Shown: one piece after another, positions 1 to 33,464 of the stretch
Position numbering within the stretch: position 1 is the stretch's first letter
How the letters are laid out: every line of letters begins with the position of its first letter
Virus record (IMG/VR): IMGVR_UViG_3300021962_000366
Location: 1-33,464 of that record
Source: a virus
DNA length: 33,464 bases
Direction: 5' to 3' (one strand)
The notes under the pieces: generated by a model
Database searches by the model: none
Told to the model about the DNA's origin: nothing
Seen by the model: the letters and a program-made list of their open reading frames with translations, nothing else
Translations under genes and position numbers: made by a program

Positions 1-137
1 GGCGGGGCGGGGCAGGGCGAGGCGGTCAAGGCGGGGCCCGGCGGGGCACGGCTAGGCCAGGCTGGGCCGGGCAAGGCCGGGCTGGGCCGGGCGGTCATGG
101 CGAGGCATGGCTTGGCGAGGCCGGGCTAGGCGGTCAA
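1..137. repeat. Degenerate pentanucleotide array (GGCNN)n with GGCGGTCAW spacers
   Basis: From base 1 every fifth base starts a GGC: 5 units, then TCAA (26-29), 13 units (30-94), then TCAT (95-98), 7 units (99-133), then TCAA (134-137). The GGC is almost invariant while the next two bases vary freely. The unit just before each TCAA/TCAT is always GGCGG. Frame 1 is open to a TAG at 127-129 and frame 3 to a TAG at 212-214, so it could be the 3' end of an upstream Gly/Ala/Arg-rich gene. Low-complexity proteins of this composition are predicted in many phages. The period of five and the 4-nt spacers fit a nucleic-acid-level element better than a codon repeat. The array runs off the left edge. Confidence 0.85.
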
Positions 138-157
138 ACGCCATTGACACGTTTATT

Positions 158-241
158 CTGTCGAATATCTGTTGACAGTATATTCGATGCATGCCAAGAA
201 CGCGGCGCCGTTTAGAGACGGTTAACCTAACGGAAGGAAAT
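158..241 (+). promoter_or_regulatory. Early leader, copy 1: promoter/operator and 5' hairpin before the replication operon
   Basis: Nearly the same 84-nt block occurs at 31914-31998 before the other rightward early operon. It holds an inverted repeat at 161-187 (outer arms TCGAATAT and ATATTCGA, inner CTGTTGACAG), a perfect -35-like TTGACA at 172-177 and a second TTGACA at 144-149. No convincing -10 is seen at 17 nt; TATATT at 179-184 is an alternative. The 3' half is strictly conserved: hairpin CCGTTTAGAGACGG (208-221), palindrome GGTTAACC, then the Shine-Dalgarno AAGGA (234-238). The palindrome is a likely operator for the minus-strand repressor at 31661-31906 (inference). Confidence 0.6.
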
Positions 242-246
242 TCGAA

Positions 247-1146
247 ATGGCTTTTAAGCCAAAGTTGAAGGGCCATGCGCCCGAGCTTATCAAACCTCGA
301 AAACCGAAAATCCTGGTCTACGGCGCCTCCGGCGTCGGCAAGACGTGGGCAGCGCTGGACTTCCCGGACGTTTACATGATCGACGTGGAGGGCGGGGCGA
401 CGCAACCGGAATACCGCGCCAAGCTGGCCGCGTCGGGCGGTCTCTACCTGGGGCCGGACGATGGCGCGGCTTCGTTCGATGAGGTCATGGGGCAAATACG
501 TGCCCTATCGTCCGAACGGCATGACCGCAAAACGCTCGTGATTGACAGCATCACGAAGTTGTTTGCGAACGAAATCGCGAGGGAATCCGAGCGGCTATCG
601 GACGCCGGCAAAAAGAACGAGTTTGGCGCGGACAAGAAACCCGCCGTTTCGTTCATGCGGTCGATGGTCTCTTGGCTGATCCGGTTGGATATGACGGTAA
701 TCCTGATTGCCGGCGAAGTCGCTGAATGGGGCCGCGACAGCAGCGGAGAGCGGACGCAGATCGGTTCTACGTTCGATTGCTGGCCGCGACTGGAATACGA
801 GCTGGACGCAGCGTTCAACGTGACCCGCGAAGGGCCGTCGCGCGTCGCCAGGGCGCGAAAAAGCCGTCTTGCGGCGTTTCCCCAGGGGTCACGCTTTCCG
901 TGGGGTTACGAGGCCTTCGCCAGCCAATACGGCGCGGACGTGATTGAGGCCGAGGGCGTGCCTCTCGATCTGGCAACCGACGAACAACTGGCCGAGGTCA
1001 CGAAACTGCTTGACCTGGTGCGCCTGCCAGATGGCACCGTTGATAAATGGCTGGCAGCGGCGGACGTTTCGGCGTGGTCGGAAATGCCAGCGGAGCGCGT
1101 CACCAAGGCGATCACCCACCTCAAAACTCTGATCCAAGGAGCCTGA
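247..1146 (+). CDS. Sak4-like RecA-family ATPase (phage recombination/annealing)
   Basis: A 299-aa P-loop protein of the phage AAA_24/Sak4 type, single-domain RecA relatives that assist single-strand annealing and recombination. The Walker A GASGVGKT is at residues 26-33 and the Walker B LVIDS at 97-101. A 75-residue charged C-terminal segment follows the core. The start at 247 is 8 nt after a clear AAGGA, and this is the first gene after the conserved early leader. The SSB gene starts 3 nt downstream. In phages these two genes usually lie side by side, because the ATPase works on SSB-coated DNA, which supports the call. It could also be described simply as an AAA-family ATP-binding protein. 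Confidence 0.85.
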   Translation: MAFKPKLKGHAPELIKPRKPKILVYGASGVGKTWAALDFPDVYMIDVEGGATQPEYRAKLAASGGLYLGPDDGAASFDEVMGQIRALSSERHDRKTLVIDSITKLFANEIARESERLSDAGKKNEFGADKKPAVSFMRSMVSWLIRLDMTVILIAGEVAEWGRDSSGERTQIGSTFDCWPRLEYELDAAFNVTREGPSRVARARKSRLAAFPQGSRFPWGYEAFASQYGADVIEAEGVPLDLATDEQLAEVTKLLDLVRLPDGTVDKWLAAADVSAWSEMPAERVTKAITHLKTLIQGA

Positions 1147-1149
1147 CCG

Positions 1150-1701
1150 ATGGCAATGAAATTTACTCCGAAATCTGAAGCCGCTCTGGTTAAGGAAAAC
1201 GATGAGCGCAACACGCTGTGGCCGAAAGGGGAATACGACTTCGAGGTCGTCAACTACGAGGATACGGTCTCGAAGAAGTCGGGCGCCGATATGATCCATC
1301 TGGAACTGAAGGTCTACCACCCGGACGGCGGAAGCCAGACGATCCACGACTATCTGCTTGCCTCGATGATGCACAAGCTGCGCCATGCTTGCGAAGCAAT
1401 CGGCATTCTGGATCGGTTTGAGGAAGGCACGCTTGAGGCGCGGGACTTCGACGGCGGCGTGGGCAAGGTCATGTTGAAGATCGACAAGGCCAAGCCTAAC
1501 AGCGGGTATCGGGACAAGAACAGCGTGGACGATTATTTGAAACCGGCGGCGCGGCCGACGGCTCCGGCGCGTGGTGCGATGGCTGGCGCGTCTCCGGCGG
1601 AACGGCGCATGCGGGAAATGGAGCTGGTCCAGAACGCTGCTGACCGGGAGCGAGCGCCGAAGAAATCTCAAACCGAGATCGACGACGAAATCCCATTTTG
1701 A
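1150..1701 (+). CDS. ssb: Phage single-stranded DNA-binding protein
   Basis: A 183-aa protein ending in a low-complexity Ala/Pro linker (about 130-150) and an acidic tip DDEIPF. That tip is the classical SSB C-terminal motif that docks partner proteins. The N-terminal 125 residues look like the OB-fold-type phage SSBs (DUF669-like) rather than canonical bacterial SSB, with the pattern WPKGEYDFEV, a central strand set ending LELKVYHPDG, and a helix MMHKLRHACEAIGI. It lies between the Sak4-like ATPase and the primase-polymerase, the expected place for the SSB of a phage replisome. Its stop overlaps the TTG start of the next gene. Confidence 0.82.
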   Translation: MAMKFTPKSEAALVKENDERNTLWPKGEYDFEVVNYEDTVSKKSGADMIHLELKVYHPDGGSQTIHDYLLASMMHKLRHACEAIGILDRFEEGTLEARDFDGGVGKVMLKIDKAKPNSGYRDKNSVDDYLKPAARPTAPARGAMAGASPAERRMREMELVQNAADRERAPKKSQTEIDDEIPF

Positions 1702-2534
1702 GGCGCGCATTCCTGCCACCAGAGATAGAGGCGGTTGCCGCGATGGGCTGGCGCCTTTACCCCTCGGTGGTAGGGAGCAAGGCCGCGTGCTTCCGAGGCG
1801 CATCCGACGCAGCGACCTCCGATCCCGATATCCTCCGCGATTGGCAAACCGAGTTTCACGGGCCTAACTGGCGCCTCGTTTTTGGACCGTCCGGCCTCAT
1901 CGGCTTGGACCTCGATGTGCCACCGGGGCACTCGCATGACGGCGTTGCTGGCCTGGCCGCGCTCGCCAGCCATCACGGCGGCATTCCGCCTCGCCCTACA
2001 GCCCGGAGCGGCGGAGGTGGGCTGGGGTTGTTCTGGACGGCGCCAGACGTGCCAATCCGTGGCGATGCGGGGCATCCTGCACCCGGATGCGACCCGCGCC
2101 GGGGCCGGCAATCTCAGACGATACCACCCAGCACGCACTGGCGAACCGGCAACGCATACCGCTGGATTATCACGCCATGGGACTGCCCGCCGCCCGAGTG
2201 CCCGCCGTGGCTTGTCGATCTGATCCGCGAGCCGCCTCCGCCAATCCGCCGCGCCCCGCCGCCCGACATTCGGACAGGCGACGAACGGCGCGCATTCGCC
2301 GATCGGATGCTGCGGCGTGCCATCGGGTGGGTTGTGCAAGCGCCGGCCGGGGCGGCAAACAACACGTTGAACAGCACCACCCACTACCTCGCCCGCGAGT
2401 TTCTGCCCGATGGGTCATTGACCGAGGCGGAAATTACCTACGCCATGGAGGCGGCGGCTCGCCAGCGGTTCCAGCCCCGCGATTATAGCTCGATCCTACC
2501 CACCATCCGCAGTGCGCTGCGATCCCACCGATAG
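1698..2534 (+). CDS. Bifunctional DNA primase/polymerase (AEP, Prim-Pol) domain protein
   Basis: A 278-aa protein with the archaeo-eukaryotic primase signatures in order: the metal-binding DLD in GLIGLDLDVP (residues 71-73), the glycine-rich strand GGGGLGLFW near 104-112, and the PPSTHWRTGNAYRW segment that matches the PPS-x-H-x-x-G-x-x-Y motif of Prim-Pol proteins. Only the primase domain is present; the helicase is a separate gene immediately downstream. The C-terminal part (about 195-278) may be a primase C-terminal helical domain. The best start is a TTG at 1698 overlapping the SSB stop (TTGA); no ATG precedes the conserved region. The rare start plus tight coupling suggests low expression relative to SSB. 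Confidence 0.8.
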   Translation: MRRAFLPPEIEAVAAMGWRLYPSVVGSKAACFRGASDAATSDPDILRDWQTEFHGPNWRLVFGPSGLIGLDLDVPPGHSHDGVAGLAALASHHGGIPPRPTARSGGGGLGLFWTAPDVPIRGDAGHPAPGCDPRRGRQSQTIPPSTHWRTGNAYRWIITPWDCPPPECPPWLVDLIREPPPPIRRAPPPDIRTGDERRAFADRMLRRAIGWVVQAPAGAANNTLNSTTHYLAREFLPDGSLTEAEITYAMEAAARQRFQPRDYSSILPTIRSALRSHR

Positions 2535-2541
2535 GCATCTC

Positions 2542-4152
2542 ATGTCCGAAACCACATCGCGCGCGCCTCTGTCATTCGATCCGCTCCAAGCGGCCCAGGA
2601 GGCAGCCAATACGCCAGACCTACCGATCATTATGGTGGAGGGTGGAAAGCGCCACACGATGGCGGAGGAGGCGCTTAAAGCCATGCACGCGCATGGGGTG
2701 GCGTTCTTTCAGCGCGACAGGTCATTGGTGCGCGTGGCGTGCGCCAAAGCCAAGACCAGCGACGGCGAGGTGATCGAGGTCCCTGGCGTGGTGCCGGTCA
2801 CGATCCCGATCATGGGCCGCGCGATGGGTCAGGCCGCAATCTGGCAACGTGAGACGCTCGTGGGCAAGCGCGTGGTCATCCATCCGATGGACCCGCCGAA
2901 AGACGTTGTAGAGCAGGTCGCGGCCATGGTCGGGGAATGGCCGTTCCCACCGATCAGCGGTGTCACTAGCGCGCCGACGATGCGGCCGGACGGCACGATC
3001 CTGGATCAAGTCGGATACGATGCGGCGACGGGGTTGGTGCTGATGGCGCTGCCGAAAATGCCAGCGATGCTGGCACGCCCGACACGCCACGATGCCGACT
3101 TGGCGCTCGAAGACCTGCAATCGCTTTTGCGTGAGTTTCCATTCGTCGATGATGCCAGCCGCGCTGTCGCGCTCTCCATGATCCTGACCGTCGTCCTTCG
3201 CGGCGCGCTCCTGCCCGCCGTGCCCATGCACGCTGCCACGGCGCCAGCGCCGGGGACCGGCAAGTCCTTTCTATTCGACATTGTGAGCGCCATTGGCACA
3301 GGCGAGCGGTGCGCCGTGATCGCTTCCTCGCCCAACATCGAGGAGACCGAAAAGCGGCTGATCGGCGCGGCGCTGTCCGGCCAACAGATCATCGCAATTG
3401 ACAACGTGAGCGAGATGCTGGCGGGCGATTTCCTCAATCAGGTGACGGAACGCCCATTGCTCCAAATCCGTCCGCTTGGCACCAGCACGACGATTCGCAT
3501 TCCCAACACGTTCACGGTTTTCGCCAACGGCAACAACCTATCGGCACCGGCCGACCTGGTGCGGCGGACGCTGATCTGCCGACTGGACGCCAACGTGGAA
3601 AACCCGGAGGCGCGGGAGTTCGACCGCAATCCGGTGACGGACGTGTTGCGCGACAGGGGCAGGTATATCGCGGCGGCCCTGACGATCGGGCGCGCCTACG
3701 TGTTGGCCGGATACCCGGACCAGCTCCCCTCGCTACCCAGCTTCGAGCGGTGGTCCGACCTGGTGCGGAGCGCGCTCGCATGGCTCGGATGCGGCGATGC
3801 GTGCGCCTCGATGGACATGGCCAGGGCAGAGGACCCGATACGGGAGGAGCGCGAGGCTGTTTTTGTATCCTGGCCTATTTTGCCTGATGAGGATGGCAAT
3901 CCGAAATCGGAATTTTATACCGTGGCCAGGATTACCGAGTTAGCCGAGGAAACGTCTGGAATGCAGTTTCTTCGCGCTGATTTCCGGGCTGCATGTCTGG
4001 AAATTGCCATCGACAAAAATGGTCAGATTTCCCCTCGCAGGCTTGGAAAGTGGTTTGCTCGCAACCGGAATTTGCGCGTTGGGAATTTGAAACTGATCGC
4101 AAAAATTCCGAAGAACGGCGGAAAGGCGGCATGGTCGGTAAGGGAGGCGTGA
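2542..4152 (+). CDS. AAA+ ATPase / putative replicative helicase of the Prim-Pol module
   Basis: A 536-aa protein from the ATG at 2542; an in-frame ATG at 2512 would overlap the primase gene. Walker A PAPGTGKS is at 235-242, a Walker B-like IIAIDN with D287 follows, then a sensor-1 asparagine in VFANGNNL (near 329) and a possible arginine finger in LVRRTLICRLD. The N-terminal 200 residues resemble the non-catalytic region of phage/plasmid helicase-loader proteins. The family is commonly found next to AEP primases in prophages, so the pair probably forms the primase-helicase of this phage. The last 300 bases are visibly more AT-rich than the ATPase core and encode a winged-helix-like C-terminal segment, perhaps the origin-binding part. 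Confidence 0.72.
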   Translation: MSETTSRAPLSFDPLQAAQEAANTPDLPIIMVEGGKRHTMAEEALKAMHAHGVAFFQRDRSLVRVACAKAKTSDGEVIEVPGVVPVTIPIMGRAMGQAAIWQRETLVGKRVVIHPMDPPKDVVEQVAAMVGEWPFPPISGVTSAPTMRPDGTILDQVGYDAATGLVLMALPKMPAMLARPTRHDADLALEDLQSLLREFPFVDDASRAVALSMILTVVLRGALLPAVPMHAATAPAPGTGKSFLFDIVSAIGTGERCAVIASSPNIEETEKRLIGAALSGQQIIAIDNVSEMLAGDFLNQVTERPLLQIRPLGTSTTIRIPNTFTVFANGNNLSAPADLVRRTLICRLDANVENPEAREFDRNPVTDVLRDRGRYIAAALTIGRAYVLAGYPDQLPSLPSFERWSDLVRSALAWLGCGDACASMDMARAEDPIREEREAVFVSWPILPDEDGNPKSEFYTVARITELAEETSGMQFLRADFRAACLEIAIDKNGQISPRRLGKWFARNRNLRVGNLKLIAKIPKNGGKAAWSVREA

Positions 4153-4168
4153 GAATGAATAGAGAACA

Positions 4169-4311
4169 TTTCCGTTTCATACGTTTTCTCCGTTTCTGGT
4201 CACTCCTTCCTATATGTATCTATGCGTTATACACATACATGATATGTTATATTAACATACCTTTCACTTGCGAAGGGTTAGAATAAACGGAGGAAACGGA
4301 TGAAACGGAAA
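4169..4311. other. Inverted repeat of three 9-mers per arm around an AT-rich core: candidate origin or RNA switch
   Basis: The left arm (4169-4195) is three consecutive 9-mers, each ending in CGTTT. The right arm (4285-4311) is the reverse complement of three such 9-mers. The arms match at 25 of 27 positions. Between them lies an AT-rich tract (4209-4260) with an inner inverted repeat TATGTT/AACATA (4243-4259), striking in a genome of roughly 60% GC. The element sits directly after the helicase gene. Iterons plus an easily melted core suggest an origin. Alternatively, the transcript could fold so that the left arm masks the GGAGG (4289-4293) of the 32-aa ORF at 4300. Both are inference. Confidence 0.6.
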
Positions 4312-4398
4312 CTTATAGAAACCCAATCCGAATGCCCTGCTCATGGCGCGCTGGCCGTCCGGTCAAATTACCCACTCGACCACCCACTCGCGTTTTGA
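4300..4398 (+). CDS. Small hypothetical protein (32 aa)
   Basis: An ATG follows GGAGG with 6-nt spacing and gives 32 residues (starting MKRKLIETQS). The stop is 7 nt before the next gene, whose Shine-Dalgarno overlaps this stop. No domain is recognisable. The ribosome-binding site and first codons lie inside the right arm of the inverted repeat at 4169-4311, so its translation may depend on that structure. It could be a leader peptide for the downstream genes rather than a functional protein. Confidence 0.4.
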   Translation: MKRKLIETQSECPAHGALAVRSNYPLDHPLAF

Positions 4399-4405
4399 GG
4401 GACCA

Positions 4406-4693
4406 ATGATCGAAATCAACTGCAACCGCCCACACAGAACCGCAACGTGCACGTTGCACGGAGTGACAATCCAGCACGACGACGATCCAACGTGCGGAAT
4501 GTTGCGGGCGTTGGCCAATCTCGGCCTGGACGGGCCGTGGAGTGCCACGGACGAGCACGGTCGGCAAATAGGGTTCGGCCACCGGCTCGCTAAAGCCGCC
4601 CGGCGGTATCGCCCGACTGAGGCTGAGGTCGTCGATATTGAGGCGCAAGCCAAAGCGCGGCGGGCGGAAAAAATTCGCCGCGCCGCGCGCTGA
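4406..4693 (+). CDS. Hypothetical phage protein (95 aa)
   Basis: The protein starts MIEINCNRPH at an ATG 5 nt after GAGG. An upstream in-frame ATG at 4343 is less likely because it overlaps the 32-aa ORF and lacks a ribosome site. The sequence has two Cys/His-containing stretches in its first 50 residues (CNRPHRTATCTLH, then DDDPTC) and a very basic alanine-rich C-terminus (AKARRAEKIRRAAR). No family is recognised. It belongs to the small-gene group between the replication and virion modules. Confidence 0.6.
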   Translation: MIEINCNRPHRTATCTLHGVTIQHDDDPTCGMLRALANLGLDGPWSATDEHGRQIGFGHRLAKAARRYRPTEAEVVDIEAQAKARRAEKIRRAAR

Positions 4694-4744
4694 TCGAGAA
4701 ACCCCCAACCCCGCGACATTTCGCAAAACGACAGGATCGAAATC

Positions 4745-5452
4745 ATGCAAAAATACACCTCCGCATCATGGCCGGATACGATCGTCGACGCTATCCGAAC
4801 CTCCTACGCCGCCGGTACGAGCCCGTTGGCGACGGCTGCCAAACTCAACCACATTGACCCAATCCACAGCTACAGCTCCGATGCGGTTGCGAAATTGGCA
4901 CGGAAAAGGGGAATAATCAGAGCACTGCGGCCCGACCGATTTTCGGGTAAAATTCAGGAGAAATTGATTGCAATGCGCGATGGCGGGAACGAGGCCACTG
5001 CGATCATGCGCGGCATTAACGCTGAATTTGGCACAAAATTCAGCGTGCACCACGTAAAAACGGCAATCAGAAAATACTGCCAGAGCGAGATTGAAAAACC
5101 CTGGTCGCCCGAGGTGCAAGCCGTTTTGGCGGCGCTCTACCTGCGCGGGGAATTGACATACCGAAAAATCGCGGCGCAATTATCGGACCAGTTTGGCCGA
5201 CGCTATTCCATGGACATGGTCGAAAATGCAGTTGAGCGCTACGGTTTGGCGCGCAATGAGGAATACCCAAGGAAAACAGGATTATCTAAAATGAACGCCG
5301 CACGCACAACAGTCGAACAGGTCAATCTCCGGAAAATCAGCGCAGTGCGCGAGGTGGTGGACAATCCAACCCGCCGCGTGGAGCCGGGCACGTTCCCGGC
5401 TCCCCGGGGAGGTTACTCGATGATGCGCGGCAGGCTGGAAAACACGCAATGA
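4745..5452 (+). CDS. Putative DNA-binding protein with three GcrA/sigma-like HTH repeats
   Basis: A 235-aa protein that looks like three copies of one about 48-residue helix-turn-helix unit: residues 9-57, 66-112 and 120-168. Each begins with a Trp- or Phe-containing turn, has a central AT/IA helix and ends with an aromatic/basic helix (VAKLARKRGI, VKTAIRKYC, VENAVERYGL). The third unit, with RKIAAQLSDQFG, is closest to the GcrA-type pattern known from alphaproteobacterial cell-cycle regulators. The tail (170-235) is basic and probably disordered. The start has no strong Shine-Dalgarno. A transcription factor or a replication-initiation/partition protein are both possible. The next gene overlaps its stop by ATGA. 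Confidence 0.5.
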   Translation: MQKYTSASWPDTIVDAIRTSYAAGTSPLATAAKLNHIDPIHSYSSDAVAKLARKRGIIRALRPDRFSGKIQEKLIAMRDGGNEATAIMRGINAEFGTKFSVHHVKTAIRKYCQSEIEKPWSPEVQAVLAALYLRGELTYRKIAAQLSDQFGRRYSMDMVENAVERYGLARNEEYPRKTGLSKMNAARTTVEQVNLRKISAVREVVDNPTRRVEPGTFPAPRGGYSMMRGRLENTQ

Positions 5453-5637
5453 TAATCCCAGACCTCCAACCCGGCGCCCGCGTGCGGGCCTCCCCGGACG
5501 GGTTAACCGCGTTTCCTGACCTGCGGCACATGATGGGCACGGTCGATTGGTGCCAAGAAAACGCGGCATGCGTGGTTTGGGACGGCCGCAACGGGACCAC
5601 TATTATGGCGCCGGCCATGTGGGAGGCGGTCAAATGA
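5449..5637 (+). CDS. Small phage protein, SH3-like (62 aa)
   Basis: A short beta-rich protein (PGARVRASPDG, then ACVVWDGRNGTTIMAP) of the kind often predicted as SH3-like barrels in phage accessory regions. The start ATG overlaps the stop of the triple-HTH gene (ATGA), so the two are translationally coupled. No enzymatic motif is seen and the function is unknown. Confidence 0.6.
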   Translation: MIIPDLQPGARVRASPDGLTAFPDLRHMMGTVDWCQENAACVVWDGRNGTTIMAPAMWEAVK

Positions 5638-5681
5638 CAACCACTAAGCCACCCATCACCACAACGAAAGAAATGACATGA
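5634..5681 (+). CDS. 15-aa micro-ORF linking two genes
   Basis: The ATG at 5634 overlaps the stop of the 62-aa gene, and its stop overlaps the ATG of the gene at 5678, both as ATGA. The peptide is Thr/Lys/Pro-rich (MTTTKPPITTTKEMT). Its role may only be to carry ribosomes across the gap. It is below the usual annotation cut-off and may not have a function of its own. Confidence 0.3.
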   Translation: MTTTKPPITTTKEMT

Positions 5682-6082
5682 CCGACACAAACACAAACAC
5701 GCGCCTTTCCTCCTCATGGGAACACCTGCCTTGCATTTCGTCCGATTGGTCCAGGCCGTACGCAAACCGATTGCAAACGACGATAGAGGCCGGCAGCATG
5801 AGCGAAATATGTGGCGAGTGGCGCATCGTCAGCCGTCGCGTGAAAACTGGCGAATGGATGGTTTGGAAATGGTGCGGCGCGTTCGGCGATCAAACCGAAA
5901 CGTACGTCACCACGCCAAAAGGCAACCCCACAATCAAAATCATCCCGGGGCCGGAGCGCAAACTGTTTTACTCCCAACAAGAGCGCGGGCCGATCTCGAC
6001 AGTGCAGGGGCGAGATCACGACGACGTGATCTGCCTCTACGCTCGGGTGCGGCCAATCGTCAGGACACGCGCCGCCGCTTGA
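5678..6082 (+). CDS. Hypothetical protein (134 aa)
   Basis: An unrecognised protein with a conserved-looking central region (GEWRIVSRRVKTGEWMVWKW, then GDQTETYVTTPKGNPTIKI) that suggests a small beta-sheet fold. The N-terminal 40 residues are Thr/Asn/Ser-rich and probably disordered. It is the last rightward gene of the early group. Its 3' end overlaps the convergent minus-strand gene at 6037-6285 by 46 bases, with no terminator visible between them. Confidence 0.55.
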   Translation: MTDTNTNTRLSSSWEHLPCISSDWSRPYANRLQTTIEAGSMSEICGEWRIVSRRVKTGEWMVWKWCGAFGDQTETYVTTPKGNPTIKIIPGPERKLFYSQQERGPISTVQGRDHDDVICLYARVRPIVRTRAAA

Positions 6083-6285
6083 TCCCGCGCGCGCCAACGC
6101 ACCGGCGGCGGCACAATCTCTTTGACGCACGCCTCCAACCACGCCGCCACCAGCTCCGGGACCGGAGCCTCCCCACGCGACCAGCGCGTGGGGAGGTTGG
6201 TGTCGCAGTGCAGCAACCGCATCGCGACGTGGCGGCGTGTCCACCCGAGGGCAGACAGGCACTCAACAAAACGGGCGGGGGTCAT
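6037..6285 (-). CDS. Small HTH-like DNA-binding protein (82 aa)
   Basis: The first 50 residues follow a phage Cro-like pattern: MTPARFVECLSALGWTRRHV (helix 1-2), then RLLHCDTNLPTRWSRGEAPV, where LPTRWSRG matches the recognition-helix position of proteins that read (V/L)xRWxxGxxPVP, followed by ELVAAWLEAC. The C-terminus is basic. It is the last gene of the minus-strand operon and has an ACGGAGATACG leader with GGAG about 9 nt from the start. It may be a repressor or a control protein for this operon or the opposing late region. Confidence 0.6.
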   Translation of the reverse strand: MTPARFVECLSALGWTRRHVAMRLLHCDTNLPTRWSRGEAPVPELVAAWLEACVKEIVPPPVRWRARDQAAARVLTIGRTRA

Positions 6286-6327
6286 GGTCGTATCTCCGTT
6301 GGTGGGGTGGTGGGGCCTGGGGTGGCG

Positions 6328-6594
6328 TCAGGCGGTCAGCGCGGCAAACCAGTTTCGGCCAGCGGCGCCCCAGAAAAACTCGGTGGCGTCGCGCAACCCG
6401 TTTTTCGTAACCTGTTCCCAGAGGTCAGAGACATGGCAGACCACGCCGAACCCGTCGCCAGCCCAGAGCGCTTCGGCCTCGGCAAGATCGGCGGCAAAAA
6501 ACGCGATTGCCTCCAAAATTTCGCGGCTGGTTTCGCGGCTGTCAGCGGTGGCGATAAAGTCGGCGGCGGCGGTGGTTTCAACAAATTTTGTCAT
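6328..6594 (-). CDS. Hypothetical acidic phage protein (88 aa)
   Basis: The start MTKFVETTAA is chosen because an ACGGAG ribosome site lies just upstream and the further upstream in-frame ATG (6666) would overlap the neighbouring gene. The protein is rich in Ala, Glu and Phe/Trp (EAIAFFAADLAEAEALWAGD, then DLWEQVTKNGLRDATEFFWG) and probably all-helical. No family is recognised. It is the third gene of the operon running from 7087 to 6037, preceded by a UUCG-loop hairpin. Confidence 0.55.
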   Translation of the reverse strand: MTKFVETTAAADFIATADSRETSREILEAIAFFAADLAEAEALWAGDGFGVVCHVSDLWEQVTKNGLRDATEFFWGAAGRNWFAALTA

Positions 6595-6615
6595 TTCCGT
6601 ATCTCCGTTAGGGGT

Positions 6616-6629
6616 GGGGCCGAAGCCCC
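6616..6629 (-). other. Intercistronic cUUCGg hairpin
   Basis: On the minus strand this reads GGGGCTTCGGCCCC: a five-pair GC stem closed by a C(UUCG)G tetraloop, one of the most stable RNA loops known. It starts 5 nt after the stop of the 70-aa gene and ends 22 nt before the next ATG. No U-tract follows, so it is a processing or stabilising element, or an RNA-polymerase pause site, rather than an intrinsic terminator. Confidence 0.6.
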
Positions 6630-6634
6630 GCAAA

Positions 6635-6847
6635 TCAGATGATCTCGAACTCATCGGGATACACATTCAGATCGAAGCCGCGACTGGCTGGCTTGCCATA
6701 CCAAAGCGACGCCGACTTTTCGCATTCCACGTTGTAAAGAGACGTTTCCCAGCAACGTCCGTAAATCCGCCCAACCGATCCGACATATCCCTTGGCAGTG
6801 ATGCGAACTGTGGTGCCCATCGGGATTTTTTTATTTCCGGTGTCCAT
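6635..6847 (-). CDS. Small beta-rich (KOW/SH3-like) phage protein (70 aa)
   Basis: The sequence MGTTVRITAKGYVGSVGRIY, then CEKSASLWYG and NVYPDEFEII, has the alternating pattern of a KOW/SH3-type barrel. Such proteins are common in phage accessory operons and their function is unknown. A strong Shine-Dalgarno (GGAGG, 9 nt before the start) is present. A GC hairpin lies on either side of the gene within the operon. Confidence 0.6.
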   Translation of the reverse strand: MDTGNKKIPMGTTVRITAKGYVGSVGRIYGRCWETSLYNVECEKSASLWYGKPASRGFDLNVYPDEFEII

Positions 6848-6867
6848 TTTCGTTCCTCCGTTGGGGT

Positions 6868-6881
6868 GGGGCCGAGGCCCC
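6868..6881 (-). other. Intercistronic GC hairpin
   Basis: The perfect inverted repeat GGGGCC/GGCCCC lies 5 nt beyond the stop of the 66-aa gene and shortly before the GGAGG of the next gene. It has the same position and nearly the same sequence as the hairpin at 6616-6629, so the intercistronic spacer seems to have been duplicated with its leader. No U-tract is present. Confidence 0.55.
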
Positions 6882-6886
6882 GGGGG

Positions 6887-7087
6887 TTAGCGGCGGGCCT
6901 TACGGGCATACCGAACCGGCATCGTCCGGTGGATGCCGCTATCGACGCTGAAGAATTCCTCGGCGGGGCGGGTCGCTGCGACTGCGGCGCGGGCTGCGTA
7001 AATCCGCTCGGCCAGGGCGTGCCATTCCGGGGTCATCTGGGTCAGGGTGCGGAGTTCGGCGACCATCTTGGTGATTTGCTTTTCCAT
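6887..7087 (-). CDS. Small helical protein (66 aa), first gene of the minus operon
   Basis: The start MEKQITKMVAEL lies 10 nt after AAGGAA and is favoured over an upstream in-frame ATG at 7147, which lies inside the predicted -10 region. The first 40 residues form an amphipathic helical pair (MVAELRTLTQ, then PEWHALAERIYAARAAV) like many phage small proteins. The C-terminus is basic. No function can be assigned. It is the first gene behind the promoter at 7135-7163. Confidence 0.6.
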   Translation of the reverse strand: MEKQITKMVAELRTLTQMTPEWHALAERIYAARAAVAATRPAEEFFSVDSGIHRTMPVRYARKARR

Positions 7088-7134
7088 CGTCTCGTTCCTT
7101 CCTACCAGGGCGGCCATCCCGTCCTGATAACGAC

Positions 7135-7163
7135 AATCTAGCGACACTGGCCGATGTTGTCAA
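7135..7163 (-). promoter_or_regulatory. Sigma70-type promoter of the minus-strand operon
   Basis: On the minus strand: a perfect -35 TTGACA (7163-7158), a 17-nt spacer, and -10 TAGATT (7140-7135, four of six consensus bases). The -35 is covered by the odd-length palindrome GTTGTCAAC (7156-7164), a possible repressor site. The predicted transcript begins about 40 nt before the first gene. Confidence 0.65.
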
Positions 7164-7301
7164 CGATAAAATTGCGACCTGGGCGGATTATTTTGGGGGG
7201 GAGGTGGGTTGGGGTATTTGCGCGCCCGCGACCGTCCAAAATACGCGCGCGCACGTGTTAATATCGTTGCCACGCTATTAATTTTGGGATAAACGGACGC
7301 G
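7164..7301. promoter_or_regulatory. Divergent control region before the late operon
   Basis: These 138 bases separate the minus-strand promoter from the terminase gene. They hold a G-run (7194-7201), alternating GC tracts (7219-7253) and a perfect inverted repeat TTAATA/TATTAA at 7258-7281. That repeat lies about 20 nt before the late start, where a late-promoter element or activator site would be expected. No consensus rightward promoter is found, which would fit activation by a phage factor or read-through from elsewhere. Confidence 0.35.
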
Positions 7302-7727
7302 GTGACAGAAAAACCACCTCGCAAACGGCGCGTCCCCGCGCCAAACCGCCAGCCCGGCGGGAAGGATTATCGCCCGGCTGGCGGCACCCCTGCCTCTGGC
7401 ATCCCTGCGGGCGGCGAGGGCATTGGTGGACCGGCAAACGGCGCTGGTCGCGTCCCGGGCATTGGCCCGTCCTCGGCGGAGGTGCTGAGCGGTCGGGCGC
7501 GGAATGCCCTTATCTCTGATCTGGCGCTAGAGCGTGTCGCGGCGGCGATGGCCCGGATCGACGCGACGCTGGCCGATGATGCGCACCCGCAGGCGTTTGC
7601 CGCAGCGAAATATGTAATCGACCGAGTTGCAGGCACACCGGCGGCGAGCGTCACCGTCACGGAGGAGGCGCCGTCGGTGGTCACGTATCGCTGGCTCCCT
7701 GAGATTGAGGCGTCTGGTGACGGTTGA
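7302..7727 (+). CDS. terS: Putative terminase small subunit
   Basis: A 141-aa protein starting at GTG 7302. The first 60 residues are Pro/Gly/Arg-rich and probably disordered. The last 80 hold helices ALISDLALERVAAAMARID and AAAKYVIDRVAGTPAA, resembling the C-terminal helical part of phage DNA-packaging small subunits (the PxAxxAAxxIIDRxxGxP pattern). Its stop lies inside the start of the large-subunit gene. Position is the main evidence, since the small subunit nearly always precedes terL. No clear HTH is visible, so confidence is moderate. Confidence 0.6.
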   Translation: MTEKPPRKRRVPAPNRQPGGKDYRPAGGTPASGIPAGGEGIGGPANGAGRVPGIGPSSAEVLSGRARNALISDLALERVAAAMARIDATLADDAHPQAFAAAKYVIDRVAGTPAASVTVTEEAPSVVTYRWLPEIEASGDG

Positions 7728-9063
7728 GACCCTCCCGTTCCGGCCGCGCCGGTGGCAACGCCCGCTGATCGACGATCAGGCGCGCGATATCGTGGCAGTG
7801 GTTCACCGCCGCGCGGGCAAAACGGCGGGGCTGATGTGGCGCGGGTTGCGGCGCGCGCTGACGATCGATCGCCAATACCCACCGCCTCGCGTAATCCACA
7901 CGCTACCGTATCAGGTCCAATGGGATCGGACCGGGCTGTGGGATGAGTTGGCGCGCGCCGCTCGCGGAATCCCCGGCGCGCGGATTCTCAAATCCGATAT
8001 GAGAATCATTCTGCCGAACGGCGGCGTGTATCAGGCCGGCGGGATGGACAGGCCAGACTCATGGCGCGGCGGTTACGCGGACGAGATCATCATCGACGAG
8101 TACGACGACACCAGCGCCGAGGGGCAGGTCACCGCGATCCTGCCGATGTTGTCGGACCACAACGGCACGCTGGTGCGGTCGGGCACGCCCAAAGGGCTCG
8201 GCCAGCTCAAAGCGGCGTACGATCGGGCGCGCGACGATCCCGCCGCCTCGGTCTACCTACTCCGGCACCAGGACACCGGAATCCTCGACGCGGACGTGAT
8301 CGACCGGATGCGTGCCTCGATGAGCGAGGAGGAGTTCGCCCAGGAGTATGAGTGCTCGTTCGACGCGCCGCATTCCGGCGCGTTCTGGGCGCACCAAATC
8401 AGGCTCGCCGAGGTCGAGGGCCGCATCCGCGCGGTCAATTACGATCCGGCGGTGCCGGTCTATACCGCGTGGGATATCGGCCATCACGACGATACCGCGA
8501 TCTGGTGGTATCAGGTCGTCGGCCTTGAGATTCACGTCATCGACTATTGGGGCGCGTCCGGCTCGACTCCGGAATACGTCGCCAACCTCGTCAACAGCCG
8601 TGGCTACCGATACGCTCGGCACTACCTGCCGCACGACGGCCGCGCCAAGACTTTCGCCTCCGGCGGCCGGTCGGTCCTGGAGCAACTGGCCGCGCTGATG
8701 GGCGGGATTCAGCAATTCCAGATTGTACCCGACATTGGCGTGCAGGACGGAATCCAGGCGGTGCGGACAATGCTCCCGCTGTGCTGGTTCGACGAGGAGT
8801 TCACCCGTCCCGGCGTCAACGCGCTGCGCAGTTACCGTCGCCGATACAACACCGATACCGGCGCTTACATGCTCACGCCGTTGCACGATTGGTCGTCGCA
8901 CGCTGCCGATGCATTCCGAATGATGGCTGTTATGTGGGCGCCAGAACAAAAACCTATTGCGCAAAATAAAGACGCTGTGCTAATGGTGGGGCCTCAAAAT
9001 CAGGCCACGCTTAACGATATGTGGAAAATTCACGCAGAATCCCAGAAAAGAAACAAAATATGA
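7717..9063 (+). CDS. terL: Terminase large subunit (packaging ATPase-nuclease)
   Basis: A 448-aa protein from GTG 7717, overlapping terS by 11 nt; longer frames upstream are terS antiframe. The ATPase domain has Walker A-like HRRAGKT (30-36) and Walker B IIIDEYDD with D127/E128, followed by SGTPKG, the coupling-motif region. The RNase H-like nuclease domain has AWDIGHHDD (D253), a middle HDGRAKTF segment and SSHAADAFR (D398), which give the usual acidic triad. It translocates DNA into the procapsid through the portal and cuts it. The length is normal for the family and all key motifs are present. Confidence 0.93.
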   Translation: MTVETLPFRPRRWQRPLIDDQARDIVAVVHRRAGKTAGLMWRGLRRALTIDRQYPPPRVIHTLPYQVQWDRTGLWDELARAARGIPGARILKSDMRIILPNGGVYQAGGMDRPDSWRGGYADEIIIDEYDDTSAEGQVTAILPMLSDHNGTLVRSGTPKGLGQLKAAYDRARDDPAASVYLLRHQDTGILDADVIDRMRASMSEEEFAQEYECSFDAPHSGAFWAHQIRLAEVEGRIRAVNYDPAVPVYTAWDIGHHDDTAIWWYQVVGLEIHVIDYWGASGSTPEYVANLVNSRGYRYARHYLPHDGRAKTFASGGRSVLEQLAALMGGIQQFQIVPDIGVQDGIQAVRTMLPLCWFDEEFTRPGVNALRSYRRRYNTDTGAYMLTPLHDWSSHAADAFRMMAVMWAPEQKPIAQNKDAVLMVGPQNQATLNDMWKIHAESQKRNKI

Positions 9064-9323
9064 CGCCAGTTTCCGAGGCACAGAATTACACCAACCTGAC
9101 GGCGACAACCACGGTATCGAGCAACACCGGCGCGTTGCTTGGCATATTTTGCTCGTCGGCCAGCGCCACGCCAACGATCAAGGTACAGGACGGTTCAACC
9201 ACCATTGTTAACACTTTTACGCCAGTCGGTGGCACGTTCTATCCGATCCCGGCCCGGTTCAGCACTTCGCTGGTTATCACGATCAGCGGCACGGTTGACG
9301 CAACGGCGTTTTGGGCACCGTGA
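9060..9323 (+). CDS. Small putative virion protein (87 aa)
   Basis: The start ATG overlaps the terL stop (ATGA). The sequence is Thr/Ser-rich with a beta pattern (NLTATTTVSSNTGALLGIFC, then PTIKVQDGST and FYPIPARF). It resembles small phage proteins seen next to fibre or decoration genes, in which a strand-rich domain describes a value and its offset. Its stop overlaps the GTG of the next gene. The function is unknown; a decoration or fibre-associated role is likely from context. Confidence 0.55.
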   Translation: MTPVSEAQNYTNLTATTTVSSNTGALLGIFCSSASATPTIKVQDGSTTIVNTFTPVGGTFYPIPARFSTSLVITISGTVDATAFWAP

Positions 9324-10558
9324 TTTCACTCTGGCAGCCGCCGCGATCTGGGTTAATTTCTGACCTCACGGCGTCGTTGCCGCCGCTATGGGCGTTCTCG
9401 CGGGCCAGTTCTGGCACCCAGGTTCAATCCGGCGTTCTGTCCACCGTCGGGACCAACGTCGCGCGGTTTGAGACATCGCCGGATGGGTATCTGAATGAAC
9501 CGCAGAGGACGAATCTGCTGCTCCAATCCAGCACGCTCACCAATGCGTCGTGGACAAAATCCGGCCTAGCCATCACGACAAGCGGCACAGCGCCGGATGG
9601 CGTGGCATCAAGCGCCAATCTTGCGACCGAGGACACTTCGCTGGCGGCGCATTACGTCTCCGGCACCGGGTTCGCCACGACGGCATCGACTACCTATGTG
9701 GTTTCGGCGTTTATCAAGGCCGGCACACAGCGGTATGTATCCGTGCGCGGCGAGGCTTCCGGGCTTATCGCGACATATCCATGGATTACGTTGGACACGA
9801 CGCTCGGCACGATTGACGCGAATGCGTTGGCGCTCACTCCAACGGTGCTGGCGGTTTCCAACGGATTCTATTTGGTCAGCTTCACTTTTGTTGCGTTTGG
9901 CATCGCGTCGGGTGGCAACATCGTGTTCGCCGGTTCCAACGTATCAACTGCGCCAGTTGCGGCAAGCGTCAACGGCGCGTCTTACACCGGCACGTCGCTA
10001 ACGTGGTCGGCTTGGGGCGCGATGCTCGCCGCGTCCGCGTTCCCCACGTCCCTAATCCAGACCACCACCGCCGCCGCCACCCGAGCCGCCGACAACTTGA
10101 CGCTTGACCTGACGCAGTTGCCAAATCTTCAAACGCCAACGGGCTACAGTTGTGCGATTGAGTTCTCGCTGCTGAGCAACTCGCAGTCTCAAGTCGTGTT
10201 CGGAATGTCTGGGTCTGGCGGGTTCTCTAATACTTGGTATTTCAGCGAAAACGGCGCGGGGGGGGTGTTTCTAACGACAATCGTGGCGACTGTGGGCCAG
10301 GTGTCCGGAACCACCGCACTTAGGGCCGCTGGCCTGACAAATCGGCTGGCGCTCACAGTCACGCCAACGGGCATCACGTACAACCTGAACGGCGCCGGCG
10401 ATGTCACCGTGGCCAACGCCGGGATGCCCGTGATGACAACTCTGGCCGTTCTAAGAGCGCCGTGGGGAGCCGGTAACTACGAGGCGGCCCACGCCACGCT
10501 AGTCACGCTGATCCCCGGCCCACAATCCGCCGCATGGCGCGCAGCGATGGCATACTGA
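9320..10558 (+). CDS. Tail-fibre-like protein with carbohydrate-binding (LamG/CBM-like) sandwich
   Basis: A 412-aa protein from GTG 9320, coupled to the previous stop. The N-terminal part matches a widespread phage pattern: FSRASSGTQVQSG, then FETSPDGYLNEPQRTNLLLQ, and later AFPTSLIQTTTAAATRAADN. That pattern marks a CBM-like beta-sandwich used in receptor-binding and fibre proteins. Residues 290-410 form a second beta domain (FSLLSNSQSQVVFGMSG, then TGITYNLNGAGDVT) that looks concanavalin/LamG-like. It probably binds a surface glycan. Its place between terminase and portal is unusual for such a protein. Confidence 0.65.
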   Translation: MISLWQPPRSGLISDLTASLPPLWAFSRASSGTQVQSGVLSTVGTNVARFETSPDGYLNEPQRTNLLLQSSTLTNASWTKSGLAITTSGTAPDGVASSANLATEDTSLAAHYVSGTGFATTASTTYVVSAFIKAGTQRYVSVRGEASGLIATYPWITLDTTLGTIDANALALTPTVLAVSNGFYLVSFTFVAFGIASGGNIVFAGSNVSTAPVAASVNGASYTGTSLTWSAWGAMLAASAFPTSLIQTTTAAATRAADNLTLDLTQLPNLQTPTGYSCAIEFSLLSNSQSQVVFGMSGSGGFSNTWYFSENGAGGVFLTTIVATVGQVSGTTALRAAGLTNRLALTVTPTGITYNLNGAGDVTVANAGMPVMTTLAVLRAPWGAGNYEAAHATLVTLIPGPQSAAWRAAMAY

Positions 10559-10914
10559 TGGATTACACATTCAAGGCCCCATCCCTCGCCATCATCGCCA
10601 ACGCACTCGCCGCCTTGCAAGCCTCGGGTTTGGTGGGGGCGAATAGCGGGCCAAGCAACATGCTCGGGTCGATGTCGGTTGACGATGCCCAAGGCAACCC
10701 ACTTTTTCGTTACGGCGTAGGGCGCGCTGCGGTGACGGTGACTGGCATGGACGGCCAGCCAATGACGATCCCGGCATCTGGTGAGGCCGGCATGTTCTAC
10801 ATTGCCATCCGCACCGACGTGCAACCGTCGGAAATCCCGTTCGATCCCGCCGCGCTGGGGTTGATCGCCACCACGTCAGAAGAAAGCGCGGCAGTGCTGG
10901 GGGTTTGGGCATGA
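10558..10914 (+). CDS. Hypothetical structural-operon protein (118 aa)
   Basis: The ATG at 10558 shares its A with the previous TGA, and its own stop overlaps the portal start. The sequence begins with a short helical segment (LAIIANALAALQASGLVG) followed by strands (DAQGNPLFRYGVGRAAVTVT, then GEAGMFYIAIRTD). No family is recognised. With the two preceding genes it forms a three-gene insertion between terL and portal, probably a fibre/accessory cassette. Confidence 0.55.
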   Translation: MDYTFKAPSLAIIANALAALQASGLVGANSGPSNMLGSMSVDDAQGNPLFRYGVGRAAVTVTGMDGQPMTIPASGEAGMFYIAIRTDVQPSEIPFDPAALGLIATTSEESAAVLGVWA

Positions 10915-13100
10915 TCGACCCTGTAGACACTGGCGTGCAGAAATACCTTGCCGTAATCGCGGCATACGACGCCGAGTTCAAATCCTGGGAACGGCGCGCA
11001 ACCAAAATCGTCCGGCGATATCGCGACGACAACCGCAATCAATCCGGCAGCGACAGCAGCGCGCGGTTCAATATTCTGTGGAGCAACGTGCAGACGCTGG
11101 TTCCCGCCGTCTATTCCAAACTCCCGACGGCGGACGTATCGCGGCGGCACGGCGACAACGACCAGGGGGGGCGGGTGGCGTCGTTGCTGATTGAGCGGGC
11201 GCTGGAATACGAAATCGAGCACTATCCCGATTTCCGCGCGACGATGAAATTCGCGGTGCAGGATCGGTTTCTCGGTGGCCGTGGCGTGGCCTGGGTGCGG
11301 TATGAGCCGCACGTCCGGGCGCAGGCCGGTGAGCCTGACGACGGCGTGCAGGTCACCGAGGACGTGGACGAGGACCCCGCGGAAGAGGCGGGCGACTACG
11401 CTGGCGCGGGCGCTGGTGATGGTGCGGAGATGGTCGGGGACCAGCAGAGCGTTGCCGAGGAGATCGACTACGAGTGCAGCCCGGTTGATTACATCCACTG
11501 GAAAGATTTCGGCCATAACGTGGCGCGGACCTGGGAAGAGGTCACCGAGGTCTGGCGCTGGGTTTATATGAGCAAGGATGCGCTGGTCGAGCGGTTCGGC
11601 GAAGAAAAAGCGGCGACGATCCCGCTTGATAACGGGCCGGAGCCTTTGCAGGGCGGTTACAATCAAAAGCGCGACAATTCGCGGGCGAAAATCTGCGAGT
11701 TGTGGTGCAAGGAAACCGGCAAGGTCTATTGGCTGTCGAAATCCGCGACCGATTTCATCGACGTTCGCGACGATCCCCTGGAACTCCAGGATTTCTTTCC
11801 GTGCGGCCGGCCGCTCTACGCTACGTTGACATCTGACAGCCTCGTGCCGGTGCCTGATTTCGTGCTGTATCAGGATCAGGCGGTTGAGTTGGATATCCTG
11901 TCCGACCGGATCGACGGGCTGGTCAAGGCGTTGCGGGTCCGGGGCGTGTATGACGCCAGCCAACCCGCTCTGGCGCGGTTGCTGACCGAGGGCGAAAACA
12001 ACTCGCTGATCCCGGTCGTGAATTGGGCCGGGTTTGGTGAAAAGGGCGGGCTGAAAGGCAGCATTGATTTGCTGCCGTTGGACACGCTCGCGTCGGCACT
12101 GATCCAGTGCTACGGCGCGCGGACCGAGATCAAAACGCAGATTTACGAAATCACCGGGATTTCGGACATTATCCGAGGCCAGACGGCGGCGTCGGAAACA
12201 GCGACGGCGCAACAGATCAAGGGCCGATATGCCGGGTTGCGGTTGCGGTCGATGCAGGAGGACGTTGCGTTGTTCGCAACGGATTTGCTGCGGCTGAAAA
12301 CGCAAGTCATCTGCTCGCAATTTCAGCCGGAAACGATCCTGGAATACGCCGCAGCGGCGCAAATGTCCGAGGCCGATCAGCAGATGATTCCGCAGGCGTT
12401 GGAGCTGTTGAAAAACAACCCGATGCGCAATTTCCGCGTTGAGGTGGCCAGCGACAGCCTGGTGCAGCTGGACGAAGACGCGATGAAGCAGGATCGGCTG
12501 CAATTCATTCAGACGTTCGGCGGGTTTATGCGTGAGGCGTTGCCGGCGGGCCAGGCGAGTCCGCAACTGGTGCCGATCCTGTTTGAAGTGCTGCGGTTTG
12601 GCGTATCGGCATTCAAGAGCGCGCGTGCCCTCGAGGGCAGCATTGATCAGGCGATGAAGCAGTTCGTGGAAGCGTCCAAGCAGCCGCAACCGCCGCCGCC
12701 GCCTAATCCTGAGATGATGAAATTGCAGCAGGCTGGCCAGATCGAGCAAATGCGGATGCAGGCCGATGGCCAGCGCGATCAAATGCGAATGCAGGCTGAG
12801 GGCCAAGCGATGCAAGCCAAGGCGCAATTCGATGCGCAGGTTATGCAGGCGCAATTGCAAGCCGACATGCAGATTGAGCAGCTAAAGGCGCAGTCGCAAC
12901 TACAAATCGAACAGATGAAAGCCGAGGCAACCGCCGCGATTGAGCAACAGCGGATTGCCATGGAAGAGCAAGCCAAGTTGCAAGAGATGGCGCAGGCCGA
13001 ACAGTTTGACCGATGGAAGGCCGAATTGGAAAGCGCAACAAAAATCCGCGTTGCCGAGATTGCGGCAGGGGCGCGGATGGAAATGGAACCGGCGCTATGA
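10911..13100 (+). CDS. Portal protein (P22-like, with coiled-coil barrel tail)
   Basis: A 729-aa protein, in the length range of P22-type portals and longer than siphophage ones. The N-terminal half has the portal pattern RRYRDDNRNQ, then NILWSNVQTLVPAVYSKLP and PVDYIHWKDFGHNVARTWEE. Residues 600-729 are a continuous Gln/Met/Ala heptad region (QMRMQA repeats) that should form the long barrel seen in P22-like portals. It makes the dodecameric DNA channel at one vertex. It is in the expected place before scaffold and capsid. Confidence 0.9.
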   Translation: MIDPVDTGVQKYLAVIAAYDAEFKSWERRATKIVRRYRDDNRNQSGSDSSARFNILWSNVQTLVPAVYSKLPTADVSRRHGDNDQGGRVASLLIERALEYEIEHYPDFRATMKFAVQDRFLGGRGVAWVRYEPHVRAQAGEPDDGVQVTEDVDEDPAEEAGDYAGAGAGDGAEMVGDQQSVAEEIDYECSPVDYIHWKDFGHNVARTWEEVTEVWRWVYMSKDALVERFGEEKAATIPLDNGPEPLQGGYNQKRDNSRAKICELWCKETGKVYWLSKSATDFIDVRDDPLELQDFFPCGRPLYATLTSDSLVPVPDFVLYQDQAVELDILSDRIDGLVKALRVRGVYDASQPALARLLTEGENNSLIPVVNWAGFGEKGGLKGSIDLLPLDTLASALIQCYGARTEIKTQIYEITGISDIIRGQTAASETATAQQIKGRYAGLRLRSMQEDVALFATDLLRLKTQVICSQFQPETILEYAAAAQMSEADQQMIPQALELLKNNPMRNFRVEVASDSLVQLDEDAMKQDRLQFIQTFGGFMREALPAGQASPQLVPILFEVLRFGVSAFKSARALEGSIDQAMKQFVEASKQPQPPPPPNPEMMKLQQAGQIEQMRMQADGQRDQMRMQAEGQAMQAKAQFDAQVMQAQLQADMQIEQLKAQSQLQIEQMKAEATAAIEQQRIAMEEQAKLQEMAQAEQFDRWKAELESATKIRVAEIAAGARMEMEPAL

Positions 13101-13426
13101 CCGTTTACATCCTGGAAAACGGCGAATTGGTGGTTAAGCGCGAGGGCGTTGAGCGGCGTTTGCAGATTGTGCCCGACATCCAGCCCTACACCAGCATGAT
13201 CGACGGAAGCACGATCGGCAGCCGGTCGCGGCATCGCGAGCATTTGCAGGCGCATGGATGCATCGAGGTCGGGAACGAGCAACCGCCCGCACCGAGGCCC
13301 TACGAGACGCCGAAAGCCGAGCGCGATGCGCGCAAACGTGCGCTCTACGGGCAATTTGAGAATTTAAGCCAACGCCAGATTTCGCGGGTTGCGCAGGAAC
13401 TGCGCGACCGCGCCAGCAGGAGATAA
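13097..13426 (+). CDS. Small conserved phage protein after portal (109 aa)
   Basis: It starts at ATG 13097 overlapping the portal stop. A conserved-looking block, VPDIQPYTSMIDGSTIGSRS then RHREHLQAHGCIEVGNE, is typical of a short protein found between portal and scaffold in podoviruses. The remainder is a basic helical C-terminus. The function is not known; a role in head assembly is inferred from position. Confidence 0.65.
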   Translation: MTVYILENGELVVKREGVERRLQIVPDIQPYTSMIDGSTIGSRSRHREHLQAHGCIEVGNEQPPAPRPYETPKAERDARKRALYGQFENLSQRQISRVAQELRDRASRR

Positions 13427-13427
13427 T

Positions 13428-14426
13428 ATGTCCGAAACTATTATTGACGACGTTGCTCCAGATCGACGCGAGATACTTTCGCAGCAGTTTGACGAGGCTG
13501 CTGCTGCGTCCGTTGCGCCGGTTGATCCTGTTGCCGAGAAGCCCGCCGTTTCACGTGACGCCGCCGGGAAATTCGCAGCGCAAGCGGCGACAGGCGGCGC
13601 CGCACCTGAGCCGGAGGCTGAGCCGCCGGCTTGGCATCGTCCGCCGCAAAGCTGGAAGAAGGAAAAGCACGGACTGTGGGATACCGCATCGCCGGAAATG
13701 CGCGAATACGCCTTCCAGCGCGAGGAAGAAATGCGCAACGGCGTTTTGCCGTTGCAGGAAAAAGCGCGCTTTGCCGATTCGATGCAAGCTGCGGTTGAGC
13801 CTTATTTGCCTACCATTCGCGGTCTTGGCGTTGACGCTCCAACGGCGGTGAGGGCGCTTCTGGAGGCGGATCGCATGTTGCGATCGAGCGCGCCACAAGA
13901 GAGGCTTGCATATCTGCGGCAGCTTGCGCACAATTATGGCATTGATTTATCTGGTACGTCAGAAACGCCCGAAAACAACCCACAGGTTGATGCTCGGTAT
14001 AGCGATCTGGCCAATCAGGTAAACCAGATCAGAGGGCAGTGGCAAGCCGAAAGGGACGCCGCCGCTGCCGCTGAAGATAGGGCGTTGCAGGCAGAAATAT
14101 CTAAATTCTCGTCCACACACGAGCATTTTGAGACGTTGAAGCCTGAAATGATCCTATTGCTACAAGGCGGGTCTGCGGACTCGCTGGACCAAGCCTACAA
14201 GAAAGCGATGCGTTTAGACGACGGATTGTTCGAGAGTTCGCAAAAATCCCTACAGGATGCGACCGCTATTGATAAGCGGGTCGCGGCGGATCGAGCAGCC
14301 AAATCAGCGCGCGCTGCGGCGGTAAGTGTTCGCGGCTCTACACCCGGAGCCAAGCAGGCAACCAAAGCGACAGACAGGCGTTCCATCCTTGAGGATCAAT
14401 TCTCGGGGTTGAGTGAGCGTCTCTAG
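13428..14426 (+). CDS. Putative scaffolding protein
   Basis: A 332-aa protein, highly charged, Ala/Glu/Arg-rich and mostly helical, with a disordered Pro/Ala N-terminus (WHRPPQSWKKEKHGLWDTAS near residue 70) and a basic C-terminal segment ending SILEDQFSGLSERL. Such low-complexity coiled proteins lying directly before the capsid gene are scaffolds that bind the capsid inside the procapsid and then leave. It is consistent in size with P22 gp8-type proteins (about 300 aa). The start has a good AGGAG 7 nt upstream. Confidence 0.75.
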   Translation: MSETIIDDVAPDRREILSQQFDEAAAASVAPVDPVAEKPAVSRDAAGKFAAQAATGGAAPEPEAEPPAWHRPPQSWKKEKHGLWDTASPEMREYAFQREEEMRNGVLPLQEKARFADSMQAAVEPYLPTIRGLGVDAPTAVRALLEADRMLRSSAPQERLAYLRQLAHNYGIDLSGTSETPENNPQVDARYSDLANQVNQIRGQWQAERDAAAAAEDRALQAEISKFSSTHEHFETLKPEMILLLQGGSADSLDQAYKKAMRLDDGLFESSQKSLQDATAIDKRVAADRAAKSARAAAVSVRGSTPGAKQATKATDRRSILEDQFSGLSERL

Positions 14427-14446
14427 ATCATTTGGAGGCTGCCTAA

Positions 14447-15442
14447 ATGGCATTCGCAAATAGTTCGGTCAGCGATATCATCGCCACGACCATTCAGAGC
14501 CGATCCGGCGATCTCGCCGACAACGTGACGAACAACAACGCCTTGCTGCGGCGCCTCAAGGAGCGCGGCAACGTCAAGACGTTCTCGGGCGGCAACGTGA
14601 TCTTGCAGGAGATCATGTACAACGACAGCACGACCAACAACACGAACTCCTATTCGGGATACGAAGTGCTCGACGTGTCGCAGAACAGCCCGATCAGCGC
14701 GGCTCAGTTCAGCATCACGCAGTATGCTTCTGCCGTGTCGATTTCGGGGCTGGAAATGCTGCAGAACGACAGCAAGGAGCAGATCATCGATTTGCTCGAT
14801 GGGCGCATGGAGGTGTCCGAAGCGCAGTTGATGAACCGCATCGGCTCCGACATCTACCTGGACGGCACCGGCAATGCCGGCAAGAACATCACCGGCCTTG
14901 CTGCGGCGGTTCCGGACGCGCCGACCACTGGGACCTACGGCGGGATCAATCGCGCGACGTTTAGTTTCTGGCGGTCGGTGAAATACGGCGGCCTTGCCGA
15001 CGGCGGCGCGGCGGTCAGCGCGACCAACATCCAGGGGTATATGGACGCGCTCGCGGTGCAGCTGATTCGCGGCACTGACAAGCCGGACCTGATCGTGACC
15101 GACAACACCTACTACAAGCTGTATCTACAGTCGCTCCAGGCAATCCAGCGGATTACCGAAACCAGTTCCGCTGGTGCCGGGTTCGCGTCGCTCAAATACT
15201 ACGGCGCGGGCATGGCCTCCGACGTGGTGCTTGACGGTGGTGTCGGGAGCGCGGCGACGGCGGCGCACATGTGGTTCCTCAATACCAAATACCTCATGTT
15301 CCGGCCTCATGCCGCGCGGAATTTTGTTCCGATTGGCGGCGAGCGCCAGGCGGTCAACCAGGATGCGGTGGTCAAGCTCATTGGCTGGGCGGGCAACCTG
15401 ACCTCCAGCGGTCCGCAATTCTGCGGCGTTTTGATCGCTTAA
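14447..15442 (+). CDS. Major capsid protein
   Basis: A 331-aa HK97-fold-type capsid protein. It begins MAFANSSVSDIIATTIQSRS and contains LQEIMYNDSTTNNTNSYSGY, EAQLMNRIGSDIYLDGTG and KLYLQSLQAIQRI, a layout known from phage capsid proteins next to such scaffolds. The last 40 residues (RPHAARNFVPIGGERQAVNQ) are the usual C-terminal strand of the P-loop/A-domain. GGAGG lies 10 nt before the start, one of the strongest ribosome sites in the window, as expected for the most abundant protein. Confidence 0.9.
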   Translation: MAFANSSVSDIIATTIQSRSGDLADNVTNNNALLRRLKERGNVKTFSGGNVILQEIMYNDSTTNNTNSYSGYEVLDVSQNSPISAAQFSITQYASAVSISGLEMLQNDSKEQIIDLLDGRMEVSEAQLMNRIGSDIYLDGTGNAGKNITGLAAAVPDAPTTGTYGGINRATFSFWRSVKYGGLADGGAAVSATNIQGYMDALAVQLIRGTDKPDLIVTDNTYYKLYLQSLQAIQRITETSSAGAGFASLKYYGAGMASDVVLDGGVGSAATAAHMWFLNTKYLMFRPHAARNFVPIGGERQAVNQDAVVKLIGWAGNLTSSGPQFCGVLIA

Positions 15443-15452
15443 GGAGCAAATC

Positions 15453-15989
15453 ATGGCTTATGTTTTTACGGACGGCTACATCGGGCTTCTGCAAATCGAG
15501 AATACCGATGCCGGCGTGACTATGCCGAACGGAACGGGTGCAATCCCGACGCCGCCTGCCATTCTGGGACAGGTTGTCCGCGCCGCTGATCCCACCTATG
15601 GCGAGGGCGAGTTCATTATGCTGGTTGGCGTTGCCAGCACGGCGGTGGGGTCGCTGGTGACCTACAACGCCACGACCTACCAGACCGCGCTCAGTGCCAA
15701 CACGGCGGGCCTGGGGCAACCTGTTGCGGTGGCGATGTCGGCCAACACAGCGGGCCTGTTTGGCTGGTATCAGATCGGCGGGTTGGCTGTTATCGCCAAA
15801 ACGGCGGTGCAGACGACCGCGCAAGTTGCGGTTTACCAGTCGGCCACTGCGGGCAGCATCATGCCCACGGCTGCCACTGGACGGCAGATTCTCGGTGCGC
15901 GATCGGCCAATCTCGCCACGGTCACGACCACCACCGCGACGCTGGTTGTCTCGATCAATCGTCCGCATCTGCAAGGCCAGATCACCTAG
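15453..15989 (+). CDS. Putative capsid decoration/cement protein
   Basis: A 178-aa, strand-rich, Ala/Thr/Gly-rich protein just after the capsid gene. The sequence contains YGEGEFIMLVGVASTAVGSL, a pattern typical of phage head-decoration or spike-like proteins (DUF2190 group and relatives), and three internal NTAGL/ANTAGL-like turns. It likely binds the outside of the capsid. It could also be a head-completion protein. Its TAG overlaps the GTG of the next gene. Confidence 0.6.
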   Translation: MAYVFTDGYIGLLQIENTDAGVTMPNGTGAIPTPPAILGQVVRAADPTYGEGEFIMLVGVASTAVGSLVTYNATTYQTALSANTAGLGQPVAVAMSANTAGLFGWYQIGGLAVIAKTAVQTTAQVAVYQSATAGSIMPTAATGRQILGARSANLATVTTTTATLVVSINRPHLQGQIT

Positions 15990-16801
15990 TGATCTTGCCA
16001 AGCAACCTTGACGAAACGCTCCCGGTTGCTTGCAACACGGCGGCAACGGACGTGCTGGCGAATGTGGAGTTCGCCAGCACGCTCCATTACCCGTGGCTTC
16101 GTCACCAAGACGCAACCGGCAACCCTGCGCTATTGATCGGCGGCGGGCCATCGGTGAGCATGTTTCTGGAAACCATCCGGGCCGAGCAAAAAGCCGGTGC
16201 GGCGGTGTTCTCGATGAACGGCACCAGAGCCATGCTAGGGGCCGCTGGCATTGTGCCTGACTACTTGGTGCTGGTGGACGCGCAACCCGGCGCTGCGGGG
16301 TTTGTGGGGCCAGCGGATACCTATCTGATCGCATCGACGTGCAACCGCGCGGTGTTTGACAAATTCGGCGCTGCGGACAACGTGGTTGTCTGGCATCCGA
16401 GCTTCCCAGGATTAACGGACATTCCATGCGGCCGTGAACGCGTTCTTATCGGCGGCGGCTCTTCAGTCGGAATCCTGACCATGTCGATCGCCTATGTGAT
16501 GGGGTTTCGCAATATCCGGTTGTTCGGTTACGACAGCAGTTACGAAGGCGATTCCGGCCACGCTTACGAGCAGCACCAAAACGACGACGACGAACCCGAG
16601 CTATACACGGTCGGAGATCGGACTTTCGCGGCGGCGCCTTGGATGGCGCGCCAGGCGGTCGAGTTCCAATCGGCGTCAACCCAACTTGCCGCCCTGGGCG
16701 CGTCAATCAGCGTTTTGGGGCGCGGCCTGCTGCCTGCCGTAGCGGCAATGATGGCGAACGCGGCAACCAATCACCCGGAGACACCACATGCCTCTCGATA
16801 G
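15989..16801 (+). CDS. DUF115/Maf-like protein (putative glycosyl- or pterin-type transferase) in the capsid operon
   Basis: A 270-aa protein starting at GTG 15989. It has the signatures of the DUF115/Maf-flag10 domain: GGGPS (51-55), a central LVLVDAQP strand, then GGGSSVGILTMSIAYVMGFR followed by IRLFGYDSSY. Related bacterial proteins transfer nonulosonic acids to flagellin, and the MptE-like branch is a pterin pyrophosphokinase. The substrate here cannot be read from the sequence. Being between decoration and adaptor genes, it could glycosylate virion proteins or modify host surface sugars. No transmembrane segment is seen, so it should be cytoplasmic. Confidence 0.65.
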   Translation: MILPSNLDETLPVACNTAATDVLANVEFASTLHYPWLRHQDATGNPALLIGGGPSVSMFLETIRAEQKAGAAVFSMNGTRAMLGAAGIVPDYLVLVDAQPGAAGFVGPADTYLIASTCNRAVFDKFGAADNVVVWHPSFPGLTDIPCGRERVLIGGGSSVGILTMSIAYVMGFRNIRLFGYDSSYEGDSGHAYEQHQNDDDEPELYTVGDRTFAAAPWMARQAVEFQSASTQLAALGASISVLGRGLLPAVAAMMANAATNHPETPHASR

Positions 16802-17312
16802 CGATACGTCAGCCGCTGACACTCACCTAAGCGTGGAATTTTATAGCCACAAATTCGAGCCGTATATCGGTGAGCCGTTTATCCGCATCGCGGTTCCCGG
16901 CAACGATCTGACCGTGATCGACACGCCGGCGCGCGATTATCATATGCGGCGCTTTCCGTTGCACTGGTTGAATTTCCAGCGTCAAACCAGCCCTGACGCG
17001 GCGGTTGGCAACAGCCTGAAAGATTGGAACGCGGCGCAACCCGAGGCGCTAACCGAGCATATGCTGGGCGAGTTGCAAATCCTGCATTTCGCCACCGTCG
17101 AACAGGTCGCGGGCGCGAGTGACGCCCAGCTCCAGCGCGTCGGCATGGGCGGGCCGGGATTGCGCGAACGGGCGCGGGCGTTCCTGGCGCGGCAAAACAT
17201 GTCGGAAACCGCCCTCGAGCTTGAGAAAACCCGGGCGGAATTGGCGGAGTTGCGGGCAATGATTACCAGCATGACGCCACGGTTGGGCCGACCTCGCACG
17301 ACGGCGGAGTAG
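16788..17312 (+). CDS. Structural-operon protein with helix-hairpin-helix-like motif (174 aa)
   Basis: The ATG overlaps the previous gene by 14 nt. The N-terminal half is acidic and beta-rich with a conserved-looking RDYHMRRFPLHWLNFQRQ. The segment TVEQVAGASDAQLQRVGMGG then GLRERARAFL reads like a helix-hairpin-helix. The C-terminus is a coiled helix (ALELEKTRAELAELRAMITS). Similar proteins occur at this place in podoviral head operons. The function is unknown. Confidence 0.6.
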   Translation: MPLDSDTSAADTHLSVEFYSHKFEPYIGEPFIRIAVPGNDLTVIDTPARDYHMRRFPLHWLNFQRQTSPDAAVGNSLKDWNAAQPEALTEHMLGELQILHFATVEQVAGASDAQLQRVGMGGPGLRERARAFLARQNMSETALELEKTRAELAELRAMITSMTPRLGRPRTTAE

Positions 17313-17315
17313 CTT

Positions 17316-18224
17316 ATGTCTAGCACGATGCTGCAACTTATGGGGCAGGTGACAGGGGAACTGGGTATTCCGACGCCTGCGACGGTTGTCGGCAATCCCG
17401 TGGCCGATGTTACGCAGCTTCTGGCGCTGATGAACGCATGTGGATACGAATTGGTTCGCGCCGCGGAATGGCGCGCGTTGGCGGCGCAGCACCTGTTTTC
17501 AACCGAATATCTGACTACCACAGGCACATGGACAACGGCGGCGCGTACGATCAGCGGCATACCGTCAACCGCAACGCTCGACACCACATACCAAGCGGTT
17601 GGCGATGGCATTGGCCAGAACGCCATGATCGTGTCGGTGGACAACGCGAATCAGGTTACGCTCAACCAGGACATCACGGCGGCCGGTGCCGCTGCGACCG
17701 TCTATTTCCAAAAGATGCAATACGACCTGCCCAGCGATTATGCGTCGCTCACACCACGCACGCAGTGGGACAAGTCGAAGCATTGGGAAATGCTCGGGCC
17801 GGAAACTCCGCAGCAGTGGGAATGGCTGATGTCTGGCTTTATCAGCACCGGGCCGCGATTGCGTTGGCGTTTGTTCCAATCCTATTTCCAAATCTGGCCG
17901 GGGTTTTCCAATGCCGAGCAGCTAGGCTACGAATATCGCAGCCTGGCCTGGGTCCGGTCGTCTACCGACGCGCTGAAGAATAGTTTCACGCTGGATAGCG
18001 ATACCTGCATCTTCCCCGATCGGCTGATGGTGTTGGCCACCAAGCTCAAGTATTTCGAGGCAAAGGGGTTTGACACGACGGCCATGTATCGCAATTACAG
18101 CCGCGAACTGGACATTGTGATAGCGCAAGACACCAGCGCGGCGAACCTATCGTTTGCGCCTCGCCCTGGGTCGGTCCTGATTACCTACGACAACATTCCT
18201 GACAGCGGCTATGGCTCGGCGTAG
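17316..18224 (+). CDS. Head-to-tail adaptor / tail-tubular-A-like protein
   Basis: A 302-aa protein. It begins with helices MLQLMGQVTGELGI and ALMNACGYELVRAAEWRAL, then a strand-rich insertion (residues 60-130), then LPSDYASLTPRTQWDKSKHW, KLKYFEAKGFDTTAMYRNY and RELDIVIAQD. This is the pattern of podoviral adaptor proteins that bind under the portal and carry the nozzle. The position between capsid-associated genes and the 522-aa nozzle-like gene agrees. The two genes overlap by 14 nt. Confidence 0.72.
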   Translation: MSSTMLQLMGQVTGELGIPTPATVVGNPVADVTQLLALMNACGYELVRAAEWRALAAQHLFSTEYLTTTGTWTTAARTISGIPSTATLDTTYQAVGDGIGQNAMIVSVDNANQVTLNQDITAAGAAATVYFQKMQYDLPSDYASLTPRTQWDKSKHWEMLGPETPQQWEWLMSGFISTGPRLRWRLFQSYFQIWPGFSNAEQLGYEYRSLAWVRSSTDALKNSFTLDSDTCIFPDRLMVLATKLKYFEAKGFDTTAMYRNYSRELDIVIAQDTSAANLSFAPRPGSVLITYDNIPDSGYGSA

Positions 18225-19779
18225 GGCATCCGCGCTAGTCCAGAACCGCGCGGCCAAAGCGGTTAGTTTGTCGGCGCCGGTCGGCGGCTGGAATGCGCGC
18301 GACAGCTTGGCGGACATGGCGGCAAACGACGCTGTAACGCTTGTCAATTTCTTCCCCGACGTAAGCGGCGTTAACCTTCGCGGCGGCTACACGGATCACG
18401 TGACCGGCATTACGGGCACGGTTGAAACGCTTATGGCATATACCAGCGGCACGGCCAGCAAGCTGTTTGCCGTTGCAAATACGCCGTCCTCGATCTTTGA
18501 CGTTACTTCTTCCGGCGTTGTCGGCGCTGCGGTTGTGACCGGCCTGAGCAATGGGCGCTGGGAATACACTAACGTCACCACGGCTGGCGGCAGCTATATC
18601 TACGCGGTCAACGGCGTTGACGCGCCACTGCTCTACGACGGCACCACCTGGGCGGCAATTACGGCTGTATCGCCTATTGCTATCACCGGCGTCACGACGA
18701 CCAGTCTTTCCAATGTCGCGTTGTTCAAGAGCCGGGTCTGGTTTCTGCAAAAACAGACGCTCAAAGCGTGGTATTTGCCGACCTCGGCAGTTGGCGGCGT
18801 TGCCAATGTGCTCGATCTGAGCGCGATTGCGCGCGAGGGCGGCTATCTGGTGGCGGTCGCAGCATGGACCATCGACGCAGGATATGGCGTTGATGACAAT
18901 CTGGTATTTATCACCAGCAAAGGCGAGGTGATTGTCTACCGGGGCACGGACCCGGCCAGTTCGGCAACCTGGGCGCTTGCCGGTGTTTGGGCGTTGGGCG
19001 CCCCTATCGGCGCGCGCTGTATGCTGAAATACGGCGGCGATTTGCTGATTCTAACGTTGAACGGGTTGGTGCCTCTGGCGTCGGCGTTGCAGAGTTCGCG
19101 CCTCGATCCTCGGGTAGCGGTGACCGACAAAATCAGCGGCGCTTTTGCGGCAGCGGCACAAACGTATGGCTCGTCTTTCGGCTGGCAACTACTGTTCTCC
19201 GCGCAAAACTCGGCGTTAATCGTCAATGTTCCGATCAGCGTTACCGCGCAACAGCAATTTGTCATGAACACCAACACGCAATCCTGGGCGCGGTTTACCG
19301 GATGGGCGGCGAGTTGCTGGGAGAATCTAAACGATTTGCCATATTTCGGCACTGCCGGAAAAGTGGTGAAAGCCTGGACATCGACCTATCAGGACGGCAG
19401 CAACAATATCGATACGCAAGCACTGCAGTCGTTTAATTATTTTGGTTCTCGCGGCTTGATGAAATACTACACGCGCGCTCGGTTGAGCGTGTTGACTAAT
19501 GGCACGCCAAACATAAGCGCAACGCTAAATGTGGATTTCAACATTTTGCCTCCAACTGTCCCCATAGTGGTGTACGTTCCGACACAGTTTGCGGTGTGGG
19601 GTGTTGGCGTGTGGGGATTGTCATTGTGGGGTCAAAATTTAAATATTTCTAATAATTGGCAAGGGGTAAACGGCGTCGGTTACTGCGCCAGCGTGTCGGT
19701 TGCCAGTTCCACGCGCGGTATTAACATACAATGGACGGCGACCGACATAGTGTATCAAAGCGGATGGTCGGGAATATAA
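18211..19779 (+). CDS. Packaged-DNA stabilisation / tail nozzle-like protein
   Basis: A 522-aa protein that looks like the P22 gp10/tail-tubular-B group. It starts with VSLSAPVGGWNARDSLADMA and NLRGGYTDHV and then carries repeated strand units (RWEYTNVTTAGGSYIYAVN, DDNLVFITSKGEVIVYRG). This gives a beta-propeller-like nozzle that closes the portal channel. The last 100 residues are a Trp-rich strand region (AVWGVGVWGLSLWGQ). It is the main evidence for a podovirus-type tail. Confidence 0.78.
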   Translation: MARRRASALVQNRAAKAVSLSAPVGGWNARDSLADMAANDAVTLVNFFPDVSGVNLRGGYTDHVTGITGTVETLMAYTSGTASKLFAVANTPSSIFDVTSSGVVGAAVVTGLSNGRWEYTNVTTAGGSYIYAVNGVDAPLLYDGTTWAAITAVSPIAITGVTTTSLSNVALFKSRVWFLQKQTLKAWYLPTSAVGGVANVLDLSAIAREGGYLVAVAAWTIDAGYGVDDNLVFITSKGEVIVYRGTDPASSATWALAGVWALGAPIGARCMLKYGGDLLILTLNGLVPLASALQSSRLDPRVAVTDKISGAFAAAAQTYGSSFGWQLLFSAQNSALIVNVPISVTAQQQFVMNTNTQSWARFTGWAASCWENLNDLPYFGTAGKVVKAWTSTYQDGSNNIDTQALQSFNYFGSRGLMKYYTRARLSVLTNGTPNISATLNVDFNILPPTVPIVVYVPTQFAVWGVGVWGLSLWGQNLNISNNWQGVNGVGYCASVSVASSTRGINIQWTATDIVYQSGWSGI

Positions 19780-20177
19780 TCGCTGGGCACGACGTCGGGC
19801 GCTGGGTGTATGCCCGCGTCGGCGGCCTCTACCATCCCGAGGCGTCGGCAAGTATCGGGCTTGAGCGTGGCGGCGAGATTGTGGCGGGCGTCGTGTTTTA
19901 CAACTGGAACGGGGTATCGGCCATGGCGAGCATCGCGGCGGTTTCCCCATTAAGCCGGGGCTTTTTGGGGGCGATCTTCCGATATCCGTTTGTGGTTGGC
20001 AAATTGGATCAGATTATTGTAACTATCGCCAGCTATAACTCGAGAAGCCTACGCCTTGCTGCCCGGATGGGATTTACGGAACAAGCGCGGTTGCCGGACG
20101 CGCATCCTGATGGGGATTTGATTCTTATGGTCCTACGCCGCGAAAATTGCAGGTTTCTAGGGGCGCGATATGGGTAA
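19764..20177 (+). CDS. GNAT-like acetyltransferase in the virion operon
   Basis: A 137-aa protein from ATG 19764, overlapping the previous gene. It has the GNAT layout: GLERGGEIVAGVVFYNWNGV (beta strands), a helix GFLGAIFRYPF, then IIVTIASYNSRSLRLAARM with GFTEQARLPDAHPDGD, matching the N-x-R-S-L-x-L-A-x-x-x-G-F motif near the acetyl-CoA site. Similar small GNATs occur at the same place in other podoviruses. The substrate is unknown. It may acetylate a virion protein. Confidence 0.75.
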   Translation: MVGNIIAGHDVGRWVYARVGGLYHPEASASIGLERGGEIVAGVVFYNWNGVSAMASIAAVSPLSRGFLGAIFRYPFVVGKLDQIIVTIASYNSRSLRLAARMGFTEQARLPDAHPDGDLILMVLRRENCRFLGARYG

Positions 20178-21054
20178 GCAGGCGAGTTCCCCCCCGGCGC
20201 CGGATTACGCGGCGGCGGCAAGAGAGCAAGGCGCGGCAAACGTCGAGACGGCGCGCGTCCAGGGCCGGATGAACAATCCGAACACGTATGGGCCGCTCGG
20301 AAATCAAGTTGTGACGTGGGAGGGCGACGATCAGCCCACTATCCGGCAGACCCTGACGCCAGAAGCGCAGGCGGCGTTTAACTCACAGCAGCGCGTGCAA
20401 TCGGGACTTAGCGCGCTGGGCGAACAGGGTCTGGGGACTGTCCGCGAAGCTATTAGGCAACCGTTCAACCCTAATCTGCCGAGGCTCCAGGAGGGGCTAA
20501 AGAACGTTGGGGATGCGCCGGTCAACCAGGGCATGACTGGGCAAGCGGCGATTATGGAGCGCCTGGCGCCGCAACAGGCGCAGGAAGCCGCCGCCACGCG
20601 CCAACGCCTCGCCAATCAAGGGCTGGTGCCGGGTGGCGAGGCTTACGACAACGAGATGCGCATCCAGGGCCAGCAGCAAAACGACGCGAAAACGCAAGCG
20701 GCGTTGCAGGGGCTGTCGCTTGACTCGGGAGCGCAGAACCAGCGGTTCAATCAGGAGCAGGCGCGCGCTCAATTTGGCAACACGGCGCTTCAACAATCGC
20801 TGGCGCAGCAAACGCAACTCCGCAATCAGCCGCTGAACGAAATATCCGGGCTGATGTCGGGCTCTCAGATTCAAATGCCGCAGTTTGCGGGGTATCAAAG
20901 CAGCCAGGTCGCTCCGCCTCCGATCTTCCAGGGCGCGCAGGCTGCGGACCAATCAGCGATGCAGCGATACGGCATTGAGCAGTCTGGGAATAACGCTTCG
21001 ACATCCGGTCTGTTTGGGTTGGCTGCGAGTGCGGCAATGGCTGCGGCATATTGA
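20170..21054 (+). CDS. Internal virion / DNA ejection protein
   Basis: A 294-aa, Gln/Ala/Asn-rich protein starting MGKQASSPPAPDYAAAAREQ, which is the typical opening of a podoviral internal protein placed before lysozyme and ejection genes. The middle (NSQQRVQSGLSALGEQGLG and GQAAIMERLAPQQAQEAAA) is long amphipathic helix. The C-terminus ends in a short hydrophobic Ala-rich helix (SGLFGLAASAAMAAAY). It is probably ejected with the DNA. Confidence 0.65.
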   Translation: MGKQASSPPAPDYAAAAREQGAANVETARVQGRMNNPNTYGPLGNQVVTWEGDDQPTIRQTLTPEAQAAFNSQQRVQSGLSALGEQGLGTVREAIRQPFNPNLPRLQEGLKNVGDAPVNQGMTGQAAIMERLAPQQAQEAAATRQRLANQGLVPGGEAYDNEMRIQGQQQNDAKTQAALQGLSLDSGAQNQRFNQEQARAQFGNTALQQSLAQQTQLRNQPLNEISGLMSGSQIQMPQFAGYQSSQVAPPPIFQGAQAADQSAMQRYGIEQSGNNASTSGLFGLAASAAMAAAY

Positions 21055-21740
21055 TGCTCGGCCTCGCATTCTCTGGCGGAAAAGACAGCCTCGCGTGTTG
21101 GTATCTGCACCGCCACGAGCGCCCTATTGTGATCTGGGTAAACGCGGGCAAGGCGTATCCCGAGACGCTTGCCTTGGTCGATGAGGTGCGGGCTGAAGCA
21201 ATAGAGTTCATTGAAGTTCGCACGGATCGTGAAGCGCAAAATGCCGCCTGGGGCATCCCGTCCGACCTCGTGCCAATCGACCATACCCGGATAGGTCAGG
21301 CGATGACAGGGCCAAAGTCGATCACCATCCAGGGCTATTTGTCGTGCTGCAGCGAAAACATTTCCGCACCGTTGCAGAATGCGGCCAAGACGCGCGGCGT
21401 CACCCACCTGATCCGAGGCCAACGGAACGACGAAGCGCATCGAGGCCCAGCCCGGCATAACGACGTGGTGGACGGCATCACGTATCTACAGCCGATTGAG
21501 ACATGGACGGCCGATCAGGTGTTGGCTTACGTCGCGCATCAGCGAGGCTCGCTGCCAGACCATTACCAGTTCGAGCAAACGTCGTTGGATTGCTACGATT
21601 GCACGGCGTTTGCCGCTCACTCGCGCGATCGCATCGCGTGGATGCGAGGGAAATATCCGGCTTACTATGCGGAATATGCGGCGCGTCGTGGCGATTTGCG
21701 CGGTGCGATCGCGCCATGGGTGGAGACTTGTGATGGTTGA
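21054..21740 (+). CDS. PP-loop (PAPS/APS reductase-like) protein with [4Fe-4S]-type cysteine quartet
   Basis: A 228-aa protein of the adenine-nucleotide alpha-hydrolase/PAPS reductase family. The PP-loop is SGGKDS (7-12). An RGQRNDEAHR segment (121-130) takes the place of the usual GLRxxQSxxR. It carries CC at 98-99 and CxxC at 180/183, the spacing used in APS reductases to hold a [4Fe-4S] cluster. The catalytic ECGLH C-terminus of reductases is not present; there is only ETCDG at the end. It may use ATP-activated or sulfur chemistry. DndC and tRNA-thiolation enzymes share this fold. The start ATG overlaps the previous TGA. Confidence 0.75.
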   Translation: MLGLAFSGGKDSLACWYLHRHERPIVIWVNAGKAYPETLALVDEVRAEAIEFIEVRTDREAQNAAWGIPSDLVPIDHTRIGQAMTGPKSITIQGYLSCCSENISAPLQNAAKTRGVTHLIRGQRNDEAHRGPARHNDVVDGITYLQPIETWTADQVLAYVAHQRGSLPDHYQFEQTSLDCYDCTAFAAHSRDRIAWMRGKYPAYYAEYAARRGDLRGAIAPWVETCDG

Positions 21741-22440
21741 CCGGCGGGACACACTTGCTCAATTGATCGGGCCAATGGAGAGCGGCAACAACCCTGGGAT
21801 CGGTTATCACAATCGGTCGAGGTCCAGCGCTTACGGGCAATTTGGGTTCACGGCGCCGACGTGGGCCGCCATGCAGCGCGCCAACCCGGCGTTGCCCGCC
21901 GATATTACCCAAGCGACGCCGGAGCAACAGCGCGTTGCGTTCGATCAATTGTCCGCCGCAAACGGCCGGCAGCTGACCGGATACGGGTTGCCGGTGACCA
22001 ACGGCAGCCTTGCTTTGGCTCACTTGCTCGGCGCTTCCGGTGCAAGAGATTACATCCAAAATCGCACCCTGAGCGCGGATGCGTCGGCGGCTAACGGTGG
22101 CGAGGGCAAGTTACGCGCGATTGCCGAACAGCGGCTTGCGTTGGACGCACCCGGCGGGAGTCCGGCACCCGGCGGTGAGCCCTATACCAGCATCATCGAT
22201 AGCGGGACATGGGACCCACCACAGGATGCCGCACCGGCGGCTGCGGGCGATGACGCGGACCTGTTCAGTGCGCTGAATTTTTTCGGAAAATCGCTGTCAA
22301 AGCAGGGGCGCGACAGCGCCGGACCGGATGCCGCGTCTATTGTAAAGCCTCGGACGTTTGCCGATCCGGAAGCGGGTGAGATGCCGCAGCGCCAGAGGGC
22401 GAGGGCAATCGCGGCGGCGCTACAGAAGGATATGGTCTAA
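21733..22440 (+). CDS. Virion-associated lytic transglycosylase
   Basis: A 235-aa protein (ATG 21733; GTG 21730 is possible). The N-terminal 100 residues have the SLT/goose-lysozyme pattern: IGPMESGNN with the catalytic-type Glu16, SSAYGQFGFTAPTWAAMQRA, then helices to GLPVTNGSLALAHLLGASGA. Residues 140-235 are Pro/Ala/Asp-rich. It probably travels in the capsid and opens peptidoglycan during DNA ejection. It is the only clear muralytic enzyme in the window, so no separate endolysin was found. Confidence 0.78.
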   Translation: MVDRRDTLAQLIGPMESGNNPGIGYHNRSRSSAYGQFGFTAPTWAAMQRANPALPADITQATPEQQRVAFDQLSAANGRQLTGYGLPVTNGSLALAHLLGASGARDYIQNRTLSADASAANGGEGKLRAIAEQRLALDAPGGSPAPGGEPYTSIIDSGTWDPPQDAAPAAAGDDADLFSALNFFGKSLSKQGRDSAGPDAASIVKPRTFADPEAGEMPQRQRARAIAAALQKDMV

Positions 22441-23984
22441 TGGCATACGGACCGCAATCGGTCAGCCTAACTCGGGAAGCTGGCGGCGATCTCGACCTGC
22501 TCGAAGCTATGCGCGGACGCGGCAATCGCATCAAAACGCAGCAGGAAATGCTGCGCGAGCAATCTATGTCGCCGGTGGAAATCGGCAGCTACAACGGAAT
22601 CCAGGGCAAGTTTCCGATCAGCCAGGGGATTAACAAAATCGTGCAGGGGTTGCTTGCGACCTACATGGAATCTCAAGCTCGGGACAAGGCGCAAGCGGCT
22701 GCCGATGCGCAAAAAGACGAAGCTCAGAAATTTGCTGAGGGGTTTGCGGGAACGCCAGCGGTTCAAGGGTCGCGACCGAACACGCCGGAAGAAATTGCTG
22801 CGTATCAAAGTGACGCATCGGATCGGGCGCAGGGAATTGAACCGTATCTTGGCCGCGCGCCTGTGGGGGATGAATTGCCTACACCGCCCATCCCACCTGC
22901 CGGGGCACTGGGGCTTGGCGGACAACCTGCTCGGGAAGCTCCTACGCAAGCGCAACGCACGGCGAGGATAATGCAAGGTATGGGGTCCACTAATTCGCTA
23001 GTGAATCGCATGGCCACGTATCTAAGCGACCAGGATGCGACGGATCGGGCGCGGCAAGATGTGTTGGACGCTCGGGCATTCCAGGCGGGACAGCAGCGCG
23101 AATTGATTGCGGCGAATCGCGATGTCAAATCGGCGGAAACTCAACCGGCGCGGGATGAAACGCAACGGCTGATTGCTCAGGACAAACAGCACAGCGAGGA
23201 GGCGGTTGAGTTTGGAATCAGATACGGGAAGGCTACGCCGGACGAGCGGGCGAAAATGCTAATCGAAGCGCAATTCTCTGCAAATCCGCATCTGGTTAGA
23301 AGCGCGGCGCGTATTAACGAGACGGAGACTAAAAAGGGCGTTGCGGCGACTGCGGCGGAGGCGAAAGCCATGCATGTGCCTCCGCAAGTCAACAGCCAAT
23401 ACACCGATCAGCTTGCGTTGTATAAAACGGGGGTGCGCAATACTGAGCAGCTTGATAAAAGCATTGCGCGATTGGATAGCGGCGAGCTGAAATTTGATCG
23501 GATCAATAATGCGAAAGACAGCGCACGCATTTTCTTCGGCGTGAATGACGAGCAAAGCCGGGCCAAGGCGGAATACCAAAACGACGTAAAACGGTTTGCA
23601 AATGATGTTTTGACGGCGGCGAAGGGGACGCAGACCGAAGGCGATGCTAAGCGCGCTTATGATCAGATTGTCGGCAATATAAACGATCCGGATATCGTTC
23701 GTGTCCAGCTTACAAATCTGCGGCGAATCTCTATGGATCATCAAAACACGGCGGGGACATCCATTAACAATTTAGGGAGAAATTACCCGGGCCTTAGCCA
23801 TGAAAAAGTTGAAATGCGCAAGGCGTCGCCGGAGCCAGCGCCCAAACCAGCCCCTGCAGATGGAGCGAAGGGCACGCAGGGCAATCCTACATTGGTAAAA
23901 ACTATTGCCGAAACGCTAAATTTGCCACCTGGGACGTTTATTAAGCGTCCTGATGGCACAATCGGCCAGGTGCCACCACGATGA
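22440..23984 (+). CDS. Large internal/ejection protein (514 aa)
   Basis: It starts ATG 22440, overlapping the transglycosylase stop. The sequence is highly charged, Gln/Ala/Arg-rich and almost all helical (SQARDKAQAAADAQKDEAQK, and DARAFQAGQQRELIAANRDV), with a Pro-rich C-terminus ending TFIKRPDGTIGQVPPR. It has the size and order of P22 or N4-like ejection proteins, which form a channel across the periplasm. No enzymatic motif is seen. Confidence 0.65.
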   Translation: MAYGPQSVSLTREAGGDLDLLEAMRGRGNRIKTQQEMLREQSMSPVEIGSYNGIQGKFPISQGINKIVQGLLATYMESQARDKAQAAADAQKDEAQKFAEGFAGTPAVQGSRPNTPEEIAAYQSDASDRAQGIEPYLGRAPVGDELPTPPIPPAGALGLGGQPAREAPTQAQRTARIMQGMGSTNSLVNRMATYLSDQDATDRARQDVLDARAFQAGQQRELIAANRDVKSAETQPARDETQRLIAQDKQHSEEAVEFGIRYGKATPDERAKMLIEAQFSANPHLVRSAARINETETKKGVAATAAEAKAMHVPPQVNSQYTDQLALYKTGVRNTEQLDKSIARLDSGELKFDRINNAKDSARIFFGVNDEQSRAKAEYQNDVKRFANDVLTAAKGTQTEGDAKRAYDQIVGNINDPDIVRVQLTNLRRISMDHQNTAGTSINNLGRNYPGLSHEKVEMRKASPEPAPKPAPADGAKGTQGNPTLVKTIAETLNLPPGTFIKRPDGTIGQVPPR

Positions 23985-25699
23985 GCGGCACGCAGAACCC
24001 AATGGCAACTAACGAATCATGGGCGCAATTTGATCTGCCCAGCGGATCAAAAGCGGCATCGACTGACGAGTGGGCGCAATTTGATCTGCCCAAGCCGCAA
24101 CAGTCCGCGTTAGGCCAAATTGCGCGCGGTTTTGGTCTCGGCACGCGCGACGTGTTGGAAGGCGCAGCGAGCTTGCCCGGTCTCGCCTACGACGTTGCCG
24201 CGCTCCCGCTCAACGCAGGCATTGCTGGATACAATGCGCTGACCGGCGGCAACGCCGCATACATTCCAAGCGGATCGCAACAATTCGGGCGCATTCTGGA
24301 CACAGTGGGCCTGCCAAGGGCGGAAAGCACGGGCGAAAAATTCCGCTCCGGGCTTATTCAAGGCGCAGGGAGCGCGTTGACCGGCGTGGGCGCGGCAGGT
24401 GTAGCAGCTCCCGCGATGACTGGCGCAGGGCAAGCGGTGGCTCGCGTTCTGGCGTCGCAACCAGCCATGCAGGTGGCAAGCGGCGCAATTGGCGGCGGAG
24501 TGGCTGAAGCGACAGATAGCCCAGTGGCGGGCCTGATTGCAGGCGCTTTACCGCCTGTTGGCGTTGCCGCAGCGCGTGGGCTCATCACGCCGGTTCGCAA
24601 CGTCAATTTGCCGGGTCGGCAGGCGCTGGTTGATGCGGCGGAACGCGAAGGCATTCCCCTCACGGCAGGGCAGGCAACAGGTAGCCCAATTCTGAAAAAC
24701 GTTGAGTCGGTCCTAGAGCAGATGCCTTTCACGTCAGGGCCACAGCGCGCCATTGGCGACGATCAGCGAGCAAAATTCATTGGAGCGGCTTGGCGCAGGG
24801 CTGGCGAAACTGCAAGCGACACATTGCCGGACACTATTATATCTGCGCGTAACAGGATCGGCGGCCGGATTGGCGAAATTGCCGACCGCAACAATATGAA
24901 TTTCACTCCGCAGCTTGATGCCGACTTGGCGGAAATTTCCGCCAATTTGCGTTTTATGCCTTCCGAAGTAGCTGGGCCAGTTGGCGCGCGCATTGATCAA
25001 TTACGCGGAATGACGATTGGAAAATTCGCTCCTGGGATGCCTGATCCAATTATCCCAGGGCCGTCGTATGGGATGCTGGATAGCCAGATCGGCAAGTCAA
25101 TTCGGCAAACGTCAGACGGCCGAGAGCGCGCGGCGTTAATAGCAATCCGTGAAAAATTGCGTACGGCGATGGATGCCAGCATATCCCCAAGCGACAAAAC
25201 CGAGTGGGACAAGATGCGGCGTCAATACGCGAATATGTCGGTAATTGCCGATGCGGCAGGGCAAGCTGGCGCAAGTGCGGCAGAGGGCGTTATGTCGCCT
25301 GTCGCGTTGCGCGGCGCGTTAACTCGATCCATCGGCAAGGGCAACTATGAGCTTGGGCGCGGCGATCTGAACGAATTAGCGCGTATTGGACAAAGCGTGT
25401 TGCGCCCGCCGCCTGATAGCGGAACAGCGGGGCGGTCATTTGCGCACAACATCCTGACCGGAGCGTTTGGAGTGGGTGGCGCGGGCTTGGGCGCAGATTT
25501 GGGCGGGCCATTGGGCGCGATGGTTGGAGCATCGGTTCCGGTAGTTCTTCCGCGCGTTGCTCAAATGTTGATGAACAGCGGTCTTGGCCAAGCGTACCTG
25601 AAAAACCAGAAAGCGGTTGATCCTACGATAACGGCAAATTTAGCCCGCGCGCTCGCATTGCATGGCGCAATTCAAAACAACAACCAAACAGGCCCATAA
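23981..25699 (+). CDS. DNA ejection / pilot protein (572 aa) with repeated N-terminal motif
   Basis: The start ATG overlaps the previous stop. The first 40 residues carry two copies of (E/D)xWAQFDLP, 17 residues apart. The N-terminal half and the C-terminus hold long Gly/Ala-rich hydrophobic segments (ALTGVGAAGVAAPAM, AIGGGVAEAT, GVGGAGLGADLGGPLGAMVG) suited for insertion in the membrane. The middle is helical. This is the layout of the last ejection protein in podovirus operons, which contacts the inner membrane. The short repeats may be packaging tags. Confidence 0.68.
   Translation: MSGTQNPMATNESWAQFDLPSGSKAASTDEWAQFDLPKPQQSALGQIARGFGLGTRDVLEGAASLPGLAYDVAALPLNAGIAGYNALTGGNAAYIPSGSQQFGRILDTVGLPRAESTGEKFRSGLIQGAGSALTGVGAAGVAAPAMTGAGQAVARVLASQPAMQVASGAIGGGVAEATDSPVAGLIAGALPPVGVAAARGLITPVRNVNLPGRQALVDAAEREGIPLTAGQATGSPILKNVESVLEQMPFTSGPQRAIGDDQRAKFIGAAWRRAGETASDTLPDTIISARNRIGGRIGEIADRNNMNFTPQLDADLAEISANLRFMPSEVAGPVGARIDQLRGMTIGKFAPGMPDPIIPGPSYGMLDSQIGKSIRQTSDGRERAALIAIREKLRTAMDASISPSDKTEWDKMRRQYANMSVIADAAGQAGASAAEGVMSPVALRGALTRSIGKGNYELGRGDLNELARIGQSVLRPPPDSGTAGRSFAHNILTGAFGVGGAGLGADLGGPLGAMVGASVPVVLPRVAQMLMNSGLGQAYLKNQKAVDPTITANLARALALHGAIQNNNQTGP
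24020..24092 (+). repeat. Direct repeat, 22 nt, encoding WAQFDLP twice
   Basis: The same 22 bases (beginning TGGGCGCAATTTGAT) occur at 24020-24041 and 24071-24092, with a period of 51 nt (17 codons). The identity at codon level, with no synonymous change, suggests a recent duplication or strong constraint. Ejection proteins of other phages often open with repeats of an aromatic W-x-x-F motif. Confidence 0.9.
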
Positions 25700-25701
25700 C
25701 C

Positions 25702-26982
25702 ATGGCATACAACGGCTCAGGCACGTTCCTTATCAACTCCGCCGGGCAGCCGGTTGTGGCAGGCACCACCATATCGGAGACGGTGTTCAACGCGCTCACG
25801 GCTGACCTGGCAACCGGCCTTTCGACGGCAATTACGAAAGATGGCCAGACCACCGCCATCGCCAATCTGCCGATGGGCGGGTTCAAGCTCACCAACTTGG
25901 CGGCAGGCACCGCCGCGACGGATAGCGCGCGCCTGGGGCAGGTGCAGAGCGGCGCAACCACTTTGATAGCTATCACGGGTACCGACACGGTGGTGGGCAC
26001 TCTGACGCCAACCTTGACGGCCTACGCGACAGGCCAGCAATTTTCTTTCGTAGCGGCTGCGACCAACACCACGTCGATGACCCTGAATATCAACGGTCTT
26101 GGCGCCAAGGCAATCACAAAAACCGGCGCCACGGCGTTGATCGCGGGGGACATCACCGTCGGGAAGATGATTACGGTCATCTACGACGGGACGCAATTCC
26201 AGACCTCCGACGCGCTGGTTCCGGCTTCCACCGGCGTTTCCGGTTTGCCCGCGTTGCTGCGCGGCTACATCGACGGACTCACGCTATCCCGAGCCAGCGC
26301 GACCACAATCGGGATCGCCGCCGGAACCGCCACAAACAGCACGGCCGCCTCGTCGATTACGTTGGCGTCGGCTTTCACAAAATCGACCGCTGGGGCTTGG
26401 GCCTCCGGGTCTGGCTCCAACGGGATGGGCCTTACTTTGGTCATCGCGAATAATACGTGGTATCACGTATTCGCGATTATAGCCGCCGGAGTGGCGGATG
26501 TGTATTTCGATACATCCGTGACGGCCGCGAACAACCCCGCAGGCACGACGGCGTTTCGACGGATTGGGTCTTTCCTAACGGACGGTTCCGCGCAGATTGT
26601 TCCCTTCTCTCAGATCGGCGACGAGTTCCTTTGGTTGACGCCGATCCTGGATGTCAACACGGGGACGCTTTCAACGGCCCGAACACTTTTCCCGATAACC
26701 GTTCCTCTTGGCGTGAAGGTCAACGCCATCTTCTCCGCGTCGGCAAACGCGGCGGCGAGTGTGCCAATTGTTGTTTTCACGAGCCCTGACCAGAACGATA
26801 TATCCGCCAGCTTCACCACTGGCGCACATCTTGCGGCGCCAGCGGCAGCGACAAACGCGGCCGGACAGTTCAATGTCAGGACCAACACATCCAGACAGAT
26901 CGGCGCGCGGTCGTCTCAGGCGTCAACGGCGCTGGCTTGTATTACCTTTGGATATATCGACACCAGGGGGAAAAATTCATGA
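25702..26982 (+). CDS. Tail fibre/spike protein
   Basis: A 426-aa protein with a typical fibre N-terminus: FLINSAGQPVVAGTTISETV, FNALTADLATGLSTAITKDG, QTTAIANLPMGGFKLTNLAA and DSARLGQVQ. The repeated strand blocks that follow (GTLTPTLTAYATGQQFSFVA, and STARTLFPITVPLGVKVN) suggest a trimeric beta structure. It probably binds the host surface; the N-terminal part attaches to the tail. The C-terminal part (about 190-426) is the likely receptor-binding part and shows no enzyme motif. AT-rich spacer sequence follows its stop. Confidence 0.78.
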   Translation: MAYNGSGTFLINSAGQPVVAGTTISETVFNALTADLATGLSTAITKDGQTTAIANLPMGGFKLTNLAAGTAATDSARLGQVQSGATTLIAITGTDTVVGTLTPTLTAYATGQQFSFVAAATNTTSMTLNINGLGAKAITKTGATALIAGDITVGKMITVIYDGTQFQTSDALVPASTGVSGLPALLRGYIDGLTLSRASATTIGIAAGTATNSTAASSITLASAFTKSTAGAWASGSGSNGMGLTLVIANNTWYHVFAIIAAGVADVYFDTSVTAANNPAGTTAFRRIGSFLTDGSAQIVPFSQIGDEFLWLTPILDVNTGTLSTARTLFPITVPLGVKVNAIFSASANAAASVPIVVFTSPDQNDISASFTTGAHLAAPAAATNAAGQFNVRTNTSRQIGARSSQASTALACITFGYIDTRGKNS

Positions 26983-27039
26983 TCGCTGTCTATATGGCGT
27001 GACATGAAATAATCAAAGGATTTCAGCGAATGGCCGAGA

Positions 27040-27303
27040 ATGAGCGACTACGATGACGGAGCATATGCCAAAACTCCCAACGCTCAAACTCGCCCTCCGC
27101 AAAATCGTCAATTTCGCGTTAATGCGCGCACGTCAAAAAACGCGCGACGGCTTAGGGGGTTAAAATGGCGGCGGCGCATCTGGTACGCAGCGGTAGCAGC
27201 CGCAACTACTTTCGGGCCCATTATATTAAGCGAACTGACAAGCCTCGTAAAAGACGGTGTGCATCATGGCGGCATCGTCATCCGGCGCTGGCTTGGCTGG
27301 TAA
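27040..27303 (+). CDS. Small membrane protein, possible lysis-cassette gene (87 aa)
   Basis: The basic N-terminal half (RRLRGLKWRRR) is followed by one membrane segment (WYAAVAAATTFGPIILSELT) and a short basic tail ending RRWLGW. The ribosome site is weak. A rival reading of the same stretch is an 8-aa ORF at 27029 with AAGGA upstream, coupled by ATGA to a 36-aa ORF (27053-27163), so the true frame is not certain. The position before the holin-like gene suggests a lysis accessory or holin. Confidence 0.45.
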   Translation: MSDYDDGAYAKTPNAQTRPPQNRQFRVNARTSKNARRLRGLKWRRRIWYAAVAAATTFGPIILSELTSLVKDGVHHGGIVIRRWLGW

Positions 27304-27307
27304 GACC

Positions 27308-27454
27308 ATGGCGCGGCCTGGACATTGTGAGCCGCCTTCGCCCGCATGTTTGCCTGTGGTGTATCACGGTGGCCGGGTCGTGCTGCTCCCTGTTGTTGGC
27401 GGCATACATGGGGTGGCCGCATATCGTTTTTACGATACTGAGGATGTGACATGA
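27308..27454 (+). CDS. Small hypothetical protein (48 aa)
   Basis: The ATG is 5 nt after the stop of the 87-aa gene and its own stop overlaps the holin-like start (ATGA). The peptide contains LPVVYHGGRVVLLPVVGGIH, a moderately hydrophobic stretch. The parallel frame ending at 27449 gives a more hydrophobic C-terminus (LWCITVAGSCCSLLLAAYMG), so either could be the expressed one. No family is recognised. Confidence 0.35.
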   Translation: MARPGHCEPPSPACLPVVYHGGRVVLLPVVGGIHGVAAYRFYDTEDVT

Positions 27455-27765
27455 GCGGCATTCTGGGCAATGCTTTGACGGGTGGCGTCCCTGGCGCGGT
27501 TTCCGCCGTCGCGCAATTCGCCGGAAAAATTCTGGATCGCGCAATTCCCGATGCTGCGGCGCCCCGCACTCGGTCTCCGAATATCTTGACTTGCAATGTG
27601 GGCAGACATATCCGCCTGCGACCAGCCGCCCGCCCGCGCATCGTGTCAGCCTCGCCGCCATGCACGCCGCTGTCGCCGACGCCTGCGCCGTTGTCCACGC
27701 CTACTCGGCGGGGTAATCCCCCTCTGGCGCAGACAGTTCTGCAATTAACGCGCGCAATCGTTTGA
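27451..27765 (+). pseudogene. Truncated 3TM-holin-like gene (N-terminal fragment)
   Basis: The first 36 residues, MSGILGNALTGGVPGAVSAV then AQFAGKILDRAIPDAAA, match the conserved opening of the 3-TM holin family (the pattern GxIxDRxxPDPxxxA). In that family the rest is a helix followed by three membrane segments. Here the frame loses all hydrophobic segments after AIPDAAAP and becomes Arg/Pro-rich (residues 37-104), which looks like translation of unrelated DNA. The break is near 27553-27560. From there the minus-strand gene cluster appears to begin, so the gene may have been cut by a module exchange. It could also be a shortened functional peptide. Confidence 0.5.
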
Positions 27766-27859
27766 TTTCAGCCACCATCAGTTCAGCGGGTGTGGGTTCC
27801 CGCCCCTCAAACTCGGCCCGGGGGAAATCGAACAAGCGCATAACGTCGTCGACGGTCAT
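27701..27859 (-). CDS. Small hypothetical protein (52 aa)
   Basis: The sequence MTVDDVMRLFDFPRAEFEGR then PAELMVAEIKRLRALIAELS is compact and acidic, ending in a helix with a leucine-zipper-like pattern. It is the last clear gene of the minus-strand micro-gene chain. Beyond its TAG the same frame continues to a CPHC-containing stretch (from 27661) that could be a zinc-ribbon protein, but no convincing start was seen. Confidence 0.55.
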   Translation of the reverse strand: MTVDDVMRLFDFPRAEFEGREPTPAELMVAEIKRLRALIAELSAPEGDYPAE

Positions 27860-27873
27860 ATTGCGCGATCCAC

Positions 27874-28110
27874 TCACCCGCGCCCCCCGTCGACCGGGTC
27901 CGGTATCGGGCATTCTCCGAGGTACCGGATGCGTGGGTTGAATTCCGGGCCGCTGATATAGTTCGGCGGGCACGTTGCGCCAAACATAACTCCGCCATGC
28001 TCCCATCTGCCCGATGTGGCGCGCCAATACGCCGGGTGTGGGCCAGGAAACCCCAGCCAGTGCCAGCCGTCGCGGCTCGGGTCCGGCGGGTAGCCGTTCC
28101 AGTTTGTCAT
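27874..28110 (-). CDS. Small phage protein (78 aa, DUF551-like context)
   Basis: The ATG at 28110 overlaps the stop of the upstream zinc-finger-like gene (ATGA) and gives MTNWNGYPPDPSRDGWHWLG. An in-frame upstream segment reads WQPIETAM, typical of DUF551-type phage proteins, and an alternative start at 28167 or 28194 would include it. The start is therefore open. The C-terminal half (YWRATSGRWEHGGVMFGATC) is conserved-looking and rich in Trp/Gly. The function is unknown. Confidence 0.55.
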   Translation of the reverse strand: MTNWNGYPPDPSRDGWHWLGFPGPHPAYWRATSGRWEHGGVMFGATCPPNYISGPEFNPRIRYLGECPIPDPVDGGRG

Positions 28111-28202
28111 AGCGGTTTCGATTGGCTGCCACTCGGTCTCTGGCCTCCGGTTCCACGCGCCTCCCATGGCACAAACGCCCCGCAGTAATTGCACCTATTC
28201 AT
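28107..28202 (-). CDS. Tiny zinc-knuckle-like peptide (31 aa)
   Basis: The peptide starts MNRCNYCGAFVPWEARGTGG, with a CxxC pair at residues 4 and 7, and has a good GGGGGG ribosome site. Both ends overlap neighbours as ATGA: its ATG with the stop of the KOW-like gene and its TGA with the start of the next gene. It shares DNA with the alternative upstream start of the neighbour. A single CxxC cannot hold zinc alone, so it may dimerise. Confidence 0.4.
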   Translation of the reverse strand: MNRCNYCGAFVPWEARGTGGQRPSGSQSKPL

Positions 28203-28561
28203 TGGTCGCCCCCCATTAACGCATTCCACACCTCGCCGTGCCCCAGCCGCCGGGCGATATCGGCCATTTCGTCCACTCCGATATCCGGAATTGGTCGCTG
28301 CGACACAAGCCCGCGAAGGATTTTCCACGCGGCGGACCGTCGAATGTGCTGCCGCCAATGTTCTTCCGACCGACAATACATCACATGCCCGTCGTCGTAC
28401 GGCAGTTCGTGCGTTATTCTCTTTTCCGGAGGTAGTCCGATGTATATGTATTTTTTCCCGGCCCGGATAACAGGCTTGAGATACCCTGGCAATCCGTTGT
28501 ATTTCGGCTGAACCCACACGGTATCGCCTACCGCGATCGGCGCCTTGGCTTTATCGGCCAT
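28199..28561 (-). CDS. KOW/SH3-like phage protein (120 aa)
   Basis: The segment VGDTVWVQPKYNGLPGYLKP then VIRAGKKYIYIG is a beta-barrel (KOW/SH3-like) pattern, followed by a helical C-terminus (DEMADIARRLGHGEVWNALM). GGGAG lies about 8 nt before the start. It belongs to the chain of overlapping minus-strand genes. The function is unknown, though KOW-like proteins often bind nucleic acid or protein partners. Confidence 0.6.
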   Translation of the reverse strand: MADKAKAPIAVGDTVWVQPKYNGLPGYLKPVIRAGKKYIYIGLPPEKRITHELPYDDGHVMYCRSEEHWRQHIRRSAAWKILRGLVSQRPIPDIGVDEMADIARRLGHGEVWNALMGGDQ

Positions 28562-28595
28562 CGAACTTCTCCCATAGGATCGGGTGCTCTTTCAT
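28551..28595 (-). CDS. 14-aa coupling micro-ORF
   Basis: The ATG overlaps the stop of the membrane protein (ATGA), and the 14-residue peptide (MKEHPILWEKFDGR) ends inside the next gene, with 11 nt of overlap. The GGGAG of the downstream gene lies inside it, so translation here may expose that site. It is probably a coupling element rather than a functional peptide. Confidence 0.25.
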   Translation of the reverse strand: MKEHPILWEKFDGR

Positions 28596-28771
28596 GGCGC
28601 CACATGCAAAATCGCGTCGATTACGGCCGTCACTCCGACCACGATAACCGCCGCCCCGAGTATCGCCAAAGCTGCGGCGAGGACGATCTTTTGCACCCAC
28701 GCGCGGGCTTTTGCCCGACGCCGGTCCGCGATCCACGGGTTTGCTGCGGCGGATCGGCTTAAGTGGTTCAT
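28592..28771 (-). CDS. Small single-pass membrane protein (59 aa)
   Basis: It starts at the ATG that shares its A with the previous stop (TGATG). The basic N-terminal half (WIADRRRAKARAWVQK) is followed by one strong membrane segment (29-55: IVLAAALAILGAAVIVVGVT and onward). This is a positive-inside layout with the N-terminus in the cytoplasm. It could be a holin-like, superinfection-exclusion or anchor protein. No family is recognised. Confidence 0.55.
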   Translation of the reverse strand: MNHLSRSAAANPWIADRRRAKARAWVQKIVLAAALAILGAAVIVVGVTAVIDAILHVAP

Positions 28772-28953
28772 CAGCCAGCCCTTTGATAAAATGCGTGCCA
28801 TGCTTTCTCCGCCGCAAGATGGGCTTCCACGGTGTCGGCTTTTAGCGCGGCGCGGTCGAGCTCGCAGCAACGGCGCCAGGCCTGCGCAATTTGAGCTGCG
28901 CGGCTCGGGTCCCATTTCCCGCCCGGGACGACGGCGTTACCCGCGAGTTTCAT
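28771..28953 (-). CDS. Small hypothetical protein (60 aa)
   Basis: The start MKLAGNAVVPGG has a good GAGGGAG ribosome site. The rest is helical (RAAQIAQAWRRCCELDRAAL, then EAHLAAEKAWHAFYQRAG). It is coupled at both ends to neighbours in the minus-strand chain. No function is recognised. Confidence 0.55.
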   Translation of the reverse strand: MKLAGNAVVPGGKWDPSRAAQIAQAWRRCCELDRAALKADTVEAHLAAEKAWHAFYQRAG

Positions 28954-29108
28954 CGTTCGTCTCCCTCGATTGGCGCCGCTCCCCATGTTCCCAGAACCGG
29001 ACGGTCAACGGACTGCCACGCCAGTTCGGCGAGGCCGCCTTTATAAAGGCCGCAGTAGGATTTCATCAGAAGCGCGATGGCGTCTTCGATGCCGGTGGTC
29101 TGGGTCAT
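28950..29108 (-). CDS. Small hypothetical protein (52 aa), first gene of the minus chain
   Basis: The sequence is MTQTTGIEDAIALLMKSYCG then LYKGGLAELAWQSVDRPVLG. The ribosome site GGAG lies 8 nt before the ATG, and the stop overlaps the next start (ATGA). A candidate promoter lies upstream (TTGACG at 29168-29163 with an 18-nt spacer and TAGGGT), but the -10 is weak. The function is unknown. Confidence 0.5.
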   Translation of the reverse strand: MTQTTGIEDAIALLMKSYCGLYKGGLAELAWQSVDRPVLGTWGAAPIEGDER

Positions 29109-29158
29109 GGCGTTCTCCGTTGCGTTGTCGATAACCAGACCCTATCCCGGGGCAATGG

Positions 29159-29237
29159 TTCACGTCAAGTGAATAATCAGGCCGATGTATCATTTTGCAT
29201 TGACGAATGTCGCGCCGCACCTTACATTCACCTCATG
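29159..29237. promoter_or_regulatory. Divergent control region; leaderless rightward promoter and two small palindromes
   Basis: Rightward promoter: TTGACG (29200-29205), a 17-nt spacer, TACATT (29223-29228). The expected start point, about 7 nt downstream, is the A of the ATG at 29235, so the HTH mRNA should have no leader. Palindromes: TTCACGTCAAGTGAA (29159-29173), over the possible leftward -35, and CATTGACGAATG (29198-29209), over the rightward -35. The two sites share GTCA/TGAC in the centre, so one regulator, perhaps the HTH protein itself, could act on both. Confidence 0.5.
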
Positions 29238-29435
29238 GACGCTCTCAAACAGATTAGATTGACGCGCGGCATGGCGGCGAAAATCGCTCGGGCAACCGGG
29301 TTGAGGCCGTCGACCGTATCCCAATGGACGCGCGTTCCGCCGAGCCATCTGCGCGTTGTGTCCCAGGTTAGCGGAATTCCCGCGCATATCTTGCGTCCGG
29401 ATATTCTTGACGGGCCGGGCGTTGGCTGTTTCTGA
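29235..29435 (+). CDS. YdaS-like Cro-type HTH protein (66 aa)
   Basis: The N-terminal part MAAKIARATGLRPSTVSQWT is an HTH, and the C-terminus RVVSQVSGIPAHILRPDIL is the hallmark of YdaS/Cro-like phage regulators (consensus GIPxxxLRPDI). YdaS-type proteins act as Cro-like repressors or antitoxins. No Shine-Dalgarno is present, consistent with translation from a leaderless mRNA. It lies divergent to the minus-strand micro-gene chain and probably controls it (inference). Confidence 0.75.
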   Translation: MDALKQIRLTRGMAAKIARATGLRPSTVSQWTRVPPSHLRVVSQVSGIPAHILRPDILDGPGVGCF

Positions 29436-29676
29436 GCGAATGCTTCGGCTTCTTTTTTCACTCATCGGGAGGGTAGCGTTCGGCGCTTGCCCGATCCGCG
29501 CGTCGATGGCCGCAGCCGGACGCCAGCGCGCGGACTTTTTACCAGTTCGCGGGGTAGAGCGGTGTGCTCCGCTCCCCGCGTTCGCCAGCGACGGGCGCCC
29601 CCCTCGTCCGTCGCTGGCGTCAAGATTGGTCGTGTGTCTCACGCGGCCAGTTCCCGAGCGGCAGGGGTTTTGCCGC
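29434..29676 (+). ncRNA. Array of strong RNA hairpins in the 3' region of the HTH gene
   Basis: There is no credible gene here. Perfect or nearly perfect stems follow one another. H0 (29434-29459) is a bulged stem with a T6 tract after it. H1 (29548-29580) has 6+6 pairs with a 3-nt bulge. H2 (29583-29619) has 12 perfect pairs and a 13-nt loop. H3 (29658-29676) has 6 pairs and a G4T3 loop. All lie before the perfect terminator at 29702-29733, so the HTH transcript would carry a structured 3' tail of about 290 nt. A trans-acting RNA, a stabiliser or a cis-acting antiterminator are possibilities. None is proved. Confidence 0.5.
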
Positions 29677-29701
29677 GCGTTTCCTCCCGAAGGACAACCT
29701 T

Positions 29702-29733
29702 CCCGGCGGCCGCGTGTGCCGCCGGGTTTTTTT
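29702..29733 (+). terminator. Intrinsic (Rho-independent) terminator
   Basis: A perfect 9-bp stem CCCGGCGGC/GCCGCCGGG with a 7-nt loop is followed by seven T. It is oriented rightward. On the opposite strand no T-tract follows, so it does not serve leftward transcripts. It separates the HTH gene from the nuclease/methylase operon. Confidence 0.9.
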
Positions 29734-29753
29734 GGGGGAATGCCAAATAACCA

Positions 29754-29874
29754 AACCCCACAGATCGCGATTGTGGGGTTGCCGGGGCCTTGTCCAACTT
29801 GGCCGCTGGAGGGGGTGCGCCCCCGGCGCCGCGTCCGGCCCGGCTGTGGTGTCGCCCACGGGGCCGGACGCGGC
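29754..29874 (+). ncRNA. Structured leader: three hairpins before the nuclease/methylase operon
   Basis: H5 (29754-29780) is 9 perfect pairs AACCCCACA/TGTGGGGTT. H7 (29811-29824) is GGGGG/CCCCC with a TGCG loop. H8 (29828-29874) is 14 perfect GC-rich pairs with an inner 4-bp stem (GTGG/CCAC). None has a T-tract. The 29899 gene follows 24 nt after H8 with a GGAG ribosome site. No promoter was found between the terminator and the gene. This segment probably forms the 5' leader and might govern read-through or mRNA stability. Confidence 0.5.
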
Positions 29875-29898
29875 ACAACGCAATAACCAGGAGCACAC

Positions 29899-30120
29899 AT
29901 GACAATTGAAATTATCCATCTGTCCGCCGACGTGCCGCTGGCTGAAAATGAGTTCGGTTTGTTGGCCATGTTACCGGACCATGCCGAAGCGATATCCGTT
30001 GCGCGCGAAAGGTTGGCGATTGTTGGAATCGATCTGGCTATCGCTCGGGGCGTTGTCACGCCGCCCGCGCCGCGCCGTCCAGGACGGCCAAGGAAAATCG
30101 CTGCGGACACGCCTGAGTGA
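29899..30120 (+). CDS. Small protein with AT-hook-like tail (73 aa)
   Basis: The first 50 residues are mixed helix/strand (HLSADVPLAENEFGLLAMLP). The C-terminus contains PRRPGRPRK, an AT-hook-like motif (the GRP core with flanking basic residues). It is preceded by GGAG and its stop overlaps the GTG of the nuclease gene. It may bind DNA with the nuclease or act as a control protein. No family is recognised. Confidence 0.6.
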   Translation: MTIEIIHLSADVPLAENEFGLLAMLPDHAEAISVARERLAIVGIDLAIARGVVTPPAPRRPGRPRKIAADTPE

Positions 30121-30629
30121 CCGCGCCCGTACCTGCGCCCGTCCAGCGCGAATGGGCGGATCAAAGGACCTACAAGGCGTTCTTTGACCGCGCCTTGCCG
30201 TTGGACGCGTATTGGACTTCGATCGACATCGGCCGGTCGTCCAGCGCGGTTATCGGCATGATGCGCAAAGCGCGGGGCGTCAAAGCGGGAATTCCAGACA
30301 TCCTTATCGTGTGGCGCGGCGTCACGCTGTGGATCGAGTGCAAGCACAAGGCCAGCTTAACCGAGGCCCAGAAGTTAACGCGCGACCGGCTGACGCAAAA
30401 CGGCCACAGGTGGTGGCTGGCGCGGTCTGGTGAGGACGTGGAGGCCGCGTTGCGCGATGCGGGCATCCCGCTGCGCGCGACGTTCGGCGCGCGCATTGCG
30501 CGGCTGGCCGCGATCAAGGCGAGCAAACCCACGAGAAAAAGAGGATCGCCGGTCGCCTCTGGGACGCCGCGATATTCGATTGGCAAGGCCATGGCGGCGC
30601 GGCTGAGGAAGCGAGGGATTATGGTGTGA
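30117..30629 (+). CDS. VRR-NUC domain nuclease
   Basis: A 170-aa protein from GTG 30117, overlapping the previous stop. It has the PD-(D/E)xK-type VRR-NUC pattern: VKAGIPDILIVW (G58-D61), IECKHK (E74, K76), then LTEAQKLTRDRLTQNGHRWW. The C-terminal extension (KPTRKRGSPVASGTPRYSIG) is basic. VRR-NUC proteins of phages resolve branched DNA (Holliday-junction-type or flap cutting), which fits clean-up of replication intermediates before packaging. The key residues appear intact. Confidence 0.85.
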   Translation: MTAPVPAPVQREWADQRTYKAFFDRALPLDAYWTSIDIGRSSSAVIGMMRKARGVKAGIPDILIVWRGVTLWIECKHKASLTEAQKLTRDRLTQNGHRWWLARSGEDVEAALRDAGIPLRATFGARIARLAAIKASKPTRKRGSPVASGTPRYSIGKAMAARLRKRGIMV

Positions 30630-30643
30630 GCCACCTTTGAACT

Positions 30644-31633
30644 ATGAAATCCCCATTCCCCTATTTTGGCGGGAAATCGCGCATTGCGGCGGACGTGTGG
30701 GCGCGGTTTGGTCCCGTTGCAAATTACGTCGAGCCGTTTTTCGGTTCCGGCGCCGTGCTGCTCAACCGACCCGACGCACCCGGCATAGAGACCATTAACG
30801 ACAAGGACCACTTCGTTGCCAACTTTTGGCGCGCGGTGCAGGCTGACCCGGAAGCGGTTGCGTATCATGCCGAAAACCCGGTCAATGAAACCGACCTTAC
30901 CGCGCGGCATCTGTGGCTGGTTTCGGAGGGCGTGCGGATTATTGAACGGTGCCAGGGTGAGCCGGACTTTTCCGACGCCAAGGTCGCGGGCTGGTGGGCG
31001 TGGGGCCTCTGTTGCTGGATCGGGGGTGGCTGGTGTTCCGGGGAGGGGCCTTGGACGTTTGACGACGGGGAATGGATCAACCGGCAACTTCCGCACCTGG
31101 GGGACGCCGGGCAGGGCGTCAACCGGAAACGCCCGCACCTGGGGAACGCCGGGCAGGGCGTCAACCGGAAACGCCCGAACCTGGGGGACGCCGGGCGGGG
31201 ATCGTCGCTAATCCCCTACATGCAATCTATCGCCAACCGCCTACGCAACGTGCGCGTCTGTTGCGGCGACTGGGAGCGGATATGCGGCCCGTCCCCGACC
31301 TTTAAGCACGGCCTGACCGGAGTATTTCTCGACCCGCCATATTCAGCCGAGGCAGGCAGAGCCGAGGTCTACCGCACCGAGGACTTCACCATCGCGCACC
31401 GGGTCCGGGAATGGGCCATCGAGGCAGGCCGCAACCCGCTGATGCGGGTTGCGCTGTGCGGATACGACACCGAGCACAACATGCCGCCCGACTGGTCCGT
31501 CTTTGCGTGGAAAGCGCACGGCGGATATGGGAACCTGGGTGACGACACCCGAGGGCGTGATAACGCCGCGCGCGAAGTCGTCTGGTTCTCCCCTGCGTGC
31601 CTGCCGCCCGTAATGCAGGATTTATTCGCATGA
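30644..31633 (+). CDS. dam: D12-class DNA adenine N6-methyltransferase
   Basis: A 329-aa protein with the D12-class (Dam) signatures: FGGK (8-11), VEPFFGSGAVLLNRPDA (motif I-like), NDKDHFVANFWRAV, and the catalytic DPPY (230-233), then a conserved VVWFSP near the end. It transfers methyl from S-adenosylmethionine to adenine N6, probably protecting the genome or marking DNA. Residues 146-187 carry three 14-residue tandem repeats absent from bacterial Dam. No matching restriction gene is visible. Confidence 0.88.
   Translation: MKSPFPYFGGKSRIAADVWARFGPVANYVEPFFGSGAVLLNRPDAPGIETINDKDHFVANFWRAVQADPEAVAYHAENPVNETDLTARHLWLVSEGVRIIERCQGEPDFSDAKVAGWWAWGLCCWIGGGWCSGEGPWTFDDGEWINRQLPHLGDAGQGVNRKRPHLGNAGQGVNRKRPNLGDAGRGSSLIPYMQSIANRLRNVRVCCGDWERICGPSPTFKHGLTGVFLDPPYSAEAGRAEVYRTEDFTIAHRVREWAIEAGRNPLMRVALCGYDTEHNMPPDWSVFAWKAHGGYGNLGDDTRGRDNAAREVVWFSPACLPPVMQDLFA
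31079..31204 (+). repeat. Three tandem 42-bp repeats inside dam
   Basis: Units at 31079-31120, 31121-31162 and 31163-31204 each encode 14 residues of the type NRKRPHLGDAGQGV. The bases GCCGGGC and CTGGGG are near-constant. Units 2 and 3 are the most alike over their first 26 bases and units 1 and 2 over their last 19, while the end of unit 3 diverges, a pattern expected from unequal crossing-over. Similar LxHLGxAGxGVN repeats are seen in other phage Dam proteins. Confidence 0.92.
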
Positions 31634-31660
31634 CCTCAACGCCAGGAATCGACGTGGAGA

Positions 31661-31906
31661 TTATTCGCCGGCGCGATGCAAGCCGTAGGACGCGCGCGTG
31701 GTGTTGGGGATGCTGGCTAACACGCGGTACGCCCAGAACCGCTCCAGCCCCAGCGCCGTCACCAAACACGGCGAGATAAATTGCTTCGGGCCGAGCGCGT
31801 CGCTGATTGCCTGCCGCGATACGCCAAGCACGCGCGCCGCCTGGGATTGCGACCCGGCATCACGCACCACAACCCGGATCATCCGTTGCACGCCTGACTT
31901 TTCCAT
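31661..31906 (-). CDS. Cro/CI-type HTH repressor (81 aa)
   Basis: The HTH is SQSQAARVLGVSRQAISDAL (residues 19-38), a textbook Cro/CI pattern with Ala-rich helix 2 and SRQAIS recognition helix, followed by an Ile/Leu-rich C-terminal part. It is oriented away from the early operon at 32002, with the shared leader between them, which is the geometry of a phage immunity region. It is therefore the best candidate for the regulator of both leaders (inference). Confidence 0.75.
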   Translation of the reverse strand: MEKSGVQRMIRVVVRDAGSQSQAARVLGVSRQAISDALGPKQFISPCLVTALGLERFWAYRVLASIPNTTRASYGLHRAGE

Positions 31907-31913
31907 GTTCGTC

Positions 31914-31998
31914 CTGTCGAATAACTGTTGCCAGCATATATGCGGTCTGCCAAGACTACAACCGCCGTTTAGAGACGGTTAACCTAACGGAAGGAAAT
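31914..31998 (+). promoter_or_regulatory. Early leader, copy 2: operator and 5' hairpin
   Basis: This aligns with 158-241 over its full length, with one 1-nt indel. The last 35 nt, from GCCGTTTAGAGACGG to AAGGAAAT, are identical. The operator half is less well kept, but CTGTTGCCAG (CTGTTGACAG in copy 1) retains the CTG/CAG inverted core. -35 is TTGCCA (31928-31933) here, TTGACA there. Hairpin CCGTTTAGAGACGG is at 31965-31978. It lies between the repressor (-) and the 32-aa gene (+). Confidence 0.6.
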
Positions 31999-32001
31999 AC
32001 G

Positions 32002-32100
32002 ATGGCCGTGATTGACGCAATTGTCGGGGACGATTTATCGCCTACGGCATGGCAGCGCACGGCGGCCGGGACTGCGGCTATTGAGGAGGGATCGTTATGA
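32002..32100 (+). CDS. Small early protein (32 aa)
   Basis: The ATG follows the conserved AAGGA by 6 nt and gives MAVIDAIVGDDLSPTAWQRT and 12 more residues. It is the first gene of the second early operon. Its stop overlaps the next ATG (ATGA). It could be a leader peptide or a small control protein. No family is recognised. Confidence 0.5.
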   Translation: MAVIDAIVGDDLSPTAWQRTAAGTAAIEEGSL

Positions 32101-32138
32101 ACACAAAGCACACGCCGGGCCTTGGGTGGCCGCAATGA
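32097..32138 (+). pseudogene. Frameshifted remnant of a KHTPGPW-type phage gene (13 aa)
   Basis: The 13-residue ORF (MNTKHTPGLGWPQ) begins like a very common small phage protein (MNxKHTPGPW). A single missing C in the CCGGGCCTTGGGTGG stretch would explain the break: with one extra base the frame would read HTPGPWVAA and run straight into the ASCH gene. Both ends overlap neighbours as ATGA, so it is still a translational bridge. Confidence 0.5.
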
Positions 32139-32743
32139 AAAAGCGCCCGATCATGTTCTCCGCGCCGATGGTCCGCGCGATCCTCGACGGGAGGAAGACG
32201 CAAACGCGGCGGATTTTGAAGCCCACCGCGAGCCAGGTAAAAGTCTTGAACCCAGATTATTCGATGCGCTGGCAGCCCGGCGATACGCTGTGGGTCCGCG
32301 AAACGTGGAAGCCCGGTGCTTGGCGGGAAGATGGCCGCGTGGCCGTGGATTATCGGGCATCTCTTGAACTGACAAACACGCCGTGGTGTCATCCGCCAAA
32401 TTTCGATGATATTTGGCCTGTTTGGACCGACGAACTGATGCGCAATGGGTCTGTCTGTGATCATGACGGCATTCATCATTGGCAAGCAGGAAACAGCCCA
32501 ATGCGGTGGCGCCCCTCGATCCACATGCCGCAATGGGCGAGCCGGATCACGCTGGCGGTCGAGGCTGTCCGCGTGGAGCGGTTGCAGGATATCGGCGAGG
32601 CGGACGCGTGCGCGGAGGGTTGGCCGAAGGACGAAAACGGTCCGATCGTTTGGCATTCGGCGCTTTGGGACACGATCAACGGCGCCGGGTCATGGGACGC
32701 CAACCCGTGGGTGTCGGTGACAACGTTCCGGAGGGTGCCATGA
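32135..32743 (+). CDS. ASCH-like phage protein (202 aa)
   Basis: The protein has KKRPIMFSAPMVRAILDGRK then TQTRRILKP, GDTLWVRETW and MRWRPSIHMPQWASRITLAV, then VRVERLQDI, a set of motifs shared by a widespread phage protein family with an ASCH-like (PUA-related) fold. RNA or nucleotide binding has been proposed for such proteins; the function is unknown. The start ATG overlaps the micro-ORF stop. It lies in the early operon driven by leader copy 2. Confidence 0.7.
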   Translation: MKKRPIMFSAPMVRAILDGRKTQTRRILKPTASQVKVLNPDYSMRWQPGDTLWVRETWKPGAWREDGRVAVDYRASLELTNTPWCHPPNFDDIWPVWTDELMRNGSVCDHDGIHHWQAGNSPMRWRPSIHMPQWASRITLAVEAVRVERLQDIGEADACAEGWPKDENGPIVWHSALWDTINGAGSWDANPWVSVTTFRRVP

Positions 32744-33144
32744 GCGACAACGCAAAAGGAAACGAAATGAATATCGACGATCTGACAATGGGCCAAGTCC
32801 GCGAACTGGTGACGATGTTCGGGAATAGTATCGCGATGCTGCCGGACATGCAGATGGGCCCGCCGCGCGTGACACCCACGCACCGCCCCCGGCAGGTCAT
32901 TGTATGCACGGACAAACGTGGGGTTATCTTCGGCACAACGGAAGACATGTCCTCTCGTCCGATTGTGCTGACGGATGCCAGGATGTGCCTTTATTGGTCG
33001 GCCGACGTGGGAGGCGTGTTTGGATTGGCCGACATCGGCCCGACACCCGGGTGCAGAATTTCAGCGGTGCTACCGGAAATTGCGCTGGAAGGGCTCACGG
33101 CGATCATGGGGATGACCGACGATGCCACCAGATTGGGAAGTTGA
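32740..33144 (+). CDS. DUF6948-like phage protein (134 aa)
   Basis: The ATG at 32740 overlaps the previous stop. A better start may be 32767 (MNIDDLTMGQVRELVTMFGN), which has AAGGA 8 nt upstream and the usual opening of the family. The core VIVCTDKRGVIFGTTEDMSS then RPIVLTDARMCLYWSADVGG is a small beta fold characteristic of DUF6948-type proteins of phages. The function is unknown. Confidence 0.6.
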   Translation: MSDNAKGNEMNIDDLTMGQVRELVTMFGNSIAMLPDMQMGPPRVTPTHRPRQVIVCTDKRGVIFGTTEDMSSRPIVLTDARMCLYWSADVGGVFGLADIGPTPGCRISAVLPEIALEGLTAIMGMTDDATRLGS

Positions 33145-33145
33145 A

Positions 33146-33464
33146 ATGAAAAAGGCAATCTTGCGGACGAAGCCCGGATGCTATTATTTTGTGAATAGCG
33201 AACGAATAGAGGGCGTTCATACCCGCCTGTCTGGCGACATGACCTGCCTGTCTGGCGACGTGACGGGCCTGTATGGCAACGTGACGGGCCTGTATGGCAA
33301 CGTGACGTACCTGTCTGGCAACGTGACGGGCCTGTCTGGCGACGTGACGGGCCTGTATGGCGACGTGACGGGCCTGTCTGGCGACGTGACGGGCCTGTAT
33401 GGCGACGTGACGTACCTGTCTGGCAACGTGACGGGCCTGTATGGCGACGTGACGTACCTGTCTG
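33146..33464 (+). CDS. Heptapeptide-repeat protein (partial at the right edge)
   Basis: The start ATG lies 1 nt after the previous stop. A 27-residue N-terminal part (MKKAILRTKPGCYYFVNSER then IEGVHTR) is followed by eleven full and one partial repeats of L-(S/Y)-G-(D/N)-V-T-(G/Y). The frame is open to the end of the window, so the C-terminus is missing. The regular 7-residue unit suggests a beta-solenoid-like fold. Similar repeats (LxGxVxG) occur in phage proteins of unknown role. Confidence 0.75.
   Translation, partial: MKKAILRTKPGCYYFVNSERIEGVHTRLSGDMTCLSGDVTGLYGNVTGLYGNVTYLSGNVTGLSGDVTGLYGDVTGLSGDVTGLYGDVTYLSGNVTGLYGDVTYLS
33227..33464 (+). repeat. Tandem 21-bp repeats (11.3 units)
   Basis: The unit CTG-T(C/A)T-GGC-(G/A)AC-GTG-ACG-(GGC/TAC) recurs every 21 bases with no gap to the end of the window. 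Only three codons vary, nearly always between two states; the first unit has ATG for GTG and TGC in the last position. The array extends beyond the right edge. Confidence 0.97.

Follow-up and report, generated by a model that had tools for sequence, protein, structure and literature searches.

A phage leader terminator behind cro with a probable alpha-r8-like small RNA unit in a strong hairpin array

HK022 put is an RNA of about 70 nt with two stems and a conserved sequence. The alpha-r8 RNAs are among the most widespread small RNA (sRNA) families of Alphaproteobacteria, with a seed, a sponge (CrfA) and first phenotypes described only recently; the MmgR and Sis RNAs bind Hfq. Three features in a row define the family, namely a weak hairpin, 10 unpaired nucleotides (UUUCCUCCCU) and a Rho-independent terminator; it is in these sRNAs that the motif has its known function (PMC12559287). 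A phage sRNA of another kind is StxS, which derives from a terminator, being the product of pR'-tR' termination in Stx phages (reviewed in PMC7873438). How does a dense series of hairpins between the cro-like gene and the early operon of a phage compare with these systems? Is it an antitermination leader, an insulator, or the source of a small RNA?

The window, that is, the whole stretch of 33,464 nt analysed here, is a viral contig (33.5 kb) that carries portal, capsid and terminase genes as well as one for a Sak4-like protein. Between the stop of cro (29435) and the next start (29899) lie about 463-465 nt in which no gene is credible; a reading frame of 48 aa that begins just past the terminator and ends at 29886, lacking a spaced Shine-Dalgarno sequence, was dismissed. 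The features of this gap and its flanks are collected in Table 1. The sequence-only reading of this DNA had seen no promoter of its own for the VRR-NUC/Dam operon, and a sigma-70 consensus scan bears this out: the only such site in 28900-30200 is the one in front of cro, and none stands directly upstream of the alpha-r8-like unit described below, with the proviso that alphaproteobacterial promoters may differ from this consensus.

Table 1. Features in and around the gap behind cro (positions in the window)
Feature	Coordinates	Strand	Basis
Promoter-like site, TTGACG-17-TACATT; 5' of cro, likely start of the leader transcript	29200..29228	+	consensus match only
Cro-like regulator, YdaS-type HTH, 66 aa	29235..29435	+	phrog_35 E 5e-6; YdaS_toxin below Pfam cut-off
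Weak terminator-like hairpin, C(UUCG)G loop, U6, directly 3' of cro stop	29438..29458	+	sequence; folding not beyond chance
CGGGAGG, perfectly complementary to seed positions 29683-29689; candidate anti-seed upstream	29466..29472	+	sequence; fold 29235-29733
8-bp perfect stem, then ACUUUUU; terminator-like	29495..29541	+	sequence, repeats
Hairpin, 7+5 pairs	29548..29580	+	fold
Hairpin, 15 pairs including one G-U, 7-nt loop	29583..29619	+	repeats, fold
Hairpin, 13 pairs including G-U	29624..29652	+	fold
Hairpin, 7 pairs, directly 5' of seed; first element of alpha-r8-like unit	29658..29676	+	fold, Rfam alignment
UUUCCUCCC, alpha-r8 core (9 of 10 nt of UUUCCUCCCU), anti-Shine-Dalgarno-like seed	29680..29688	+	
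Intrinsic terminator, 9-bp GC stem, 7-nt loop, U7; proposed sRNA 3' end	29702..29733	+	
GGGGGAA behind U-run; pairs with seed on read-through	29734..29740	+	fold
9-bp perfect hairpin, downstream leader	29754..29780	+	repeats
5-bp GGGGG/CCCCC hairpin	29811..29824	+	sequence, fold
14-bp perfect hairpin just 5' of next ribosome binding site	29828..29874	+	repeats
Downstream operon gene 1, 73 aa, no assigned function	29899..30120	+	
Nuclease/resolvase-like protein	30117..30629	+	phrog_824 E 1e-18; phrog_93 endonuclease; VRR-NUC type per sequence-only reading
D12-class adenine methyltransferase (Dam-like)	30644..31633	+	profile matches

Elsewhere in the contig, several features stand apart from the array. 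An 89-nt upstream/5'-UTR module (GCCGTTTAGAGACGGTTAACCTAACGGAAGGAAAT) precedes two operons (158-246 and 31914-32003, 82% identity), recurs in the relative L017 and has the look of a control region that is shared and conserved. Between operons, some 1.5 kb (5640-7160) lack long plus-strand genes and hold several minus-strand starts, each behind a ribosome binding site of a similar AACGGAGATACG type, with a minus-strand promoter-like site at 7163-7135. A 143-nt stretch (4169-4311) is self-complementary (72% identical to its reverse complement), and tandem repeats (NRKRPHLGNAGQG) occupy 31077-31200 within the Dam-like methyltransferase gene, with a similar run in the relative L031. Both contig ends are repeats (1-150, GC-rich short tandem repeats; 33217-33464, a repeat family in a coding frame), so that a gene may be missing: the contig may have been cut at these repeats and hence be incomplete. 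One kb from the RNA array, the minus strand (28199-28561) encodes a protein that matches the 'Phage ProQ C-terminal-like' domain PF24203 at 38 bits, which may point to RNA binding.

How unusual are these hairpins? The series of strong stems that the sequence-only reading had described by eye is real and mostly as described, being recovered by both folding and repeat searches, and its impression of exceptional density and perfection holds up against dinucleotide-shuffled controls, to which the whole gap is clearly superior (-257 kcal/mol, z = -5.2, none of 100 shuffles as good). The excess is uneven. The first 110 nt or so (29434-29545) fold no better than chance (z = -0.03), the bulk of the signal comes from 29546-29678 (z = -5.9), the stretch 29540-29745 reaches z = -6.6 (0 of 200 shuffles as good), and 29734-29898, behind the terminator, gives z = -2.4. 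By perfect stems of at least 8 pairs the gap ranks first among the 450-nt stretches of the window, with 52 pairs versus 28 for the next; in a sliding 200-nt fold scan the array is among the best stretches, yet not the single best. The hairpin array is a structured leader/trailer between cro and the early operon.

The array has a recognisable core at 29658-29733, in which a hairpin is followed by UUUCCUCCC, unpaired, and then by an intrinsic terminator, as in the architecture of alpha-r8 (RF00519). The core itself, UUUCCUCCCG at 29680-29689, has 9 of the 10 bases of UUUCCUCCCU; the hairpin upstream of it (29658-29676), with 7 pairs, is stronger than the 'weak hairpin' of the family, and the Rho-independent terminator (29702-29733) lies directly downstream. 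In Rfam, run in permissive mode, RF00519 is the best bacterial-sRNA match of the region (29665-29741, full model 1-77) with 21.5 bits, about half the gathering cut-off of 41 bits. Searched as a single family it yields the sole match at E <= 1 in the 33-kb record (E 6e-4), and in four kin phages it matches at their own copies of the unit (26.7, 28.3, 20.4 and 14.9 bits); some weak RF00519 match is likewise obtained in 13 of 14 control genomes. Because the curated cut-off is not reached, the unit is referred to here as alpha-r8-like and is not filed as a family member. Judged by its sequence and predicted fold, the array core appears to be a phage form of alpha-r8 (MmgR/SuhB), a small regulatory RNA of its alphaproteobacterial hosts. 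Among the options raised by the sequence-only reading, that of a phage small RNA gains support, given that the terminator, the seed and the hairpin upstream of it together reproduce the alpha-r8 architecture and recur in kin phages.

The unit accounts for only part of the structure of the array, because no homologue of the flanking hairpins (the three strongest at 29548-29652 and two long ones downstream of the terminator) was found and the kin have no equally strong array. Indeed, BLAST of the array against 50,697 phage records returned no similar sequence, and the arrays of the kin are weaker than that of the window, except in L078 (z -5.7). The hairpins around the unit could serve antitermination.

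Is the unit peculiar to this phage? A local search, made before and independently of Rfam, showed that several of the kin reached through the Sak4-like gene share GTTTCCTCCC, then 8-17 nt, a GC-rich hairpin and a U-run (29679-29733 in the window). Across 463 kb, comprising the window together with relatives that had been retrieved through their proteins and with no regard to the motif, GUUUCCUCCC has five sites (four independent) and a terminator comes next at all five, a test that 19 of 6000 random positions pass (0.3%). The 10-mer GTTTCCTCCC was found five times in the same set versus 0.9 expected by chance, and L016 carries a variant with CTTCCTCCC. Scanning IMG/VR for the pattern gave 37 viral contigs, of which about 29 show the unit architecture; the scan demanded GGGnG behind the U-run and is uninformative on the frequency of that feature. 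Six loci exceed the RF00519 cut-off. The Bradyrhizobium phages ppBeUSDA76-1 (62.8 bits), ppBdUSDA122-1 and BDU-MI-1 carry the unit in unannotated gaps, and among bacterial genomes the same pattern occurs mainly in Alphaproteobacteria. Two further copies have settings of their own: L061 (at 728; 46.5 bits) has the unit between the genes for the small and large terminase subunits on a small viral contig, and L081 (at 3018; Microcystis phage record OM681334) has it beside an integrase and a tRNA-like sequence, where it may be a piece of an attachment site or of host flank; the assignment to a Microcystis host looks doubtful.

Comparative evidence for the fold itself comes from a Bradyrhizobium set of six sequences, in which five pairs of the named helices changed on both sides, a number reached by 1 of 500 shuffles; this support is modest and concerns the shared unit, not the array of the window. 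When 28 phage units were aligned with MAFFT the core aligned and the terminators did not, and RNAalifold returned no structure because the terminators fail to align. Relatives found via the nuclease, cro or the protein at 23981-25699 gave no loci, nor did a Sak4 search of genome contigs. The relatives of the methyltransferase have the related gene without a hairpin array in front of it, and in L031 the genes come directly after cro. Hairpin-dense spots in other relatives (L037 at 8051, L035 at 3501, L018 at 3101) proved unrelated to the array.

Where do phages keep this unit? It lies behind cro in the window and in L025, 85 nt behind an HTH regulator in L016 and in a CII-containing region in L086. 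L078, L079 and L103 have it between a 'transcription antiterminator' gene (phrog_6386), which is a NusG paralogue by Pfam, and HNH/terminase genes, and in seven of eight close relatives of the L079 protein it follows the NusG-paralogue gene by 175-187 nt. Other copies precede DNA helicase or methyltransferase genes. These locations beside regulators and antiterminators, repeated across phages, therefore place the unit at phage operon-leader terminators, the places of lambda tR1 and tR'.

What would such a terminator do besides ending transcripts? The best explanation, in which as a whole we place moderate confidence, is that the terminated product of the leader terminator is a phage small RNA that mimics the host family. 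Polymerase starting at the cro promoter would stop at 29702-29733 in some rounds, and the terminated RNA, or a piece of it cut after about 29540, would expose the seed UUUCCUCCC. Once exposed, the seed would work as it does in the host RNAs, probably on Hfq, and pair with mRNAs of host or phage at ribosome binding sites rich in G and A. On read-through the downstream operon (73-aa protein, nuclease, methyltransferase) would be expressed, and the GGGGGAA behind the U-run would fold back and mask the seed. Folding is consistent with such a switch: in terminated RNA the predicted probability that the seed is unpaired is 0.84 when the RNA starts at 29540 and 0.71 when it starts at 29655, versus 0.23 on read-through to 29745, where GGGGGAA pairs with the seed. 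In an RNA starting at cro (fold of 29235-29733) the seed is masked even when terminated (0.09 unpaired), partly by CGGGAGG at 29466-29472, and therefore the RNA must be assumed to be cut, or to start, within the gap. How general would masking be? Behind the U-run, GGGnG(G) is present in every one of the five Sak4 kin, found without selecting for it, and GGGnGG is absent in three of the five phages found by BLAST (L078, L079, L081), which were not selected for the motif either. Within the phage, the best plausible starts for pairing between seed and ribosome binding site are 32012 (-12.7 kcal/mol) and the Sak4 gene at 247 (-12.1), both with CGGAAGGAAAU; this pairing is not counted as evidence, because any anti-Shine-Dalgarno seed would do likewise.

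Could the terminated RNA simply be waste? It would be if the hairpins at 29548-29652 formed a cis-acting leader for processive antitermination, loading the polymerase or a phage or host factor so that the terminator is ignored, a reading that we regard as unlikely on balance. At lambda nutR-tR1 and HK022 putR, too, cro is followed by structured RNA, a terminator and an early operon, and the strongest structure of the gap sits just upstream of the terminator. The Bradyrhizobium and Roseomonas units directly follow a NusG-paralogue gene, one of them (L078) with an array of its own, and LoaP, a NusG paralogue, requires a leader hairpin (PMC12691694). However, 29400-29900 does not resemble any part of the HK022 genome (best E 0.7), and boxA-like heptamers, as expected of a lambda nut site (boxA plus boxB), are absent in 29200-29900. 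Neither a NusG paralogue nor a Q-family protein turned up on the contig, which may be incomplete, in searches for PF02357 and PF06530. The upstream hairpins are not conserved in the kin, and the reading leaves unexplained why a conserved host sRNA core stands at such terminators. Thus, of the cis-acting antiterminator that the sequence-only reading had likened to put, the likeness to HK022 does not stand, while the principle is possible, as the unit follows a NusG-paralogue gene elsewhere.

The stack of stems might also do no more than separate the cro unit from the operon (29438-29458, 29495-29541 and 29702-29733), with UUUCCUCCC incidental. Three arrangements of stem and U-run do fall within 300 nt, and tandem terminators are common in compact genomes. 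Such an insulator is nonetheless improbable, as GTTTCCTCCC precedes a terminator in four independent members of the unselected kin set versus a background of 0.3%. In addition, where the motif has a known function, this is in alpha-r8 sRNAs (PMC12559287). That the hairpins act as DNA, in a packaging or replication signal (an origin or recombination hot spot) or as REP-like repeats, is very improbable: the palindromes are perfect and GC-rich, but each is unique within the window, where repeated or strand-symmetric sites would be looked for, none has a similar sequence in the phage records searched, and the one-strand U-run signature of the terminator points to RNA; the structural packaging RNA once suggested for the region finds no support either.

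Returning to the small RNA proposed for the leader terminator, the recurrence of the unit at the operon-leader terminators of other phages suggests that those terminators also make host-mimicking RNA. A broader proposal, tentative and held with rather low confidence, is that alphaproteobacterial phages have repeatedly built the alpha-r8 core into the terminators of early and late operons, so that failed antitermination would yield an RNA imitating the nutrient-control sRNAs of the host and read-through would turn the operon on and hide the seed. A search through the full text of 5.39 million open papers found no description of phage-borne alpha-r8 RNAs. The alpha-r8 core in many unrelated phages, at sites of the antitermination type, offers a concrete and testable case of phages using or diverting the sRNA network of the host, and the position of the unit, beside cro or NusG-paralogue genes, is a first hint of how operons may be controlled without a recognised lambda N/Q system.

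How does the locus stand beside the described systems? Like HK022 putR and lambda nutR-tR1, the array comes after cro and before a terminator and early genes; unlike them it has neither HK022 sequence nor boxA, and its hairpins far outnumber the two of put. The setting of LoaP-type NusG paralogues, with the paralogue, a structured leader and a terminator, is found in unit-bearing Bradyrhizobium, Roseomonas and three IMG/VR phages, whereas the contig of the window has no such paralogue in view. With StxS the unit would share the principle that a phage leader terminator gating an operon also makes a regulatory RNA (for the window this is proposed), and the Bradyrhizobium and Roseomonas units have that same position, with an antiterminator gene on one side and late genes on the other. 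The sequences are unrelated, the phage unit resembling a host sRNA family, and the unit of the window sits behind cro, before an early operon, with an RNA that is predicted. From alpha-r8 (MmgR of Sinorhizobium meliloti, SisA-D of Caulobacter, RF00519 suhB) the phage unit differs in the tenth base of its core, G and not U, in its diverged linker and hairpin sequences, and in its position behind cro within a longer hairpin array with no promoter of its own seen; it shares with them the order of hairpin, single-stranded UUUCCUCCC and intrinsic terminator and, over a full-length Rfam alignment, a length of about 77 nt.
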